From: an uncultured Opitutales bacterium
Lineage (GTDB): Bacteria; Verrucomicrobiota; Verrucomicrobiia; Opitutales; Intestinicryptomonadaceae
DNA length: 64,000 bases
Direction: 5' to 3'
NCBI GenBank assembly: GCA_944389885.1
Contig: CALXNZ010000004.1
Span: 1 to 64,000, forward strand
How positions within the stretch are numbered: the stretch's first letter is position 1; each line of letters begins with the position of its first letter. A model generated the notes under the pieces. It had not been told where the DNA came from and made no database searches. It was given only the letters and a program-made list of their open reading frames with translations. The position numbers and the translations under genes were made by a program. This document shows, one piece after another, positions 1 through 64,000 of this stretch.

Positions 1-534
1 TATATAGCAATAGATAATGACGACGCCAGGCTCATATTGTACTCTTCAAATCCCGTAGTTAATGCAACTTCATTAAAGTCAGATGACGTATATTTTGAAG
101 CCCGAATCGGGCGCTGTTATTTGGATATATACGCCGACCAAACCTTTGATTCTTTGCGGTTTTTGACGCAGGCCAAGCGCGACGGAATAAATTCGATAGA
201 TTATTATGTATATATCGATGACGCAGTAAATCTAATATCCTTAAACACACTCGCCAATAATACTCTAATAGTGCCCACGGATCCAAATGCCTTGGAGCGT
301 TATTTGATACTCGACAATTTCCGCAACGAGCTAATCCATGTGGATGCGATGGATTCTTCCATAGATCTTTCCCTTATAAGCAGTAAAAACGGAGATTGGA
401 CAGATTTCCGCTTTGAGGTCGATCCTGACGGCGGGTATTGGTTGGCGGCAACATATATACCCGAACCTTCTGTGTGTGCGGCCATATTAGGCTTGGCGGC
501 TTTGATGTTTGCCTTGCGCGTCAGGCGGAGATAG
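1..534 (+). CDS. PEP-CTERM sorting domain protein, 5' truncated by window edge
   Basis: The reading frame is open from base 1, so the true start lies upstream of the window; the first possible start inside it is a TTG at 37. About 150 residues have no recognisable domain. The C-terminus is a clear PEP-CTERM signal: a PEPS-type motif, a hydrophobic helix rich in Ala and Leu, then a terminal Arg cluster (RVRRR). Proteins with this tail are secreted and processed by an exosortase in the inner membrane. A strong terminator follows, so this is the last gene of its transcript. The function of the mature part is unknown. Confidence 0.85.
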   Translation, partial: YIAIDNDDARLILYSSNPVVNATSLKSDDVYFEARIGRCYLDIYADQTFDSLRFLTQAKRDGINSIDYYVYIDDAVNLISLNTLANNTLIVPTDPNALERYLILDNFRNELIHVDAMDSSIDLSLISSKNGDWTDFRFEVDPDGGYWLAATYIPEPSVCAAILGLAALMFALRVRRR

Positions 535-571
535 TTGGAATAAAAAAAATGGTAGGAATTTCTTTAATACT

Positions 572-609
572 AAAACCCCGCCTTTACTGCGGGGTTTTAT
601 GTTTTTTTT
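572..609 (+). terminator. Rho-independent terminator
   Basis: A 10-bp perfect stem pairs 572-581 with 589-598 around a 7-base loop and is followed by a run of T at 602-609. It ends transcription of the PEP-CTERM gene upstream. Confidence 0.9.
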
Positions 610-636
610 AAGTGGGAGGATTCTATTCCGAAAATA

Positions 637-1587
637 ATGGCGGGTATGCTTAGGTTAAAAATTATTACAGTTTTAAGTTTAGTGTTTGTAGCGATGCTTG
701 GAACTGCATTCGCCATAAACGAAAAACTAAGGGGAAAAGATATGCCAACCGGAAAAATTCTGACTAATGAGGAGCGAGCGGTAGTGTTCGGCAAAGCTAC
801 GGAACGTCCGTTTTCCGGAAAATATGACAAATTTTTTGATAATGGAATTTATGTCTGCAAAGTCTGCGGAGCGCCCTTGTATTCGTCGGCAGACAAATTC
901 GATTCCGGCTGCGGCTGGCCGGCGTTTGACGACGAGTTTCCAAACGCCGTGCGTAAAACACCCGATGCCGACGGGGAACGCGTGGAGATACTTTGCTCGC
1001 GCTGCGGCGCCCATTTGGGGCATATTTTTAAGGGTGAAAGACTCACAAAGAAAAATGTGCGCCATTGCGTAAATTCTTTGTCAATGGATTTCATTCAAGA
1101 GACCGACATCGGCAGGGCGATTGTCGCGGGCGGGTGCTTTTGGGGGGTAGAAGAACTAATGAGAAAACAGAAAGGCGTTTTGTCTTGTATTTCCGGGTAC
1201 ACGGGGGGAACATCTAAAAATCCCACATACGCCGAAGTTTGCAGGGGAAACAGCGGCCACTATGAAGCCGTTGAAATATTATTTGACAAGAAATTGGCTT
1301 CTTACGAAGAAATATTAAAATGTTTTTTTGAAATACATGATTTTACTCAACAAGACGGACAGGGAAACGACATAGGTTCACAATATGAATCGGCTGTGTT
1401 TTATATAGGAGACTCTCAAAAGAAAACTGCAGAAGAAATCGTGAAAAAACTAAAAAACATGGGATATGATGTGGCTACAAAGATTTTACCTGCGGCAGAA
1501 TTTTTTAGAGCCGAACTCTGGCATCAACGTTATTGCGAACTCAATAAAAAACCTCCGCATTGTCATGTAAAGCGCAAGGTTTTCTAA
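637..1587 (+). CDS. msrBA: Secreted MsrB-MsrA fusion, peptide methionine sulfoxide reductase
   Basis: This bifunctional enzyme reduces both stereoisomers of methionine sulfoxide. Residues 1-26 form a Sec signal peptide ending at AFA, so it acts outside the cytoplasm. The MsrB domain (about 37-155) has the zinc ligands Cys74/Cys77 and Cys120/Cys123 and the catalytic Cys144 in RHCVNS. The MsrA domain (about 160-316) has the catalytic Cys167 in GGCFWG; Cys300 and Cys309 near the end are candidate resolving cysteines. The order is B then A. The start is uncertain: GGAGG at 615-619 lies 17 bases before this ATG, and the ATG at 646 would also leave a signal peptide. The SUMF1-like gene follows 11 bases later, probably in the same transcript. 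Confidence 0.93.
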   Translation: MAGMLRLKIITVLSLVFVAMLGTAFAINEKLRGKDMPTGKILTNEERAVVFGKATERPFSGKYDKFFDNGIYVCKVCGAPLYSSADKFDSGCGWPAFDDEFPNAVRKTPDADGERVEILCSRCGAHLGHIFKGERLTKKNVRHCVNSLSMDFIQETDIGRAIVAGGCFWGVEELMRKQKGVLSCISGYTGGTSKNPTYAEVCRGNSGHYEAVEILFDKKLASYEEILKCFFEIHDFTQQDGQGNDIGSQYESAVFYIGDSQKKTAEEIVKKLKNMGYDVATKILPAAEFFRAELWHQRYCELNKKPPHCHVKRKVF

Positions 1588-1598
1588 GATTTTAGGCG

Positions 1599-2618
1599 AT
1601 GAGGAGCGCAGCTATATTTTTTCTATCTTTAATATCGGGAGCTGCCTTGGCGTCGCCCTTGCCTAAAGGTTTTGTCTTGGTGCCCAAAAATCCCGATTTC
1701 GCGTTTGCCAGCTCATTGGACGGCAAGGGTAAAGGGGAAAAGTCACCAATAAATTCCGACTATGCCATAGCAAAATATCCTGTGACTAATTCCGAATACA
1801 AGAGGTATATTGATTCAAACCCGCGCGCCAATCCTCCAAAATACTGGGACAATAGAGAAATTCCGGCCGGTAAGGATATGCACCCTGTAGTATGCGTAAG
1901 TTATGGCGATGCTTTGGATTATTGTCGTTGGCTTTCGGATAAAGATTCTGAATGGAATTACCGTTTGCCTACCGAAGCCGAATGGGAATATGCGGCCTCT
2001 GGAGATGGCAAAACAGAATATCCCTGGGGAAACTCGCCGGACACCTCTTTTAAAAAGTGCATTTTGAAAACAAAATTTAATTATTGCGCGGTATTATGCG
2101 CATATTATCTTAATAGTGAAAATGTTAGATTCCTAAAATTTAATAATAGAAAATCAAAAGACTTCAATAAGAGCGAACGCATTGAAAAGGTTATTTCCAT
2201 AACTTCAGACGGAAGAGTATTAGGTTGGTCAGATTATAAAAAGTATAGGGGTTTTATTAATACTAATCTTTTTAAGCAGATTATATGGGAGGGCGGTTTC
2301 ACCACACCAGTTGATGAATATCCCGAAGGAATAAGCAAGTTTGGGTGTATGGATATGTCCGGAAATTCGTCGGATTGGACGAGTTCAGATATGAGTCTAA
2401 AAAGTATATCTGATGGGAGGAGCATGCCTAAAGTCATAAGAGGAGGAGCCTGGTATTCCTCTCAAGCGGCGTGTTCGGCGACTTCCCGCGGGGAGGCAAG
2501 GTATCCTGACTTATCTCCGGACGGAGTCGGATTCAGGCTTGTGGCAGAAAGAAAGCCCGGTATTGGGGATAAAAAGGAAAGCCAAATCCTGAAGGATTCT
2601 AAAAAAAATGAGCAATAA
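1599..2618 (+). CDS. Secreted SUMF1/FGE-fold protein
   Basis: A signal peptide (about 1-19, ending ALAS) precedes a formylglycine-generating-enzyme-like fold. Family motifs present are PVTNSEY (61-67), the LPTEAEWEYAA stretch near 123-133, the GNSSDW motif near 255 and RGGAW at 281-285, closing with GFRL. The active copper-binding Cys pair of true FGE is not complete: the first position is Ser287 and only Cys292 remains, so sulfatase activation is unlikely. Residues about 165-230 form a Lys/Asn-rich insertion not usual for the family. It lies 11 bases after msrBA and may share its transcript. Many such proteins in this phylum have unknown extracytoplasmic roles. Confidence 0.82.
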   Translation: MRSAAIFFLSLISGAALASPLPKGFVLVPKNPDFAFASSLDGKGKGEKSPINSDYAIAKYPVTNSEYKRYIDSNPRANPPKYWDNREIPAGKDMHPVVCVSYGDALDYCRWLSDKDSEWNYRLPTEAEWEYAASGDGKTEYPWGNSPDTSFKKCILKTKFNYCAVLCAYYLNSENVRFLKFNNRKSKDFNKSERIEKVISITSDGRVLGWSDYKKYRGFINTNLFKQIIWEGGFTTPVDEYPEGISKFGCMDMSGNSSDWTSSDMSLKSISDGRSMPKVIRGGAWYSSQAACSATSRGEARYPDLSPDGVGFRLVAERKPGIGDKKESQILKDSKKNEQ

Positions 2619-2719
2619 AAATGGAACTTATCAGGTTTTTTATTGTTCTATATAAATAAAGGGAATCTTCTCTTTTAGGCGTATAACGCCGATAGTGAGG
2701 TGTAGTAAGTAGTTGTTGG

Positions 2720-2754
2720 GACGGCAATCGTAATAGATTGCCGTCTCTCTTTTT
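2720..2754 (+). terminator. Rho-independent terminator
   Basis: A 9-bp perfect stem pairs 2720-2728 with 2737-2745 and is followed by a T-rich tail at 2746-2754. It closes the msrBA-SUMF1 transcript. A smaller hairpin of GGCG/CGCC type lies just upstream, near 2678-2693. Confidence 0.85.
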
Positions 2755-2827
2755 AAGTATAGCTGTGAAAATTATATAGCTAAAATCGTTTGACGAAATT
2801 CGAGAATTGGATTTTTGCTATTTAAAT

Positions 2828-3676
2828 ATGGATTCAAATATTGGGCTTGTATTGGAAGGCGGTGGAATGCGCGGGGTTTTTACCAGCGGCGTATTAGACT
2901 GTTTTCTGGATTTCGGCTTGAGCTTTTCATATGTAATAGGGGTTTCTGCGGGCGGTTCAAATGGGCTTTCCTATGCATCGGGGCAGCGAGGGAGGGCTCG
3001 AAAGTGCAGTATCGACGTTTTGCGCGACAGGCCGTATATAAATTTGCGCTATATGTTTTCACAGGGCTGTATCATGGACTACGACTTCCTATTCGGAGAT
3101 TTACCATTGCGCGAACTCCCATACAATTTCTCCGAATACAAAAAATTTATAAATCGCGGAAAATATACGCTCGTGGCAACAAACTGCCTTACAGGGGCGC
3201 CAGAGTATTTTGGCTCTGCAAAAAGCGAAAAGGATTTGTTAATGAAATGCAGGGCGTCGTGCAGCATGCCTTTTGTGTCAACGATAACGCACATAGACAA
3301 TATACCCTATCTCGACGGCGGTATATCCGACCCGATTCCCATTCGCAAAGCGCAATCGGACGGCTGCGCGAAGAACGTAGTTGTGCTGACTCGCAATAGA
3401 GGATATAGAAAAAGGGGCGGATATTTTTTGCTCCCTTACTTGTTCTATCCTAAGTATCCCAACTTGCGGGAGACTTTGTCCCGGAAAAGTAAAATCTACA
3501 ACGAAGAATTGCAGTATGCGGAGGAATGTGAAGAAAATGGAAGCGCAATTCTAATAAGGCCGCTTACCCCTCTGCATGTGGGCAGATTTGGCCGCGATAT
3601 AGGCAGTTTGGAATCTCTATATGAGGAAGGTTATTCTTGCGCAAAAGCCAAACTTGCGGAAATAGAAAATTTTTAA
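2828..3676 (+). CDS. Patatin-like phospholipase family protein
   Basis: Predicted cytoplasmic lipid acyl hydrolase of the bacterial RssA/YjjU-like patatin group. The oxyanion-hole motif EGGGMRG is at residues 10-16, the nucleophile Ser40 sits in GVSAG, and the dyad Asp is in DGGISD near residue 165. The length (about 282 residues) is normal for this group. I chose the ATG at 2828 because homologues begin a few residues before the glycine-rich loop; an in-frame TTG at 2807 would add seven residues, and neither has a clear ribosome binding site. The substrate is unknown. It is read in the same direction as the DUF362 gene that follows. Confidence 0.88.
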   Translation: MDSNIGLVLEGGGMRGVFTSGVLDCFLDFGLSFSYVIGVSAGGSNGLSYASGQRGRARKCSIDVLRDRPYINLRYMFSQGCIMDYDFLFGDLPLRELPYNFSEYKKFINRGKYTLVATNCLTGAPEYFGSAKSEKDLLMKCRASCSMPFVSTITHIDNIPYLDGGISDPIPIRKAQSDGCAKNVVVLTRNRGYRKRGGYFLLPYLFYPKYPNLRETLSRKSKIYNEELQYAEECEENGSAILIRPLTPLHVGRFGRDIGSLESLYEEGYSCAKAKLAEIENF

Positions 3677-3724
3677 ATTAGTATTTTATTGAAACTTTGT
3701 ATGGGGATACCCTATTATTTTCCC

Positions 3725-4831
3725 ATGGCAAAATCCAAAGTTTATTTCTCCGACATGCACGTTGTAATAGGCAATAACCTGTTGCAAAAACTCGAACGCC
3801 TAATGAAGAGGGCGGGGTTTGAAAAAATAGATTTTAAGGGCAAATTCGTGGCCGTTAAGCTCCACTTCGGGGAACCCGGAAATCTCGCATATTTGCGGGC
3901 GAACTACGCAAAGGTTGTCTGCGATTATGTTAAAAGGCTCGGAGGTAAGCCTTTCGTCACAGATTGCAATACTCTCTATGTGGGCGGGAGGAAAAATGCC
4001 ATAGACCATCTCGATAGCGCCTATGCAAACGGATATAACCCATTCGCGACGGGAGTTCACACTATTATTGCAGACGGAATTAAAGGCACCGACGAAAGGC
4101 TCGTTCCCGTAGAGGGGGGAGAGTATGTAAAGGAGGCGAAAATCGGAGCCGCAATAATGGACGCAGATATCGTAATATCGCTGAACCACTTTAAAGGGCA
4201 CGAGCTTACGGGATTCGGAGGCGCCATTAAAAATATTGGAATGGGCTCTGGTTCGCGCGCCGGAAAGATGGAAATGCACAGCGCAGGCAAACCTTTTGTG
4301 GATCAGTCTTTATGTATAGGCTGTGGCGCTTGCGTGAGAATATGCGCTCACGACGCTCCTTCAATAACCGGAAAGAAGGCTAAAATAAACCACGACAAAT
4401 GTGTGGGATGCGGAAGATGCATAGGCGTATGCCCGCGCGACGCTATTCAGCCGGCAATGGATGAGGCAAACGATATCCTAAACCGTAAAATTGCCGAGTA
4501 CACTAAAGCGGTTATATGGAATCGGCCAAGTTTCCATATAAGCCTTGTAGTAGATGTTTCTCCGTTTTGCGATTGCCATGCGGAAAACGATATAGCCATA
4601 GTCCCCGATGTGGGAATGTTTGCGTCGTTCGATCCCGTGGCAATAGACAAGGCGTGTGCCGACGCTGTAAATAGCCAGCCCGCGGTTGACGGAAGCATAC
4701 TCGCAAAACATGGTCACAGCCATGGCGACCACTTTGCAGACGTGTCGCCGGATACAAATTGGATTTCGGCTCTTGAACACGCCCAAAAACTCGGCTTGGG
4801 CACTATGGATTATACTCTCGTGAAGGTTTAA
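3725..4831 (+). CDS. DUF362 domain protein with two 4Fe-4S clusters
   Basis: A DUF362 domain surrounds a bacterial ferredoxin-type segment. Two CxxCxxCxxxC motifs (CIGCGACVRIC and CVGCGRCIGVC, near residues 198-235) should each bind a 4Fe-4S cluster. The conserved KLHFGEPGN and FKGHELTGFGGA blocks are typical of this family. The reaction is not established; an electron-transfer or redox role is inferred. The start at 3725 gives the usual MAKSKVYF beginning; the longer TTG (3689) and ATG (3701) starts have no better ribosome site. The gene converges with phoU, only 5 bases apart and without a terminator between them. Confidence 0.87.
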   Translation: MAKSKVYFSDMHVVIGNNLLQKLERLMKRAGFEKIDFKGKFVAVKLHFGEPGNLAYLRANYAKVVCDYVKRLGGKPFVTDCNTLYVGGRKNAIDHLDSAYANGYNPFATGVHTIIADGIKGTDERLVPVEGGEYVKEAKIGAAIMDADIVISLNHFKGHELTGFGGAIKNIGMGSGSRAGKMEMHSAGKPFVDQSLCIGCGACVRICAHDAPSITGKKAKINHDKCVGCGRCIGVCPRDAIQPAMDEANDILNRKIAEYTKAVIWNRPSFHISLVVDVSPFCDCHAENDIAIVPDVGMFASFDPVAIDKACADAVNSQPAVDGSILAKHGHSHGDHFADVSPDTNWISALEHAQKLGLGTMDYTLVKV

Positions 4832-4836
4832 TCCGC

Positions 4837-5538
4837 TTATACCCTGTCATTTGACTCCTCAGATTCTATCTGGCTGGCCGCTTTATCGAGGTTGTGGCGG
4901 GCGATTATGCTATGCCTCATATAGATGACGTCTTCGGCTATGTTAGTGCATAGGTCGGCCATTCTTTCAAGACTCTTTGAAACGAGCAGGTAATTTATGA
5001 GGGAAGGGGCTGATTCGGGGCTTTCGGCAATCTGCCTGCGCACGTTGGAATAGCATTCGCGATTTTCGCTATCCACTATTTCGTCGTCGCGGCACACTCC
5101 TATGGCGAGTTTGGAATCCTGCATCGAAAATGCGTCGAGGCTGCTCTTCAACATAAAGAGGGTGCGGGACGACATCTGTTCCAGATTGAACGGTATTTTG
5201 CACGGCGGCTCGGCCTTTATAAAGGCTATCCGCTTTGCTATATTTTTTGCGGTGTCGCCCATGTGCTCAAGCTCATTATTTATTTTCAATACCGTTATGA
5301 CGAATCTAAGGTCGCTCGCCACCGGCTGATGCAGAGCGAGAATTTTTAGACATTCCTCTTCTGTTTCAATTTCCGCCCTGTCAATATCTATGTCTGCCTT
5401 GACGACTTCGTCTGCGAGGGCGGTGGACAGAGTGCGCAAAGCTTTGAGACTTCTACGGGTGTTTTCTTCGACAGCCGCGGCGAGCCTGAAAAGGCGAATC
5501 TTAAGGTTTTCTATGTCTTTTCTTAAATGGGAATTCAT
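4837..5538 (-). CDS. phoU: Phosphate signalling complex protein PhoU
   Basis: Two-repeat all-helical PhoU of normal length (233 residues). It links the Pst transporter to the PhoR kinase and represses the Pho response when phosphate is plentiful. Family features are the repeated acidic/basic helices and the HMGDTAKNIAKR-type and ERMADLCTNIAED-type metal-binding stretches. It is the last gene of the pst operon, one base after pstB. Confidence 0.95.
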   Translation of the reverse strand: MNSHLRKDIENLKIRLFRLAAAVEENTRRSLKALRTLSTALADEVVKADIDIDRAEIETEEECLKILALHQPVASDLRFVITVLKINNELEHMGDTAKNIAKRIAFIKAEPPCKIPFNLEQMSSRTLFMLKSSLDAFSMQDSKLAIGVCRDDEIVDSENRECYSNVRRQIAESPESAPSLINYLLVSKSLERMADLCTNIAEDVIYMRHSIIARHNLDKAASQIESEESNDRV

Positions 5539-5539
5539 A

Positions 5540-6367
5540 TTATCCGAACCTTCCAGTTATATAGTCGTTTGTCTTTTCATTCTTGGGGTTTGTGAAGATT
5601 TTAGAAGTTTCGCCAAATTCAACAAGGACGCCTTCGTAGAAAAAAGCGGTGTAATCGGATACCCTCGCAGCTTGTTGCATATTGTGGGTGACTATCGCTA
5701 TGGTGTATTCCCCAGAAAGTTCCGCTATTAGATCTTCGATTCTCGCGGTAGATTTTGGGTCAAGGGCGCTGCAAGGCTCGTCCATGAGCAGTACTTCTGG
5801 GTTAATAGCGAGGGCTCTGGCTATGCACAATCGCTGCTGTTGTCCGCCGGAGAGGCCAAGCGCCGAACTTTTCAGTCTATCTTTTACTTCGTCCCAGAGC
5901 CCCGATCTGCGCAAGGAGGTCTCAACAATGCCATCAAGTTGCGTTTGCGGAGGCCGACCCTTTAAGCGCACTCCATAGGCTACATTGTCGTAAATGCTTT
6001 TAGGGAAGGGGTTGGGGCGCTGGAATACCATTCCAACCTTGCGCCTTAATTCTACCACATCAAGGCGCTTATGGTATAGGTCTATGCCTTCCATCATGAG
6101 TTTGCCGGTAGTGCGACAGCCTGGGACAAGGTCGTTCATGCGGTTTATACAGCGCAGAAAAGTGCTCTTGCCGCAACCGCTGGGGCCTATTATGGAGGTG
6201 ACCTTGCCGCGGTTAAGCGCAATGTTTACGTCCTTGACGGCTTTGTATTCTCCGTAATATACGCTGAAATCGCGCGCGGTTATAACATAGTCCGCAGATG
6301 TCATTACAGGGCTATTTTGGACGTTTTGAATGTGTTTATTTTTTCTTTCTTGCACGAGTGTTGTCAT
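5540..6367 (-). CDS. pstB: Phosphate ABC transporter ATP-binding protein PstB
   Basis: ATPase of the high-affinity phosphate importer. The Walker A motif is GPSGCGKST, the signature is LSGGQQQR and the Walker B is VLLMDEP followed by CSALDP. A stretch of about 25 residues ahead of the ABC domain is slightly longer than usual. The start codon overlaps the pstA stop as ATGA, implying translational coupling. It works with PstA and PstC at the inner membrane. Confidence 0.97.
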
Positions 6368-8067
6368 TTATTTTTGTTCGCGTTTTGTAGCTTTGCTCTT
6401 ATGAAAATAGCGGATAAATTTAGAAATAATACGATGCAAATTAAAGTTAGGGCCATTCCGTATTGAACATGTCCCACGCGTTCGGCCATTTCATGCTCCG
6501 AACAGATGTTGTAAATATTCCAGGGAAGAGCCGGAGTAGGCTGGGTAAATATGTCGGATAACCCTATTGCCAATCCGGCGCTTGTGGCTGCGGTAAATAT
6601 GATAGGGGCGGTTTCCCCGGCGGCGCGTCCCATGGATATTATTATCCCGGTGAGCATTGAAGGCAGGGCGGCAGGCAGTATTACACCGCATATGGCCCGC
6701 CACTTTCCCGCACCGAGCCCGAGGGCTCCCTCGCGGTACGAGTTGGGGACAGCCTTTAGGGATTCTTCGCATGTGCGTATAATGGTCGGAAGTATAAGTA
6801 GTGCCAGGGTCAATGAGCCTGCGAATACACTTTTGCCGTCCGAAACTTTTATCGTATTTATAAGGAATGCCAGCCCGAAAAGTCCGAATACTATAGATGG
6901 CACCCCCGCGAGGGTTCCAACGCACATTCTGAGAAAGTTTGCTATTCTTCCGTTCCCCGCATACTCGGAAAAATATATCGCAGCTGCAATTCCGAGCGGC
7001 GCGGCCACAATCATTGCGCATACAGTAAGGTAGAATGTCCCCAATATCATGGGATATATTCCGCCAAATATATTGGCATCTATGGGATTGTCGGTAAAGA
7101 ATCCTGGGTATATAGTGAAGTGCGGTTGCAGAAGTTCATCAAAATGTTTTTCTACATATTCAAGAATCTGTCCGGGAACCGAATTGCCAAAATATTCCTT
7201 TGAAGATACTCTATCCATTATTGGAATTCCTCCTTGCGAGATCTTACGAATAGATATTTTTGCAATATCCTCGCTTAACACGCGTTGGGCGATATCAAGG
7301 CGCGTCTGCCCGTATTTTTGTCGCGTCAACTTCATATCTTCTTTTTCTTTAAGGCTCCTCGGGCCTATGAGCTCGATTATACCGCCCTTCATTGATAGGT
7401 ATGCGGAATTTTTCTCGGCAAAGCGTTCCCTGCAGGCGTTGAGCAGGGAAATCGGATATGTTATAAAATTTCTGCGCAGGGAATTTCTCGCCATGCGCGA
7501 GATTTTTGCGCCCTTGCAAATTTCTTCAGCGAAAATTTCCGCATCGGATTCCAATTTGCGCTCTTGCTCGCTTATGAATTTTTGGAAAAGGAATCCAGAG
7601 GCCCCTCTTTCCGCATCGTCTAATGCATCGGCATAGGCTCTCCATGCGCCTTCAGCGTATTCTTTTATAAGTTTAGCCCTCTTTGAAGGCGTTTGGGATA
7701 GTATTGATTTGAGCTTATCCTTATCTTTTATAGCCTTGTTAAAAGTCGATATTCTTAGATCGGATATTTTTTCTAACGGCTGGGACGAGTCTTTGGAACT
7801 CTCATAGGAGTCTATCATTTCCCAAAGCTTTTGTCGGGCGGCGTCGGATTTCCTTATTCGCTCCTTGTCGGATTTTGAAAGCGAGTAGTCCAAATTTTCA
7901 GAGAGAAATTTCTCGTGCTCGACTGTAGCGGTAAACATGAATGCACCTATGCCTTTTAGGGCTATTGGCAGTATAAATCCAATTACGGCAGTCCCAACAA
8001 TGAACAGGGACACTCTCGAAAATGCGGTAAATGCGGAGTCTAAAATTTTTCTTGTAGAGTCTTTCAT
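6364..8067 (-). CDS. pstA: Phosphate ABC transporter permease PstA with large periplasmic insertion
   Basis: The C-terminal half (about 340-567) is a normal PstA permease with several membrane helices and the EAA-like loop near [13 protein letters not shown]. The first membrane helix is at about 16-40. Between it and the second lies a charged, helix-rich segment of roughly 290 residues. By topology this should be periplasmic. Typical PstA proteins are about 290 residues; longer ones with an extra N-terminal region exist in some Proteobacteria. The gene overlaps both pstC and pstB by 4 bases. Confidence 0.94.
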
Positions 8068-9200
8068 TTTTTTATGGTCCTAAAGGAACCGCCTATAAAT
8101 TGTCCCGCAGCGTTCATTATTAACGCCCCTATGAGCAGACAGAAACTCATGGCGAACAATACATGGTATCGGTCGGAGCCAGTGCTTTGATCGGCCTCTC
8201 CCATTTCGCCGGCGATTGTCGCGGTCATTGTGCGTACGGGTTCAAAGAAATTGAAGAAGGGCTCGGGAATCTTTAAGGCGTTTCCGCTTGCCATCCATAC
8301 TACCATAGTTTCCCCTATGACACGCATCAATCCGAGTATGATGGCGGCCGCGATTCCGCTTTTTGCGCATGGCAATACAACTTTTATTATGGTCTCGGCT
8401 CGGGTTGCTCCGAGGGCGAGGGAACCTTCTCTCATGTCTCTCCCGACAGCTTGCAGTGCGTCCTGTGAGAGGCTTACGATAGTGGGCAGCGCCATTATTG
8501 CCAGAATGACGGAAGCATTGAATGCGTTTGTTCCGCTTTCTATTTTCAGATTTGCGGCGGATAGCGAAAGTTCAAAAGTAGCGAATATTCCGGAAAGTAT
8601 CATTATGGCCTTGATAAGAAGGGACCTTTTAGCGAAATAGCCTTTGAAGGCTTTTTCGGCAAATATCTCCCCTGCGCATATTCCTATGACTATGCTTGCG
8701 GTTGTCCCCAGAAGGAATACGGCGGCCGCTATTAGAATGCCGCCTTCCTCTTGTAAAATCGGGGCGAAAATTACTATCGCAAAAAATCCATACACAACAG
8801 AAGGTATTGCTGCGAGCAATTCCACCATAGGCTTAAAAAATGCCGCTTTTTTTGATATTTCATTTAGACACACGGCAGCAAAAATTCCAAGGGGTATTGC
8901 GATAACGCAGGAGCCTAAAGTCACCATTGCAGTTCCGTAAAATATGGCTAAAGCTCCAAAGTGCGGAGAATTTTGGCTTGATGGAGCCCAGTTTGAGCTG
9001 GTGAAAAATTCCAGTGTATGAGATAAATTTCCAAAAAACGGCGCAGCCTCTTTTGCGATAAAAAATATCATGAATATTATCGCAAGCGTCGGAATAGCCG
9101 TGATGGATAGGAGGAGGCCGCGGCCAATCCTCTGCGAGATTTCCCGCATAAAGTTTTGGCCGCCTCCCATTATTAGAGAATGTTTCTTCCCGCTTTCCAT
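8064..9200 (-). CDS. pstC: Phosphate ABC transporter permease PstC
   Basis: Inner-membrane permease partner of PstA. It has an N-terminal helix, then a six-helix transport domain with the coupling-loop sequence MREGSLALGATRAE, and a segment rich in Phe and acidic residues before the last helices. I place the start at the ATG overlapping the pstS stop (TAATG at 9198-9202); an upstream TTG at 9212 is possible. The length of 378 residues is within the family range. Confidence 0.95.
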   Translation of the reverse strand: MESGKKHSLIMGGGQNFMREISQRIGRGLLLSITAIPTLAIIFMIFFIAKEAAPFFGNLSHTLEFFTSSNWAPSSQNSPHFGALAIFYGTAMVTLGSCVIAIPLGIFAAVCLNEISKKAAFFKPMVELLAAIPSVVYGFFAIVIFAPILQEEGGILIAAAVFLLGTTASIVIGICAGEIFAEKAFKGYFAKRSLLIKAIMILSGIFATFELSLSAANLKIESGTNAFNASVILAIMALPTIVSLSQDALQAVGRDMREGSLALGATRAETIIKVVLPCAKSGIAAAIILGLMRVIGETMVVWMASGNALKIPEPFFNFFEPVRTMTATIAGEMGEADQSTGSDRYHVLFAMSFCLLIGALIMNAAGQFIGGSFRTIKK

Positions 9201-10027
9201 TATTCTTCGCAAACAGGTATGAATCCGAGTTCCTTTATTATTGCTCGCCCCTCTTTGGAAAGGCAGAGAGTCACAAACTCGTACACATTCCCACCCATTT
9301 TCGGATAGCCGTTAGTAAACATGAATAGGGGTCTGGCTATTGGATATTTTCCGCTGCCGACACTCTTTGCGTCAGGAATTATACCGTCTATTGACAGCGT
9401 TTTTACGGTGTTGTCGGCAAAACCGAGCCCGACGTATGCTATGGCATTCTTTGTGGAATTGACGCGCGAGCGAGCCTGTCCGTTTGAACCTACGTATTCG
9501 GCGTTCTTGCCCACGGGATTCTTGTGCATTACAAGCTCGTTAAATGTCTCGTAAGTGCCGCTGTTTGTATCCCTGCTTATCACGACTATTTTAGCGTCCT
9601 CCCCTCCGACTTCCTTCCAGTTTGATATTTTCCCGGAGTAAATGTCGGCCAGCTGTTTTAGCGTTAGAGCGCCAACTTTGTTTTCGGGATTTACTATGAC
9701 GGCAAGACCGTCGAAGGCGATTGTATGCGCCACCGGCAAAACGTCTTTTGCGACGCAGCTTTTGAATTCGGCGCTTTTCATAAAACGCGACATGTTAGCT
9801 ATGTCGCAGGCGCCATTCATAAGGCTCTTTACCCCGTTCCCGCTTCCAGACTCGCTGATGGCGATTTTTACTTCCGGCTTGAATTCGGCGTAGTATTCAG
9901 CAAAGGCTTTGGCTATCGGGCCTACCGTTGTGGAGCCGTCCATTGCTATTTTATCTTGGGCGACTGCGCCCATGCTAAGCGATATGGCAGCGATGAAAAT
10001 TATCGCGGTGTTGATTTTAGATTTCAT
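9200..10027 (-). CDS. pstS: Periplasmic phosphate-binding protein PstS
   Basis: A signal peptide (about 1-23, ending AVAQ) is followed by the phosphate-binding fold. Ligand-loop motifs are MDGSTTVGPIAKAF near residue 29, SGSGNGVKSL and SRDTNSGTYETF. The 275-residue length fits the short PstS form. It captures phosphate for PstCAB. It lies 34 bases downstream of the porin gene. Confidence 0.96.
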   Translation of the reverse strand: MKSKINTAIIFIAAISLSMGAVAQDKIAMDGSTTVGPIAKAFAEYYAEFKPEVKIAISESGSGNGVKSLMNGACDIANMSRFMKSAEFKSCVAKDVLPVAHTIAFDGLAVIVNPENKVGALTLKQLADIYSGKISNWKEVGGEDAKIVVISRDTNSGTYETFNELVMHKNPVGKNAEYVGSNGQARSRVNSTKNAIAYVGLGFADNTVKTLSIDGIIPDAKSVGSGKYPIARPLFMFTNGYPKMGGNVYEFVTLCLSKEGRAIIKELGFIPVCEE

Positions 10028-10060
10028 ATGTTTTATCCTTTCGTGATATATTTAAATGTT

Positions 10061-11314
10061 TTAGAACAATACTTGCAATTGGGCTCTTACCGCGTTTGCG
10101 TCCGAGTGCCCGTCGGCTATCGCGCCGTAGGGAGCGCCGCTTGCCTGGGCCCATTCGTATCCAATTTGGAATTTGAGGTCGTTGCCGTTTATGTACCAAT
10201 TTAATCCAGCATATACGCTCTGAATGGAGTCGTAGGTTGTAAGGCCTGTTGCGTTGCGTATGCCGTCGGATATTTTTACGCCTCTGCCGTCGGTGTCTAA
10301 CCATGAATAGCGGATTGCCGGGGCAAGCTTCCCAAATTCGCCTATGTCAAATTTGTATTCAGCGGCTATGTTTAATCCCATAGGCAGGGCATTTTCGGAA
10401 TAGGAGTTTCGACCGTCCGCCATCTTTGCCATGAGAAAGTCGGCCCAGATTTCTGCTCCCAGGACAGATGCTTTTACATAGGGATTTACCCCGTAAACCG
10501 AACCGTATTCGGCTCCTGCGGTCCCGGCGACATTCATGCCGTCCGTATATGCGCCGTTTATTCCAAATTGGATTTCTGCGTCGTCAAAATCGGCGCTGTA
10601 TGATATGTTGGCGCAGAAAAGCGGCGAATTATCGGCGTTTTCCGGTATGGAGATTGGGCTGTTGTTGAAGGAGTTTGTTATGGAAGCCCCGTATTCAATT
10701 CCGTCGATTTCAGGAATTTTTCCGCTCCAATAAATACCGGTGTGCCTTCCGCCAAGGCCTATTCTCCTGCCGTTATTTCCCTCGGTGAAATAGCGCGTGG
10801 CCGGCGAGCGTTCTATTGTGAGAAGCTTTGAAGCCGAGGTGTATTCTTCAAGGGCGAATTTGGTCTTTTTATATCCAAAATCGGCGGTTCCATTCAGAAA
10901 TTCCCAATCCAACTTTTTGGAAATGTACGCATATTCAAGATAGTTGTCGGATGATCTTCCGAAGTCCGCTATCACCGTTGCCGACCAGCCCGCGCCCAAA
11001 TCGGCATTCATTCCCAAAAACATTCTTCGCATGATGAAATCGCTTTTGGTGGAGAGGGAATTTTCCGTTCCGCCGTGTGTTTCGTCGACAGATATGTATT
11101 CGTATTGCGTTTGTACGCGGCCTATTAGTTTTATGCTTTTTGTCTTCTTACTCTGCGGCGAAATCGAGACCGAGTTCTTTGCCACGGCGTCCGCTTCGGC
11201 GCGGGTTATCAGACCCTTGCTTACGAGTATATCCAGGGTTTGTTTGTCCTGAGCCTGAACCAAGGTTCCAAATAATAGAACACTTGCGATTATATTTATG
11301 AGTTTTACGTTCAT
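10061..11314 (-). CDS. Phosphate-selective porin O/P family outer-membrane protein
   Basis: A signal peptide (about 1-21, ending VQA) is followed by a short helical stretch and a long run of alternating amphipathic strands ending in an aromatic residue (QLQVLF), as in a 16-strand porin. The family is OprO/OprP. As first gene of the pst operon, it probably lets phosphate cross the outer membrane. The segment LVSKGLITRAEADAVAK is a motif common near the N-terminus of such porins in this phylum. Confidence 0.88.
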   Translation of the reverse strand: MNVKLINIIASVLLFGTLVQAQDKQTLDILVSKGLITRAEADAVAKNSVSISPQSKKTKSIKLIGRVQTQYEYISVDETHGGTENSLSTKSDFIMRRMFLGMNADLGAGWSATVIADFGRSSDNYLEYAYISKKLDWEFLNGTADFGYKKTKFALEEYTSASKLLTIERSPATRYFTEGNNGRRIGLGGRHTGIYWSGKIPEIDGIEYGASITNSFNNSPISIPENADNSPLFCANISYSADFDDAEIQFGINGAYTDGMNVAGTAGAEYGSVYGVNPYVKASVLGAEIWADFLMAKMADGRNSYSENALPMGLNIAAEYKFDIGEFGKLAPAIRYSWLDTDGRGVKISDGIRNATGLTTYDSIQSVYAGLNWYINGNDLKFQIGYEWAQASGAPYGAIADGHSDANAVRAQLQVLF

Positions 11315-11435
11315 TGTATTTTATTATATTCCATTTTTAAGCGCTTTTTGCGCTTTTGTGTGGATATATTCTCTCATTTTTGTCAGGCGTTTATTTTTAT
11401 AAAGTAAGAAATTCTTAAGTACTATGCTAAAGTTC

Positions 11436-11460
11436 GCATAAATAAGTTAGGCTTTTATGC
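11436..11460. promoter_or_regulatory. Inverted repeat in the pst/phoR divergent intergenic region
   Basis: GCATAAA at 11436-11442 and TTTATGC at 11454-11460 form an imperfectly spaced palindrome between the divergent porin-pst and phoR-phoB operons. A second small palindrome, AAGCGC/GCGCTT, lies near 11339-11356. Either could be a regulator site. No convincing E. coli-type Pho box is visible. Confidence 0.3.
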
Positions 11461-11493
11461 GGAGATTGTTAGATTTTAGTTAGAGGATAAAAC

Positions 11494-13302
11494 TTGTTTG
11501 ACCTTTTAGTATTCCGATATCAAAAATTCCGCAAAGATATGAAAAAGATTTTAAATCACATAAAAAATAAATCAGTGTTCACTCGAATATTTTTAGCCAC
11601 GCTTTCCGTTTGCGTCATAATAATAACAGTTTTTGCTATTATAACTTATTCGATACTGGAGCGCGGATTAAATAGCGAGATAGAACGGATGCTAAATAAT
11701 TCCGCGACTCTCATCGCAGATACTATAAGCGCGGGAGTTGCCCCTACATCGCTTGATTCGGCGCTGAGGGAGAGCGCTAAAACCTTGGGAATTCGCACTA
11801 CTGTGGTGGATAGCGACGGAAAGGTTATAATAGACTCTTCAGCAGATAGCGATTCGATGTCAAACCATATCGGCAGATCTGAGATTCGTTCCGCTCTCGA
11901 CGGTAAAAAATCGTTTGTTGCCCGCTATTCGCAAACTATAGGAAAGAAGATGCTGTACGCGGCTCTTCCGGCTTTAAAAAACTCCTCCGGGGGGTACAAG
12001 TATTGCGTAAGACAATCTGTTCCGCTTGCGGATATCGCAAAGATAAGCGAGTTGTTTGCGGCGGAAATTATGACGATTTCAATCGCCGCCGTAATTTTAG
12101 CGGCGCTATTCTCGTGGCGCATCGCCAGATCTATAGCCTTGCCGTTGGTTAAACTAACTGATGTTGCATCCACATATGCCGAAGGGGATTTGGAGGCTCC
12201 TGTTCCACACAGCAAAATTCCTGAAATTTCGCAACTCGGAGACTCTCTCTCTGAAATGGCGGCGACCTTGCGCAAGCGAATAAACTCTTTAAACAAGCGT
12301 ACATGCGAACTCGGAGAAATATTTGAGCACATGTCGGAGGCTGTATTTATATGTTCAAGCGACGGGGAAATAAGGAGGCTCAATAAGTCTTGCAATGCTC
12401 TTTTCCCAAACGCCGTCCAACATTCCGCAGCCGCGAGCTCCTTTAGAAACAGTTCCATTCTTGACGCCATAGACGAGACTTTTGCCGCGAAAAAAACAAT
12501 ATATAGGGAAATCGAATTGGGCGACGACAAAGTATATGCTCTTGTGGGCTCTCCTCTTCCATATCAGGCTAAGAAAGAAAGGGCATTGTTTGTGTTGCGC
12601 GACGTTTCTGATTCAAAGCGGGCAGAACGAATGAGGCGCGAGTTTGCCGCGGGAGCCTCGCACGAGCTAAAGACGCCGATTACCGCCGTTAGAATGAGCG
12701 CAGAAACTATTTGCGATTTAGATGATATTTCCCAAATAAAACATTTTGTCAGGATAATCTTGCGCGAATCTGAAAGAATGTCGAATCTCGTTGACGACAT
12801 GCTCTTGTTGTCGCGCATTGAGTTTACGGAAAAAAACGTGCGGGAGAATTTTTCACTTTTTCCTGTATCGGCAGCAATATCCGAAGCTGTTTCCGTGCAC
12901 GAAAGCGAACTATCGGCAAAGAATGACAATATACAAGTTGATTGTCCCGGCGCGCTTGAAATGCGGGGTGATTTTTGCCTAATCCAGATGGCAGTTAGCA
13001 ACCTAATTTCCAATGCGGTAAAATATGGCGGAGATTCTTGTTCCATAAGGATTGCGGCAAGAAGGAAATTCGATGACATCGAGATAAGCGTTTCGGATAC
13101 GGGGCCGGGAATTTCCGCGGCGGATCTCCCCCGCGTGTTTGAAAGATTTTTTAGGGCGGACAAGGGAAGATCTCGCGCGTTGGGGGGCACGGGATTGGGA
13201 TTGGCAATAGTAAAACATATTGCAATTCTTCACGGCGGAGGTGTCGCCGTCTCGAGTACTCCCGGAAGCGGCTCTATATTTACCATAACTTTTAAGGCTT
13301 AA
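11494..13302 (+). CDS. phoR: Phosphate regulon sensor histidine kinase PhoR
   Basis: Membrane histidine kinase. The first membrane helix is at about 30-55, followed by an extracytoplasmic domain of about 130 residues and a second helix near 190-212. HAMP follows (about 212-265), then a PAS-like region. The H-box is ASHELKTPI (autophosphorylated His) and the ATPase boxes are NLISNAVKYG, DTGPGIS and GTGLGLAI. It should phosphorylate the PhoB-like protein encoded 3 bases downstream. I keep the TTG start because AGAGGA lies 6 bases before it; the ATG at 11539 is the alternative. It is divergent from the pst operon, matching its role. Confidence 0.92.
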   Translation: MFDLLVFRYQKFRKDMKKILNHIKNKSVFTRIFLATLSVCVIIITVFAIITYSILERGLNSEIERMLNNSATLIADTISAGVAPTSLDSALRESAKTLGIRTTVVDSDGKVIIDSSADSDSMSNHIGRSEIRSALDGKKSFVARYSQTIGKKMLYAALPALKNSSGGYKYCVRQSVPLADIAKISELFAAEIMTISIAAVILAALFSWRIARSIALPLVKLTDVASTYAEGDLEAPVPHSKIPEISQLGDSLSEMAATLRKRINSLNKRTCELGEIFEHMSEAVFICSSDGEIRRLNKSCNALFPNAVQHSAAASSFRNSSILDAIDETFAAKKTIYREIELGDDKVYALVGSPLPYQAKKERALFVLRDVSDSKRAERMRREFAAGASHELKTPITAVRMSAETICDLDDISQIKHFVRIILRESERMSNLVDDMLLLSRIEFTEKNVRENFSLFPVSAAISEAVSVHESELSAKNDNIQVDCPGALEMRGDFCLIQMAVSNLISNAVKYGGDSCSIRIAARRKFDDIEISVSDTGPGISAADLPRVFERFFRADKGRSRALGGTGLGLAIVKHIAILHGGGVAVSSTPGSGSIFTITFKA

Positions 13303-13305
13303 TAT

Positions 13306-13995
13306 ATGGAAAAAAAACGAATTCTCATTATAGAAGATGAAAATGCCATTGCGGAAATTCTCGAATTTAATTTGAGGAAGAACTCGTATGAATGTGTTCG
13401 GGTGGATTCCGGAGAAAAGGCGCTTGCCTTGCTGGACAATGGCGAATCTTTCGATTTAATACTATTGGATTTGATGCTTGCGGGTATGGACGGTACGGAT
13501 TTTTGCAGAATTTATAGATCCTCGCCGCGCTTTAAGCAAGTTCCAATAATAATGCTCACGGCCAGAAGCGAGGAAGGCGATATTGTGGGGGGGCTTGAAT
13601 TTGGCGCGGACGATTATATGACAAAGCCCTTCAGCCCGCGGGTGCTTTTAGCCAGAATAAGAGCGCAACTGCGGGCGGAGGGCAGGTCTTCTGTCCCCGA
13701 GAGAAAAATTTTCCTGCACGGTATTGAGCTCGATTCGGATTTTCACGAAGCAAAGGTATTTGGCAAAAGCATAGATCTCACCGCAAACGAATTTGGGGTT
13801 CTGGAAATGTTTATGCGTTCTCCCGGCAAAGTTTTTACCCGCGATGCCATAATACGCAATCTACACGGCGACGGATATCCGGTGACGGACAGGGCAGTGG
13901 ATGTGACCATTGTAAATTTGCGAAAAAAACTTGGAACTAATTCGTCGCTTATTGAGACAGTACGCGGGGTAGGGTATCGCTTTATTCGGGCTTAG
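13306..13995 (+). CDS. phoB: Response regulator PhoB-like
   Basis: An OmpR/PhoB-type regulator of 229 residues. The receiver domain (about 1-120) has the acidic pocket EDE, a phospho-acceptor Asp in LLDLML, and Thr and Lys in MLTAR and MTKPFSP. A winged-helix DNA-binding domain (about 135-229) ends with the typical VRGVGYRF sequence. Cotranscribed with phoR, it is the likely activator of the adjacent pst operon. Confidence 0.95.
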   Translation: MEKKRILIIEDENAIAEILEFNLRKNSYECVRVDSGEKALALLDNGESFDLILLDLMLAGMDGTDFCRIYRSSPRFKQVPIIMLTARSEEGDIVGGLEFGADDYMTKPFSPRVLLARIRAQLRAEGRSSVPERKIFLHGIELDSDFHEAKVFGKSIDLTANEFGVLEMFMRSPGKVFTRDAIIRNLHGDGYPVTDRAVDVTIVNLRKKLGTNSSLIETVRGVGYRFIRA

Positions 13996-14231
13996 TTTCA
14001 AACAAAATAAACCCGCATGAAATTAGCGTTTTCTTAATGCCTGACTTATTGCATTACTCCGCTGCGGTTGCTATTTTTACATTTGTTTAGACACTCAAAG
14101 CTTTTTGTCATTTGTGTTTTGTCCGCGGCATGCTTGCCTTCCGGCTATCCGCAAAGTCATTTTTTGGGTTATTTATGCCGTTTGTCCACGGGCACTCTAT
14201 TTAATTTCTTTGCATATTAAATTCAGGAGAC

Positions 14232-14270
14232 AAAAAAACCCGCAATCGCTTTGTTTAAGGAATTTGCGGG
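14232..14270 (-). terminator. Terminator for tRNA-Met
   Basis: The arms 14239-14245 and 14264-14270 (CCCGCAA/TTGCGGG) form a hairpin. On the minus strand it is followed by a T run (14232-14238 are A on the plus strand). It sits just downstream of the tRNA. The remaining bases from 13996 to here hold no supported gene. Confidence 0.7.
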
Positions 14271-14279
14271 CGTTTAAAG

Positions 14280-14354
<75 letters not shown>

Positions 14355-14446
14355 CTTATTTTGAAAGCTTGAAATCTATTCCAAGAGTGGAGTCTGTCAA
14401 CTTCAAATTGCAAAAATTTTTTTCCGAGGCGAAATTTTCAATCTTG

Positions 14447-14995
14447 CTAATCCATTGCAATGCTATCGAGGCGGCGTTCAAATTCAGCTATGTTTTTTAT
14501 TATATGCAATTCACGCTTTAAATCCTTGGAATCTATAAATCCAAGTTTTATCCAGTCTTCAAATTGCTTTAAAATCGGGTCATAGAATCCGCAGAGATTC
14601 AATAGAAAGCAGGAGCATGCCTTCATATGCAAATGTTGCAAGGCCATTATTTGGGACAGCTCGTCAAGGGTGCCTATGCCACCAGGCAGCACGACAAATA
14701 TATCGGAGAGTTCTTCCATCTTGGCTTTGCGCTCAGCCAACGATGCGCACCATATTTCCTTTAATTTAACGCTTTGCGGCATTTGTCCCCCGAGTGCCTT
14801 AGGCCGCACAGCTATAACGCCGCCGCCGCTATCGAGCGCGCCTCTTGCGAGTTCCCCCATACAGCCCGTAGTCCCGCCTCCGTAAACTACGTCCAATCCG
14901 CGTGAAGCTATTGCCACTCCAATATCGTACGCCGCTTTTAGATAAACTTCCGGAACATGCCGCGAAGAGCAGTAAACCGTCACGTTTTTTTTCAT
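14447..14995 (-). CDS. LOG family protein (TIGR00730), putative nucleotide 5'-monophosphate phosphoribohydrolase
   Basis: A small Rossmann-type protein of 182 residues. It has the family hallmarks GGGTTGCMG and PGGIGTLDEL. Members cleave cytokinin riboside monophosphates or AMP into base and ribose 5-phosphate; the natural substrate here is unknown. It stands alone, reading away from the tRNA and PEP-CTERM regions on either side. Confidence 0.92.
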   Translation of the reverse strand: MKKNVTVYCSSRHVPEVYLKAAYDIGVAIASRGLDVVYGGGTTGCMGELARGALDSGGGVIAVRPKALGGQMPQSVKLKEIWCASLAERKAKMEELSDIFVVLPGGIGTLDELSQIMALQHLHMKACSCFLLNLCGFYDPILKQFEDWIKLGFIDSKDLKRELHIIKNIAEFERRLDSIAMD

Positions 14996-15045
14996 TTCTT
15001 TAGCTTCTTATTCGCCGTAATTTTGTCAAAGCAAATGCCTCAATA

Positions 15046-15090
15046 TAAAAAAAGAAAAAGTCGGGAGGAATTTCTTCTCCCCCGACTTTG
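15046..15090 (-). terminator. Terminator of the cobalamin-riboswitch operon
   Basis: On the minus strand a stem of about 9 bp (AAGTCGGG/CCCGACTT arms, 15057-15064 with 15081-15088) carries an internal GGAG/TCC extension and is followed by a T-rich tail. It lies about 20 bases after the stop of the last operon gene. Confidence 0.75.
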
Positions 15091-15110
15091 CTGTTGAACA
15101 CATGAAAGTT

Positions 15111-16127
15111 TTATTTTTTATTCCTGCTCCTTCTCGAATATGCAAAAATAGCTGCCATTCCGGACAACAAAATGGCGAATTCTGACGGCTCGGGTATCTG
15201 CTGGTTTATCACTCCGACCCCGGAAAGGTCAAATCCCGGGGTGCCCGTTGTTGGATAGGCGTCGTATATGGAATTCCCGGCAGAATCGAGCGTATTGCCG
15301 TCCCCGATTATGTCCGTCAACTTTACGTAGTTAATATTGTCCAAATCGATATAGGCATAATTTTCGATTATAGACGACATATATGCCGCGCTAAAGACGC
15401 TCGTTTCGGTTGCCTCGCCGTTATCGAGATGGTCCAAAGAATAGAGGTATGCAGATTCCAATTCTGCAAGATCGTATCCGTTCCCGTAGCCTATGCGATA
15501 TTTGCTGCCGAGATTATATGCTAACGTAGGGTCGTTGACGCCGCCGCCTTCGGTTGAATCGCTTCCTACGGGAGTCGTTCCAAGATAAAAATGCGGGAAG
15601 GTGACAAAGTGTATGCCGTTGGTCGAAACTGATACGGTGGCGAATTCAAGAAAGGTGTCGTTTAGAGAATTTTCAAATACAGCGAAATCGTAGCCAGTCC
15701 CGTTTACAATAGGAGCGTCGAAGGTCAGGGTCACAGATCCGCCATCTCCCAAAACAAGAACGTCGTTTGTATCTGATGTTGTGGGCTTGCCCAAGGCATT
15801 CCCCACATTTGTCCAGTGGTTTGCGCCTTGTTCGGTTCCGTCTCCGGTTATTCCGGTTCCCTGTTCGTATGAAGAGTAGCCGGAAGCCCAGCCGGCAAAG
15901 TTGTATTTTGGCACGGGAGTCCCGTTCTCCAATACGCTTCCGCTTGGGCGTATTCCCATGCAGGTATCGGAGCCAACTCCCCCGCAGAATTTTGTCACCA
16001 ATCCAAAAGTCTCATCGTATGAATAAGGTTCGTTAGCGGGCAGGAAAGCGTCGTACAATGCCGCGCTGGCATTATACGAAACAAAAGCCGCCGCTATGAA
16101 CGCGCAAGTTGCAGTTGTTTTCTTCAT
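15111..16127 (-). CDS. PEP-CTERM cell-surface protein in cobalamin-controlled operon
   Basis: A signal peptide begins at MKKTTATCAF and ends near SASAA. The body has the motif set DGGSVTLTFDAPIVNGTGYDFAVFE in parts, then a strand-rich domain with FLEFATVSVS and NLGSKYRIGYG. From memory, similar domains occur as cell-surface proteins in Bacteroidetes corrinoid-uptake loci. The C-terminus is a PEP-CTERM signal (IPEPSEFA, a hydrophobic helix, then SRRSRNKK). I start at 16127 because the longer frame to 16274 only overlaps the receptor gene and lacks a signal peptide. Third gene of the riboswitch operon. Confidence 0.85.
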   Translation of the reverse strand: MKKTTATCAFIAAAFVSYNASAALYDAFLPANEPYSYDETFGLVTKFCGGVGSDTCMGIRPSGSVLENGTPVPKYNFAGWASGYSSYEQGTGITGDGTEQGANHWTNVGNALGKPTTSDTNDVLVLGDGGSVTLTFDAPIVNGTGYDFAVFENSLNDTFLEFATVSVSTNGIHFVTFPHFYLGTTPVGSDSTEGGGVNDPTLAYNLGSKYRIGYGNGYDLAELESAYLYSLDHLDNGEATETSVFSAAYMSSIIENYAYIDLDNINYVKLTDIIGDGNTLDSAGNSIYDAYPTTGTPGFDLSGVGVINQQIPEPSEFAILLSGMAAIFAYSRRSRNKK

Positions 16128-16141
16128 CGGTTTTATACAGG

Positions 16142-18277
16142 TTAAAATCTTATTGTCACTCCCGCTTTCAACATTCTTCCGGTCCCGGGGTAGTAGCCGG
16201 TGCCGTAGGCGCAGGATATGTATTTCTTGTCGAGGGCGTTTTCGATTGCCAAGAATATGGAACCGTAGTCGCAAAATCTAAAGTTGGCTTGAAAATCGAG
16301 AAGCGCGTAGGCTGGTATTCGCGAACCGGAATTTGAAAAATCGCTTCCGACATATTGTGAAGAAATGAACGTGACGCGCCCGGAAAGCCTCACCCATTCA
16401 AAAGGGCTTACATACGCGCAAACATTGCCGTAATAATTTGGCGCCAGAGGAACGTCTTTGCCGTCGTAAACGCCGCCGTCGAAGCGCGCTTGCACCGCCG
16501 AGAACATTGCCGACGCCCCCCAATATTTTGTGTCGTATGCGAGCTCCAAATCGCAACCTATGCGCTGGGTCGGAGAAAGGTTTACGTTCATTTGGGAATT
16601 TGCGTCATAACAAATTTCATTTCTCAAGTATGTCAGATAAAAACTGCTGGTGGCGCTCCAGCCTCCGGAAATCCATTTCCCGCCTATCTCGTAGTTTTCT
16701 CCCTCTTCAGGATTGAGATTGAAGTTGAAATTTTGCGCCAAGCCGCCGCCGTGGTATGCGGCTACCTCGTCGGTGGTAGGATAATGGTAAATCCTATCAA
16801 ACCTAAAAAACAGGGAGGCTTCTTCGCTCACTTTTACATTTGTGGCAAAGTTCATCGCAAAACCGCAATCGCTCATCGAGCTGTCATAGGAATTGGCGGC
16901 GTTTATTGCCGGGGGATTTTGATAGTTTGGGTTCGGAATTTGCACTATGCCTCCGCCGGGCAGGGGAAAGTCTATCATTGGAGGTATGGAGTCGCCGAGG
17001 TATTCAGTGTTGTCCACGGTCAGTTTAGAAGCCTCGACCCTGCCTACGAGATTAAAGCTCAGCCATTCCAACGGCGCCCAGTCCCCCCCGAGATAGGGCG
17101 CGCACGAATATTTATTTATGTCGGCAAAGGAGAAAGTAGCCGACGTGTTCTGATAATATTTTTTATAGTCTATGTAATCCCATTCTCCGTCAAATCCCAC
17201 TAATATATGGGCATTTTCTCCCACTGAAAAATTGTAGCGCGGAGTGGCTGTTCCGGTCCATTGAAATTCTCTGCTCCTTCCCCCGAGAGTCCAGAAAATG
17301 TCTCTAAAGTTCCATCCTATGGGGAGCTCTCCCTGGCCAATATCCGAATTGTTTTTTAATGTAGCGGTATATATTCCGTCTTTTGAATATGCGTAAATTC
17401 CGTCGCTATAACTTTTGCGCGGATCTTCTTGATATTGTTCCCATGTCAGCTTGTCCGGATAGTTTGTATGCGAATCTGTATAATTCCCTGTCAATACAAA
17501 TGTATTTTTGGAATCCAAGTCGCAACCCACGGAAAGAGCGGCGCTGGTGGCCCAACTTTCGGAGTTCTCCCTCCAGCCCTCGCTATCAAAATAACTGGCG
17601 TTTGCAGTAAAAAAATAATCTCCCTCTCTGCCTGTGACGCGGGCGGAGGCGTCATAGGTTGAGAATGAACCGTAAATGCCCTGGGCTGAAAAGTGAAGGC
17701 CGTCTTCTTTGGGTTTTGTAGTTGTTATCTTTATGACTCCCGCTTCCGCGCTCGAACCGTATAATGCGCTTTGGGATCCCCTTAATATTTCTACGCTTTC
17801 TACCTGCGATAATGGTATCTGCAGCCAATTTATTGCCCCCATATCGGCGCGGTTTATCTTTTGCCCGTCAACGAGTACCAATATGCGAGTTTGGGAATTT
17901 TCTCCAAATCCCCTCATGCCAAAGTCTCCCGTAGAAGGGGAGCCCGTGACTGTCCTAAAATTGAGATTGCCGTAATTCTTTATTACTTCCGCCACGTTTG
18001 TATAGGGAGAATCGGCAATTTTTTGCGGCCCTATATATGTGGAATTTACAGGGGTATCCAACGGTTGGGTTTCCACTCTATACGCCGTCACTACAAATTC
18101 GTCGAGCATGTAGGCGTCGCCGCTATCCGCATTGCCATCTGACAATTTTTCAGGGCTTACCGATTCCTGAATTTTCGGCAGAGTATCCGATGCCGCCGGC
18201 AATGCCGGCGGCATCATGATACACGCCGCAAAAAGCGCAAACAAGGTGTTTATGTCAAAACGCATTTTTTTGCGCAT
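16142..18277 (-). CDS. TonB-dependent outer-membrane receptor, BtuB-like
   Basis: About 711 residues: a signal peptide, then a segment ending in the TonB-box-like sequence DEFVVTAYR, a plug domain with the VEILRGSQSALYGSSAEAGVIKI region, and a 22-strand barrel ending in an aromatic residue (AGVTIRF). Overall it resembles BtuB-type vitamin receptors. The cobalamin riboswitch at the head of the operon makes corrinoid the most likely substrate. I place the start at MRKKMRFD (18277); an upstream start at 18331 would run into the previous gene. It is flanked on both sides by PEP-CTERM proteins. Confidence 0.9.
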   Translation of the reverse strand: MRKKMRFDINTLFALFAACIMMPPALPAASDTLPKIQESVSPEKLSDGNADSGDAYMLDEFVVTAYRVETQPLDTPVNSTYIGPQKIADSPYTNVAEVIKNYGNLNFRTVTGSPSTGDFGMRGFGENSQTRILVLVDGQKINRADMGAINWLQIPLSQVESVEILRGSQSALYGSSAEAGVIKITTTKPKEDGLHFSAQGIYGSFSTYDASARVTGREGDYFFTANASYFDSEGWRENSESWATSAALSVGCDLDSKNTFVLTGNYTDSHTNYPDKLTWEQYQEDPRKSYSDGIYAYSKDGIYTATLKNNSDIGQGELPIGWNFRDIFWTLGGRSREFQWTGTATPRYNFSVGENAHILVGFDGEWDYIDYKKYYQNTSATFSFADINKYSCAPYLGGDWAPLEWLSFNLVGRVEASKLTVDNTEYLGDSIPPMIDFPLPGGGIVQIPNPNYQNPPAINAANSYDSSMSDCGFAMNFATNVKVSEEASLFFRFDRIYHYPTTDEVAAYHGGGLAQNFNFNLNPEEGENYEIGGKWISGGWSATSSFYLTYLRNEICYDANSQMNVNLSPTQRIGCDLELAYDTKYWGASAMFSAVQARFDGGVYDGKDVPLAPNYYGNVCAYVSPFEWVRLSGRVTFISSQYVGSDFSNSGSRIPAYALLDFQANFRFCDYGSIFLAIENALDKKYISCAYGTGYYPGTGRMLKAGVTIRF

Positions 18278-18290
18278 AAGAGTAATTGTC

Positions 18291-19184
18291 TTATTTTGCA
18301 CGGTTGCGGCGAATCGCAAAAGTTGCCGCAATCGTCAGTAGGGCAATTAGCGTGGCAATGTTTGCGGGTTCGGGTATCACAGTATAGTTCAAGTTATCCA
18401 TGCAGAAATATGCGGGAGTATTTGCTCCAAAATCGCCGTAATCGCTCGAATAGAGCTGGAAATACAAACCGTACAGACCGTCAGCTGTGTTTAAGGCGTT
18501 CAAATCCACCTCTATCCATTTATTTGAAACGCCGGACGCGTCAGAAAGGGTGGCGGTGACATAGTTTTCGGTGTAGTCGCCGCTGGCGGTTATTCCGTAT
18601 ATTTGAACTTGCTGTACATAATACTCGTCGTTGTCGTTTAGATTTTTTGTGAGGTAGTCATAGGTGACCAAATTGTTGGCCACGCTGATTGAGTCCACAT
18701 TTACGAGTTCCGAAAAAGTAATTGTGCCGCAATTTTCCGACTTTGAGTATGGAGAGCCCGGCACAGGGGGAGTCCCGTATGGATTGCCCTCTTGCACTCC
18801 GAAAAATACTCCGTACATTCCTCCGGCAACTCCCGAAGCGTCGGTGCCAGTCACTGATGTGTATTGCGCCTTTTCTCCTGCCGCCCAATATTGGCTGACG
18901 TCAACAAACGTATCGGAACAGTTAGAAATATTTATTCCGTTCCAGGCATAGTACCAACTTCCATAGCTGTAGCTATTGCTCCAATCGAAACCAATGGTCA
19001 CCATGGGATTCTTTTCGGCGTATTGGTCGAATATATATATTCCGCTGCTGTCAGATTCGGCTCTATGCGAGTCGTAAACCAGAGCGGCTCCGTCAAAATT
19101 GAAGACGTTTGCCGAGAGTGATTGGAATGATGCGCATGCAATTAAAAGCGCACCTGCATATAATTGATTTGATGTTATTTTCAT
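18291..19184 (-). CDS. DUF4465-like PEP-CTERM protein, possible corrinoid-binding surface protein
   Basis: A signal peptide (about 1-25) is followed by a strand-rich domain. The blocks WYYAWNGINISNCSD, GVFFGV and the strongly conserved-looking AYFCMDNLNY near residue 260 resemble the DUF4465 family. Some members of that family accompany corrinoid receptors in Bacteroidetes (from memory). The C-terminus is a PEP-CTERM tail (IPEPANIA, hydrophobic helix, RRNRAK). The start is well supported: AGGAAGG precedes it by 3-9 bases. It is the first gene behind the cobalamin riboswitch and 13 bases ahead of the TonB receptor gene, so a role in B12 capture is inferred. Confidence 0.82.
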   Translation of the reverse strand: MKITSNQLYAGALLIACASFQSLSANVFNFDGAALVYDSHRAESDSSGIYIFDQYAEKNPMVTIGFDWSNSYSYGSWYYAWNGINISNCSDTFVDVSQYWAAGEKAQYTSVTGTDASGVAGGMYGVFFGVQEGNPYGTPPVPGSPYSKSENCGTITFSELVNVDSISVANNLVTYDYLTKNLNDNDEYYVQQVQIYGITASGDYTENYVTATLSDASGVSNKWIEVDLNALNTADGLYGLYFQLYSSDYGDFGANTPAYFCMDNLNYTVIPEPANIATLIALLTIAATFAIRRNRAK

Positions 19185-19344
19185 TTTCCTTCCTATTTCT
19201 TCGATAGAGATTGGTTCTCGAGAAAAGAAAATGAAACAGAATGTTTGAGGTTTGCGCTACCGATGAAAACCAAAATGCCGCAAAACTCTTTCCGTAGAAC
19301 CCGAAAGTTCCAACGGCACAATGTCCTAAATTCTTTGCTCGAGA

Positions 19345-19530
19345 ATTAAATGGACGACTGTCACACACGTCTTCTGGCTCATTTCCAAAGCCGGTTGATG
19401 CCGGCGGGCGCCCCACCTTCCCATTATTTTTAAACAGTGGCAAAAGGGACGCTTTCGGAAAATTACAGCGGCGAGACCGCACCTGAATTTAACAGGATTT
19501 CCGTTTGAGTACAGTCATGGTGGATTTAAA
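19345..19530 (-). promoter_or_regulatory. Cobalamin riboswitch
   Basis: Reading the minus strand, the expected blocks occur in order. First are a GGAAATCC...GGTGCGG and CCGCTGTAA region around 19502-19465. Then come GCCACTGT near 19433-19440, GGGAAGG near 19415-19422, and the B12 box GAGCCAGAAGAC at about 19369-19380. The box and the internal P4-P6 blocks match the class I cobalamin riboswitch closely; the outer ends are approximate. The remaining leader of about 160 bases to the start at 19184 would hold the expression platform. When cobalamin is bound, the three-gene receptor operon should be switched off. Confidence 0.9.
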
Positions 19531-19557
19531 AATCCTCTAAAAAAAGAACTGCCGGCG

Positions 19558-19586
19558 TTTATTTTCGCAAAGCAACGCATTGTCAA
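19558..19586 (-). promoter_or_regulatory. Promoter for the riboswitch operon
   Basis: On the minus strand a perfect TTGACA (-35, 19581-19586) and an AATAAA (-10, 19558-19563) are separated by 17 bases. Transcription would start near 19551, just before the riboswitch. Confidence 0.65.
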
Positions 19587-19758
19587 GTTTTTTTTGCCCC
19601 TCCATTCATCTCTCCGATATTCAGCATGCCTTACAATCTTTTGACGAACTGGGCTATCGGGTGTATTCAAGCCGAATTGCAGTGATCAATCGGGAAGTGG
19701 TGTTTAATATTTTTTCTTTTGCTCCGTTGCAAATATATAAAAATCTTCCCAAATAGTG

Positions 19759-19788
19759 TTGACAAAAGAATCGGGCGGAAAATATTTT
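19759..19788 (+). promoter_or_regulatory. Putative promoter for the 585-residue hypothetical gene
   Basis: TTGACA at 19759-19764 and TATTTT at 19783-19788 are 18 bases apart and lie about 50 bases before the gene start. Bases 19590-19758 hold no other supported feature. Confidence 0.5.
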
Positions 19789-19835
19789 GGGAATTTAATT
19801 TAACTTCAGTCATACAACCAACTATCCTTTTTTAA

Positions 19836-21593
19836 ATGCTTAATTTTTCAGAGCAATGTATGGATATGGCCCGCTCGATTCTGGGCAAAAATTTGGGGGC
19901 AATTAACGCGGACGGCTCTATCACTCCGGTGGAAAATGAGACGTCTTTAGATTACGATTCCGGCCATGCGGCTATGGCATTGGGCGAATATTACCGCGCC
20001 ACGGGCGCCGTGGAAATGGACGGGCATGATATAGTGGATCTCTGCGCCCGCTGTATTACCGCGCAGACAAATATAAACGAATACACCGAAGACGGCTTGG
20101 CTTATTCATCGCTTGGCCTTTTGGCATTTGGCCCCTCAAAAGATAGAAACTTAGTATGGGAAAGACTTCTCGAATCCACTCAAAAAAATCTGGATAAACG
20201 CCTGCTGTCGCGCACCGATTACGAAGACCATTTCCAGATTTTTAATATCGCGAAAGCCGTGGCGCGCTTCAGCATGGGCCTCAGTAAAAAAGACGAAACC
20301 GGCAAACTCATCGACAAATTTCTGGAACGCATACAACAGACATCTTCGGCAAACTATTTCGACGACAAACCTTTGGAAGGATTTGACGGCGTGTTCGACA
20401 TTATGGGGGTCGTCAGCTTTGTATTTATCCGTCAATCCTTGCAGCTGCACGCAAATATGCATCTGCGCGACCGCAAGATACCAAGCCTCCGCACTTTTGC
20501 TGAGAAATATCTGAGAATGATGCCGGATATCGTTCGCAGCGACGGGCTCGGCTGGGCTTTTGGCCGCAGCATAGGCGCCTACGGGCAAATGCACTGCATA
20601 TCCATGATATTGCAGGCAATGCGCGATAATTGGATTACAGAAGATAAAATGGCGGATTATATGGATATACTCCGCAGATTGTTTCAGTTCTTCTTTATGA
20701 CATACCTCGACCAGGAACACGGCTTTCTTGTAGTGCGCGATGGCGAGCGTTCCTCCGATGCCGGCGTAAGCACGAGGGTGGCAAATTTTGACGCGGCGCG
20801 CTATCTGTGCCAATGGGCGCGATTGGCTAAGACAATAGGACGCCAAATGCAGCCTAAAAACGTTGCCGCAAAGAGCCACGGCAAGTATTTTGTCTTTGAC
20901 AGCTCTTCAAGGAAAGAGCAGGGGCTATATTCGTATCTCAATTCCGATACGGGCTTGCATGTGCAAATACCGCTCATAGCTCCGGGAGCCAAGGATATGT
21001 CCTCTTCTCTCGCATTTCCGCATATGCCGGGAATTTTCGACTGGCCAGCAGATAGGTATCTGCCCGTATTTATTCCCGAACTCACCTTTGGAGGCAAGGA
21101 AACCACGCCTTCGTACTACGGGAAGCGTTGCACCACCGGTTTGGGCTTGCGCAATTCCTATTTCTTTAGGTATGAACAGCCCGAGTTGATATCAAAGGAC
21201 GGGGAAATCCTAAAAGGCGTAGGATCGTGCAAAGTGTCGTGGACTTTCTGCGGAAATAAAATCACCGGCGATTTCATTTACTCCGTATCAAACCAGACTA
21301 CTCTCGACAAAATGAGGCTTGTTGTGGCGATTGGTTCTCCACATTCCGAATACCATGTTCCCATGAGTTTTGCCATAGGCGAAAACGGACTTGGAGTGTG
21401 CATAGAAAAAGACGACTTTCAGGGAAACTGGAAAGATACCGAAGTGGTGTCTTCAGACTTGGCTTATCGCTCATACTGGGGCAAAATACATTATCTTCAG
21501 GTTTACGCCAGAGAGCACCCAATGGTAATGAGGCCGGGAATACAATATAGAATCACTCTTTCCCTCTCGCCTGATATCGTCTTTGCGGAATAA
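19836..21593 (+). CDS. Hypothetical protein, helical-toroid then beta-sandwich architecture
   Basis: A 585-residue protein without a signal peptide or membrane helix. The first 350 or so residues look like repeated helical hairpins (for example SLDYDSGHAAMALGEYYRATG and FQIFNIAKAVARFSM). The remainder is strand-rich. This layout recalls the alpha/alpha-toroid plus beta-sandwich plan of polysaccharide lyases (heparinase II/III-like) or some glycoside hydrolases. I cannot identify catalytic residues or assign a family. It has its own promoter-like site and a strong terminator, so it is probably monocistronic. A second in-frame ATG lies at 19857. Confidence 0.8.
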   Translation: MLNFSEQCMDMARSILGKNLGAINADGSITPVENETSLDYDSGHAAMALGEYYRATGAVEMDGHDIVDLCARCITAQTNINEYTEDGLAYSSLGLLAFGPSKDRNLVWERLLESTQKNLDKRLLSRTDYEDHFQIFNIAKAVARFSMGLSKKDETGKLIDKFLERIQQTSSANYFDDKPLEGFDGVFDIMGVVSFVFIRQSLQLHANMHLRDRKIPSLRTFAEKYLRMMPDIVRSDGLGWAFGRSIGAYGQMHCISMILQAMRDNWITEDKMADYMDILRRLFQFFFMTYLDQEHGFLVVRDGERSSDAGVSTRVANFDAARYLCQWARLAKTIGRQMQPKNVAAKSHGKYFVFDSSSRKEQGLYSYLNSDTGLHVQIPLIAPGAKDMSSSLAFPHMPGIFDWPADRYLPVFIPELTFGGKETTPSYYGKRCTTGLGLRNSYFFRYEQPELISKDGEILKGVGSCKVSWTFCGNKITGDFIYSVSNQTTLDKMRLVVAIGSPHSEYHVPMSFAIGENGLGVCIEKDDFQGNWKDTEVVSSDLAYRSYWGKIHYLQVYAREHPMVMRPGIQYRITLSLSPDIVFAE

Positions 21594-21616
21594 TCTTTTA
21601 TTTAGGCTTGTTCCTT

Positions 21617-21652
21617 AAAAAAACCGCCGACTGACGAGTCGGCGGTTTTTTT
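21617..21652 (+). terminator. Rho-independent terminator
   Basis: A perfect 9-bp GC-rich stem pairs 21624-21632 with 21637-21645 around a 4-base loop. It is flanked by an A run and a T run, so it may also serve the minus strand. Confidence 0.93.
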
Positions 21653-21726
21653 GTAATACTTTTGCAGCTTGAATTAAAAACGCGTTTCACTGAAGTATAA
21701 ACGGCGGAAGATCCGAAACCCCTGCT

Positions 21727-22380
21727 TCAAGACAACAGGAATTTCGAGACGAGAGCCGATACCGCATTTCGGGTGTTTTCCGCCGCCAGAACGTCAGATA
21801 CCGCGACTATCCTTTCGGCCCCGGATTTGCGAACCGCCTGCGCGGTTTTAAGATTTACTCCGCCTATGGCAAACCATGGCAATTTTGGCGACATCTCAGA
21901 AACTTGCTTTACCAGCTCCAAGCCCACCGGCTTCCGCCCGGGCTTTGTGTTGGTGGCATAAACAGGGCCCACCGCAAAATAGTCTATTACGCCAGAAAGT
22001 GAGTCGGCGGCTTTCGCCTGTTCTATGGAATGAGTGGAGAGGCCGAGACATTTTTCCTCCCCAATAATCCGCCTGGCGTCGGCGGGCGGGATATCGTCTT
22101 GGCCTATATGCAGGCCGGCGAGGGGGAGGGACGCGGCAAGTTCAACGTCGTCGTTTATTATGAATATAGGGGCGTTGTCGGTTTGGAATATCGGCAAAAG
22201 GCGCAACGCCAATTCGCGCCTGGTTTGATGATTTTCTTTTTTCGCCCGTAATTGTATTATCTTGGCGCCCCCGTCGCGCAGCGCTGCGCACTTAGACTCA
22301 ATTTTTTCAAATGGGACATAGCCGGTATCGACTATTCCGTAAAATACGGCATCGCGCAAATAATCGTAGTACTGGCGCAT
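21727..22380 (-). CDS. thiE: Thiamine phosphate synthase
   Basis: Joins the thiazole phosphate and the pyrimidine pyrophosphate to make thiamine phosphate. It is a TIM barrel of 217 residues with family motifs IIQLRAK, FIINDDVELA, GLHIGQDD, LSTHS, YFAVGPVYATNTK and FAIGGVN. The start overlaps the stop of the Asp23-like gene as TAATG, so they are translationally coupled. A thiL-like gene, the next thiamine step, begins near the end of the window. Confidence 0.95.
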   Translation of the reverse strand: MRQYYDYLRDAVFYGIVDTGYVPFEKIESKCAALRDGGAKIIQLRAKKENHQTRRELALRLLPIFQTDNAPIFIINDDVELAASLPLAGLHIGQDDIPPADARRIIGEEKCLGLSTHSIEQAKAADSLSGVIDYFAVGPVYATNTKPGRKPVGLELVKQVSEMSPKLPWFAIGGVNLKTAQAVRKSGAERIVAVSDVLAAENTRNAVSALVSKFLLS

Positions 22381-22985
22381 TATTTCTTCTCGAAATCTTC
22401 CTTTTTAGAGTCGTCGACAGAGTCGAACACGGGGGATTTTTCGGAAAGAATAATATCGGCGTCGTCGTCGTTTTCTCTAACCGGAGGAAGGAATTTTGTA
22501 GTGGGCTTGTATATCAGACCCTTGAATCCGAGTACGCGGACGTCTATTCTGCCGAGTTTCTCAACACCCAAGTGCTCGCGGAATGCGGAGGTGAGGGCTG
22601 TCTGTATTTCGGCGGAGGCGTCGGTGAGTTTTTGGCCCGATTCAAGCTTTAAGCTAACGCACATGCAGAGCCTGCCGCGCCGCATGAAAATTTTTACGTC
22701 CGGACGGTTTAGGGCTCCCATGCTATAACAGACGCTTTGCACGAGTTCGTCGAGCGCTTTGCGAGACACTTCAACCACTCCAACGCGGTTGTCGAAGAGT
22801 TTTATGGGGCGGAAGTGCGCCCTGATTTTGCGCACAGCCACAAAAAGCGCAAGTGAAAGCGCTGCGAGACCGAGAAATTCCGGGGCATGAGGTTGATTCC
22901 ATGAGGTTTCAAGAAAATCCGAAACGGATTTTATCCACGATGCTGCGGATTGGAAGAAAGCGTCCATTGCCTGAGTTTGTTGCAT
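22380..22985 (-). CDS. Asp23/Gls24-like membrane-anchored protein
   Basis: 201 residues. A single membrane helix (about 37-55, LGLAALSLALFVAV) is followed by a small Asp23-like domain: VGVVEVSRKALDELVQSV, then CVSLKLESGQKL and DVRVLGFKG. In Firmicutes, related proteins form an envelope-stress anchor. The last 40 residues are acidic and probably disordered. It lies between ubiD and thiE, overlapping thiE by one base. The function in Gram-negative bacteria is not known. Confidence 0.7.
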   Translation of the reverse strand: MQQTQAMDAFFQSAASWIKSVSDFLETSWNQPHAPEFLGLAALSLALFVAVRKIRAHFRPIKLFDNRVGVVEVSRKALDELVQSVCYSMGALNRPDVKIFMRRGRLCMCVSLKLESGQKLTDASAEIQTALTSAFREHLGVEKLGRIDVRVLGFKGLIYKPTTKFLPPVRENDDDADIILSEKSPVFDSVDDSKKEDFEKK

Positions 22986-23037
22986 ATATTTTTTTTAACC
23001 GCACTACATTAAAATCGATTATATCGTGTCGGCAAGT

Positions 23038-24819
23038 CTATTTGTCAAAAGAAAGATCGTCCGGCCATTCGCGAAGATAGCCGTCGGCGGAGTTTTTCTT
23101 GCACGCGTCCACAAAGGCGCAATTTGATTCGGAGAAAATTATGTCCCGCGATGGATCTGTGTTGTTAAATACTTTCCACAACATTTTTGATTTGTTGGAG
23201 ATGTCGATGTCGGCGTCGAAAATTATTGCGGCCCTAAAATATCCGTCAAAGAGCTTTGAATTGGCGAGCTTATGGAGTATTTGGCGGCCGTTTTGCTCTC
23301 CTTTTTCTATGGAGAATGCCGCGAAGTAAGGCAGAAATTCACAATTTTTAAAGCAGGCGTCTTCTCTTATAAAATTTCTTATTTCGCCCAAGCGCCTATC
23401 GTCGGCGATTTTTAGATTTGACGCTTTGCGTTGTGGCTCCTCTTCACGCGGCGTTGTGAGGTCTATGCCGATTTTGGCTCCCATCAAAGGGGTTGGCGAT
23501 GAATGGTCGAGTACGTCGAGCACTCCGTATGAGAGGAAAACATCGCGCGCGGCGTCGAATTTTTCCGCAAACAATTTCCATATCGCGCTTAAATCCTTGG
23601 GGTTTACGTCGGCATCTACCGCTACTATCGCTTTGCAAAATCCCATCTGGCCTTGTCCCCATAGTCCGCTGAATAGCTTTTGGGCGTGGGCGGGATATTC
23701 CTTCTTTATGGATACTATGCAAATGTTATGGAAAACGCCTTCCCATGGTAGAAAATAGTTTGAAATTTCGGGCATCACCATGCGCAGCATAGGCAAAAAT
23801 ATGCGCTCAGTGGCTTTTGCCATATAGCAGTCCTCCATGGGCGGCGGCCCTACAAGGGTTGCGCAATAGGTGGGGTTGCGCCTATGTGTCAGGGCCGTCA
23901 GGTGAAATACGGGATACATGTCCGCTTGCGAGTAGTAGCCGGTGTGGTCTCCGAATGGCCCTTCAAGCCTTCTTTCGTCAACATCCACATATCCTTCAAG
24001 TATAAATTCGGATTCCGCAGGAACTTCTATATCGTTTGTAATGCACTTGGCAGTTTTAACCCCTTTACCCCTAAAAAATCCGGCGAGGAGCAGCTCGTAT
24101 ATGCCGCGCGGCATTGGAGCCGTAGCCGCATATATCGTGGCGGGATCCGCCCCTATTGCCACGCTTACCGGCATTCTTTTGCCAATCTTGGAGTATTCTC
24201 CAAAATGGTGAGATGCGTCCTTATGGATATGCCAGTGCATTCCGGTCGTATTCTTGTCGAAAACCTGAAGTCTGTACATTCCAAGATTTTTTTCCGAACC
24301 GTCCGGAGATTGTGTGAATACGAGGGGCAGCGTGATAAATCTTCCGCCGTCGTGCGGCCAACATTTTAGTACGGGAATATCGCCGATATCTATTTCATCG
24401 CCTAACTTTACGACTTCTTGGCATGGCGGGGGCGCCTTCTTATTCCATTTGCGCGGAGACGTCTTTAATATGGATAAAGCGGATTTCGCCAGCCCGAAAA
24501 TTTCCGAGAAAGATTTCGGGGGCCGGGTTTTTATAAGCTCCGATATTCTATTTCCGGCCTCCTCCAAGTTTCCGACTCCGAGAGCCATAGCCATGCGCTT
24601 TTCTGAGCCAAATAAATTTGTGGCCACATTGAATTTGCGTTTGCCGCCGTCAACGACGTTCGTAAAGAGTAGGGCTTTCCCGCCTCCCGGTTTCTTTGAT
24701 TCGGCATCCGTTATTTTGGATATTTCTATTTCTGGAGAAATCTCCTCGCCGATGCGCAGCAATTCTCCTTCGGATTCCAATAATTCTATAAATTCGTTTA
24801 AATTGTCACAGGCTTTCAT
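23038..24819 (-). CDS. UbiD-family decarboxylase, probable menaquinone branch (MqnL-like)
   Basis: A 593-residue UbiD-type enzyme, which uses prenylated FMN to decarboxylate an aromatic acid. Family features include the stretch AIGADPATIYAATAPMP in parts, the EGPFGDHTGYYS region near the middle and the catalytic-site Glu/Arg neighbourhood. I start at MKACDN (24819) because GGAGTGGGG precedes it at the right spacing; the start overlaps the ubiX gene. With the adjacent UbiX and UbiA homologues and the divergent mqn genes, it should decarboxylate a 1,4-dihydroxy-6-naphthoate derivative late in menaquinone synthesis. Confidence 0.88.
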   Translation of the reverse strand: MKACDNLNEFIELLESEGELLRIGEEISPEIEISKITDAESKKPGGGKALLFTNVVDGGKRKFNVATNLFGSEKRMAMALGVGNLEEAGNRISELIKTRPPKSFSEIFGLAKSALSILKTSPRKWNKKAPPPCQEVVKLGDEIDIGDIPVLKCWPHDGGRFITLPLVFTQSPDGSEKNLGMYRLQVFDKNTTGMHWHIHKDASHHFGEYSKIGKRMPVSVAIGADPATIYAATAPMPRGIYELLLAGFFRGKGVKTAKCITNDIEVPAESEFILEGYVDVDERRLEGPFGDHTGYYSQADMYPVFHLTALTHRRNPTYCATLVGPPPMEDCYMAKATERIFLPMLRMVMPEISNYFLPWEGVFHNICIVSIKKEYPAHAQKLFSGLWGQGQMGFCKAIVAVDADVNPKDLSAIWKLFAEKFDAARDVFLSYGVLDVLDHSSPTPLMGAKIGIDLTTPREEEPQRKASNLKIADDRRLGEIRNFIREDACFKNCEFLPYFAAFSIEKGEQNGRQILHKLANSKLFDGYFRAAIIFDADIDISNKSKMLWKVFNNTDPSRDIIFSESNCAFVDACKKNSADGYLREWPDDLSFDK

Positions 24820-25450
24820 ATCCCCACTCCTTAAGTATGCTTTGTTCCGCGCCCATCGCCGACAATGTGCGGGCGGTGACAAACTCTATGATATCGCCCA
24901 CGCATGCAGGTCTTGAATAAAATCCGGGAGAGGGCGGAAGCACGACAGCTCCGGCTTCTGAAACCGCACACATATTGCGCATCGACGTCAGGGCGAGAGG
25001 GGTTTCGCGAGGCACTATAACAAGGCGCCTCCTTTCCTTTAAGGCGACTTCCGCAGCCCGTACAGCGAGCGTGTCGGCTATGGAGTTTGCTATTTTACCA
25101 AGCGTTTTCATGGAACACGGGCTTACGGCCATGGCATCGAATAAAAACGAGCCGCTTGCAATCGGGGCGTCGAAATCGCCGTCTTCAAATGTTGAAATCC
25201 TGGAAATTTCTTTTTTTGAAAGTGGGAGCGGCGGAATTTTCCAGAAACCGGACAGCCGGAGAGCGTCCATGGCTTGAAATACGGTTTGGGCTCCGTCGAG
25301 CTCCCGTCCCATGACGTCTTTTGCGGCGGCGGTGAGTACGCAATAAATCTCGCAGTCGGCAAGGGCGAGTTTTGACAGCAAATCGATGCCAAATGCGATT
25401 CCAGAGGCTCCGGTTATGGCGATTACATATCTCTTTTTTCGATTTTTCAT
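24806..25450 (-). CDS. ubiX: UbiX-family flavin prenyltransferase (MqnM-like)
   Basis: Makes the prenylated FMN cofactor needed by UbiD enzymes. It has 214 residues with the family motif TGASGIAFGIDLL at the N-terminus, SPCSMKTLGKIANSIADTL in the middle and the VPRETPL loop. It overlaps the ubiD gene by 14 bases and follows ubiA by 6 bases, forming a tight three-gene unit. Confidence 0.94.
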   Translation of the reverse strand: MKNRKKRYVIAITGASGIAFGIDLLSKLALADCEIYCVLTAAAKDVMGRELDGAQTVFQAMDALRLSGFWKIPPLPLSKKEISRISTFEDGDFDAPIASGSFLFDAMAVSPCSMKTLGKIANSIADTLAVRAAEVALKERRRLVIVPRETPLALTSMRNMCAVSEAGAVVLPPSPGFYSRPACVGDIIEFVTARTLSAMGAEQSILKEWGYESL

Positions 25451-25456
25451 GTGGAT

Positions 25457-26317
25457 TTATATTAAGGCTGTAGCCGAGCCGGCCAATATCAGCATAGATG
25501 AACCCGCATTCAGATAAAAGAATATATCGGAAATTTTTTTTGCGGAAAATCTTTTTGTCGAGTATATCGCAAACGCATATCCGGCTCCGATTAGGGCGGT
25601 GCATGCAAAGTACGGAATCCCCAAACCAAATAAATATCCGCTGGCGATTAGACTTAGAAAAGCCAATACAAGCATAAAGGCGGCTATTCTTAGAGCGTTG
25701 TCTTTCCCGAATCGGGCAGGTATTGAGTGCAGCCCGTAATTTTTGTCGAAGTCGATATCTTGCAGGGCGTATATTACATCAAAAGCCGCTATTTGAAATA
25801 ATAGAGCGGAAGAGAGAGTCAATATGCGGGGATCGAGAGTTGCAGAGGCCGCTATCCACGCGGCTGTGGGCGCTACGGATATGGCGAGTCCCAGCCACAA
25901 GTGCGAGGCCGACGTGAAACGCTTTGAATAGGAATATCCTAAAAGCATCGCAAGCGCTGGAAAGGATAGCCAACCGCACAGCGGATTTATGGCGAAGGCC
26001 GATGCGATAAATATTCCCGAACAAAATATCGTAAAAAATTTGGCGGCATTCGTGGAAATCGCCCCGCTGACGGTGGGGCGCATTTTTGTCCGCGGATTTT
26101 TAGCGTCTATGCGCCTGTCAACTATTCGGTTGAATCCCATGGCGGCGGCTCTCGCCGCAGTGAACGCCACGAGTATCATCGCAATCTGGAATGCGTCGAC
26201 GGCCCATCCGTTTGCCCAGGCCAGGCATAGTCCGGCAAGGGCGAAGGGAAGGGCGAACAGGGTGTGGCCTATTTTTATCATGTCCGCATAAGCGAACGCC
26301 TCTTTTATCACTTGCAT
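25457..26317 (-). CDS. UbiA-family prenyltransferase, probable MqnP
   Basis: A polytopic inner-membrane enzyme of about 286 residues with eight or nine helices. The two Asp-rich motifs are NRIVDRRIDAKNPRT and DIDFDKNYGLHS. It should attach the isoprenoid chain to the naphthoate ring in the futalosine route. The start at 26317 (MQVIKEAFAYADMIKIGHTLF) matches the usual N-terminus; the upstream TTG at 26353 is less likely. It is divergent from mqnE across 113 bases. Confidence 0.92.
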   Translation of the reverse strand: MQVIKEAFAYADMIKIGHTLFALPFALAGLCLAWANGWAVDAFQIAMILVAFTAARAAAMGFNRIVDRRIDAKNPRTKMRPTVSGAISTNAAKFFTIFCSGIFIASAFAINPLCGWLSFPALAMLLGYSYSKRFTSASHLWLGLAISVAPTAAWIAASATLDPRILTLSSALLFQIAAFDVIYALQDIDFDKNYGLHSIPARFGKDNALRIAAFMLVLAFLSLIASGYLFGLGIPYFACTALIGAGYAFAIYSTKRFSAKKISDIFFYLNAGSSMLILAGSATALI

Positions 26318-26430
26318 TGTGCGGAATGATTTAAGAAATACCTTTCTTGGCAACCATTTTTATTTTCTGTCGGTTTCGGGCGGGATAAAGTCTATTGACA
26401 AAAATCTCCTTTGTACCATCTTTTGTGAGA

Positions 26431-27468
26431 ATGGAAATTTTGCAGTCAACAGCGCCGCGTATGGAACGCGGCGAAGCGTTGGAGTTGTTGGAGCACGGAA
26501 CCATATTTGATATGGGGAAACGCGCCGACTCCGCGCGCAGGAATTTGCACGGAAATATAGCCTATTATTCGGTGAACGCAGCCGTCACTTATTCCAATAT
26601 TTGCCAGACTCTTTGCCCGATTTGTTCCTTTGCCCGCAGAGAAGGGAGCGAAGACGCATATTTGTTAACCCCCGCCCAGGCCCACGAACGCGCAGTTAAA
26701 TTTGCGGAGAAAGGCGCGCGGGAAATTCACATAATAGGCGGCATGAATCCAAAGCTGCCTTTGGATTATTATTTAGATTTTGTCCGCTCCGTTAAAAGCG
26801 CGGGATACGGCATAAATATAGTGGCTTTTACGGTGTCGGAATGCGTGTTGATGTCGAGGGTATCCGGGAAACCCCTTGACGAAGTCTTAAAAATGCTCAT
26901 GGAAGCGGGCGTAAATGCTTTGCCCGGAGGCGGGGCGGAAATATTCGACGATTCCATAAGGTCAAAAATATCTCCCAATAAACTTAGGGCGGAGGAGTGG
27001 CTCGACGCCATGCGCACAGCGCACCTCTGCGGCTTGAAAACCAATGCGACAATGCTTTACGGCCACATAGAGACGCCAGAGTCCGTTGTTGACCATCTCT
27101 TGCACTTGCGCGGATTGCAAGATGAAACGGGCGGTTTTAAAGCGTTTGTCCCACTGCCTTATCGCCGCGGCAAGAGCGATATTTCCTCTAAGAGCTCCGG
27201 CATATACGATATCAAAATAACCGCCCTGGCCAGAATAGTTTTGGATAATTTTCCCCATATAAGAGTTCCTATAACGCATTTTGGGGATAGGCAGGCTCAA
27301 GTGCTGTTGAATTTCGGGGCAGACGATATAGGCGGAACCCATTGGATGGAAGAAGTGGCGGTATCCGCGGGGGCAAAACGCATGGAAAGAAGCGAGTCTT
27401 TTATGCGCTCGATTATATCTGTCGCCGGATTTGATCCTTTGGGAGGAAATTCAAATTATGCCCATTGA
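26431..27468 (+). CDS. mqnE: Aminofutalosine synthase MqnE (radical SAM)
   Basis: Adds an adenosine-derived radical to the MqnA product to form aminofutalosine. The radical SAM cluster motif is CQTLCPIC near residue 52, followed by the family blocks EIHIIGGMNPKLP, LPGGGAEIFDDSIR, TNATMLYGHIETPE and RGLQDETGGFKAFVPL. These blocks separate it from MqnC. I prefer the ATG at 26431; the frame extends to a TTG at 26395, but that TTGACA could itself be a -35 box. First gene of the mqnEACDB operon. Confidence 0.95.
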   Translation: MEILQSTAPRMERGEALELLEHGTIFDMGKRADSARRNLHGNIAYYSVNAAVTYSNICQTLCPICSFARREGSEDAYLLTPAQAHERAVKFAEKGAREIHIIGGMNPKLPLDYYLDFVRSVKSAGYGINIVAFTVSECVLMSRVSGKPLDEVLKMLMEAGVNALPGGGAEIFDDSIRSKISPNKLRAEEWLDAMRTAHLCGLKTNATMLYGHIETPESVVDHLLHLRGLQDETGGFKAFVPLPYRRGKSDISSKSSGIYDIKITALARIVLDNFPHIRVPITHFGDRQAQVLLNFGADDIGGTHWMEEVAVSAGAKRMERSESFMRSIISVAGFDPLGGNSNYAH

Positions 27469-28216
27469 TATCGGAAGAGTCTCTTATATAAACGCCGATC
27501 CGCTCTTTTGCGCCGAAGTTCCGAAGGAGTTCTCATTATCGTCCATGACCCCGGACATGTTAAATGCTTCAGCTTTGGAGGGACGTTTGGAGATAGGTAT
27601 TGTGTCGCGTTGGATATATCCGGAAATAAAAGATAACTATCGCGTAGTGCCACCTTATTGCATAGCCGGCGACGGCGAAATAATGTCAGTGGAAATCTTC
27701 TCAAAATATCCGATAGAGGAGCTTGGCGGTAAGAAAATTTACATCACTCCGGAAACGGGAACTTCGTCGAGGGCTTTTCGTTTCATATGCATGAGAAAAT
27801 TCGGATTCGACCTTTTTGAATCGCGTGTAAATTGCGAATCGGAAGCCGACGCCGTGCTTCTTATAGGGAACAGGGCTTTGGCGTATAGGAATCCATTCCC
27901 TTATAAATTTGACTTGGGGGAAATGTGGAAAGAGTTCGCAGGGGTCCCAATGATTTACGCTATTTTTGTGGCTCGTGCGGATATAGGCATCGGCGTAGAT
28001 GCCAAGCTTAAAGCCTACCTTGCGGCTTCGCTCGAAAAATTCGGCGCAGACAGGTTCGCAGTGGAAACTTCGGCTTTGCGCTCTTTTGCGCGGCAAACGG
28101 GCGTGGAATTAAATCCTGAAACCATTCATAAATATTATTCCCTCCTAAAATTTGAACTTTCGGAAAGCTCATTTAAGTCGGCTTTCGATTATGTGGCTCA
28201 AAATGGAAATATCTGA
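27458..28216 (+). CDS. mqnA: Chorismate dehydratase MqnA
   Basis: Converts chorismate to 3-enolpyruvyl-benzoate, the entry step of the futalosine pathway. It has a periplasmic-binding-protein-like fold of 252 residues, beginning with the hallmark RVSYINADPLF. The start at 27458 is supported by GGGAGG 11 bases upstream and overlaps the mqnE end by 11 bases. Confidence 0.94.
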   Translation: MPIDIGRVSYINADPLFCAEVPKEFSLSSMTPDMLNASALEGRLEIGIVSRWIYPEIKDNYRVVPPYCIAGDGEIMSVEIFSKYPIEELGGKKIYITPETGTSSRAFRFICMRKFGFDLFESRVNCESEADAVLLIGNRALAYRNPFPYKFDLGEMWKEFAGVPMIYAIFVARADIGIGVDAKLKAYLAASLEKFGADRFAVETSALRSFARQTGVELNPETIHKYYSLLKFELSESSFKSAFDYVAQNGNI

Positions 28217-29264
28217 AAAAATATCTTCAAACCGCAGGATTAGCCTTCCCGAAGCTGCGGACCTCGAAAATTTTTCACTTTTTGAATTGGGCAGGTTCGC
28301 CTCTATGAGGCGCAATTTTGCGGATCCATCTGGAAGCGTGGGATACATATCCAATCGAATGATAAACTATTCAAATATTTGCGCGGCCCGATGCAAGTTT
28401 TGCGCCTACCATGCCGGAGCGGGAAAAATAAAACCTTTCAGATTGCCCGACGATGAAATAATATCTCTTTGCACGGAGGCTGTGGAGCGCGGCGCAAAAC
28501 AGATAATGTTGCAGGGCGGACTAAGTCCGGAATTCACTCTTGAATGGGCCGAAAATCTATTGCGCAGGATAAAATCCGAGTGCCCTAAACTCTGGCTGCA
28601 TGTATTCTCTCCGTCTGAAATAGTTTGGTTTGCCAGGCGTTCTAAAACGGATATCCCCGCGGCGGTGTCCCGACTTAAATCGGCTGGCGCGGATTCTGTC
28701 CCCGGCGCCGCGGATTTGTTGGTGCCTGAGATTCGCAGAGAACTTTGCGGAAACAAGTGCACCGTCGAGGAATGGTGCGGAGTTATGAGGGCTCTGGCGG
28801 CAAATTCTATGACCTCATCGGCCACAATGACTTTCGGCATGGGAGAGTCTTTTCAACAGCGCTTGGAACATTTGGATATCGTGCGCTCCATTCAGGACGA
28901 AACGGGGGTCTTTAAGGCGTTTATCTGTTGGCCGGTATCTCCCGAAAATACTCAAATAGAGGGAAAGGTCGATAGGGTGGGAGCCAATGAATTTTTAAAG
29001 ATGCTGGCCGTCTCTCGAATATACCTGGACAATATAAAATACATACAGTCCGGCTGGCTTACGGAAGGCTTGAAAGTTGCCGAAATTGCGCTATTGTTTG
29101 GCTCAAATGATGTGGGGGGCGTCTTGATGGACGAAATGGTAGTGCGGGCCGCAGGCGTTGAAAATAAAGCCGTTGTATCGCAAATGGAGAAAATAATTTC
29201 AAATGCGGGATTCATCCCGCGGGAACGCGACGGCCTATATCGAACTATTTTGAAAAGCGTATGA
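28203..29264 (+). CDS. mqnC: Dehypoxanthine futalosine cyclase MqnC (radical SAM)
   Basis: Cyclises dehypoxanthine futalosine. The cluster motif CAARCKFC is followed by IMLQGGLSPE, SVPGAADLLVPEIRR, SSATMTFGMGE, SIQDETGVFKAF and FGSNDVGGVLMDE, which match MqnC rather than MqnE. The start is uncertain: ATGs at 28191 and 28203 both overlap the end of mqnA, and neither has a clear ribosome site. The stop overlaps the mqnD start. Confidence 0.93.
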   Translation: MEISEKISSNRRISLPEAADLENFSLFELGRFASMRRNFADPSGSVGYISNRMINYSNICAARCKFCAYHAGAGKIKPFRLPDDEIISLCTEAVERGAKQIMLQGGLSPEFTLEWAENLLRRIKSECPKLWLHVFSPSEIVWFARRSKTDIPAAVSRLKSAGADSVPGAADLLVPEIRRELCGNKCTVEEWCGVMRALAANSMTSSATMTFGMGESFQQRLEHLDIVRSIQDETGVFKAFICWPVSPENTQIEGKVDRVGANEFLKMLAVSRIYLDNIKYIQSGWLTEGLKVAEIALLFGSNDVGGVLMDEMVVRAAGVENKAVVSQMEKIISNAGFIPRERDGLYRTILKSV

Positions 29265-30019
29265 AATTTGCAATCACACCTTGCCCAAACGATACTTTTT
29301 CTTATTGCGCCCTAATAGACGGGCGCATTGAGAATCCTTTCGACTTCGTATTCGACGACATAGAGGGCCTCAACTTATGCGCAGAAAGCGGCAAGTATGA
29401 AATCACCAAGATGTCCTTTGCCGCATATCTGAAAAACAGGGATAAATATGAGCTTTTAGACGCCGGAGCGGCTCTCGGAATGGGTACGGGGCCCGTGTTG
29501 GTGTCGAGGCCGGGTTCTCCGGATTTTGACGGCAAATCAAAGGTGGCCGTTCCCGGATTAAACACTACTGCGGCCCTGCTGCTGAGATTTTACGCGGGCA
29601 AAGACGTGCCAATGGAACCCATTATGTTTAGGGGCATAGCCGACGCGATAAACCGTGGTGAGTTCGACTATGGCGTCTTGATACACGAAGGCAGGTTCGT
29701 CATAAGAGAATCAGGCTTGAAATTGGTGGAGGATTTGGGAGGATATTGGACTGCTAAAACCGGGCTTCCCGTGCCGCTTGGCTGCATATGCGTCAGGCGC
29801 GACGTCTCCAAATGCTCTCGAAAAATAGACGACTTAATCCGGGCCAGTATTGCAACGGCTTTCGCCGATCCAAAATCCGTTTATCCCTTTGTGCGCGAGC
29901 ATGCCCAGTATCTTCAAGAGGACGTGTTAATGAAGCACATATATGCGTTCGTAAACGGCTATTCCAAGTCGATAGCCGAAATAAAAGACAAACTCTTGGA
30001 AAATCTCGAAAAATGTTGA
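29261..30019 (+). CDS. mqnD: 1,4-dihydroxy-6-naphthoate synthase MqnD
   Basis: Makes 1,4-dihydroxy-6-naphthoate. 252 residues of the MqnA/MqnD fold, starting with the characteristic ITPCPNDTFSYCALIDGRI (positions 4-22). It overlaps mqnC by 4 bases (ATGA) and mqnB by 7. Confidence 0.95.
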   Translation: MKFAITPCPNDTFSYCALIDGRIENPFDFVFDDIEGLNLCAESGKYEITKMSFAAYLKNRDKYELLDAGAALGMGTGPVLVSRPGSPDFDGKSKVAVPGLNTTAALLLRFYAGKDVPMEPIMFRGIADAINRGEFDYGVLIHEGRFVIRESGLKLVEDLGGYWTAKTGLPVPLGCICVRRDVSKCSRKIDDLIRASIATAFADPKSVYPFVREHAQYLQEDVLMKHIYAFVNGYSKSIAEIKDKLLENLEKC

Positions 30020-30588
30020 AGGTCGTTTTTGTAGCTGCGGATTTTGAAGTGCGTTCCGTAATAGATAATGCGGAGTTCGGGTATGTAAAACTCCGGAATA
30101 CGCCTTTCCAAGTATGGCGCAACGCTACGACCGCAATCGTAATTACGGGAATAGGCCTCGTAAATTCCGCCGCGGCGTTCCATTGGGCTGTCGGAAATTT
30201 CAACTTCCAAAACGCCATAAACATAGGCGCGGCGGGATTGTGTTCTGATGATGATTCCGGGAAAAATTTGTTGGGGAACTTCTTCCAAATAAACACTGTA
30301 AAATGTCTTGAACCATATAACGATCGCGTATTCAATCTTTCGGAAGAGGGAAAATCCCTTGTGACGTCGTCGCGCCCTGTGACAACCTCGGAAGCCCGCC
30401 TAAGGGCGTCGAAATTCGGGGAACTCGTGGACATGGAATGCTATGCTCTTGCTTATGCGGCCTATATTTGCGGCAAAAAACTGTCGGCTTTAAAGCTCGT
30501 CACAGATTTCTCTCCCGATTGCGACATACACGCTAATATATTGGCTCTTGAACATCGCATGGCGGATCTCCGCTCAATTTGGATTTAA
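30013..30588 (+). CDS. mqnB: Futalosine hydrolase-like nucleosidase MqnB
   Basis: A purine nucleoside phosphorylase-fold protein of 191 residues that should remove the base from (amino)futalosine. Recognisable parts are VITGIGLVNSAAA, INIGAAGLC, the catalytic-site-like ELVDMECYALAYAA and LVTDFSPDCDIH. It is a little short for the family. I use the ATG at 30013; the frame extends back to 29788 but only overlaps mqnD. It completes the core mqn gene set. Confidence 0.88.
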   Translation: MLKVVFVAADFEVRSVIDNAEFGYVKLRNTPFQVWRNATTAIVITGIGLVNSAAAFHWAVGNFNFQNAINIGAAGLCSDDDSGKNLLGNFFQINTVKCLEPYNDRVFNLSEEGKSLVTSSRPVTTSEARLRASKFGELVDMECYALAYAAYICGKKLSALKLVTDFSPDCDIHANILALEHRMADLRSIWI

Positions 30589-30595
30589 TATCCCA

Positions 30596-31300
30596 ATGCT
30601 TAAAAAGTTAAACACACCTTTTATGCGCAGGGTAATCTGGGGAATACTCTTCCTTAGTGCTACGGGCTTCTGCGCGTTTTTCATATGGCAGGAGGAAATA
30701 TCCCATTTGGCCTCATGGCTGTCGGCGACTTTTAGGGAAAGCGTGAAATGTCTCGACGGTGTGCCGCTCGTATTTTATTCTTTGGCGATTCTAATCTTGC
30801 CTATACTTTTTCTTCCGGCCACTCCTGTATATTTTCTTGCAAGCGCCCGCGCCGAAACTGAGTCGTTTATTGTGGTTTTGCTATTCTGCTGGTTGGGTAT
30901 TGTCCTCAATATAATAGTTGCATACTACATATCGCGCCATTTCGGAAAATATATACGCAAGTGTTTGTCCAAAAGAAATATCTCAATTCCAGAAGTCCCG
31001 GAATACGAGCAGTACGAGTTGACTTTTCTCCTGAGAATGATACCGGGGAATCCAATGGCCGTTCAGAATTATCTGCTCGGGCTGGCCGATATTCCATTTT
31101 TTAAATATGTTATTGTATCTATTCCCGTACAGTTGGTTCAGGTGGCCGCTTACGTTTATTTTGGAGAGGGAATTTTTTCCGCGAAGGCGTCCCAGTTTAT
31201 TTTGGGAATGAGTTTTTTGGTCATTTTGGCGGTTGTGGCGCGCATGCTCGAAAAGGCCTATAAAAAAAGGACTATAAAAAATGGGATTCCTAAAAAGTAG
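30596..31300 (+). CDS. TVP38/TMEM64 (VTT-domain, DedA-like) membrane protein
   Basis: About 234 residues with five or six membrane helices. The VTT-type block FLPATPVYFLASARAE is followed by a conserved stretch with RMIPGNPMAVQNYLLGL. Family members are implicated in lipid or polyprenyl-phosphate translocation. The precise substrate is unknown. The start at 30596 follows mqnB by 7 bases and its end overlaps xseA by 20 bases, so it is in the same operon. Confidence 0.85.
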   Translation: MLKKLNTPFMRRVIWGILFLSATGFCAFFIWQEEISHLASWLSATFRESVKCLDGVPLVFYSLAILILPILFLPATPVYFLASARAETESFIVVLLFCWLGIVLNIIVAYYISRHFGKYIRKCLSKRNISIPEVPEYEQYELTFLLRMIPGNPMAVQNYLLGLADIPFFKYVIVSIPVQLVQVAAYVYFGEGIFSAKASQFILGMSFLVILAVVARMLEKAYKKRTIKNGIPKK

Positions 31301-32573
31301 CGACGAAATTCTCGGAGTCGGAGAATTCACAAGGCGATTCAAGGCGCTTGTAAAATTGCAAATTCCCGAACTTTGGCTGCGCGGGGAAATATCGAATATA
31401 AAACCCTATTCGAGCGGCCATACATATTTCACCATAAAAGACGCCGACGCGTCAATTTCGGCCGTGTTATTCAAAGGATACTCGCGCGGCATCTCATTGG
31501 AACTGCGCGACGGCATGAGGATTCTCGCCTTCGGAGAAATCGGCGTTTACGAAGTGAAGGGAACATATCAAATGGTCGTAAAGGCCATCTTGCCAGATGG
31601 AGTTGGAGATCTTGCCGCGCGCTTTGAGTTGCTTAAAAAAAAGCTTTCCGACGAAGGCCTGTTTGATGTAGGCCGCAAAAGACCAATACCTCAAACTCCG
31701 CGCAGGGTCGCCGTTATAACATCTCCGACAGGAGCCGCAGTGCGGGATTTTTTGAAAATATTGCGGCGCCGGGCATGGAAAGGGGAGGTGTATGTTCTGC
31801 CATCTCGCGTACAGGGCGAGGGTTCGGCCGGAGAGGTGGTAGATAAGATACGTTTTGCCCAAGATTATGTATTTGAAGACGGTGGAAGTTTTGACCTGCT
31901 GGTTATAACGCGGGGAGGCGGAAGCATAGAGGATCTCTGGACGTTTAACGAGGAATGTGTGGCAAGAGCCGTGGCCTCTTGCTCCATTCCGACTATTTCG
32001 GCCGTAGGGCATGAAATAGATTTCACCTTGTGCGATTTCGCCGCCGACTTGCGCGCCGAAACCCCCAGCGCAGCCGCAGAACTCATATCGAGCTCCGCGA
32101 TAGAACTGCGCGAACGCCTGCTTCGGAACGAAGCGGACTTGCGCAACTCGGCTTTTTGCATCTTGGATAATTTGCGCCGCAAATTGGAATCCTATTCAAA
32201 TATGCTGTCGCTGCACGCCCCTGATGGGAAAATAAATTCAATGCGCATAATGTTGGACGAACTTGAGAGCAGGATAGATTTGTCGGTGCATAAAAACGTG
32301 TCGCATTTGAAATCTAAAATATCCGATTTTCTCTTGAATCTCTCAAAATATTCTCCCGCTAATAAAATCGGCTCATACAGGGAATATTTGCTTTCAATGG
32401 AAAAGCAGTTGGAAATTCTAAATCCTGAAAATACTTTGAAGCGCGGGTTTGCAATGGCCTTCGATAAAGCCGGCAAAAGGATTGTAAGCGCAAAGTCCGC
32501 ATCCTCTAATAAATCTTTACTTCTGCGCTTCAGGGACGGGGAAGTTGGCGCAAGGGTCGGGGAAACTTCATAG
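31281..32573 (+). CDS. xseA: Exodeoxyribonuclease VII large subunit
   Basis: 430 residues. An N-terminal OB-fold (LWLRGEISNIKPYSSGHTYF in parts) precedes the nuclease domain with ITSPTGAAVRDFL, LPSRVQGEGSA, ITRGGGSIEDLW and SAVGHEIDFTLCDFAADLRAETPSAAAE. A coiled-coil region and the closing GFA stretch follow. It degrades single-stranded DNA together with XseB, for which no gene is visible downstream. Last gene of the mqn operon. Confidence 0.96.
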   Translation: MGFLKSSDEILGVGEFTRRFKALVKLQIPELWLRGEISNIKPYSSGHTYFTIKDADASISAVLFKGYSRGISLELRDGMRILAFGEIGVYEVKGTYQMVVKAILPDGVGDLAARFELLKKKLSDEGLFDVGRKRPIPQTPRRVAVITSPTGAAVRDFLKILRRRAWKGEVYVLPSRVQGEGSAGEVVDKIRFAQDYVFEDGGSFDLLVITRGGGSIEDLWTFNEECVARAVASCSIPTISAVGHEIDFTLCDFAADLRAETPSAAAELISSSAIELRERLLRNEADLRNSAFCILDNLRRKLESYSNMLSLHAPDGKINSMRIMLDELESRIDLSVHKNVSHLKSKISDFLLNLSKYSPANKIGSYREYLLSMEKQLEILNPENTLKRGFAMAFDKAGKRIVSAKSASSNKSLLLRFRDGEVGARVGETS

Positions 32574-32713
32574 CCCTATGCGGTCGCGACGAAATGCCGC
32601 TCTTGCCCTTAATTTATAAGTTATTTATATTTAAATTATTATACCTATAAAACGCGAGCGTTCACTACGGGCTAAAATATCCGGTTTTACGCGTGTATTT
32701 ATGTCGTTTTGCT

Positions 32714-32740
32714 ATTGACATGTACACTTTGATTGTCAAT
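32714..32740 (+). promoter_or_regulatory. TTGACA-containing inverted repeat upstream of PEP-CTERM gene
   Basis: ATTGACA at 32714-32720 and TGTCAAT at 32734-32740 form a 7-bp inverted repeat with a 13-base spacer. The left arm could be a -35 box, though no good -10 follows. The region 32574-32803 is AT-rich and otherwise shows nothing I can name. Confidence 0.35.
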
Positions 32741-32840
32741 GCCATTTAACGTTAGGGACATGTTATGTATGTCGAAATAGTAAATCTCTAATAAATAGTA
32801 ATTATGGAAAGTATTTAAATATTTAATCATAACTTCTCTA

Positions 32841-34553
32841 TTGGCTGTCACTGCGACATATGCTGATATTACATACGATATTACCACCAGCGAGCTTGGA
32901 GGAAATGAAATTGTTTTTGCCGAGAACGATTTAACGCTTACGGTGGATAATAATTATAGTACATGGAATATTACGGCGACTGACTCCTCTATAAACCATG
33001 CAAGCATATATATACAAGAAGGAGGCTCCCTTACAGTAGGCATAACCGGACGCTTCTCTTGGAATCCATATGCAGGATCGGGTTTGATTGAATTTAACGG
33101 ATATGGCGGGGCCACCACTAATTTTACGACTACAAGCGAGTACAATTCCGATCTTAACGGAACTCTCGTGGACGGGAAACTTTCGACCACAGTCGCATTC
33201 AATACGGATTTCATATACGGCAGATCGGTTGCCCCTGCGGAGGGCAATTGGCCGAACAGTTATTTGCGTATTCGCGATATAGCGGTGGAATTTAACAAAA
33301 ATGTTTCATTTTTAGAGGATTCTTACGGGCCATTGTCCCTATATGTTTCGGAATCGTCATCAAATATAGCTTCCGTGACCTTTGGAAAAGCGGGAGATTC
33401 GGAAAAATATACCGGTAATATCAATGGCAGTCTCATTGGAAAATTAAATTCTACTATAACCGTAAATAATTACACTTTGAATGTGGGGGTGTTTAATAAC
33501 AATTACGATAACGCCATTGTAGTATTGAATGATAACGCTCTCTTAAACGCAAATTCTGCCGATATAAAAAACTGCGATGTAAATTCCGGAGCTTCTATGA
33601 ACGTGGTCGGGCAGACGCGAATATACGGCACCTTAAACGTCGCCGGCTCATTTATATCGGAATCCAATCCCGACGATACCTCTAAAGTAAGCGTTATAGA
33701 CGGTATTGTAAACATAAAAGAAGGCGGATTGATGAAGATAGGCGGCAGTGCGAGTACGGAGATTGTGCATACAGCCCAGGTAAACATTAACGGCACAATG
33801 GTTCAAACCGGCAACTGGAATGTTTGGGATACGGCGGTCATAAATGTGTTTGAAGGCGGCTCCCTAAAATCCGAAGGCGACTCCAAAATATCAATTTTTG
33901 CAAGCACCGTACTTAATTTTTACGGCATTACGGACCTTAACGGGATATATTCTCCACAAAAGGGAAATTGCACTATAAATGTCTTGGGTGGAAATTCAAA
34001 AATTGGAGATCTCTCCGTAAAACTGAATTCAAGTTTATTGGTGAGCGATGGCACGATTTCTATCGGTAATATAGAGGTTCTTTCCACTGCAAAACAATTC
34101 CGTATCGAGGGCGGGACCCTCGAAATCGGAGGATTATACAATACGGGCATAAATAAGAACCTCTCGGTTGGCGGAGGCAGGTTGTCCGTCAATGCCCCCG
34201 AACTTATCCTTACAGGCTTGGACTTCGACAACGGCGCCTTGCTTGAGATAGCTCTCGGCTCAAATACTTTGATTGTAAATTCCATAAACGGACAGGATAT
34301 TTCAATAAACTTCGTGGGAACTTCATGGATGGAAAATTCGTTTTTTATAAGCGAAATAACTGAATCTGCTTTGAAGGATATAAACTTTACATTCAACGGT
34401 TCTTCCGAAGGTTTGGAATATCTGGCCATGTCAAATGGATACTTTGTCAATTTTAACGGCGTTATACCGGAACCTTCCTACTGTGCGGCGGTATTGGGCG
34501 TGGCGGCTGTAGCCTTTGCCATGCGCCGCAAGCGCTCTGGAAAAAAATTCTGA
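32841..34553 (+). CDS. PEP-CTERM autotransporter-like surface protein with frameshifted signal peptide
   Basis: A repetitive, strand-rich protein of about 570 residues, full of Asn, Gly and Ser like a beta-helix adhesin. It ends in a PEP-CTERM signal (PEPSYCAAV, hydrophobic helix, RRKRSGKK). The first in-frame start after a stop is a TTG at 32841, inside what is clearly a signal peptide. An ATG at 32804 is followed by GAA AGT ATT TAA. Removing one G would give ATG AAA GTA and a textbook signal peptide joined to this frame. So the gene carries a 1-base insertion near 32806, a sequencing error, or an unusual start. A terminator follows. Confidence 0.8.
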   Translation: MAVTATYADITYDITTSELGGNEIVFAENDLTLTVDNNYSTWNITATDSSINHASIYIQEGGSLTVGITGRFSWNPYAGSGLIEFNGYGGATTNFTTTSEYNSDLNGTLVDGKLSTTVAFNTDFIYGRSVAPAEGNWPNSYLRIRDIAVEFNKNVSFLEDSYGPLSLYVSESSSNIASVTFGKAGDSEKYTGNINGSLIGKLNSTITVNNYTLNVGVFNNNYDNAIVVLNDNALLNANSADIKNCDVNSGASMNVVGQTRIYGTLNVAGSFISESNPDDTSKVSVIDGIVNIKEGGLMKIGGSASTEIVHTAQVNINGTMVQTGNWNVWDTAVINVFEGGSLKSEGDSKISIFASTVLNFYGITDLNGIYSPQKGNCTINVLGGNSKIGDLSVKLNSSLLVSDGTISIGNIEVLSTAKQFRIEGGTLEIGGLYNTGINKNLSVGGGRLSVNAPELILTGLDFDNGALLEIALGSNTLIVNSINGQDISINFVGTSWMENSFFISEITESALKDINFTFNGSSEGLEYLAMSNGYFVNFNGVIPEPSYCAAVLGVAAVAFAMRRKRSGKKF

Positions 34554-34591
34554 TTCCAACATTTGAATATTGGAGACTTACCATAAATTAA

Positions 34592-34622
34592 AAAAAACGC
34601 GGAAATTTTCCGCGTTTTTTTT
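34592..34622. terminator. Bidirectional terminator between PEP-CTERM gene and lutC
   Basis: AAAAAACGCGGAAA pairs with TTTCCGCGTTTTTT, giving an A run on one side and a T run on the other. It can end both converging transcripts. Confidence 0.9.
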
Positions 34623-34624
34623 AC

Positions 34625-35221
34625 CTACACTATTAAAACTGCTTGAACTCCCGGGCCGTGAACCCCCTCAACCAAGACGCCTTCCACGTCCGTAGTCTTT
34701 GACGGGCCTGTGACATAGACCGCATACGGCGAATCTACCGTTTGGGCAAGCCCTTCCGGCAATGTGGAAACTATGGATTTTGAATCGACAACAGCTACGT
34801 GTATCCAAGGGGCGATTGTATTTAATCTGTCTGCGGTATCTGAGTCTTTAAATACTATTGCGCCGTTTTCCCCTATGGCGAAAGACGCTTTGCTTATGCC
34901 GAAATCGTATCCGTCGGGATTGTTTTGCCTGTCGAATTCGCGCGATATCTCAAAATGCTTTTCGAGCCCGAATAGGTCGGATAGCTTTGCGTCCGCCACG
35001 CCGGTTTTGCAGCCTTTTGATTTGAGAAATTCAACCAAAGAATCGCAAGACTCAAATACGTCGCCGTGGTTCGCTGTAAAATTGCGCATGAACGCGGCTT
35101 TTGCACCACCGCGAGTAGCGGTGGTTGAAACCGTATCGTTTTCGTCGAAGGTCGGCATGGGAACCGGATTATGTTTCCCTTGCGCTTGTCTAACCTTATC
35201 TATAAAAATCTGCTTATCCAT
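34625..35221 (-). CDS. lutC: LutC/YkgG-type LUD domain protein
   Basis: A 198-residue LUD-domain subunit of the LutABC L-lactate oxidation system. It has the late blocks GENGAIVFKD and the VYVTGPSKTTDVEGVLVEGVHGP region typical of the family. It overlaps the lutB start by 8 bases. It sits next to a BMC predicted to make lactate, which fits its role. Confidence 0.92.
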   Translation of the reverse strand: MDKQIFIDKVRQAQGKHNPVPMPTFDENDTVSTTATRGGAKAAFMRNFTANHGDVFESCDSLVEFLKSKGCKTGVADAKLSDLFGLEKHFEISREFDRQNNPDGYDFGISKASFAIGENGAIVFKDSDTADRLNTIAPWIHVAVVDSKSIVSTLPEGLAQTVDSPYAVYVTGPSKTTDVEGVLVEGVHGPGVQAVLIV

Positions 35222-36593
35222 TTTTCTTAAACCACTTTCTAAAATTTCCGCCTCTCAGTTTGGGGAGCGTTCTGGATTTTAACCATCTGCCCATGGGGCC
35301 GATTTTTATCGCGTTTAAGGGCAAAAAGTTGGCAAGCTTATTCAAGGGTATTAGAGCGCGCCAGAGCTTTGGAGAGGTGGCTAAAAATGCCCATGCCTTA
35401 AAGTTTATGTCGTTGGGAACCGGAACGTGGGCTCGCTTTATTTTGTCCCGCATTTTCAATACGAGGTCGGGAAGGGGAATCTTTGCGGGACATACGTCTG
35501 CGCAAGCGCCGCAAAGCGAGCACGCTTTGGGAAGGTCTGCAAATTTCTCGAGATTGTCGTCGCCGGCGAGCAGCGGCGAGAGCACTATCCCCAGCGGCCC
35601 CGGGTATGTGGCGCGATAGGCGTGCCCGCTTACGAGCCTAAATACGGGGCATCTGTTCATACACGCTCCGCATCTCATACATTTTAATATGTCCGAAAAT
35701 TCGCTCCCGAGTATCCGACTCCTCCCGTTGTCGAGAAATATCACGAACATCTCTTGCGGACTGTTTTTTGCGCTGCCGGGCCCGCGGACAAAATCGGTGT
35801 AAACAGTGCTGTGCTGGCCTGTCGCGCTCCTTGCCAGAAGATTCAGAAATACGGCGAGCTCTCGAGAGCTCGGTATTATTTTTTCAAAGCCGGCTATGGC
35901 TATATGAGTTTTGGAGCATGCCATTGAGAATCGGGAGTTCCCCTCGTTAGTGGCCAAAACGATTGCGCCCTCTTTTGCCAAAACATAATTCGCGCCGCTT
36001 ATGACTACGTCGGCGGAGAGATATTTTTTCCTCAGATATTTTCTGGCGTTGAGGGTAATGTGTTGCGGATTGTCGTCATAGGCGGATATTCCGTGCTTCT
36101 CGAAAGAGCGGGCTATATCTTCGCGCCTCCTGTGGATTGCCGGCTTGACTATGTGGGAGGGCCTCTCTCCGTCTATTTGGATTATTAGTTCGCCCAAATC
36201 CGTCTCCACGGTGTCTATGCCGTTTTTTATGAGGAAATCGTTTAGCTCTATTTCTTCGGTCGTCATGCTCTTTACTTTGACGACATTCTTTGCGCGGCGC
36301 TTTGCGATTATATCGAGTATCATGCGCCTGGCTTCATCGGCGTCTTCGGCAAATAGAACTTTGACGCCGTTTGATTCCAGCGATTTTACTGCCGTTTCAA
36401 GGTTTTCCGCCCAATTATAGGATCTTATGGCGTTTGCGAGCTCCCGCAGATGTTCGGCTTTCCCCTCTTCCGGATAGGCTTCCAAAAGGGTCTTTTCGCG
36501 CCCGACTGTGCTTCCTATGCTGGCTATCCTTACGGCCTTCTTGACTACTGGGTCGAGATTTTTACAAAATTCGTCTATTTTCTGTACGGACAT
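35214..36593 (-). CDS. lutB: LutB-type iron-sulfur L-lactate oxidation subunit
   Basis: 459 residues. The N-terminal LUD domain includes EGNSRFSMACS-type and FVRGPGSAKN blocks. It is followed by two 4Fe-4S motifs, CMRCGACMNRC and CSLCGACADVC, near residues 300-365. It transfers electrons during oxidation of lactate to pyruvate, probably at the membrane face. The start shares a base with the lutA stop. Confidence 0.94.
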   Translation of the reverse strand: MSVQKIDEFCKNLDPVVKKAVRIASIGSTVGREKTLLEAYPEEGKAEHLRELANAIRSYNWAENLETAVKSLESNGVKVLFAEDADEARRMILDIIAKRRAKNVVKVKSMTTEEIELNDFLIKNGIDTVETDLGELIIQIDGERPSHIVKPAIHRRREDIARSFEKHGISAYDDNPQHITLNARKYLRKKYLSADVVISGANYVLAKEGAIVLATNEGNSRFSMACSKTHIAIAGFEKIIPSSRELAVFLNLLARSATGQHSTVYTDFVRGPGSAKNSPQEMFVIFLDNGRSRILGSEFSDILKCMRCGACMNRCPVFRLVSGHAYRATYPGPLGIVLSPLLAGDDNLEKFADLPKACSLCGACADVCPAKIPLPDLVLKMRDKIKRAHVPVPNDINFKAWAFLATSPKLWRALIPLNKLANFLPLNAIKIGPMGRWLKSRTLPKLRGGNFRKWFKKNG

Positions 36594-37369
36594 TATGCGA
36601 TTCCTCCGTTTTTCATAGCCTCATAGAATACCTGGGCTGCGTGTTTTGCGGGATAGTTTATTCCCAGTTTCTGGGCTATGCCGCGTTGATGCAATAGGCA
36701 TGAGGTGTCGGCGGCTACAACTATGTCGGGCTTTGCCGCCGCGACGGCTCTAACTTTCGCCTCTCCCATCTCGGACGAAATTTGCGGAAATACGACGGAA
36801 AAAGTTCCGCCGAATCCGCAGCATTCGTCCTGGCTTTCAAATTCTACAATTTCCAATCCCTCGATTGAAGTGAGCAGCTTTTTTAGGCTTTCCGGCGTGC
36901 GCGTCCCGCGCCCGTGGCAAGAATTATGCACTGCCGCTTTGGCTTTATATTTTCCGCCTATCTCTTTCACCCCAAGCGCGTTGACCAGATAGTCGCAAAA
37001 TTCCCAAACTCTCAGGGAAAATTTTTCGACGGCTTCTTGTTCGCTCTGCGGGGATTCCCTGAAGGCTATCTTTGACGAATGAAACAACATCGCCGCGCAA
37101 GACGCGCTTGGAACGATTATAGGCCAATCGTTATGCGAAAACGCCTTCATTGTATGGCGTATGACTTTGCGGGCGCTTTCAAAATCCCCGCTGTTGAAAG
37201 CGGGTTGTCCGCAGCAGGTTTGCTCTTGGGGGAATTCAACCTTTTTGGCGAATTTTCTCAGTATCTTTACGGCTGAAATTGCGGCGTCGTCAAATATGGC
37301 GTCGCATAGGCATGTGGCCATAAAATTAACAGAATCGCCCTTGATTCTATTTGCTGGAGGCGTAAACAT
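36593..37369 (-). CDS. lutA: LutA-type CCG-domain iron-sulfur protein
   Basis: About 258 residues with two cysteine-rich CCG domains: TCCGQPAFNSG in the first half and DECCGFGGTFSV in the second, plus SCLLHQRG near the end. It is the third LutABC subunit. I place the start at 37369 (MFTPPANRI), as the longer frame to 37513 has no family similarity; a start at MATCLCD is another option. First gene of lutABC, divergent from the BMC operon. Confidence 0.92.
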   Translation of the reverse strand: MFTPPANRIKGDSVNFMATCLCDAIFDDAAISAVKILRKFAKKVEFPQEQTCCGQPAFNSGDFESARKVIRHTMKAFSHNDWPIIVPSASCAAMLFHSSKIAFRESPQSEQEAVEKFSLRVWEFCDYLVNALGVKEIGGKYKAKAAVHNSCHGRGTRTPESLKKLLTSIEGLEIVEFESQDECCGFGGTFSVVFPQISSEMGEAKVRAVAAAKPDIVVAADTSCLLHQRGIAQKLGINYPAKHAAQVFYEAMKNGGIA

Positions 37370-37768
37370 TTTTTGTGTAGGTTTAATACGGATTCTATCC
37401 GCAGTTAGTTTTGTTGTTGAAATTAAAATCTTTTTCCATTTTGTAAAGTATGTTTTTTCTTGAGAATGTCTTTGTTTCCACAAATGGGCCCGACTGCTTC
37501 GCAGAATTTTCATTGCAAAGATATTTTAAGTCTGATCCTACTTGTTTTTGGTTTTAATATATGTAAAAAACTTATATAGACGCTTGTTAGTCTTTTGTAA
37601 AAATACTAAAATAGATTGTGTAATCTTTTTGCCTTAGATTGAAAAAAATTGTATTTTTTTGGAAAATTGTTTGACTTTAAGAGATAAAACTCTACTTGTC
37701 TCTCAAAGAAAGTTTAAACGAGCCGCTTAAAATCGGCAAGTTGCGAATAATTTTATAACGACAAACAA
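37370..37768. promoter_or_regulatory. Divergent lutA / BMC operon intergenic region
   Basis: 399 AT-rich bases without a supportable gene. It must hold promoters in both directions. Facing the BMC operon is a TTGACT near 37670. Next to it is an interrupted inverted repeat (AGAG...CTCT and GAGATA...TGTCTC, about 37680-37705) that could bind a regulator. No regulator gene is in the window near this region. Confidence 0.45.
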
Positions 37769-38449
37769 ATGAATTTCGATAAGGACACTCCCAAAAGCGC
37801 AATAGAGCGCTTTGTCCGCGAAACTGTTTACAGACAGTTGAATCTTGACGTTCCGCGTCAGGCCTTGGGCCCGAATCCTCTGGTCGTAAATGTAAGCGCC
37901 CGACACGTCCATTTGACACAGGAAGCCGTTGAAACCCTCTTCGGCAAAGGTTATAAACTCACTGTGCATAAAGACCTGTACCAAGAGGGTCAATTTGCCG
38001 CAAAGGAATCTGTGACTCTCATAGGCCCGAGAAGTCGCATAATATCCAATTTGAGAATATTGGGGCCATGCAGGTCGGACAACCAGGTCGAACTCGCTTT
38101 AACGGACGCAAGGGCGTTGGGCTTCGATGTACCAATCCGCAATAGCGGAGACTTGAAGGGAACGCCGGGTTGCATGCTGATGGGGCCTGCGGGATTCTGC
38201 GAGCTTGACCACGGTGTAATTCGCGCGGCTCGCCATGTGCATATGAGTCCGGCAGATGCCGAATTCTACGGAGTAAAAGATAAGGATTTTATGAATTTAA
38301 AAGTATATGGAGACAATCCTGTGGTTTTTGAAAAGCTGCTATGTCGCGTATCAAAAGAACTGAGACTGGAAGTCCATATAGATACCGATGAAGGCAACGC
38401 ATGCGATTTGGGGCCGGATTCTCTTTGCGAACTCGTAAACTGCCCTTAG
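37769..38449 (+). CDS. pduL: PduL-type phosphotransacylase of the BMC
   Basis: 226 residues. It moves an acyl group from CoA to phosphate inside the microcompartment. The two PduL halves each carry a zinc-binding motif: SARHVHLT (His46, His48) and ARHVHMSP. The N-terminal 20 residues (SAIERFVRETVYRQL) look like an amphipathic encapsulation helix. First gene of the BMC operon. With lactaldehyde as the aldolase product, the acyl group is probably lactyl. Confidence 0.95.
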   Translation: MNFDKDTPKSAIERFVRETVYRQLNLDVPRQALGPNPLVVNVSARHVHLTQEAVETLFGKGYKLTVHKDLYQEGQFAAKESVTLIGPRSRIISNLRILGPCRSDNQVELALTDARALGFDVPIRNSGDLKGTPGCMLMGPAGFCELDHGVIRAARHVHMSPADAEFYGVKDKDFMNLKVYGDNPVVFEKLLCRVSKELRLEVHIDTDEGNACDLGPDSLCELVNCP

Positions 38450-38503
38450 TATTTATTATACATTATTATACAAAAAATCAAAATCATACACGAAAGGTAA
38501 AAT

Positions 38504-38773
38504 ATGAGCGATTCATTAGGAATGATAGAAACGCGCGGATTCACCGGCTGCGTTGAAGCCAGCGACGCCATGGTAAAAGCTGCGGACGTGGAATTCGTCA
38601 AGCAGGTTCAAATAGGCGGAGGCTATGTGACAGTAGTCGTAAAAGGAGACGTAGGCAGCGTAAAGGCGGCTGTTGAAGCCGGGAAACAGGCGGCTCAAGC
38701 CGTGGGAGAGTTGGTGAGCGCAAATATCATCGCGCGCCCGCATCCGATGCTTCTGGAAAAAATGGGACTCTAA
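38504..38773 (+). CDS. BMC-H shell protein 1
   Basis: An 89-residue single-domain hexameric shell protein (PduA/EutM/CcmK family). It has GMIETRGFTG at the start, the pore-loop sequence QIGGGYV, GDVGSVKAAVEAG and IIARPHPML at the end. A ribosome site AAAGG precedes the start. One of three hexamer paralogues in this operon. Confidence 0.96.
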   Translation: MSDSLGMIETRGFTGCVEASDAMVKAADVEFVKQVQIGGGYVTVVVKGDVGSVKAAVEAGKQAAQAVGELVSANIIARPHPMLLEKMGL

Positions 38774-38796
38774 TATTAGAAAGGATTTCTACTGAT

Positions 38797-39066
38797 ATGA
38801 AAAAAGCTTTGGCAATGATTGAGACAAAAGGATTTGTGACCGCCATGGAGGCCGCAGACGCCGCAATGAAAGCCGCAGCCGTTGAACTTTTGGGCTGGAG
38901 AAAAGTGGGTTCCGGTTTGGTCGCCGTGTTCTTCTCGGGCGATGTGGCTTCGGCTAAGGCAGCTGTTGAAGCAGGCTCAGAGGCCGCCGGAAAAGTCGGG
39001 GAAGTCACGTCTGTGGACGTAATAGCCCGCCCCCACGACGATCTCACTAAACTCGGCTGCTTCTAA
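38797..39066 (+). CDS. BMC-H shell protein 2
   Basis: An 89-residue hexameric shell protein with AMIETKGFVTAMEAADAAMKA, the pore loop KVGSGLV (like PduA), GDVASAKAAVEAG and VIARPHDDL. AGAAAGGA precedes the start. It differs from its neighbour mainly in the pore loop and in a more hydrophobic strand (VAVFF). Confidence 0.96.
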   Translation: MKKALAMIETKGFVTAMEAADAAMKAAAVELLGWRKVGSGLVAVFFSGDVASAKAAVEAGSEAAGKVGEVTSVDVIARPHDDLTKLGCF

Positions 39067-39077
39067 TATAATTTTAG

Positions 39078-40262
39078 ATGAAAAAAATACTGATAGCCAA
39101 CGTCGGCTCTACAAGCTACAAATACACCCTCTTTGAAATTTCGGAAGAAGAGGGCGCCAATAGGCTTGTGCGCGGCGGTATGGAAAGGGTGTCCGACTAC
39201 GAATCCGCCATTGCGGAATCGCTTTCCGACCTTGAAAGCAAAGGGTACAAGGCCTCCGGAATAGACGCGGTTGCCTTTAAAACCGTACTGGGCAAAAACC
39301 TTTCCGGGCTAAGAGAGGCGGACGACGCCGTGCTAAAGGCTCTCGACGACATGAGCTTTGTCGCGCCGGCCCATAATCCTCCCTATGCAAAGGCTATCAG
39401 GGCCTTCGGTAAAATTCTTCCCGACGCCAGGAGGGTAGCCCTGTTTGAAACATCTTTTTACCAGTGGGCGGATCCCGCATGGAAACGCTACGCGGTTCCG
39501 CAAACTTGGGAAGAAATAGGAGTCCGCCGCAACGGATTCCACGGGGCGAGCCACAAATACGCGGCCGAGCGCGCCGCGGAATTGTGCGGAGAACCGGAAG
39601 CTGCGGAGAGCGCAAGGATGTTGTACGTCAACAATGGCCCTCTTGAGCTCCCCAAAAGGTTCCGCCATATAAACTGCCATTTGGGAGGCTCGAGTTCCGT
39701 GTGCGGTATCGTAAACGGCGCCGCGATAGGAACGAGTATGGGATTTACCCCGCAGAGCGGATTGCCGCAAAATAATCGCGTGGGCGATCTCGATGCGATG
39801 GCTTTGCCATTTGCAATGGCAACGCTCGGCATATCCGCGGAAGAGGCGATGCGCCAACTTTCCAAAGAGGGCGGGTTGCTCGGAATAAGCGGAGTCTCAA
39901 ACGACATGCGGGATATCCACGAAGCCGCCCAAAACGGAAATTCGCGCGCCCAGCTGGCCATAGACGTACAGGCTTATTCCGCGAGAGCTTATATAGGCTG
40001 GTTCATGGCTCAAATGGGGGGCGTGGACGCCGTCAGCTTTAGCGGGGGAATGGGAGAAAACAATCCGTGGCTCAGAGAACTGATTCTAAAACCTCTCGAA
40101 GGATTCGGGCTAAAACTCGATTCGGAAAAGAATTTAGAATGCACAAAGGGAAAAGAAGGTTTGATATCGTCAGTTGACTCAAAAATAAAAGTTGTCGCCG
40201 TGGCGGCCGACGAAGAAATCGTCATAGCCCGCGAAGCGGCCCGCTATTTGAAAAATTCATAA
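39078..40262 (+). CDS. BMC-associated acetate kinase family protein with altered active site
   Basis: 394 residues of the ASKHA acetate/propionate kinase family. Conserved are the N-terminal NVGSTS loop, His99 in PAHNP, His155 in NGFHGASH, Arg234 in NNRVGDLD, GGMGEN and the C-terminal DEEIVIA Glu. Two catalytic positions differ from classic AckA: Arg91 (M. thermophila numbering) is Lys68 here, because HRVVHGG has become FKTVLGK, and Asp148 is Glu124 (FETSF). Residues 170-195 form an insertion. It likely uses an acyl phosphate from PduL, perhaps lactyl-phosphate, to make ATP. It sits among the shell genes. Confidence 0.9.
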   Translation: MKKILIANVGSTSYKYTLFEISEEEGANRLVRGGMERVSDYESAIAESLSDLESKGYKASGIDAVAFKTVLGKNLSGLREADDAVLKALDDMSFVAPAHNPPYAKAIRAFGKILPDARRVALFETSFYQWADPAWKRYAVPQTWEEIGVRRNGFHGASHKYAAERAAELCGEPEAAESARMLYVNNGPLELPKRFRHINCHLGGSSSVCGIVNGAAIGTSMGFTPQSGLPQNNRVGDLDAMALPFAMATLGISAEEAMRQLSKEGGLLGISGVSNDMRDIHEAAQNGNSRAQLAIDVQAYSARAYIGWFMAQMGGVDAVSFSGGMGENNPWLRELILKPLEGFGLKLDSEKNLECTKGKEGLISSVDSKIKVVAVAADEEIVIAREAARYLKNS

Positions 40263-40290
40263 ATAATAAATAAAAGACAAGGATAATACT

Positions 40291-40587
40291 ATGGCAAATG
40301 CAATAGGTGTTTTGGAAACTAAGGGACTCGTGGCTCTCGTAAAGGGAGTTGACGCAATGCTCAAGGCTGCGAATGTAAGTCTTGCCGGACAGTACAAAGA
40401 CGTTGGCAGCGCCTATGTCAGCGCGTGCATCGTTGGAGATGTGGCTTCAGTGAAAGCGGCTGTCGAAGCTGGCGCTACGGCCGCCGGGGAAGTCGGAAAA
40501 GTTGTCAGCGTGCATGTGATTGCGCGCCCGCACAACGATCTTACCGGTATCTTGAGCGCGGCAAAAACTGTTTCTGCAAAGAGATAA
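40291..40587 (+). CDS. BMC-H shell protein 3
   Basis: A 98-residue hexameric shell protein with GVLETKGLVALVKGVDAMLKA, the pore loop DVGSAYV, GDVASVKAAVEAG and VIARPHNDL, then a short C-terminal tail (GILSAAKTVSAKR). AAGGA precedes the start. The pore loop is GSA, unlike the GGG and GSG of the other two. Confidence 0.95.
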   Translation: MANAIGVLETKGLVALVKGVDAMLKAANVSLAGQYKDVGSAYVSACIVGDVASVKAAVEAGATAAGEVGKVVSVHVIARPHNDLTGILSAAKTVSAKR

Positions 40588-40599
40588 GGGGACTCTCCA

Positions 40600-40911
40600 A
40601 TGTTTCTGGGTAAGGTCATAGGGCAAGTCGTGGCGACTCAGAAGGACGAAAAACTGGTGGGCAGAAAACTTCTGGTTTTGCGACCCCTTCAAATTGCCGA
40701 CGAAGACTCCCCGAAAATCGTCGAGAGCAAGAATACCGTTGTGGCGGTTGACTCCTGCGGAGCGGGTACGGGGCAACTCGTGCTATTCTGCCAGGGGTCG
40801 AGCGCCAGACAAACATCGGGAATGAAAGAACTCCCGATAGATGCTGCAGTGGTTGGGCTTGTGGACAATATCGAAGCCTTCTCAAAGCAGATTTATAAAG
40901 CCGGGAAATAG
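40600..40911 (+). CDS. BMC-P (EutN/CcmL) pentameric vertex protein 1
   Basis: 103 residues. The EutN/CcmL fold is shown by KVIGQVVATQKDEKLVGRKL at the start, VAVDSCGAGTGQLVLFCQG in the middle and VVGLVDNI at the end. Pentamers close the vertices of the shell. AAGGGG precedes the start. Confidence 0.95.
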   Translation: MFLGKVIGQVVATQKDEKLVGRKLLVLRPLQIADEDSPKIVESKNTVVAVDSCGAGTGQLVLFCQGSSARQTSGMKELPIDAAVVGLVDNIEAFSKQIYKAGK

Positions 40912-40926
40912 TCTGCGCTCCCCGTC

Positions 40927-41016
40927 CGCCGATTTTCCACCGCCCCCCCTGATATCGGGAAATGCGGTGGGCGATTGGCGCGCAGCGCGAAAAAGTTATG
41001 GGCGCGATTCTCGCCC
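40927..41016 (+). other. Structured RNA hairpins between BMC-P and aldehyde dehydrogenase genes
   Basis: A nested stem pairs CGCC (40927-40930) with GGCG (40977-40980) and CCACCGC (40937-40943) with GCGGTGG (40964-40970). A second hairpin, GGGCG (41000-41004) with CGCCC (41012-41016), ends 17 bases before the dehydrogenase start. There is no T tract, so these are more likely RNA-processing or translation-tuning structures than terminators. Confidence 0.4.
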
Positions 41017-41033
41017 AAATGAAAGACATTACA

Positions 41034-42488
41034 ATGAGTTTAAATTTAGATGAAGATTCACTGCGCAATATAGTAAGAGGCGTTATAGCCCAGATGTCAA
41101 ACTCGCCTAAATGCGGGAAATCAGACTCCTCTGGCGGTTCCGTTAACTCCTGCGCCTCCTCTGTTTCCGATGGTAAAAACGGGATATTTACTGATGTCAA
41201 AGAGGCCGCTGCGGCCGCTTATGAGGGATTTAAACAGCTCTCCAAAGGCGGCATGGACGCCCGCAGAAAAGTCATTGATATCGTCAAAAAAATGGTCGTC
41301 ACCCATGCTAAAGAATGGGGTGAATTCGAGTATAACGAGACAAAAATAGGACGCCTCGACCATAAAATCGGGAAATTGGAAATTGTCAGCGGTGTTCCCG
41401 GGGTGGAATGGATTCGCCCGGACGCATACTCCGGCGATCACGGAATCATGCTCGAAGAGTATGCCCCCTATGGCGTAATAGGCTCAATTACTCCTTTAAC
41501 GCACTCAATACCCACAATATCCGGAAATATAATAAATATGGTCGCCGCCGGAAATTCCGTGGTGTTCAATCCGCATCCCGGCGGAGTCAAGAGCGCGGTG
41601 CTCGCAATTTCGGCATTTAACCGCGAGATCGAAAAACAACTTGGCATAAGCAATCTGATATGCTGTATGGCCAATCCGACGCTCGATTCTTTCGACGCGA
41701 TATGCAAGAGCGATATAATTTCGATAATGTGCATTACGGGCGGCCCGGGAGTTGTCAAGGCAGCTATGAAATCCGGCAAGAAATCCATATGCGCCGGGCC
41801 CGGAAATCCGCCGGTGATAGTAGATGACACCGTAAATCTCGACAAGGCAGCCTCGGACGTCATAGCGGGCGGAGCTTTCGACAACAACCTGCTTTGCGTG
41901 GGAGAAAAGGAAGTGTTTGTGCTGGATTCGGCTTTCGACGGTTTTATGAAAGCCCTTAAGAATGCCGGAGCATATCAGATTTCAGGCTCTTCTTTGGACA
42001 GACTTACGGACGCCGCATTTGCGCGGAAGGACGGCCATTGGGTTTTAAAGCGCGAACTCGTGGGAAAAGATCCTTGGGTGCTGGCGGAGGCCGCCGGGTT
42101 CTCAGTTCCGCAAAATACAAATATGCTGTTCGCGGAAACTGACGCGGAGCATCCTTTTGTAGTGGAAGAACAAATGATGCCAATGCTTCCTGTGGTAAGA
42201 GTGAAGAGCTTCGACGAAGCTCTTGCTGCGGCGAAAAACGCGGAACACAATTATAGGCACAGCGCAATAATCCATTCGCTCGATGTGACGCGAATGACGG
42301 CTATGGCCCGCGAGCTGAACACGACGGTATTCGTTAAAAATGGGCCCTCCACGGCAGGCTTGGGACTCGGTGGGGAAGGCTATCTATCCTATTCCATAGC
42401 CACGACCACCGGCGAAGGAATATCCAATCCTAAGACTTTTACGCGCCGTCGCAGATGCGTGATGGTCGATAACCTAAACATCTTTTAA
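41034..42488 (+). CDS. CoA-acylating aldehyde dehydrogenase of the BMC (PduP/EutE-like)
   Basis: 484 residues. It oxidises an aldehyde to acyl-CoA with NAD+. The catalytic Cys288 lies in FDNNLLCVGEKEV. The N-terminal helix SLNLDEDSLRNIVRGVIAQM is a classic encapsulation peptide, followed by a Ser/Gly/Cys-rich linker to about residue 45 and the catalytic domain. I start at 41034, so that the protein begins with this peptide; in-frame ATGs at 40962, 40998 and 41019 lie in a structured leader. The proposed substrate is lactaldehyde from the aldolase encoded downstream. Confidence 0.94.
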   Translation: MSLNLDEDSLRNIVRGVIAQMSNSPKCGKSDSSGGSVNSCASSVSDGKNGIFTDVKEAAAAAYEGFKQLSKGGMDARRKVIDIVKKMVVTHAKEWGEFEYNETKIGRLDHKIGKLEIVSGVPGVEWIRPDAYSGDHGIMLEEYAPYGVIGSITPLTHSIPTISGNIINMVAAGNSVVFNPHPGGVKSAVLAISAFNREIEKQLGISNLICCMANPTLDSFDAICKSDIISIMCITGGPGVVKAAMKSGKKSICAGPGNPPVIVDDTVNLDKAASDVIAGGAFDNNLLCVGEKEVFVLDSAFDGFMKALKNAGAYQISGSSLDRLTDAAFARKDGHWVLKRELVGKDPWVLAEAAGFSVPQNTNMLFAETDAEHPFVVEEQMMPMLPVVRVKSFDEALAAAKNAEHNYRHSAIIHSLDVTRMTAMARELNTTVFVKNGPSTAGLGLGGEGYLSYSIATTTGEGISNPKTFTRRRRCVMVDNLNIF

Positions 42489-42746
42489 ATGCAACTGGCC
42501 CGGATAGTAGGAAACGCGGTAATGACTTGCGCGCACAATAGCGTGCGCGGAAGCGCGCTTTTCCTATGCCAGCCCATCGACGAAAATGGAGACGATTGCG
42601 GAGACATTGTAGTGGCAATAAATCCATTCGGCGGAGGCGTGGGCTCAAAAGTTATCGTGGCCGCAGACGGCAAAACGGCGCAGAAATATGTCTGCGACGC
42701 CAAAAGCCCCCTGCGCCATTGTATCGTATGCATATTGGACGACTAA
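42489..42746 (+). CDS. BMC-P (EutN/CcmL) pentameric vertex protein 2
   Basis: 85 residues, the shortest of the three pentamer proteins. It has QLARIVGNAVMTCAHNSVRG, VAINPFGGGVGSKVIVA and VCILDD. It begins the base after the dehydrogenase stop and its stop overlaps the next start. Confidence 0.93.
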   Translation: MQLARIVGNAVMTCAHNSVRGSALFLCQPIDENGDDCGDIVVAINPFGGGVGSKVIVAADGKTAQKYVCDAKSPLRHCIVCILDD

Positions 42747-43048
42747 TGAAATTGGCAAGAGTCATAGGCAGAATTACCCTCTCAAAAAAAGACGAGGCTT
42801 TGGCTGGCATTCGCTTGATAATAGCGTCTCCGCTCGACAAATCCCAAATGACGGAGGAAAATTCTTCGCAGTTGTCGGCAAATAAGTCGAATTTGATAGT
42901 ATGCGATTGTTTCGGGGCAGCTATGGGAGATATTATCGGATATGTCGAGGGGGCTGAAGCAACCGCGCCCTTTGATTCCCCGACTCCTGTTGACGCCTAT
43001 AATGTAGGGCTCGTAGAAAATCTGAGATACATTTCGGACGCCAAATAA
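42746..43048 (+). CDS. BMC-P (EutN/CcmL) pentameric vertex protein 3
   Basis: 100 residues. It has KLARVIGRITLSKKDEALAGI, VCDCFGAAMGDIIGYVEG and VGLVENLRY near the end, clearly EutN/CcmL. The start overlaps the previous stop by one base (TAATG); the longer frame back to 42566 is only a shadow of the previous gene. Confidence 0.93.
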   Translation: MKLARVIGRITLSKKDEALAGIRLIIASPLDKSQMTEENSSQLSANKSNLIVCDCFGAAMGDIIGYVEGAEATAPFDSPTPVDAYNVGLVENLRYISDAK

Positions 43049-43063
43049 TAGATTTTAAAAATT

Positions 43064-44140
43064 ATGAAGAAAGTATATACCCTAAAAGACATCGAAGAAA
43101 TAAAAAGGAACGGAGGATCCGTTCCGTCTGACGCGATACTCACTCCGCAGGCAAAGGAGGCTATGGCCGGCGGAACTTTGTCGCTCAAATATAGCGGCGC
43201 GCGCAAGGGCGGGGAATCCGTCGTGGGGAGGTCGGAGTACACCGTTCCAATTAAAGAGTATAAGTGGACTCCGGGCGGGGATCCTAAGACCCCTGAAGAA
43301 CTTGAAAAATTCTTCTTCTCTCCGGAAATACAAGCCTTAAAGGAGTTGATTGTAGATCTCGGCAAACGCTCGTACCGCAAAAATTTCAATGACGGCAACG
43401 GCGGAAACTTTAGCGTCAGAGTGGGGGACAACATAGTTCTTTGCACTCCCACGATGATATCAAAAGGTTCCATGAGCGTAGATGATATGTGCTTGGTAGA
43501 TATGGAAGGAAGGCAGTTGGCGGGCAAAAGAAAACGCACCAGCGAAGTTCTCGCCCACCTCGCAGTGATGAAGCGCCAGCCTCTTGCAAAAGCATGTTGC
43601 CACGCCCACCCGCCGCACGCTACGGCTTTTGCCCTCGCGGATAAAACGCCGCCGCGTTGCGTAAATCCGGAAACTGAAATATTTATAGGGCAGGTGGGGC
43701 TCGCCGACTACGGTACCCCTGGAACCTTGCAAATGGCCGAAAAGGTCGGGGAAGTGGCTGTCACGCACGATTGCGTATTCATGGTAAACCACGGCGTAAT
43801 GACTTGGGCGTCCGATATAGAGACGGCTTTTTGGAAAATGGAAAACGTGGAAGCCCACTGCTACACGTCTATGCTCGCCTATCAGATAGGTGGCCCGCGC
43901 AAATTCTCTGACAGGGAAGCTTGCGAACTCGTGAAAATAAGAAAGGCCATGGGTATGATAGAGCAGGGTTCGGACGACCATTATAAGGAATGCGGCCTAT
44001 GCGATTCTAAAGACGAATTTAGGCCGGCATGCGTATGCGGGGCCAAAGCTCCGTCGCCTTCAAACGCCGGATTTAACAAGGAGGCCGAAGAACTTGTGGC
44101 CAAGATTACAAAAATAATAATTCAGGAGCTTAAAAAATAA
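43064..44140 (+). CDS. Class II aldolase family protein of the BMC
   Basis: 358 residues. The family cleaves fuculose- or rhamnulose-1-phosphate to DHAP and lactaldehyde. The metal-binding block CCHAHPPHATAFALADK and a later His in VNHGVMTWASDIETAFWKMENVEAH (positions quoted in part) match class II aldolases. It is longer than the usual 215-260 residues: about 90 residues precede the catalytic domain. The end (EELVAKITKIIIQELKK) is an amphipathic helix after a Ser/Pro linker, a likely encapsulation peptide. It overlaps the dehydrogenase gene that follows by one base. Confidence 0.92.
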   Translation: MKKVYTLKDIEEIKRNGGSVPSDAILTPQAKEAMAGGTLSLKYSGARKGGESVVGRSEYTVPIKEYKWTPGGDPKTPEELEKFFFSPEIQALKELIVDLGKRSYRKNFNDGNGGNFSVRVGDNIVLCTPTMISKGSMSVDDMCLVDMEGRQLAGKRKRTSEVLAHLAVMKRQPLAKACCHAHPPHATAFALADKTPPRCVNPETEIFIGQVGLADYGTPGTLQMAEKVGEVAVTHDCVFMVNHGVMTWASDIETAFWKMENVEAHCYTSMLAYQIGGPRKFSDREACELVKIRKAMGMIEQGSDDHYKECGLCDSKDEFRPACVCGAKAPSPSNAGFNKEAEELVAKITKIIIQELKK

Positions 44141-45060
44141 TGAAAGTTTCCATAATAGGCGGAGGCGGCAGGGTTGGCTCGTGCGCGGCTTTTGCCCTCG
44201 AATGCGCGGGGCTTGCTACCGAAATCCAAATAATGGACGCCAACCAAGATGCCGCCGAGGGCGAAGCTTTGGATTTGCTTCACGGCACCGGTGTTTTTTC
44301 CGGACAGCGCATATATACCGGCTGCTACAAGAGAGCTTCGGATTCGGATATGTTCATAATCACGGCGGGGTTGCGCCGCAAGCCCGACGAAACGCGCCTC
44401 GATCTCATAAACCGCAATGTCTCGCTCTTTAGGCAAATCCTCGGAAGCATAAAGGAGGGGGGATACCGCAAGGACGCTTTGGTTTTTGTGGTTTCCAATC
44501 CGGTTGATATACTGTCGTATATAGCCGCGAAAGAACTCGATTTGCCGGCTTCGCGCGTTTTCGGGTTGGGCACCATGCTTGACACAGCGCGTTTCAGAGC
44601 TTTAATCGCCCATGAGTTGAGAGTTCCGGCAACGCAGGTAAACGCAACCATACTTGGAGAACATGGGGATTCCATGTTCCCATTGTGGAGCGCAGCTTCC
44701 ATAAACGGCTTGCCAATGAAGGGATTTGACTCGTTCAATCTCAGTTTCCAAAACAAGATTTTTGAGCGCACTCGCGCAAGCGGAGCCGAAGTAATTAAAA
44801 AGAAAGGCGGCGCCGGTTATGCCGTGGGGGCTACAATTGCCCAGGTTGTGCGGGCGGTGCTCTTGGATACAAGAGAAATATTGCCTATTTCTTCCCTGCA
44901 AAACGGAGCTTACGGATTGAGGGACGTCTCAATAAGCGTTCCAACGGTTGTGGGGCGCGATGGCATACTAAAACATGTCGAGCTCGAGTTGTGGCCGAAG
45001 GAAAAACAGGCTCTTTCAAATTCGGCGGCTTCTCTCAAGCAGACTTTGGCCAAAGTATAG
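44140..45060 (+). CDS. Lactate/malate dehydrogenase family protein of the BMC operon
   Basis: 306 residues. The NAD-binding loop is IGGGGRVGSC, followed by ITAGLRRKPDETR, VSNPVDILSY and the catalytic GEHGDSMFPLWS with its His. The sequence fits the L-LDH/MDH superfamily; the substrate cannot be set by eye. In this operon it probably regenerates NAD+ for the aldehyde dehydrogenase, or interconverts lactate and pyruvate. Last gene of the operon, followed by a strong terminator. Confidence 0.92.
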   Translation: MKVSIIGGGGRVGSCAAFALECAGLATEIQIMDANQDAAEGEALDLLHGTGVFSGQRIYTGCYKRASDSDMFIITAGLRRKPDETRLDLINRNVSLFRQILGSIKEGGYRKDALVFVVSNPVDILSYIAAKELDLPASRVFGLGTMLDTARFRALIAHELRVPATQVNATILGEHGDSMFPLWSAASINGLPMKGFDSFNLSFQNKIFERTRASGAEVIKKKGGAGYAVGATIAQVVRAVLLDTREILPISSLQNGAYGLRDVSISVPTVVGRDGILKHVELELWPKEKQALSNSAASLKQTLAKV

Positions 45061-45079
45061 ATGCTTCTTTATGTATTGT

Positions 45080-45118
45080 AAAAATCCGCACGCCTCAAAA
45101 GGGGCGCGCGGATTTTTT
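45080..45118. terminator. Bidirectional terminator at the end of the BMC operon
   Basis: AAAATCCGCACGCC (45081-45094) pairs, with one bulge, with GGCGCGCGGATTTT (45103-45116), followed by T. The A run on the left lets it also stop the converging 1160-residue gene. Confidence 0.88.
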
Positions 45119-45140
45119 ATGCCGAATTTTTCAATGGCTC

Positions 45141-48100
45141 CTACAATATATACGGATCGGCTCCAAGCGTTCCTGCGAGAGATTTTAAATGGCTTATGCT
45201 CTTTACGGCTTTTAAAGCCGCGCGCACGGATTCCGCTTTCGCTTGATCGGAAGGGTCCCTTTTTGAATCGGATTCTTCCAATCCCTTTAGGACGTTTTGG
45301 AGGGTATTTACCTCTATTTGCTGCCGGGTCATTAGGCGTTCGGCGTACCAGTCCGAATTTATTATGTTTTCGCGCTTAAACAAATCGCGGATTTCCGGGG
45401 ATTCTATGTCTTTGCCCTCATAATTGCCGTCGCGCATTATATAGAGCAAGGCCTTTAGGGGAGGGCATGCGCCGTCAATCGAACCGTCGGCAAAATATGC
45501 TTCGGCGGCCCGCTTATGGGCGTTCACGATATTGTCCATGCTGTCGGCAAAGATTTTCATATCTTGCAATTCGGGACGCAACATGTCGGCGGTAAACACG
45601 GATCCAGGATTAGAAAATATCCTCCCAAAATACATCTTTACAAAATCCTCGGTTATTCGCCACCCTAAACGCGACGCCAAAACGGTCTTAGATTCAAATT
45701 CAAAGTCTTTACAGCGCTCGAGCATGCCGTTTTTTATAAGGTTCTGAGCGTTGCGTTCTTCGTCGGTCATGCGGCACCAAATTTCTGGAATCAAAAGGCT
45801 GATGTCGTGGTCAACCCTGTATTTCGGGCCAAGATAACCGGCGCTGCTGAACCATGCGTCGTATCCGGTCAAAGCGAGGCTCACAAGGGCGTTGTTTAAA
45901 TCCGTCACGGCGCAGAGAGCGTTGAAAGGCCCTTTTGTCATAGCTCCTTCAAGTCCCGCACCGACAGTCGATGGAGATTTTCCCGTCATGGAGGCGATAT
46001 ACTCCATAAAAAGTTCGGGAAGTTCGAGGTAGTGGAGGGGCCCGTGTACGGCAAGCGGACGTATTCCGTCAGCCGGCGGATTATTTCGCCTTCCGGATAG
46101 CACCGCTGCAACCGGATGCGGAACTTCCATATCCATCGGAATTTTGCGCGACAGGCGCGAACCGATATCGGCAATATAATATTTGCGCCTGTTTACTATA
46201 TCGTCCCTATTTTGCAGGTAGCGTACATTTTTACCCGGTTTGCCATCGACAATGCGCGGATTTGAGGAGCTTACTACAAATTCCGGAGTTTTCTCGCTTA
46301 AGAAATCCTCGAGATTTTCCCTCATTGGCTTGGTAAAATTGTCGAAACGCAAAACGTCCTCTTTCATCTCTAAAACCTGCGGGCGCGTAAGGGGCTCGTA
46401 ATTGGATATGAAGACCGCGCGTTGGGACATGTCGTATTCGGCGCGTTTGTCGTAGCCCCTTATAATGGCTTCGTCAGGGCGCTGAAAGAGCCTGTATTCA
46501 CAATTATAGGTGAACTTGACCGATTTTCCCCTGTTTTGCAGGCCCTCGGGCAGATATTTTACAGAAGAATCCGGCACTATTACCGAGGTTGTGATATCGT
46601 CTTCCATCTGCAACTTAACCGAAGGCGCGAAGTCTTTTCTGAGACTGAATGTCCTCCAAGAGCCGTCCTCGCTGAAACCTATTCGCAAATACGATGTCAG
46701 CACCGGCGAATTCTTGTATTTTAAAGTATTGCCGTCAGTGCCGTTTATAATATCCACAGAGAATTTGTCTTTCCAGTTTCCGTTCCATTCCGGGCGGTAA
46801 TGGCGCTTTACGGTGAGCACAAATTCGCGAATATAAAAAGGTATTGAAGAAACCCATGCGTTGTATTCGTCGGTGAATAGATCCGAAGGGGTAAGAAGCT
46901 TTACGACCGACCCCATAGTGCGGCGCGGATCAAGAATTTTACGGCTATTGGGCCCAAGATTTTCCGCGGAATTCTTGTTTCTATTGCCGTAGTTCTTGTT
47001 GATTATCTCGTCAACCCATTCTATGTCTTTCTTAAAGTCGGCGACTATTGTGGGGCCGTGTATAAGGGAATCTGTGACGTCTTTTGAGATTTCGCTTTTA
47101 CCGCCGCCGGAAACAGTCGCGGGCTTATGGCAGAAAACGCCCTCCTCGACGGTTCCGACAATTCTCCAGCGCCGGCTTTCGTGGGGGCGCTTCATTTCAA
47201 CCTTATAACCGCACGGAGTTATGTAGGTTTGATTAGGCAAAAGCTTTATGGATTTTTTCTCGCCGTTTAATTCCCATGACACGTCTTGAGTCTTTAGGGA
47301 AAAATACGAGTTTTCGCTCACATATATTATGTCGGGATATAGTTTGTCCCGAGCCCAGCCGTCTTCAAAAACTTCAATCCTGTCGCCGAGAAGAGCCACG
47401 GCGTCGGCAAACGAACTTTTTGTATTTGGCGCGTAGGAATTCGCCCAGAAATCGTCGCCGAGGTCGCGGCTTGCATATGCCAACGCGCCGCCGCTATGTT
47501 CTTCTTCGCATTGCCCGTATAAATTGGCTGAAAAACTTATTTGAGTCTTAACCTCTTTTTTTGTGTATCCAAAATAATTGTCGGCTATGATGGAAACTAT
47601 GACTCCGCGCGAATCTCTTGCGGTAATCTTAAAAGATTTTCCGTCGTTGTATAGCTCAGAAGGATCGCTCCAACACATTCCGTCGCGTTTTTGACGCTCC
47701 GTGGCTTCGGATATATTCGGCAGCCCAAGCTCTTTCTTTGTGAGCTTTGTCAAATGCGGAGCGAGGACTATGCAGCCGGTATGGCCTGTCCATGTCTCAG
47801 GGGTTTCCGCAGGGTCGTTCTTTTTTAAATATGGGTTTCCTGCGTTTCCGAATATGCTTTCGGCAAAATCGAGATTGCTTACCAGGCCTCCGGGAGCAAA
47901 AAATCGTATTTCCATGCTCTTTGAATTTTCGCCGTTTGGAATGGCAGGGCATACTATGGGCCTTAACAACATGGATACCCACATCTTGCCCCTATTTTCC
48001 TGATTGGCCGTAAATGGAACTTCCATTATCTCGTCAGGGGCTTCAAACGCCTTCTTCCATAGGTTCTTAAAAACAACTTTAGGCACGGATTTTTTGTCGT

Positions 48101-48623
48101 CGGGAACGGGGAGCCCGCCTTCGGCAACATGGAAAACTCCGGCGGTGGTGCGCCTGTCGCTTTTAGGATTGTTCAATATGCCCTGACGAATCCTATATGT
48201 AGATACATAATCGTTTGAATGAGTGTCCTTATCCGGCGGGAGCGAGAGTATTCTCGCCGTGCCAAAACGGTCTAATGCAAAAGTTCTATGCGGAAGCGCA
48301 GGCACAGGTTCGCGCGGTTCAAGGACATCCGATAAATAGGATTCCAGAAAGTCCATTATGCGCTTATCCGATGGACAATATATTTTGGAATATACGGTGG
48401 AAAACTCCTTGTAGTTGTCGAGAAGTGGCCGGGCCAGTTTCAAAAGAGGGTAATCGCTTTCGTTCCCGAATACGGGGGCTCCGACCGCCGCGAGGCGCAT
48501 ATTTACATATTCAAGTAGCGCTTTGCCTCCGGTTTCGTTTTTCCCCGTGCTTTCATTTATACCAAGTGAAGAACTGTAATCCATAGGAAAATAATTTATG
48601 TTTCTTGAAAGGGTGAATCCCAT
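45141..48623 (-). CDS. Probable PPi-dependent phosphoenolpyruvate carboxykinase (very large protein)
   Basis: 1160 residues, no signal peptide or membrane helix. The size fits the PPi-PEPCK family described from Entamoeba and Propionibacterium (about 1150 residues; EC 4.1.1.38), which uses pyrophosphate to interconvert PEP and oxaloacetate. Blocks I link to it from memory are RFGTARILSLPPD, NPKSDRRTTAGVFHVAEGG, RQKRDGMCWSDPSELYNDG and IADNYFGYTKKEVKTQ followed by EEEHSGG. The YFGxxKK arrangement recalls the metal- and substrate-binding Lys region of other PEPCKs. If so, it links PEP metabolism to the neighbouring sugar pathway. The start could also be the ATG at 48584. Confidence 0.62.
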   Translation of the reverse strand: MGFTLSRNINYFPMDYSSSLGINESTGKNETGGKALLEYVNMRLAAVGAPVFGNESDYPLLKLARPLLDNYKEFSTVYSKIYCPSDKRIMDFLESYLSDVLEPREPVPALPHRTFALDRFGTARILSLPPDKDTHSNDYVSTYRIRQGILNNPKSDRRTTAGVFHVAEGGLPVPDDKKSVPKVVFKNLWKKAFEAPDEIMEVPFTANQENRGKMWVSMLLRPIVCPAIPNGENSKSMEIRFFAPGGLVSNLDFAESIFGNAGNPYLKKNDPAETPETWTGHTGCIVLAPHLTKLTKKELGLPNISEATERQKRDGMCWSDPSELYNDGKSFKITARDSRGVIVSIIADNYFGYTKKEVKTQISFSANLYGQCEEEHSGGALAYASRDLGDDFWANSYAPNTKSSFADAVALLGDRIEVFEDGWARDKLYPDIIYVSENSYFSLKTQDVSWELNGEKKSIKLLPNQTYITPCGYKVEMKRPHESRRWRIVGTVEEGVFCHKPATVSGGGKSEISKDVTDSLIHGPTIVADFKKDIEWVDEIINKNYGNRNKNSAENLGPNSRKILDPRRTMGSVVKLLTPSDLFTDEYNAWVSSIPFYIREFVLTVKRHYRPEWNGNWKDKFSVDIINGTDGNTLKYKNSPVLTSYLRIGFSEDGSWRTFSLRKDFAPSVKLQMEDDITTSVIVPDSSVKYLPEGLQNRGKSVKFTYNCEYRLFQRPDEAIIRGYDKRAEYDMSQRAVFISNYEPLTRPQVLEMKEDVLRFDNFTKPMRENLEDFLSEKTPEFVVSSSNPRIVDGKPGKNVRYLQNRDDIVNRRKYYIADIGSRLSRKIPMDMEVPHPVAAVLSGRRNNPPADGIRPLAVHGPLHYLELPELFMEYIASMTGKSPSTVGAGLEGAMTKGPFNALCAVTDLNNALVSLALTGYDAWFSSAGYLGPKYRVDHDISLLIPEIWCRMTDEERNAQNLIKNGMLERCKDFEFESKTVLASRLGWRITEDFVKMYFGRIFSNPGSVFTADMLRPELQDMKIFADSMDNIVNAHKRAAEAYFADGSIDGACPPLKALLYIMRDGNYEGKDIESPEIRDLFKRENIINSDWYAERLMTRQQIEVNTLQNVLKGLEESDSKRDPSDQAKAESVRAALKAVKSISHLKSLAGTLGADPYIL

Positions 48624-48868
48624 ATTTTAAATTTCAAGCAGTTTTTCATATCCTTTTAATCGGAAAATATATTTTTGGGAAAAACAAAAGTATTTGATTT
48701 TTGCCCTCTGTATAAAAAATGGGACTTACACCTTTAATTTGAAAAACAAATACTTTAGGCTATACCGCTGAAATCTTTTTTAGAATTAAACTCTAATTCG
48801 GGCTTTTCTTAATTTAAAACAAAGTATTTATAGTTTTAAAGCCGCAAATAGATTACGAATTTCAAATG
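48624..48868. other. AT-rich intergenic region, no gene seen
   Basis: About 245 AT-rich bases between the large carboxykinase-like gene and the tRNA pair. It must contain the promoter of the large gene, but I see no clear -35/-10 pair or structured element. Confidence 0.5.
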
Positions 48869-48939
48869 TTCCCCGATAGAGATTCGAACTCCAACTAAAG
48901 GTACCAAAAACCTCTGTGCTACCATTACACCATCGGGGA
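48869..48939 (-). tRNA. tRNA-Gln (TTG)
   Basis: Minus-strand cloverleaf: acceptor TCCCCGA/TCGGGGA, anticodon loop TTTTGGT with anticodon TTG in a GAGGT/ACCTT stem, and T loop TTCGAAT. The discriminator is A. CCA is not encoded, unlike the tRNA-Met in this window. Confidence 0.9.
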
Positions 48940-48958
48940 ATGAAATATAAAAAAAAAC

Positions 48959-49031
48959 TGGAGATGATCGGGTTCGAACCGACGACCCCCACAATGCCAT
49001 TGTGGTGCTCTTCCAACTGAGCTACATCCCC
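48959..49031 (-). tRNA. tRNA-Ala (GGC)
   Basis: Minus-strand cloverleaf: acceptor GGGGATG/CATCTCC with one G-T pair, D arm GCTCAGTTGGAAGAGC, anticodon loop ATGGCAT with anticodon GGC, and T loop TTCGAAC. The discriminator is A and CCA is not encoded. It lies 19 bases upstream of tRNA-Gln on the same strand and is probably cotranscribed with it. Confidence 0.93.
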
Positions 49032-49164
49032 TTTTGAGTATTGCAAGAAAAGTGGATTTATTTTCATTCGCGTCAATTCTTTTTTTCTGCAAAATCAAAA
49101 ATTTTTATTCTTATATTGTTTGACGAGTTCGGATTTAAGGTGAAAATGCGCGGTAAAAAACATT

Positions 49165-50490
49165 ATGGAATTTATTCAAGATTATATACTCGCACACTCT
49201 ATGGAAGTCTCGGCTCTGTTGCTGATTTGCGCATATATATTGATAGCTTCAGAGAAAATACACAAGGTGACTGTGGCCCTTTTGGGCGCCTGCCTCACGG
49301 TTATTTTGGGAATATTAAGCCAGTCTAAATATAAAAACTGTGAACTAAATCCTTTATATTTTGTAAATTATATTGATTTTAATGTAATATTTCTGCTCAT
49401 CTCAATGATGATAATCGTATCGGTCACAACAAAGAGCGGAGTGTTTTCTTATTTGGCCCAGCGCATGCTTGCCCATACAGGGGGAAATCCTAAATTGATC
49501 TTGGTGGCCTTGTCTTTGTTCACAGGCGTCTTAAGCGCCTTTTTGGACAATGTCACAACCGTAATCCTTGTCATGCCTATCACATTTGCAATTTCGGATA
49601 GGCTCAATATAGATCCGACCCCCCTGCTGATTGCGGAAATATTTTCGTCAAATATCGGCGGAACCGCCACGCTTATAGGAGATCCTCCAAATATAATAAT
49701 CGGTAGCGCTGCTGGATTTTCCTTTATGGATTTTGTCTATGAACTCACCCCGGTCATATTGGTAATACTTCTGGCGGCAATCGGCATGATAGTATTTCTG
49801 TTCCGCAAAGAGTTAAAGGCAAGCGCGGACAGAGTAGCAGTCATCGACGCCGATACAAATTCCGTTCCGGCTCTCGACAGGCGCGTTTTATGGAGGTCGC
49901 TTACGGTATTGGCTTTTGTCATAGCCGGATTCATATTTAAAGATTTTATCGGTTTGGACGCAAGTATTGTCGCGTTGTTCGGCGCGAGCGTTTTGTTGCT
50001 CTTTGAAAAACCGGATTTGATATGGAGAGAAGTAGAATGGAACACTATTTTCTTCTTTATGGGGCTTTTTATCATCATAGGCGGGCTTGAGGCTTCCGGC
50101 GGAATAAAACTTATGGCTCAATGGGTATTAGATGCCACCCAGGGTTCACAGTCGGCTGCGGCTATGCTCATATTATGGACTTCCGGATTTATTTCCGGCG
50201 TAATCGACAATATCCCATATACCGCTACAATGGCTCCAATGATTGGTGAAATTAGAAACGCTATGGGAGCCGGATACGCATACCCCCTATGGTGGTGTCT
50301 CTCGCTGGGGGCGTGCCTCGGCGGAAATATGACTATCATCGGCGCGGCGGCAAACGTTATCGTTTCCGAGAACGCGGCCCGCAACGGACACCCCATATCT
50401 TTTATGAGATTTTTCGGATACGGATTTCTGGTTATGATATTATCGCTTTCTATTAGCGCGGTGTATGTGTGGTTTAGATTCTTAGCCTAA
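49165..50490 (+). CDS. ArsB/NhaD-type (ion transporter superfamily, SLC13-like) permease
   Basis: 441 residues with about eleven membrane helices. Two related halves each carry a helix break: AFLDNVTTVILVMPI and ISGVIDNIPYTATMAP. Motifs IGDPPNIIIGSAAGFSF and GGNMTIIGAAANVIVSE match the ArsB/P-protein/NhaD group. The transported species could be Na+/H+, arsenite or a dicarboxylate and cannot be set from sequence alone. It ends 2 bases from the converging queA stop. Confidence 0.85.
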   Translation: MEFIQDYILAHSMEVSALLLICAYILIASEKIHKVTVALLGACLTVILGILSQSKYKNCELNPLYFVNYIDFNVIFLLISMMIIVSVTTKSGVFSYLAQRMLAHTGGNPKLILVALSLFTGVLSAFLDNVTTVILVMPITFAISDRLNIDPTPLLIAEIFSSNIGGTATLIGDPPNIIIGSAAGFSFMDFVYELTPVILVILLAAIGMIVFLFRKELKASADRVAVIDADTNSVPALDRRVLWRSLTVLAFVIAGFIFKDFIGLDASIVALFGASVLLLFEKPDLIWREVEWNTIFFFMGLFIIIGGLEASGGIKLMAQWVLDATQGSQSAAAMLILWTSGFISGVIDNIPYTATMAPMIGEIRNAMGAGYAYPLWWCLSLGACLGGNMTIIGAAANVIVSENAARNGHPISFMRFFGYGFLVMILSLSISAVYVWFRFLA

Positions 50491-50492
50491 GC

Positions 50493-51590
50493 TTACAGTA
50501 TGAGCATTGCGTCGCCGTAGGAATAAAAGTTATAGCTTTTGTCTATGGCTATCTTGTAAAGCTCCTTTAGCGTCTTTATTCCCGTTTCCGCCCCCGGGCT
50601 TATAAATGCCGAAACCAGGCACATCAAAGTCGAACGGGGAAGGTGAAAATTTGTAATCATAGCGTCGGCGGAGAGCAATTTCTGCGGAGGATATACAAAA
50701 AGCGATGCGGAGTCGATGTAGGGGGCGGAAGCGAGAGCGTATTTTGGCAATTCAGAATGATGCTTTCTGTAAAAATCCTCAAGAGCCCTAAGAGATGTTG
50801 TGCCTACCGCCAAATTCGGGCGCTCTCTTTTTATGGCGGCTTTCAAGGTTTCCGGCGGAATCTCATAGACCTCGCAATGCATACGATGCTCTTCTACTGT
50901 TTGGGAGGTCATAGGCTTAAACGTGCCTATGCCGACATGCAGCGTGAGTTTGTAAAATTCGTGCCCTATGTCCTTCAACCCGTTGATGAGTTGATTTGTA
51001 AAGTGCAGCCCCGCGGTTGGAGCGGCGGCGGCGACCCTCTTTTGCGGATCGGCGTAAACCGTCCCGTATCTGGCATTGTCAAAATCCCTGTCGTAGTCCG
51101 TGGCGCGTTGGTCGCGGCCTATATACGGCGGGAGAGGCACAACGCCTATGGATTCCGTAAGCTCTACCATATTGGAAATGCCGGGAGCCAGTTCAAATTT
51201 TACCGATGCGGTTCCGTCGTCGAATTTTTCCATGATTCTCGCCTTGAAGAATCCCTCCTTATAAAAAGTCGAACCTATCTTCAGGCGCTTTGCCGGGCGC
51301 AACATGCAAGTCCAGAGCGTTTCGTCCCCGGTTGAAGGGGAGAGGGCGAGGCACTCAACCATTCCTCCGCTTTCCTTATTGGCAAATATGCGCGCCTTTA
51401 AAACGGAAGCGTCGTTTATGAAGAAATCGAATTGCTGCGAAAGCAGATTTGGCAAGTCCCTAAAATGCAAATGCTCCACGCGTCCGCTTTTGCGCTCGTA
51501 TAAAAGCAGGCGCGATTCGTCGCGTTTTTGCGCGGGAAATCTCGCTATCCGTTCGGGGGGGAGTTCGTAATCCAAAATACTTGCGTCCAT
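50493..51590 (-). CDS. queA: tRNA preQ1(34) S-adenosylmethionine ribosyltransferase-isomerase
   Basis: Builds the epoxyqueuosine side chain on tRNA using the ribosyl group of SAM. The family opening DYELPPERIARFPAQKRDESRLL is present in parts, with VAAAAPTAGLHFT, LTLHVGIGTFKP and TTSLRALED. It is 365 residues from the ATG at 51590; the frame extending to 51734 only overlaps the kinase gene. Confidence 0.96.
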   Translation of the reverse strand: MDASILDYELPPERIARFPAQKRDESRLLLYERKSGRVEHLHFRDLPNLLSQQFDFFINDASVLKARIFANKESGGMVECLALSPSTGDETLWTCMLRPAKRLKIGSTFYKEGFFKARIMEKFDDGTASVKFELAPGISNMVELTESIGVVPLPPYIGRDQRATDYDRDFDNARYGTVYADPQKRVAAAAPTAGLHFTNQLINGLKDIGHEFYKLTLHVGIGTFKPMTSQTVEEHRMHCEVYEIPPETLKAAIKRERPNLAVGTTSLRALEDFYRKHHSELPKYALASAPYIDSASLFVYPPQKLLSADAMITNFHLPRSTLMCLVSAFISPGAETGIKTLKELYKIAIDKSYNFYSYGDAMLIL

Positions 51591-51592
51591 TG

Positions 51593-52510
51593 TCAAAGCA
51601 AAGATGCGTCGAAAATTTTGCGCGATTTCACCATAGCTGACGATATTTGTAAAGCCGATTTGAGCGAATCGAGCGCGCCTTTGCCCATCAGGAGAATATT
51701 TGTTATCAGAACCGCGAACATCACGTCGCCGCAACCCGTGGCCGACACTTCTTTGGATACCTGCGGAGGAACGAGTTTTATTGTGTTGCCGATTTCATAG
51801 CGGTTTCTTGCGAGCGTTGTTCTCGGCCCGTCGCTTACGGCGAAGAATTCCGCCCCGCATTTTGCGGAAAACTTATTGAATAATTCTAAAAATTTTTCTT
51901 CGGATTTATCGTCAAATTCCCCCGCCAATCCAAACAACTCCTTGCGGTTTATTTTAAGTATTCTGGCATTTGCTGCAAAGACGTCGGAGAGCGGTGGGCC
52001 GTAAGTATCGAAGCAAAGTTGCAGCCCTTTTTCAGACGCAAGTTCAGATAGCATCTTTGACTTAAATGGATTCCATTCGGGAAAACTTCCGCAAAAGGCC
52101 AAGATGTCGCCTTCTGAGGATTGTTCGCGGATTTTATTTACAGCAAATGTAAACGCGGAGTCGGACACTGGAACGTCGGAGTTTAAAAAAGTGGTCTCAA
52201 TTCCCGATGAAGAGTCTATCGCCACAAGACCGGTGCGCGTCAGCCCAGGGGTGGGACTGGATATTATCGGGCCTATATTTTCCTCGCGTATGGCTTCCGC
52301 ACACAAGTCGCCTATTTTACCCGCGGGAAATATGACGAGAGTCGAGGTGAATCCAAGACCCGCTATCGCCCGCGAAACATTCACGCCTTTGCCGCCCACT
52401 TGGAATCGGGTGGGGGATTTTGCGCGAACCGTCCCGCCCAATAGCGGCATATCGAATTCCGATGCGAATTCGGCAAGCAAGTTGCCAGTTATCGTAAAGA
52501 TTTTCGGCAT
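51593..52510 (-). CDS. PfkB-family sugar kinase (1-phosphofructokinase-like)
   Basis: 305 residues. It has GGKGVNVSRAIAGLG near residue 36 and the phosphate-binding SATGCGDVMFAV near residue 255, both PfkB hallmarks. The N-terminal ITGNLLAEF and overall layout fit the 1-phosphofructokinase/tagatose-6-phosphate kinase group (FruK/LacC). The sugar cannot be fixed by eye. The start is the ATG at 52510; queA follows 2 bases after its stop. No PTS genes lie nearby. Confidence 0.87.
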   Translation of the reverse strand: MPKIFTITGNLLAEFASEFDMPLLGGTVRAKSPTRFQVGGKGVNVSRAIAGLGFTSTLVIFPAGKIGDLCAEAIREENIGPIISSPTPGLTRTGLVAIDSSSGIETTFLNSDVPVSDSAFTFAVNKIREQSSEGDILAFCGSFPEWNPFKSKMLSELASEKGLQLCFDTYGPPLSDVFAANARILKINRKELFGLAGEFDDKSEEKFLELFNKFSAKCGAEFFAVSDGPRTTLARNRYEIGNTIKLVPPQVSKEVSATGCGDVMFAVLITNILLMGKGALDSLKSALQISSAMVKSRKIFDASLL

Positions 52511-52606
52511 ATCGGCAATCTGAATCTTTTTTGTAGGCTTGCAAGAAAAACGGTTGCAATAGGCCATTTTTTTCTGCGATAATATTCAGTTAAACTACGA
52601 TAAACT

Positions 52607-54076
52607 ATGAAAATGAAAATTCTGATGATTGCCTCCGAATGCGCGCCCTTTTCTAAGGTCGGAGGATTGGCCGATATGGTATCGTCGCTTTCAAAGCAGT
52701 TTGCGGAGTCCGGCTGCGAAGTGAAAGTTTTTACCCCTTTTTATTCATCAATCAAGCGCACCGCAAAGTTTAAGAAGAACTTGGCTCCCTTAAGCGTCCA
52801 TATGGGGCTTGGTATCGAGGAATTCGCGGCAGTTTGGTCCGCAAATCTCGGCAAGGCGGAGGTCTTGCTTGTGGAGTTCAACAGATTCTTCGACAGGGCC
52901 GGCATATACAACTATAACGGCGTGTCGTTTGACGACAACGGCGGCCGTTTCGCTTTCCTTTGCAGATCCGCTATGGATTGGTGCTTGGCGTCGGGCTGGT
53001 ATCCCGATGTGGTGCACTGCCACGATTGGCCGGCAGGACTGATACCTGTTTATCTGAACACGACCCTTCGCAATTCTCCGCTCGGCCGCTCCGCAAGCAT
53101 ATTTACCATACACAATCTGCAACACCAGGGAATCTTCGATCGCGGAGTTCTCGAGTATGCGGGTATTTCAATGCGCGAGTTTAGGCAGGATTCGTGCGAA
53201 TCAATGGGCATGCTCAACATGCTTAAAGGCGGGCTTTACAACGCTACAAAAATCACTACCGTAAGCCCGACCTACGCCAAGGAAATCAGGACTTCCGAAT
53301 ACGGATGCGGGCTCGACGGGGTTCTGCGCTTCAGGGCAGCCGATCTCATAGGAATATTAAACGGAATTGACGTAAAAGAATGGAATCCCGCTTCCGATAA
53401 ATTGATTCCGGCAAATTACGATGTATCGTCTCCGGACGGGAAAGCGGTTTGCAAGGCAGCTCTGCAAGAGCGTATGGGCTTGAAAAACGACCCGAAAATT
53501 CCGGTTTTCGGAGTGGTGTCGAGGTTGTACGACCAAAAAGGCCTGGATTTGCTTGCCAGAATAGCCCAACCTCTTGTGGATAATATGTCAATTCAGATAG
53601 CCGTTCTCGGGAGCGGGGAACCGTGGCTCGAAGGGGCATTTAAGAGTCTTACAGCCGCAAATCCCGGAAAGATAGGCTCTTATATCGGATACGACAACGA
53701 ATTGTCCCACCTGATTGAGGCCGGTTCAGATTTCTTCTTAATGCCAAGCAGATTTGAACCTTGCGGCCTAAACCAGATGTATTCCATGCGCTATGGCACT
53801 CTGCCGATAGTCCGTTCTACGGGAGGCTTGGCGGATACCGTGTCCCAGTATGTGGAAGGAACCGGGCAGGGGGACGGATTCTTGTTCGATTCCGCCACTT
53901 GCGACGCCCTATATAATACCATCGGCTGGGCTTGCTCCACATGGTATGACAGGCCTTCTGATATCCTATCCCTGCGCCGCAATGCAATGAACAAGGATTT
54001 CTCCTGGGAGGTTTCGGCAAAGAGCTACGAACAAGTTTATAAGTGGGCGATAGAATCGAGGACTGCGGCGTTTTAA
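52607..54076 (+). CDS. glgA: Glycogen synthase (ADP-glucose)
   Basis: 489-residue GT5 enzyme adding glucose from ADP-glucose to glycogen. The N-terminal MIASECAPFSKVGGLADMV contains the KVGG nucleotide-binding motif. Further matches are VHCHDWPAGLIPVYL, TIHNLQHQG, TVSPTYAKEI, LNGIDVKEWNP, and the C-terminal PSRFEPCGLNQMYSMRYG and RSTGGLADTV. A second ATG at 52613 is possible. Confidence 0.97.
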   Translation: MKMKILMIASECAPFSKVGGLADMVSSLSKQFAESGCEVKVFTPFYSSIKRTAKFKKNLAPLSVHMGLGIEEFAAVWSANLGKAEVLLVEFNRFFDRAGIYNYNGVSFDDNGGRFAFLCRSAMDWCLASGWYPDVVHCHDWPAGLIPVYLNTTLRNSPLGRSASIFTIHNLQHQGIFDRGVLEYAGISMREFRQDSCESMGMLNMLKGGLYNATKITTVSPTYAKEIRTSEYGCGLDGVLRFRAADLIGILNGIDVKEWNPASDKLIPANYDVSSPDGKAVCKAALQERMGLKNDPKIPVFGVVSRLYDQKGLDLLARIAQPLVDNMSIQIAVLGSGEPWLEGAFKSLTAANPGKIGSYIGYDNELSHLIEAGSDFFLMPSRFEPCGLNQMYSMRYGTLPIVRSTGGLADTVSQYVEGTGQGDGFLFDSATCDALYNTIGWACSTWYDRPSDILSLRRNAMNKDFSWEVSAKSYEQVYKWAIESRTAAF

Positions 54077-54129
54077 ACTTCCCTATCTGAAATATCTGTT
54101 TACGGAGCAGGGTGAAGTAGGATTAAAAA

Positions 54130-56670
54130 ATGGAAATAGAGCATCTCACCAGCAGAATTTATTCTCCTGCAGACATACCTTTGTGGCTGCGGCGAACCAT
54201 GTCCGATTGGGAGTCGAGATTCTCTGCGGAGGCGCTTGCCTACGGGCGAAAACTATATAAAGACAACGCGATTTTCGAGCTTGAATTAAAGGGTGGCGAG
54301 GCTATCGCATGCGCCCGCATAAACGGAGAATCTCCCTATACTGTAATCGACTTTGATGACGGGGATTCATCGTTCTCATACAGGGGCTCGCAAGACGACA
54401 AATTCCTGACCGCCTCTCTCGCCGTTGCAGGATTTTATGAAATAGAGGAACTTTTGGCAAACGTGCTGGCCGAACAAGGCGATATAGATTTTCCGGATTT
54501 GCAAAGCAGCCCTATTGACGACAAGAAAGATTCGGCGCCTAAAACGCAATCGTCCCCGGATACTTCAAAGCCTCCCGCGTTCAAAGAAGATTCGCGTCCG
54601 CCGCGCCGCCTGCTCCTGGTGTTTGAATCAAAAAGAACAGGGCTAAAATTCGACGCTTATTGGCGCGACGGGAAATCCGCCCGCGGAAGAAGGGCTTTCG
54701 GCTCCAAATGCGCGCCTATAGAATCGCTGTGCTCGGCGGAGTGTGAAAGCCTGATACGTCTGGCAAACTTTGCGCGCAAGGCGGGGTTTAAATATTCGTC
54801 CGATTCTTATTTGCTTTCGGATATATCTAAAATTTCCCCGTTTATGTCTCACACTCTGAATAAATGGAGGGAATATTTCGATATACGCAAAGATCGCAAC
54901 GTGGATTTGCTCGCCCTGGGAGAGCGTCGCTTGAAGCTCACTTCAACCGCCAATGCCGCCAATTCCGGCGAGTCGGACTTCGACGTCGTATGGACTCCCA
55001 CTGTGGGGGATTGTGAAATCGATTCCGCCGAATTTCAGAAGCTCTGTTCCGGCGATTCTTCTTTGCGCATATTGCCAAATTATGGAATAGTGAAATTTTC
55101 CATGTCCGATGCGGGATTTGTCCGCAAAGTTGAAAGCGCCCGCGAATTCGGCTTTGAGCCCGGGAAAATACCGCGATACATGTTGTTGTCGCTGTCGGAT
55201 TTCGGCGAGCGCATGGAAATGTCCGGCGAGCTTAAGTCGTGGATGGAGTCCATACTAAAAAAGGACGGCGCCTCCGGTATGACTTTCCCGGACTTTCTCC
55301 GCAAATACCAGAAAAATGGTGTGGCTTGGGCTATTAGACTCTTTTCACACGGCTGCAACGCCATCATCGCCGACGAAATGGGATTGGGCAAAACCCTACA
55401 GTCCTTGGCATTGATAAACGCTTCAATTCGCCGTTCGGCAGATAGGGGTGAAATTCCTCCACGCTTTTTGGTGGTATGTCCGGCGAGCGTGATTCCGGTA
55501 TGGGTGTCGGAAACTTCAAAGTTCTTTCCGGATATGGTTTGCAATGTGGTGGATTCCAAATGCGATTTCTCAAAAGGCGACATACTTATTTCAAGCTATA
55601 CGCAGTTGAGGAGAAACAAGCTGTCTATAGAAAAAATCCGATTTAAAATCGCGGTTTTGGACGAGGCCCAATTTATAAAAAATCCCGACGCAAAGACCAC
55701 GTCTGCGTGTATGTCTATAAATGCCGAACACAAGCTCGCATTGACTGGCACTCCCGTCGAAAACAGGCTTTTGGATTTGTGGACCGTATTTAGATGGTTG
55801 ATGCCCGGCCTCATGGGCACTCGAAAGAACTTTGAGGACATGGTGAACGGAGATGTGCACGGAGATCTTGTAAAGTCGCTGCGGCGGCAGATAGCACCTT
55901 TCGTATTGAGAAGAATGAAATCGGAGGTTGCGGAGGAGCTTCCAGAAAAAATCTATGTGGATTTGAAGTGCCCATTGTCCGATCTCCAAAAGTCCGAATA
56001 TTCAAAGCTTCTGTTGGAGGCCCGCGGCGAAATGGGCAATTTGTCGCAGGCAAAGAGCAAAATTACGATTTTAGCACTTCTAACAAGATTGCGGCAGGTG
56101 TCTTGCGACGCTATGCTTCTGCCGTGGGTAGCTCCACAACAAACCTCCGAAGTGGGCGGCAAGCTTTCTGTCTTGGGCGACAAGATTGAGGAACTGTTCC
56201 TCGGAGGGAAAAAAATTCTGATTTTCAGCCAATTCACAAAATTTTTGGATCTTGTAAGAAGTGTCATCTTACCGCGCGTAGGAGAGGGGAATATCTATGA
56301 ACTCACTGGTTCCACCCGCGATAGGGCAAAGCCTGTGGATTCTTTCCAGAATGCAAAGGGCGGCGCTGTGATGCTCGCAAGCCTCCGCGCGGCCGGAACG
56401 GGCATAACGCTCTCTACGGCCGATTATGTATTTATCGCGGATCCATGGTGGAATCCTGCGGTTGAAGAGCAGGCCATAGACAGGGTGCACCGCATAGGCA
56501 GGCACGGAGAGGTGTTTGTTTATAGATTGATAGCCCAAGATACTGTTGAAGACCGTGTCAGAGCTTTGCAAACACGCAAAAGAAAGCTTTTTGACGATAT
56601 ATTTGAAGGTTTGAAAGATGTTTCTTCGGGGTCGCGATTTGCCGAGACAATAGCTGAAATTTTGAAATGA
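54130..56670 (+). CDS. SNF2-family DNA helicase with degenerate SWIM-like N-terminus
   Basis: 846 residues. The C-terminal ATPase (about 390-846) has DEMGLGKTLQ (Walker A), DEAQFIKN (Walker B), LTGTPVENRLLDLW, IFSQFTKFLDL and QAIDRVHRIGR. The first 110 residues resemble a SWIM zinc finger (ALAYGRKLYKDNAIFELEL, SPYTVIDFDDGDSSFSY), but the Cys and His zinc ligands are absent. Residues 155-390 resemble the middle region of bacterial SNF2 proteins. Role in DNA or RNA polymerase remodelling is inferred. The next gene starts 7 bases on. Confidence 0.92.
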   Translation: MEIEHLTSRIYSPADIPLWLRRTMSDWESRFSAEALAYGRKLYKDNAIFELELKGGEAIACARINGESPYTVIDFDDGDSSFSYRGSQDDKFLTASLAVAGFYEIEELLANVLAEQGDIDFPDLQSSPIDDKKDSAPKTQSSPDTSKPPAFKEDSRPPRRLLLVFESKRTGLKFDAYWRDGKSARGRRAFGSKCAPIESLCSAECESLIRLANFARKAGFKYSSDSYLLSDISKISPFMSHTLNKWREYFDIRKDRNVDLLALGERRLKLTSTANAANSGESDFDVVWTPTVGDCEIDSAEFQKLCSGDSSLRILPNYGIVKFSMSDAGFVRKVESAREFGFEPGKIPRYMLLSLSDFGERMEMSGELKSWMESILKKDGASGMTFPDFLRKYQKNGVAWAIRLFSHGCNAIIADEMGLGKTLQSLALINASIRRSADRGEIPPRFLVVCPASVIPVWVSETSKFFPDMVCNVVDSKCDFSKGDILISSYTQLRRNKLSIEKIRFKIAVLDEAQFIKNPDAKTTSACMSINAEHKLALTGTPVENRLLDLWTVFRWLMPGLMGTRKNFEDMVNGDVHGDLVKSLRRQIAPFVLRRMKSEVAEELPEKIYVDLKCPLSDLQKSEYSKLLLEARGEMGNLSQAKSKITILALLTRLRQVSCDAMLLPWVAPQQTSEVGGKLSVLGDKIEELFLGGKKILIFSQFTKFLDLVRSVILPRVGEGNIYELTGSTRDRAKPVDSFQNAKGGAVMLASLRAAGTGITLSTADYVFIADPWWNPAVEEQAIDRVHRIGRHGEVFVYRLIAQDTVEDRVRALQTRKRKLFDDIFEGLKDVSSGSRFAETIAEILK

Positions 56671-56677
56671 GGTTGAT

Positions 56678-57427
56678 ATGAAAATATATTCGTGGAACGT
56701 AAACGGCTTGCGCGCAATCATTAAAAAGAATTTTTATGAATTTGTGGAATCCGAAAAACCTGATATATTGTGCCTTCAGGAAACTAAGATTTCAGACGAT
56801 CTGGTGGGGGATTTTTCAGAACTGCCATTTAAATATAAAATATTTAATTGCGCAGAGCGGAAGGGATATTCGGGGACGGCTATTCTTTCAAACATTAAGC
56901 CTGTCTCAACGTCGTCATTCAATCTTGAGGGGCATCCCTTTGAGGGACGTATAAGCGCGGCGGAGTTTGACGATTTTATGCTGGTGAGCGCCTACGTTCC
57001 AAATTCCCAATCTGATTTGGCAAGATTGGGATACAGGCACAAGTCTTGGGATGTCGATTTTGCAAATTATTTAAAAGGCCTTGGAAAAAGAATCATAGTG
57101 TGCGGAGATTTTAACGTTGCCCATGAGGAAATTGATTTGGCCCGCCCAAACGACAATCACTTTAGCGCGGGGTTTACCGACGAAGAACGCGAAGGTTTCG
57201 GCATGATTTTGGAAACGGTTCCCCTCGTCGATATTTGGAGACTTAGAAATCCCGATAAGGTCGGGTACACATGGTGGAGCTATCGCGGCGGGGCGCGCGC
57301 GCGCAACGTTGGGTGGAGAATAGATTATTTTTTGGTGTCTCCGGATATAGTTGCCTCCGTAGAGGATTGCGGCATATCCGCAGAGATTGAGGGCTCGGAT
57401 CATTGCCCGGTTTGGCTGAAGTTGTAG
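56678..57427 (+). CDS. xth: Exodeoxyribonuclease III-type AP endonuclease
   Basis: 249 residues of the exonuclease III family (ExoA/XthA), acting in base-excision repair. Conserved blocks are SWNVNGLRAIIKK, CLQETKISD (metal Glu), CGDFNVAHEEIDL, WWSYRGGARARNVGWRIDYFL and the catalytic GSDHCPVWLKL. It probably shares a transcript with the SNF2 gene. The 257 bases after it hold a short CTCC/GGAG hairpin but no gene. Confidence 0.96.
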   Translation: MKIYSWNVNGLRAIIKKNFYEFVESEKPDILCLQETKISDDLVGDFSELPFKYKIFNCAERKGYSGTAILSNIKPVSTSSFNLEGHPFEGRISAAEFDDFMLVSAYVPNSQSDLARLGYRHKSWDVDFANYLKGLGKRIIVCGDFNVAHEEIDLARPNDNHFSAGFTDEEREGFGMILETVPLVDIWRLRNPDKVGYTWWSYRGGARARNVGWRIDYFLVSPDIVASVEDCGISAEIEGSDHCPVWLKL

Positions 57428-57684
57428 AAATTTTATCCTCCAAGCCATTGTCCATGAAAAATCCTCCTTTTGGAGAATGGATATTCCGCATGCTTGTCAA
57501 TGTCATCTTTAGTCATGTTAAACCGTGTCAACAACGGCAAATAAATTTAAATGGGGCATATTGAAAAAATAAAGAAAACATTCCGGAAAAGCGTAGATGG
57601 GTATAGAAATTGATGCCGGAAAATAGTCCCACAATCTAAAAAAGCTTTATTTAATTGATATTTTTTATTATCGTAAAATTTCAA

Positions 57685-59061
57685 ATGAAGAACGCGTATT
57701 CAAAGATTTTTTCTTATGTGGCCATAGCGCTCGCCCTTATGGCATTATCGGGATTGGCTGAGGCAAGCCCGACATATTCCGTGCGTGTTGACGGGGTCAT
57801 TTCTTCGCCGCAGCTTTCCATAATTAAGCGCGCGATAAGGGCTGCAAACTCCGACGGCGCAAAAGTCCTCATTCTGGACATGAACACTCCGGGGGGGGAT
57901 TTGGATACAACTCTTAAAATAATGGACGCCCTGTCGAATTTTAACGGCAAAACCGTGTGCTATGTAAATTCGGACGCGATAAGCGCGGGCTCGTTTATTG
58001 CTTGCGCTTGCGACGAAATATGGTTTTCTCCGCGGGGCGTTATGGGAGCGGCGGAGGCTGTCACTATGACGGGAGGCGATATCGACAATTCAATGCGCAG
58101 GAAGCTGACGTCGTTTTTAGGGGCAAAAGTGCGCGCCGCAAATTCCGACAATTCGCGCAGATCCGATGTGCAACGGGCGATGAACGACCCCGATTTCGTA
58201 TTCAAAATCGGCGACAGGACAATAAAAAATAAGGGCGAACTCTTGAGCCTTACCGCGGCGGAGGCTGTTGAAAAAATAAACGGAATACCGCTTTTGGCAA
58301 ACGGTATCGCCGAAAATATAGAGCAATTAGCGGAAAAATTGACGGAAAATTCCAAAGATTCTGAATTGAAAAAATTGAAGATAACTTGGGCGGAATCTTG
58401 CGCAAAATATATGTCATCATTGTCTCCCCTAATTTTGGGCGTTGCTTTTTTCTTAGTGTTTATAGATATAAAATCGGGAAGCCTCGGATTATTTTCCATT
58501 GTAGGAGTGGTTCTGGCATTGATTGTTTTTGTAGGGGCGAATATGTCGGGCTTGGCGGGATACGAGGCGTTCCTTGTTTTTATATTGGGGGCATTCCTGC
58601 TCTTTGGAGAGTTGTTCTTCTTTCCCGGAGTTGTCATACCAGCGCTAATCGGTTGCGTATTGATGGTAGGCTCTTTGATATGGGCCCTCGGAGATGTTTG
58701 GTTGCCGCGCGGATTGGAGTATAATATGCATGGAATTCTCATCGCAGCAGGCAAGGTAATGGGGGGAATAGTTATCGCGGTTTTAGCGCTCTTGGCTTTC
58801 GGAAGATTTTTGGCCTCCAAATCCGCATGGAGGGGGTTCGTGTTAAGTTCGGTCCAAACCGGAGCATCTCCCAGCGAAATTGTCGCGGAAATCCACGTAG
58901 GCGACAAGGGCGTTGCGGAAACACCCTTGTCCCCAAGCGGAAGAATACGCGTGAACGGAATCATCGCAGACGCGACGTCGGTTTTCGGCCCGATAGCTTC
59001 CGGAGATAAAATAGAAATCGTGGCTAAAAAAGATTTTTATTTTATTGTAAAAAAATCGTGA
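57685..59061 (+). CDS. NfeD-family membrane-bound ClpP-class serine protease
   Basis: 458 residues: a signal-peptide-like N-terminus, then a ClpP-class protease domain with DMNTPGGDLDTTLKIMDAL and a Ser nucleophile in DAISAGSFIACACDEI, then four or five membrane helices (about 255-385) and a C-terminal NfeD OB-fold. Such proteins occur with flotillins (as here) and process membrane proteins. The start at 57685 begins the signal sequence; the frame extends back to 57655. It heads the NfeD-NfeD-flotillin operon. Confidence 0.92.
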   Translation: MKNAYSKIFSYVAIALALMALSGLAEASPTYSVRVDGVISSPQLSIIKRAIRAANSDGAKVLILDMNTPGGDLDTTLKIMDALSNFNGKTVCYVNSDAISAGSFIACACDEIWFSPRGVMGAAEAVTMTGGDIDNSMRRKLTSFLGAKVRAANSDNSRRSDVQRAMNDPDFVFKIGDRTIKNKGELLSLTAAEAVEKINGIPLLANGIAENIEQLAEKLTENSKDSELKKLKITWAESCAKYMSSLSPLILGVAFFLVFIDIKSGSLGLFSIVGVVLALIVFVGANMSGLAGYEAFLVFILGAFLLFGELFFFPGVVIPALIGCVLMVGSLIWALGDVWLPRGLEYNMHGILIAAGKVMGGIVIAVLALLAFGRFLASKSAWRGFVLSSVQTGASPSEIVAEIHVGDKGVAETPLSPSGRIRVNGIIADATSVFGPIASGDKIEIVAKKDFYFIVKKS

Positions 59062-59087
59062 TTCTGATTCGGTAATCAAAGAGTTAT

Positions 59088-59549
59088 ATGGCGTTGATTT
59101 TAACTTTGTTTTTGGCTGGAACCGTGCTTGTCTTTATAGAGACTTTTGCGGTTGGAGGGGTTTTTGGAGTCTTGGGGGTCGCCGCTTATGCTTGGGCGGT
59201 CTGGGAAAGTTTCTCGGCATACGGAGCATTGGCCGCGATTTTCGCGGGATTATTGAGCGTTTTATTGTGCGCGGCGGCTATACTGGTCTGGATATATGTA
59301 ATACCAAAAACAGCCATAGGCAAGCACTTATACCTTAATACGTCGGAAAGCGGAACCGCCCCAATGCCTAAATTTAACGATATGGTTGGTCGGAAGGGAA
59401 AAGCTCTGACTCTTTTGGCCCCGTCGGGGAAAATTGAAATCGATTCAATGCCTTTTGAGGCAAAAAGTCGGGTAGGGCATATCGACGCGGGGGAAGCAGT
59501 CGTCGTAGTCTCCGCTAACTCGTTTGAACTTATTGTGGAAAAATCATAA
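59088..59549 (+). CDS. Short NfeD-like protein
   Basis: 153 residues with two or three membrane helices (about 4-70) and a C-terminal OB-fold NfeD domain ([18 protein letters not shown] in parts, then [18 protein letters not shown]). It matches the short NfeD form lacking the protease domain, typically paired with a flotillin. It lies 26 bases after the long NfeD gene and 16 before floA. Confidence 0.88.
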
Positions 59550-59565
59550 TATTATTCATCTGCAT

Positions 59566-60579
59566 ATGACAACAATGACAATAGCATTCATTTTGCTCGG
59601 GATTGTCGGGCTAGTGATATTATTCGTGGTGATGAGCTTCATCAACACATGGCTTAAGGCTCTTTTAGCAGGAGCGTCGGTGAGTATGCTCACCCTGATT
59701 GCGATGCGCTTGCGCGGAGTTCCATACGGCATGATTGTGGATTCGCGCATAATGGCGGTTAAAGCAGGGCTCAACTTAACCATCAACCAACTTGAAGAAC
59801 ATTATTTGGCGGCGGGAAATCTAATTGCCACAATTCAGGCTCTCATAGCTTCCGAAAAAGCCGGCATGGATCTTTCTTGGAACCAGGCGTGCGCAATAGA
59901 CCTGGCAACTCGCGGAACGGGTAAAACCGTGGGCGAAGCCGTTAGGACTTCGATAAATCCAAAAGTAATCGATTGCCCCGCGCCGGCTTCGGGCAAAACC
60001 TCGATAGATGCGGTCGCTAAAGACGGCATTCAAGTAAAGGTTCGCGCCCGCGTGACTGTGCGCACAAATCTTGAGCGCTTTGTAGGAGGCGCCCAGGAAG
60101 AAACTATTATAGCGCGCGTCGGGGAGGGCATAGTCACTACGATAGGCTCTGCCGATACATATAAATTCGTATTGGAAAATCCTGACCGCATATCAAAAGT
60201 TGTTCTATCGAGAGGCCTCGATTCGGGAACCGCTTATGAAATACTATCGATTGACATAGCAGATGTAGATGTCGGCGATAATATAGGCGCAAAATTGCAG
60301 GAAGCTCAGGCTGAAGCCAATAAGAATATGGCCCAGGCCCAGGCGGAAATACGCCGCGCTGCCGCGGTGGCGCTTGAACAGGAAATGAAGGCCAGAGTCG
60401 AGGAGATGAAGGCTAAAGTCGTAGAGGCGGAAGCCCTTGTTCCGCAGGCCCTCGCGGAATCGCTTAGAAGCGGAAATATGGGTTTTATGGATTATTATAG
60501 AATGCAGAATATCCAGGCCGATACCTCTATGCGCGAATCCATATCCGGTGATAAAAAGCCCAATAAGGGCAAGCAGTAG
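59566..60579 (+). CDS. floA: Flotillin-like protein FloA
   Basis: 338 residues. An N-terminal hairpin membrane anchor (about 4-27 and 32-48) is followed by a PHB/SPFH domain, with [29 protein letters not shown] in parts, and a long coiled coil rich in Glu, Ala and Lys (about 235-290). It scaffolds ordered membrane domains. I chose the ATG at 59566, since upstream in-frame codons overlap the NfeD gene. Last gene of the operon. Confidence 0.95.
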
Positions 60580-60598
60580 ATTCAAGGCGTTTTACTTT

Positions 60599-60637
60599 TT
60601 AAAGGCGCGGAACTTTGCTTTTCCGCGCCTTTTTTTG
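60599..60637 (+). terminator. Rho-independent terminator
   Basis: AAAGGCGCGGAA (60601-60612) pairs with TTCCGCGCCTTT (60621-60632), followed by a T run to 60637. It ends the NfeD-FloA transcript. Confidence 0.93.
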
Positions 60638-60723
60638 TAAATTGTGCGAGAATTCGTCCACTTCTTTTTCCCGTAAAGATTTGACAAAAAATTCAGTCGG
60701 AATAAACAAAAAACGCAAAGAGT

Positions 60724-61686
60724 ATGAAAATCGAAGATTTTATCGATGGCGTTTCGTGGGGGCGCAAGGATTTGACAAACATAAAAGATTTGTCCCTGCG
60801 CGAAATAAATGAGATTTTTGCCCTGGCAAAACTCTTTAAATCCTCCCTTAAGACAGACGGCGCAAAACTTCCGTATTTAAAAGGGAAGACAGTTGTAAAC
60901 TTGTTCTTTGAGCCGAGCACCAGAACCCGAACGGCTTTTGAAATGGCCGCTCATAAGCTGGGTGCGGATGTCATTAGCGTGGCTTCCAATATATCTTCCT
61001 CCGTAAAAGGGGAAACTCTCAAAGACACTGCCCGCAACATTGAGGCGCTTATGTCGGATATGATTGTCGTCCGCCACAGCTCTGCCGGGGCTGCGCAGTA
61101 TCTTGCCGACAGGGTTAAAATTCCCGTTATTAACGCGGGCGACGGCGCCCACGCCCATCCGACCCAAGCGTTGCTCGACGCCTTTACCATGCGGGAGCAT
61201 TTTGGAGACGATATATCAGGCCTCAAAGTGACAATTCTCGGCGATATATTGTTTAGCCGCGTAGCCCGCTCAAATATTTACGCCCTCGACAAACTCGGCG
61301 CAAAAGTGACTCTCGCCGGCCCGTCGACTCTCGTTCCAGATGAGTTTAAAAGCTTGGGCGTGAACATATGCTACGACCTTCCGGAAGCGATTGCGGACGC
61401 GGATGTCGTAATGCTCCTGAGAATCCAACACGAGCGCCAAAGAGCCAACTACTTTCCTTCTATTTCCGAATACGCGTCTATTTTTGGATTGGGGGTTCGC
61501 CGCGAAAATCTTCTGAAAAAAGGCGCCATTATTATGCATCCCGGGCCCATCAACAGGGGCGTCGAACTCGATTCGGTTCTCGCCGATTCTGGAAGGTCGG
61601 TAATTCTCAATCAGGTCACGCACGGAGTCGCTGTGCGCATGGCTGTAATGAAACTGTGCATGGGCGCATCATTAAAGGGAAAATAA
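60724..61686 (+). CDS. pyrB: Aspartate carbamoyltransferase catalytic subunit
   Basis: 320 residues. It joins carbamoyl phosphate and aspartate, the second step of pyrimidine synthesis. The carbamoyl-phosphate loop FFEPSTRTRTAFE is present, with VRHSSAGAAQ, HAHPTQALLD and HPGPINRGVEL. A TTGACA lies at 60681-60686, about 40 bases ahead. It is followed by pyrC after 3 bases. Confidence 0.97.
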   Translation: MKIEDFIDGVSWGRKDLTNIKDLSLREINEIFALAKLFKSSLKTDGAKLPYLKGKTVVNLFFEPSTRTRTAFEMAAHKLGADVISVASNISSSVKGETLKDTARNIEALMSDMIVVRHSSAGAAQYLADRVKIPVINAGDGAHAHPTQALLDAFTMREHFGDDISGLKVTILGDILFSRVARSNIYALDKLGAKVTLAGPSTLVPDEFKSLGVNICYDLPEAIADADVVMLLRIQHERQRANYFPSISEYASIFGLGVRRENLLKKGAIIMHPGPINRGVELDSVLADSGRSVILNQVTHGVAVRMAVMKLCMGASLKGK

Positions 61687-61689
61687 ATC

Positions 61690-62955
61690 ATGAAAAAAGA
61701 ATTTATAATAAAGAACGCCAGGGTAATCGATCCGTCGCGAAAAATCGACTCGAAAGGAGATTTATTCGTAAGCGACGGCGTATTCGCAGAAAAAGTTTCC
61801 AAGGCGGCAAAAATCATAGACGCAGGAGGATTGGTAGTGGCTCCCGGTTTTGTGGATATGCACGCCCATTTGCGCGAACCCGGACAGACTAATAAAGAAT
61901 GCGTTGAAAGCGCGAGTATGGCGGCCGCAGCCGGCGGATTTACTTCGGTTCTGGCCATGCCGAACACTTCACCGGCCGCGGATTCTCCCTCGACCGTGAG
62001 ATTGATACGCGATATTATCGCGCAGAAGTCCAAGATAAAGATTTATCAGAGCGGTTGCATAACCGTGGGCCGGGCGGGCGAAAGGCTCGCTCCGTACGGA
62101 TCGTTGAAGAATCAAGGCATCATCGCCATTACAGACGACGGCTCTTGCGTTCAAAGCTGCGAAATTATGCGAAACGCCCTCGTTTATGCCAAGATGTTTG
62201 GCTTGTTGGTTCTCGACCATTGCCAGGAATACACTCTCACTGCTTCCGGACAAATGCACGAAGGCGAAACTTCTCTCAGGCTCGGGCTTGGCGGTTGGCC
62301 GCGCTCGGCGGAAGATATTATCGTTTCCCGCGATATTATCTTGGCTCATTACGCGAAGTGTCGCATACATTTGCAGCATATTTCGAGCGCTCTTTCAGTT
62401 GACATCATACGCCAGGGAAAACTTCGCGGGACAGCGGTTTCCGCGGAGGCAACACCCCATCATTTAGCGCTGCTCGACTCCATGGTGGGCAATTACGACA
62501 CCAACTACAAGATGTGCCCTCCGGTTCGCACGCAATCGGATATAGACGCCCTTATAGGAGGGCTCGCAGACGGCACGATAGATGTTATAGCCACGGACCA
62601 TGCCCCCCATTCGGCTACCGAAAAAGACTCGGAATTCGATAAGGCTCCATTCGGAATTACGGGCTTCGAGACAGCCTTCAGCGTTTGCCACGAAGTTCTC
62701 GTCAAATCCGGCGCGCTAAAACTTTCCAAACTCATATCCCTCATGTCGACTCGTCCGGCTGAGCTCTTGGGAATTGAGGCCGGCTCTCTCAAACCTGGAA
62801 CTCCCGCGGATTTCGTGATTCTAAATCCAAAGGAAAAATATGTTTATAACAAAACATTCTCGCGCTCTACAAATTCTCCATGGTGGGGCAAATCCCTTTG
62901 CGGGACGGTTGTAGCCACTTATGTAAACGGCAAATCCGTATTTGAGCGCAAATGA
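61690..62955 (+). CDS. pyrC: Dihydroorotase
   Basis: 421 residues, class I dihydroorotase with a TIM-barrel metal site: DMHAHLREPGQTNKE (metal His pair), LDHCQE, EATPHHLALLD and the catalytic ATDHAPHS. It closes carbamoyl aspartate to dihydroorotate. It is translationally coupled to the next gene by a 4-base overlap. Confidence 0.97.
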   Translation: MKKEFIIKNARVIDPSRKIDSKGDLFVSDGVFAEKVSKAAKIIDAGGLVVAPGFVDMHAHLREPGQTNKECVESASMAAAAGGFTSVLAMPNTSPAADSPSTVRLIRDIIAQKSKIKIYQSGCITVGRAGERLAPYGSLKNQGIIAITDDGSCVQSCEIMRNALVYAKMFGLLVLDHCQEYTLTASGQMHEGETSLRLGLGGWPRSAEDIIVSRDIILAHYAKCRIHLQHISSALSVDIIRQGKLRGTAVSAEATPHHLALLDSMVGNYDTNYKMCPPVRTQSDIDALIGGLADGTIDVIATDHAPHSATEKDSEFDKAPFGITGFETAFSVCHEVLVKSGALKLSKLISLMSTRPAELLGIEAGSLKPGTPADFVILNPKEKYVYNKTFSRSTNSPWWGKSLCGTVVATYVNGKSVFERK

Positions 62956-63818
62956 TTTTTTTAGACGCCCTTATTATCCCCTTGGCGCTGTTGGCGATTT
63001 TCTTGTTGTGGAAAATCGTAAAAAATTTGTTTACGGGAGAAAAACGCGCAGGCGCTTTTCAGGCGGAGATTTCAGATTGGCTCTTGTTCGGCTCGGCAAC
63101 TTTTATTTCCATATACTTTGGCTCTCTTGTCTCCCGTTTTCTCATGCCATCATATGAAGGCATAGAGGGCGGCATGATACCCATTATATTCGGGACTACT
63201 GCCATGCAGCTATGCCTGCTGGCTTCGATGTTATTATACCGCAAGTTTTTTTCTTTTAAATTCAGTCTATTCGCCGGAGCATCATTGAAGGATTTATGGG
63301 TCGCGGTGAAATACTATTTCGCAATGATGCTCGTGGTATTCGCGGCTACTTTGTTTTCAGCTGTCGTAGTAGAATTTATAACAGGCAATCCGCCCGAATC
63401 CCAGGAAATCGTGCAGCTTCTCAATAAAGTGGAGTCCAACTATCTCTTGGCGCTATCCTTCTGCTCATTCGGCATACTTGCCCCTCTTGTGGAGGAAATC
63501 TATTTTAGAGGGCTCTTATATGGAATGTTAAAAGGCCTCTTTGCAAGCGCAGAACGCAAATTCGCCGAATGCGCCGATGGAAAAATTCCCCGCTGGTGTG
63601 TATCCCGCATTTGTGCGGCGGTGTTGTCTGCGGCGTTTTTCGCTTCGGTGCATTTTTGCCTTTCGGCGTTTATTCCCCTATTTTGTATAGGATTGTTTCT
63701 CGTGGGGCTTTACGAAAAACGCGGAAATCTTTTGGCGCCTATCTTGGTCCATTGCGTATTTAATACGGTAAATGCAATTATAATATTATCCGGGCTTGTA
63801 GATGTCGGAACCTTTTGA
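62952..63818 (+). CDS. CPBP-family intramembrane metalloprotease
   Basis: 288 residues with about seven or eight membrane helices. The CPBP/Abi motifs are present: PLVEEIYFRGLLYG (glutamate pair and Arg), then FASVHF and a late HCVFNTVNA. The role (prenyl-protein or peptide processing) is unknown. It overlaps pyrC by 4 bases and the thiL-like gene by 17. Confidence 0.92.
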   Translation: MIFLDALIIPLALLAIFLLWKIVKNLFTGEKRAGAFQAEISDWLLFGSATFISIYFGSLVSRFLMPSYEGIEGGMIPIIFGTTAMQLCLLASMLLYRKFFSFKFSLFAGASLKDLWVAVKYYFAMMLVVFAATLFSAVVVEFITGNPPESQEIVQLLNKVESNYLLALSFCSFGILAPLVEEIYFRGLLYGMLKGLFASAERKFAECADGKIPRWCVSRICAAVLSAAFFASVHFCLSAFIPLFCIGLFLVGLYEKRGNLLAPILVHCVFNTVNAIIILSGLVDVGTF

Positions 63819-64000
63819 CAGTAAATTGCCGCACGTCGGGCAATTGTCCGAAAAAGAAATAATAGGGCGGTTGAAAAATATTTTCGGGGACCTAATGCCG
63901 CCTTCTCCATTCGGGCCGGGCGATGATTGCGCTATTATTGATAACCCACCGCCAAATTCCAAACTTTACGCGACAAGCGATTCCGTAATTATGGGGGTTC
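63802..64000 (+). CDS. thiL: Thiamine-monophosphate kinase, 3' truncated by window edge
   Basis: The ATG at 63802 opens a frame running off the window end. The 66 visible residues include LSEKEIIGRLKNIF, a glycine-rich GPGDDCAII and ATSDSVIMGV. These match the N-terminal half of ThiL, which phosphorylates thiamine phosphate to the diphosphate. The call rests on these motifs only. It overlaps the CPBP gene by 17 bases in another frame. Confidence 0.8.
   Translation, partial: MSEPFDSKLPHVGQLSEKEIIGRLKNIFGDLMPPSPFGPGDDCAIIDNPPPNSKLYATSDSVIMGV

Follow-up and report, generated by a model that had tools for sequence, protein, structure and literature searches.

A PEP-CTERM surface-protein gene probably silenced by a one-base frame change at its start codon in an uncultured Opitutales bacterium

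Introduction

How is a gene to be read when its signal peptide and its long body are open in one frame and the ATG in front of them lies in another? Such a gene is found in a 64,000-nucleotide stretch of DNA from an uncultured Opitutales bacterium (contig CALXNZ010000004.1; this whole stretch is called the window here). The gene may be broken in the cell, it may be intact and wrongly assembled, it may be translated in an unusual way, or it may be caught in one state of a reversible switch. We have weighed these readings against the bases themselves, the other genes of the same family in the genome and the corresponding genes of species of the same genus.

The protein belongs to the PEP-CTERM class. 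The PEP-CTERM/exosortase (EpsH) system was presented by Haft et al. (2006; PMC1569441), who describe how paralogues expanded rapidly and find signal peptides in 97% of cases after re-analysis of start sites; the word 'frameshift' is absent from the main text of that paper. The genes studied here share with the system as described there the signal peptide, the PEP motif, the hydrophobic helix and the basic tail, as well as many dissimilar paralogues per genome, and the genome of the window has two exosortase-family genes. The window gene differs in that its signal peptide has no in-frame start codon.

Genomes and scoring

The genome of the window is denoted G000, whereas G001, G003, G004, G008 and G009 are genomes of the same genus; loci carry L numbers and contigs C numbers. 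A PEP-CTERM gene was scored as broken when its frame had no ATG with a signal peptide. Run at permissive thresholds, the Pfam model PF07589 gave matches, none of them above its cut-off, in 13 of 14 (E up to 10) and 6 of 14 control genomes, and PEP-CTERM matches were therefore accepted by the sequence of the C-terminal tail.

Results

The ATG at 32804-32806 is followed by GAA AGT ATT TAA, a four-codon frame on the + strand (32804..32818) that reads Met-Glu-Ser-Ile-stop, with the stop at 32816-32818, exactly as the initial annotation had it. One base further on, the frame from 32805 reads W-KVFKYLIITSLLAVTATYA-DITYDITT... and stays open up to the stop at 34551-34553, where the product ends in IPEPSYCAAVLGVAAVAFAMRRKRSGKKF. 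This open frame (32802..34553, + strand; 583 codons plus stop, coding score 114 bits) encodes a PEP-CTERM surface protein. The signal peptide, KVFKYLIITSLLAVTATYA at 32808..32864 on the same strand, was called by eye, not by a predictor, from its charged n-region, hydrophobic core and A-x-A-like end. It is indeed continuous with the long protein, as had been proposed; the 570 residues given at the time are the count from the TTG at 32841.

Directly behind the in-frame stop at 32799-32801 the codons of the protein frame are TTA TGG AAA GTA TTT AAA TAT TTA ATC ATA ACT TCT CTA, and then comes the TTG at 32841..32843 (+ strand). This listing holds no ATG, GTG or TTG between the stop and that TTG, in agreement with the earlier remark that neither ATG nor GTG precedes a TTG located in the hydrophobic core. 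The TTG is thus the first start-type codon in frame, and translation from it would leave out the charged n-region and the greater part of the hydrophobic core; no ATG is reached in frame before codon 265, the opening codon of the frame being numbered 0. A signal peptide is therefore encoded, with none of the three start codons ahead of it in frame, and we call the gene a disrupted member of the PEP-CTERM class because its signal peptide lacks an in-frame start codon.

Comparison with the intact members of the family in the same genome indicates where translation presumably began. Among the 29 G000 PEP-CTERM genes that are intact, 20 have AAA as their second codon, and in the window gene AAA comes after the displaced ATG; for this reason the ATG at 32804, presumably shifted out of frame by one base, is the likely original start. 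We judge the AAA at the displaced ATG to be more than chance, on the strength of the family comparison rather than of a formal chance estimate. A TTGACA that resembles a -35 box and may act as one lies 89 nt 5' of the ATG (32715..32720, + strand). Of the 29 intact genes, 22 have a TTGAC in the 110 nt that precede their ATG, at distances of 36-80 nt, to be set beside the 89 nt of the window gene, and a consensus promoter scan gave no promoter-like site beginning at the TTGACA at 32715.

The remainder of the gene is well preserved. Its sorting tail at 34464..34532 (+ strand) has the PEP motif, the hydrophobic transmembrane helix and the basic cluster at the end; the assignment goes by motif and by agreement with the other G000 tails, PF07589 giving 13.7 bits (E 0.29) against a cut-off of 20.7. 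No NCBIfam model matched the protein, and the Pfam G8 domain reached 18 bits in its body, below the cut-off of 22.9. The exosortase that such a tail calls for is represented in G000 by two PF09721 proteins (139.1 and 58.5 bits, cut-off 25.7). Although the reading frame is disrupted, as in a pseudogene, no second lesion was found across the 583 codons. A single lesion over this length fits a very young pseudogene, and it also fits an intact gene in which one base was miscalled. On the 3' side of the gene a terminator-like hairpin (34589..34623) was reported on the - strand, with A and T runs on both sides of the stem-loop; since one hairpin was found against 2.0 expected in shuffled sequence, it is no evidence by itself.

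Upstream of the gene lies what we take to be xseA, and downstream, on the opposite strand, what is presumably a lutC-like gene, both names being given on the basis of the translations. When 53 other genomes of the genus, family and order were searched, 8 gave matches to the window protein, all of them in the C-terminal part. Pattern scans of the genome contigs and plasmids for the gene gave no match. Nine same-genus xseA loci were inspected, and in the eight with 1.5 kb beyond xseA in view no PEP-CTERM frame occupies the slot after it; the ninth (L095) is cut by a contig end. Hence no orthologue of the window gene was found in the genomes, contigs, plasmids and xseA slots searched. As a separate observation, locus L252 of G008 is a PEP-CTERM gene with its signal peptide and tail in different frames; the N-terminus of its mature part (ADITYDIT) resembles the window protein by eye, and it is not among the best 40 tblastn matches.

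The window gene is not the only broken member of the family in its genome. At E up to 10 we collected 35 PEP-CTERM tails in G000, of which 4 exceed the PF07589 cut-off; C4:427, with its tail at a contig edge, was left out of the 35. (The window itself opens, at 1-531, with a PEP-CTERM tail that is cut by the contig edge and has no visible start.) An in-frame ATG with a signal peptide is present in 29 of the 35 genes and missing in the other 6, the window gene included. The five broken paralogues carry lesions of various kinds: an in-frame TGA where the close paralogue L053 reads Trp (C9:34.6 kb), an in-frame TAG together with QEP instead of PEP (C22:8.3 kb), a TAA directly before the signal peptide and another TAA inside the gene (C2:236.3 kb), several lesions comprising stop and frame changes (C10:56.9 kb), and a mere remnant of the tail (C2:72.0 kb). 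Recoding of a stop codon was considered for these genes and ruled out: TAA, TAG and TGA all interrupt paralogues, so that recoding of any one stop does not explain them.

The ordinary genes of the window served as a control. Coding signal was found in 54 stretches, comprising the PEP-CTERM tail at the contig edge, the window gene and 52 others. In 51 of these 52 an ATG lies close to where the coding signal sets in, in the remaining one (38677-39063) the ATG is at codon 40, and none was flagged by this coarse test. When the window gene is omitted, 5 of 34 PEP-CTERM genes versus 0 of 52 ordinary stretches gives 0.008 in a one-sided Fisher test, in which the control is coarser and weaker than the PEP-CTERM test because a chance ATG can satisfy it.

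These counts bear on the main rival reading, namely that the gene is intact and that one base was miscalled in sequencing or assembly. In its favour, a single break affects a frame that is open over all its 583 codons otherwise, the assembly is a draft (27 contigs), and the gene is known from one assembled sequence. However, the absence of any flagged ordinary gene speaks against a high assembly error rate: over some 60 kb of coding sequence in the window, the coarse test flags no further break. Moreover, the site is GG and not a homopolymer, and the nonsense lesions of the paralogues are untypical of indel errors. We therefore regard an error as less likely than a real lesion and, on the whole, unlikely. 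The initial annotation had named such an error as one reading and a recent inactivating insertion as another. Its inactivating lesion gains support from the five other G000 PEP-CTERM genes broken by different lesions and from the unflagged ordinary genes, whereas 'insertion' is left unconfirmed, as no orthologue was found that would give the change a direction or a date.

In some species of the genus broken PEP-CTERM genes are frequent, and in another none was seen. In G004 all 48 genes have an ATG and a signal peptide (49 matches at E up to 1, from which L161, NuoK-like by eye, was dropped); with 0 of 48 broken, decay does not hold throughout the genus. In G001, 12 of 58 genes are without an ATG and signal peptide, the 58 being left of 60 matches after removal of L171 (NuoK-like by eye) and L221 (match away from the frame end), and the 12 including L188, an uncertain case with no ATG seen in 250 codons. 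Two of the G001 genes appear to be affected in the start codon itself: we read ATA-AAA before the signal peptide of L170, most of whose body is missing, and ACG-AAA before that of L192, where ATG-AAA would be expected in both. These codons could be lost or weak starts. A third gene, L174, has a TAG in the signal peptide, a fourth, L200, has its ATG and body in different frames on account of a poly-C tract, and others among the 12 are short tails. Among genes with their start in view, 3 of 9 are broken in G003 (13 matches in all) and 1 of 13 in G008 (20 matches in all). For G009, where 30 of 42 matches were fetched and no broken count was drawn up, L262, L264, L265 and L286 are without an in-frame ATG and signal peptide of their own. 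By eye, lesions at the start codon recur in the window gene, L112, L170 and L192, a pattern for which the survey was not planned.

The protein might nevertheless still be made. Translation could begin at a non-standard codon (ATC 32826, ATA 32829 or the TTG at 32841), it could reinitiate after the stop at 32816, or ribosomes could shift into the +1 frame within Met-Glu-Ser-Ile. The intact body of the gene is in line with this, and so is the position of the TTG, 22 nt past the stop; the ATA of L170 and the ACG of L192, too, could be weak starts in use. Against it, the alternative starts, being located within the signal peptide, would forfeit the charged n-region, and the 29 intact G000 genes and 48 G004 genes all have an in-frame ATG. 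We know of no slippery site or stimulator that can be recognised at the start of the window gene, and judge programmed frameshifting to be a weak proposition. Continued translation is, in our assessment, improbable.

Another reading, also put forward in the initial annotation, is that of a phase switch, in which a base is reversibly gained and lost or an inversion of the DNA moves the start. The motives for entertaining it come from relatives: some PEP-CTERM genes of sister species have a homopolymer tract in the promoter or where the gene starts, and for Akkermansia the published account of invertons (PMC11892184) places some of them next to PEP-CTERM genes, that is, the same kind of surface protein is there under reversible control. 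At the window gene itself no such device was found. The only homopolymer at its start is GG, no tandem repeat was found near the start, no G or C run of at least 8 occurs in the PEP-CTERM stretches fetched from G000, and no TTGAC-N(4-14)-G8 site exists anywhere in that genome. A search of 32400-33100 for inverted repeats with arms of at least 10 nt gave a single separated pair, of 10 bp and consisting of A and T alone. Inversion between its arms was rejected as a switch: the flipped piece would put a TAA before the TTT at 32814, next to the signal peptide, and no start-giving inversion was found, in which the gene differs from the Akkermansia cases. We found, then, neither a repeat or homopolymer at the break or in a promoter spacer nor, within 32400-33100, an invertible segment with a promoter or start, and a phase switch at this gene is very improbable. 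In the window a single G or C run reaches 8 bases or more (57891-57898); it is in a Pro-Gly-Gly stretch of an NfeD-family protein and looks like plain coding sequence.

The tracts of the sister species are better candidates for phase switching than the window gene. The pattern TTGAC-N(4-14)-G8 gave 41 rows in G009, which correspond to 29 distinct sites when counted by hand, and 29 of the 37 G8 tracts of that genome (22 + 15) are in such sites. The reversed pattern, used as a control, gave none in G009 and one row each in G003, G006 and G013. At 28 of the 29 sites a TA---T/C hexamer stands directly behind the tract, with spacers of 17 nt (1 site), 18 nt (12) or 19 nt (15) and tracts of 8 G (6 sites), 9 G (12) or 10 G (10). 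A complete PEP-CTERM gene is in view behind 22 of the 28, and at the remaining 6 the gene extends past the end of the stretch or contig; the twenty-ninth site (L298) differs in its hexamer and is followed by a PEP-CTERM gene. Thus, a shared promoter-like sequence, TTGACA-N(8-10)-G(8-10)-TAGCAT-like, precedes at least 22 PEP-CTERM genes of G009 (site loci L266, L271, L272, L274, L276, L277, L279, L280, L282, L283, L295, L298 and L305-L320). This makes G009 exceptional, as the 12 other genomes of the genus (besides G009 and G000) have at most three such sites, seven having one to three and five none. The poly-G spacers are candidates for phase variation through promoter spacing, in which tract length would change in the cell.

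Tracts of other kinds occur in two further genomes. G001 L174 and G003 L229 have a tract of 16 G behind TTGACT. Just after the ATG, within the signal peptide, G001 L200 has a C11 tract that separates the frames of ATG and body, and G003 L232 a C23 tract with the body out of frame; from their sequence these poly-C tracts are candidate translational phase switches. For the genomes as a whole, G8 tracts number 67 in G003 versus 4 in G004 and 11 in G000, several of those seen in G003 being 15-23 bases long.

Discussion

Considering the evidence together, we hold it probable that the window gene carries a real and young frameshift, which silences one member of a fast-decaying PEP-CTERM family. In this scenario a one-base change of frame at the start codon would have silenced the gene recently. 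Ribosomes starting at the ATG at 32804 would stop after four residues and, because no usable start (ATG, GTG or TTG) precedes the signal peptide in frame, the protein would not be exported, while the rest of the gene would not yet have decayed. Three points we infer from the sequence: the cell really carries the change, the change arose recently, and production of the protein has ceased. The loss would then be an instance of the birth and death that genes in a large and fast-changing family ordinarily undergo.

Homopolymer phase variation is known from porA of Neisseria. The PEP-CTERM loci of G001, G003 and G009 resemble such systems in that the frame or the promoter spacer hangs on a mononucleotide tract, whereas the window gene differs from them in having no tract. 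For Akkermansia muciniphila homopolymer phase variation was proposed, and long tracts are reported in 17 genes (PMC3048395); as the text names two of these, both capsule genes, PEP-CTERM genes may be among the other 15. Searches of the openly licensed literature, judged by titles and the beginnings of abstracts, turned up no paper on poly-G-spacer promoters of PEP-CTERM genes. What we have seen in print that comes nearest to the G009 promoters are these homopolymer tracts (PMC3048395) and, as far as that account goes, the invertons near PEP-CTERM genes (PMC11892184).

A wider reading may be offered tentatively, and with more doubt than confidence. The PEP-CTERM proteins of the genus might form a switchable repertoire that is set at the front of the gene: through poly-G promoter spacers in G009, through poly-C signal peptides in G001 and G003, and through loss of the start in the lineages that have no tracts, the window gene in that case being off for good.

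Taken alone, the window gene is an ordinary broken gene, and its value is that of a pointer. The PEP-CTERM proteins form a large class at the cell surface whose function is little known, and the data suggest that the repertoire displayed by these bacteria is set by frequent loss and, in the sister species, perhaps also by switching through tract length.
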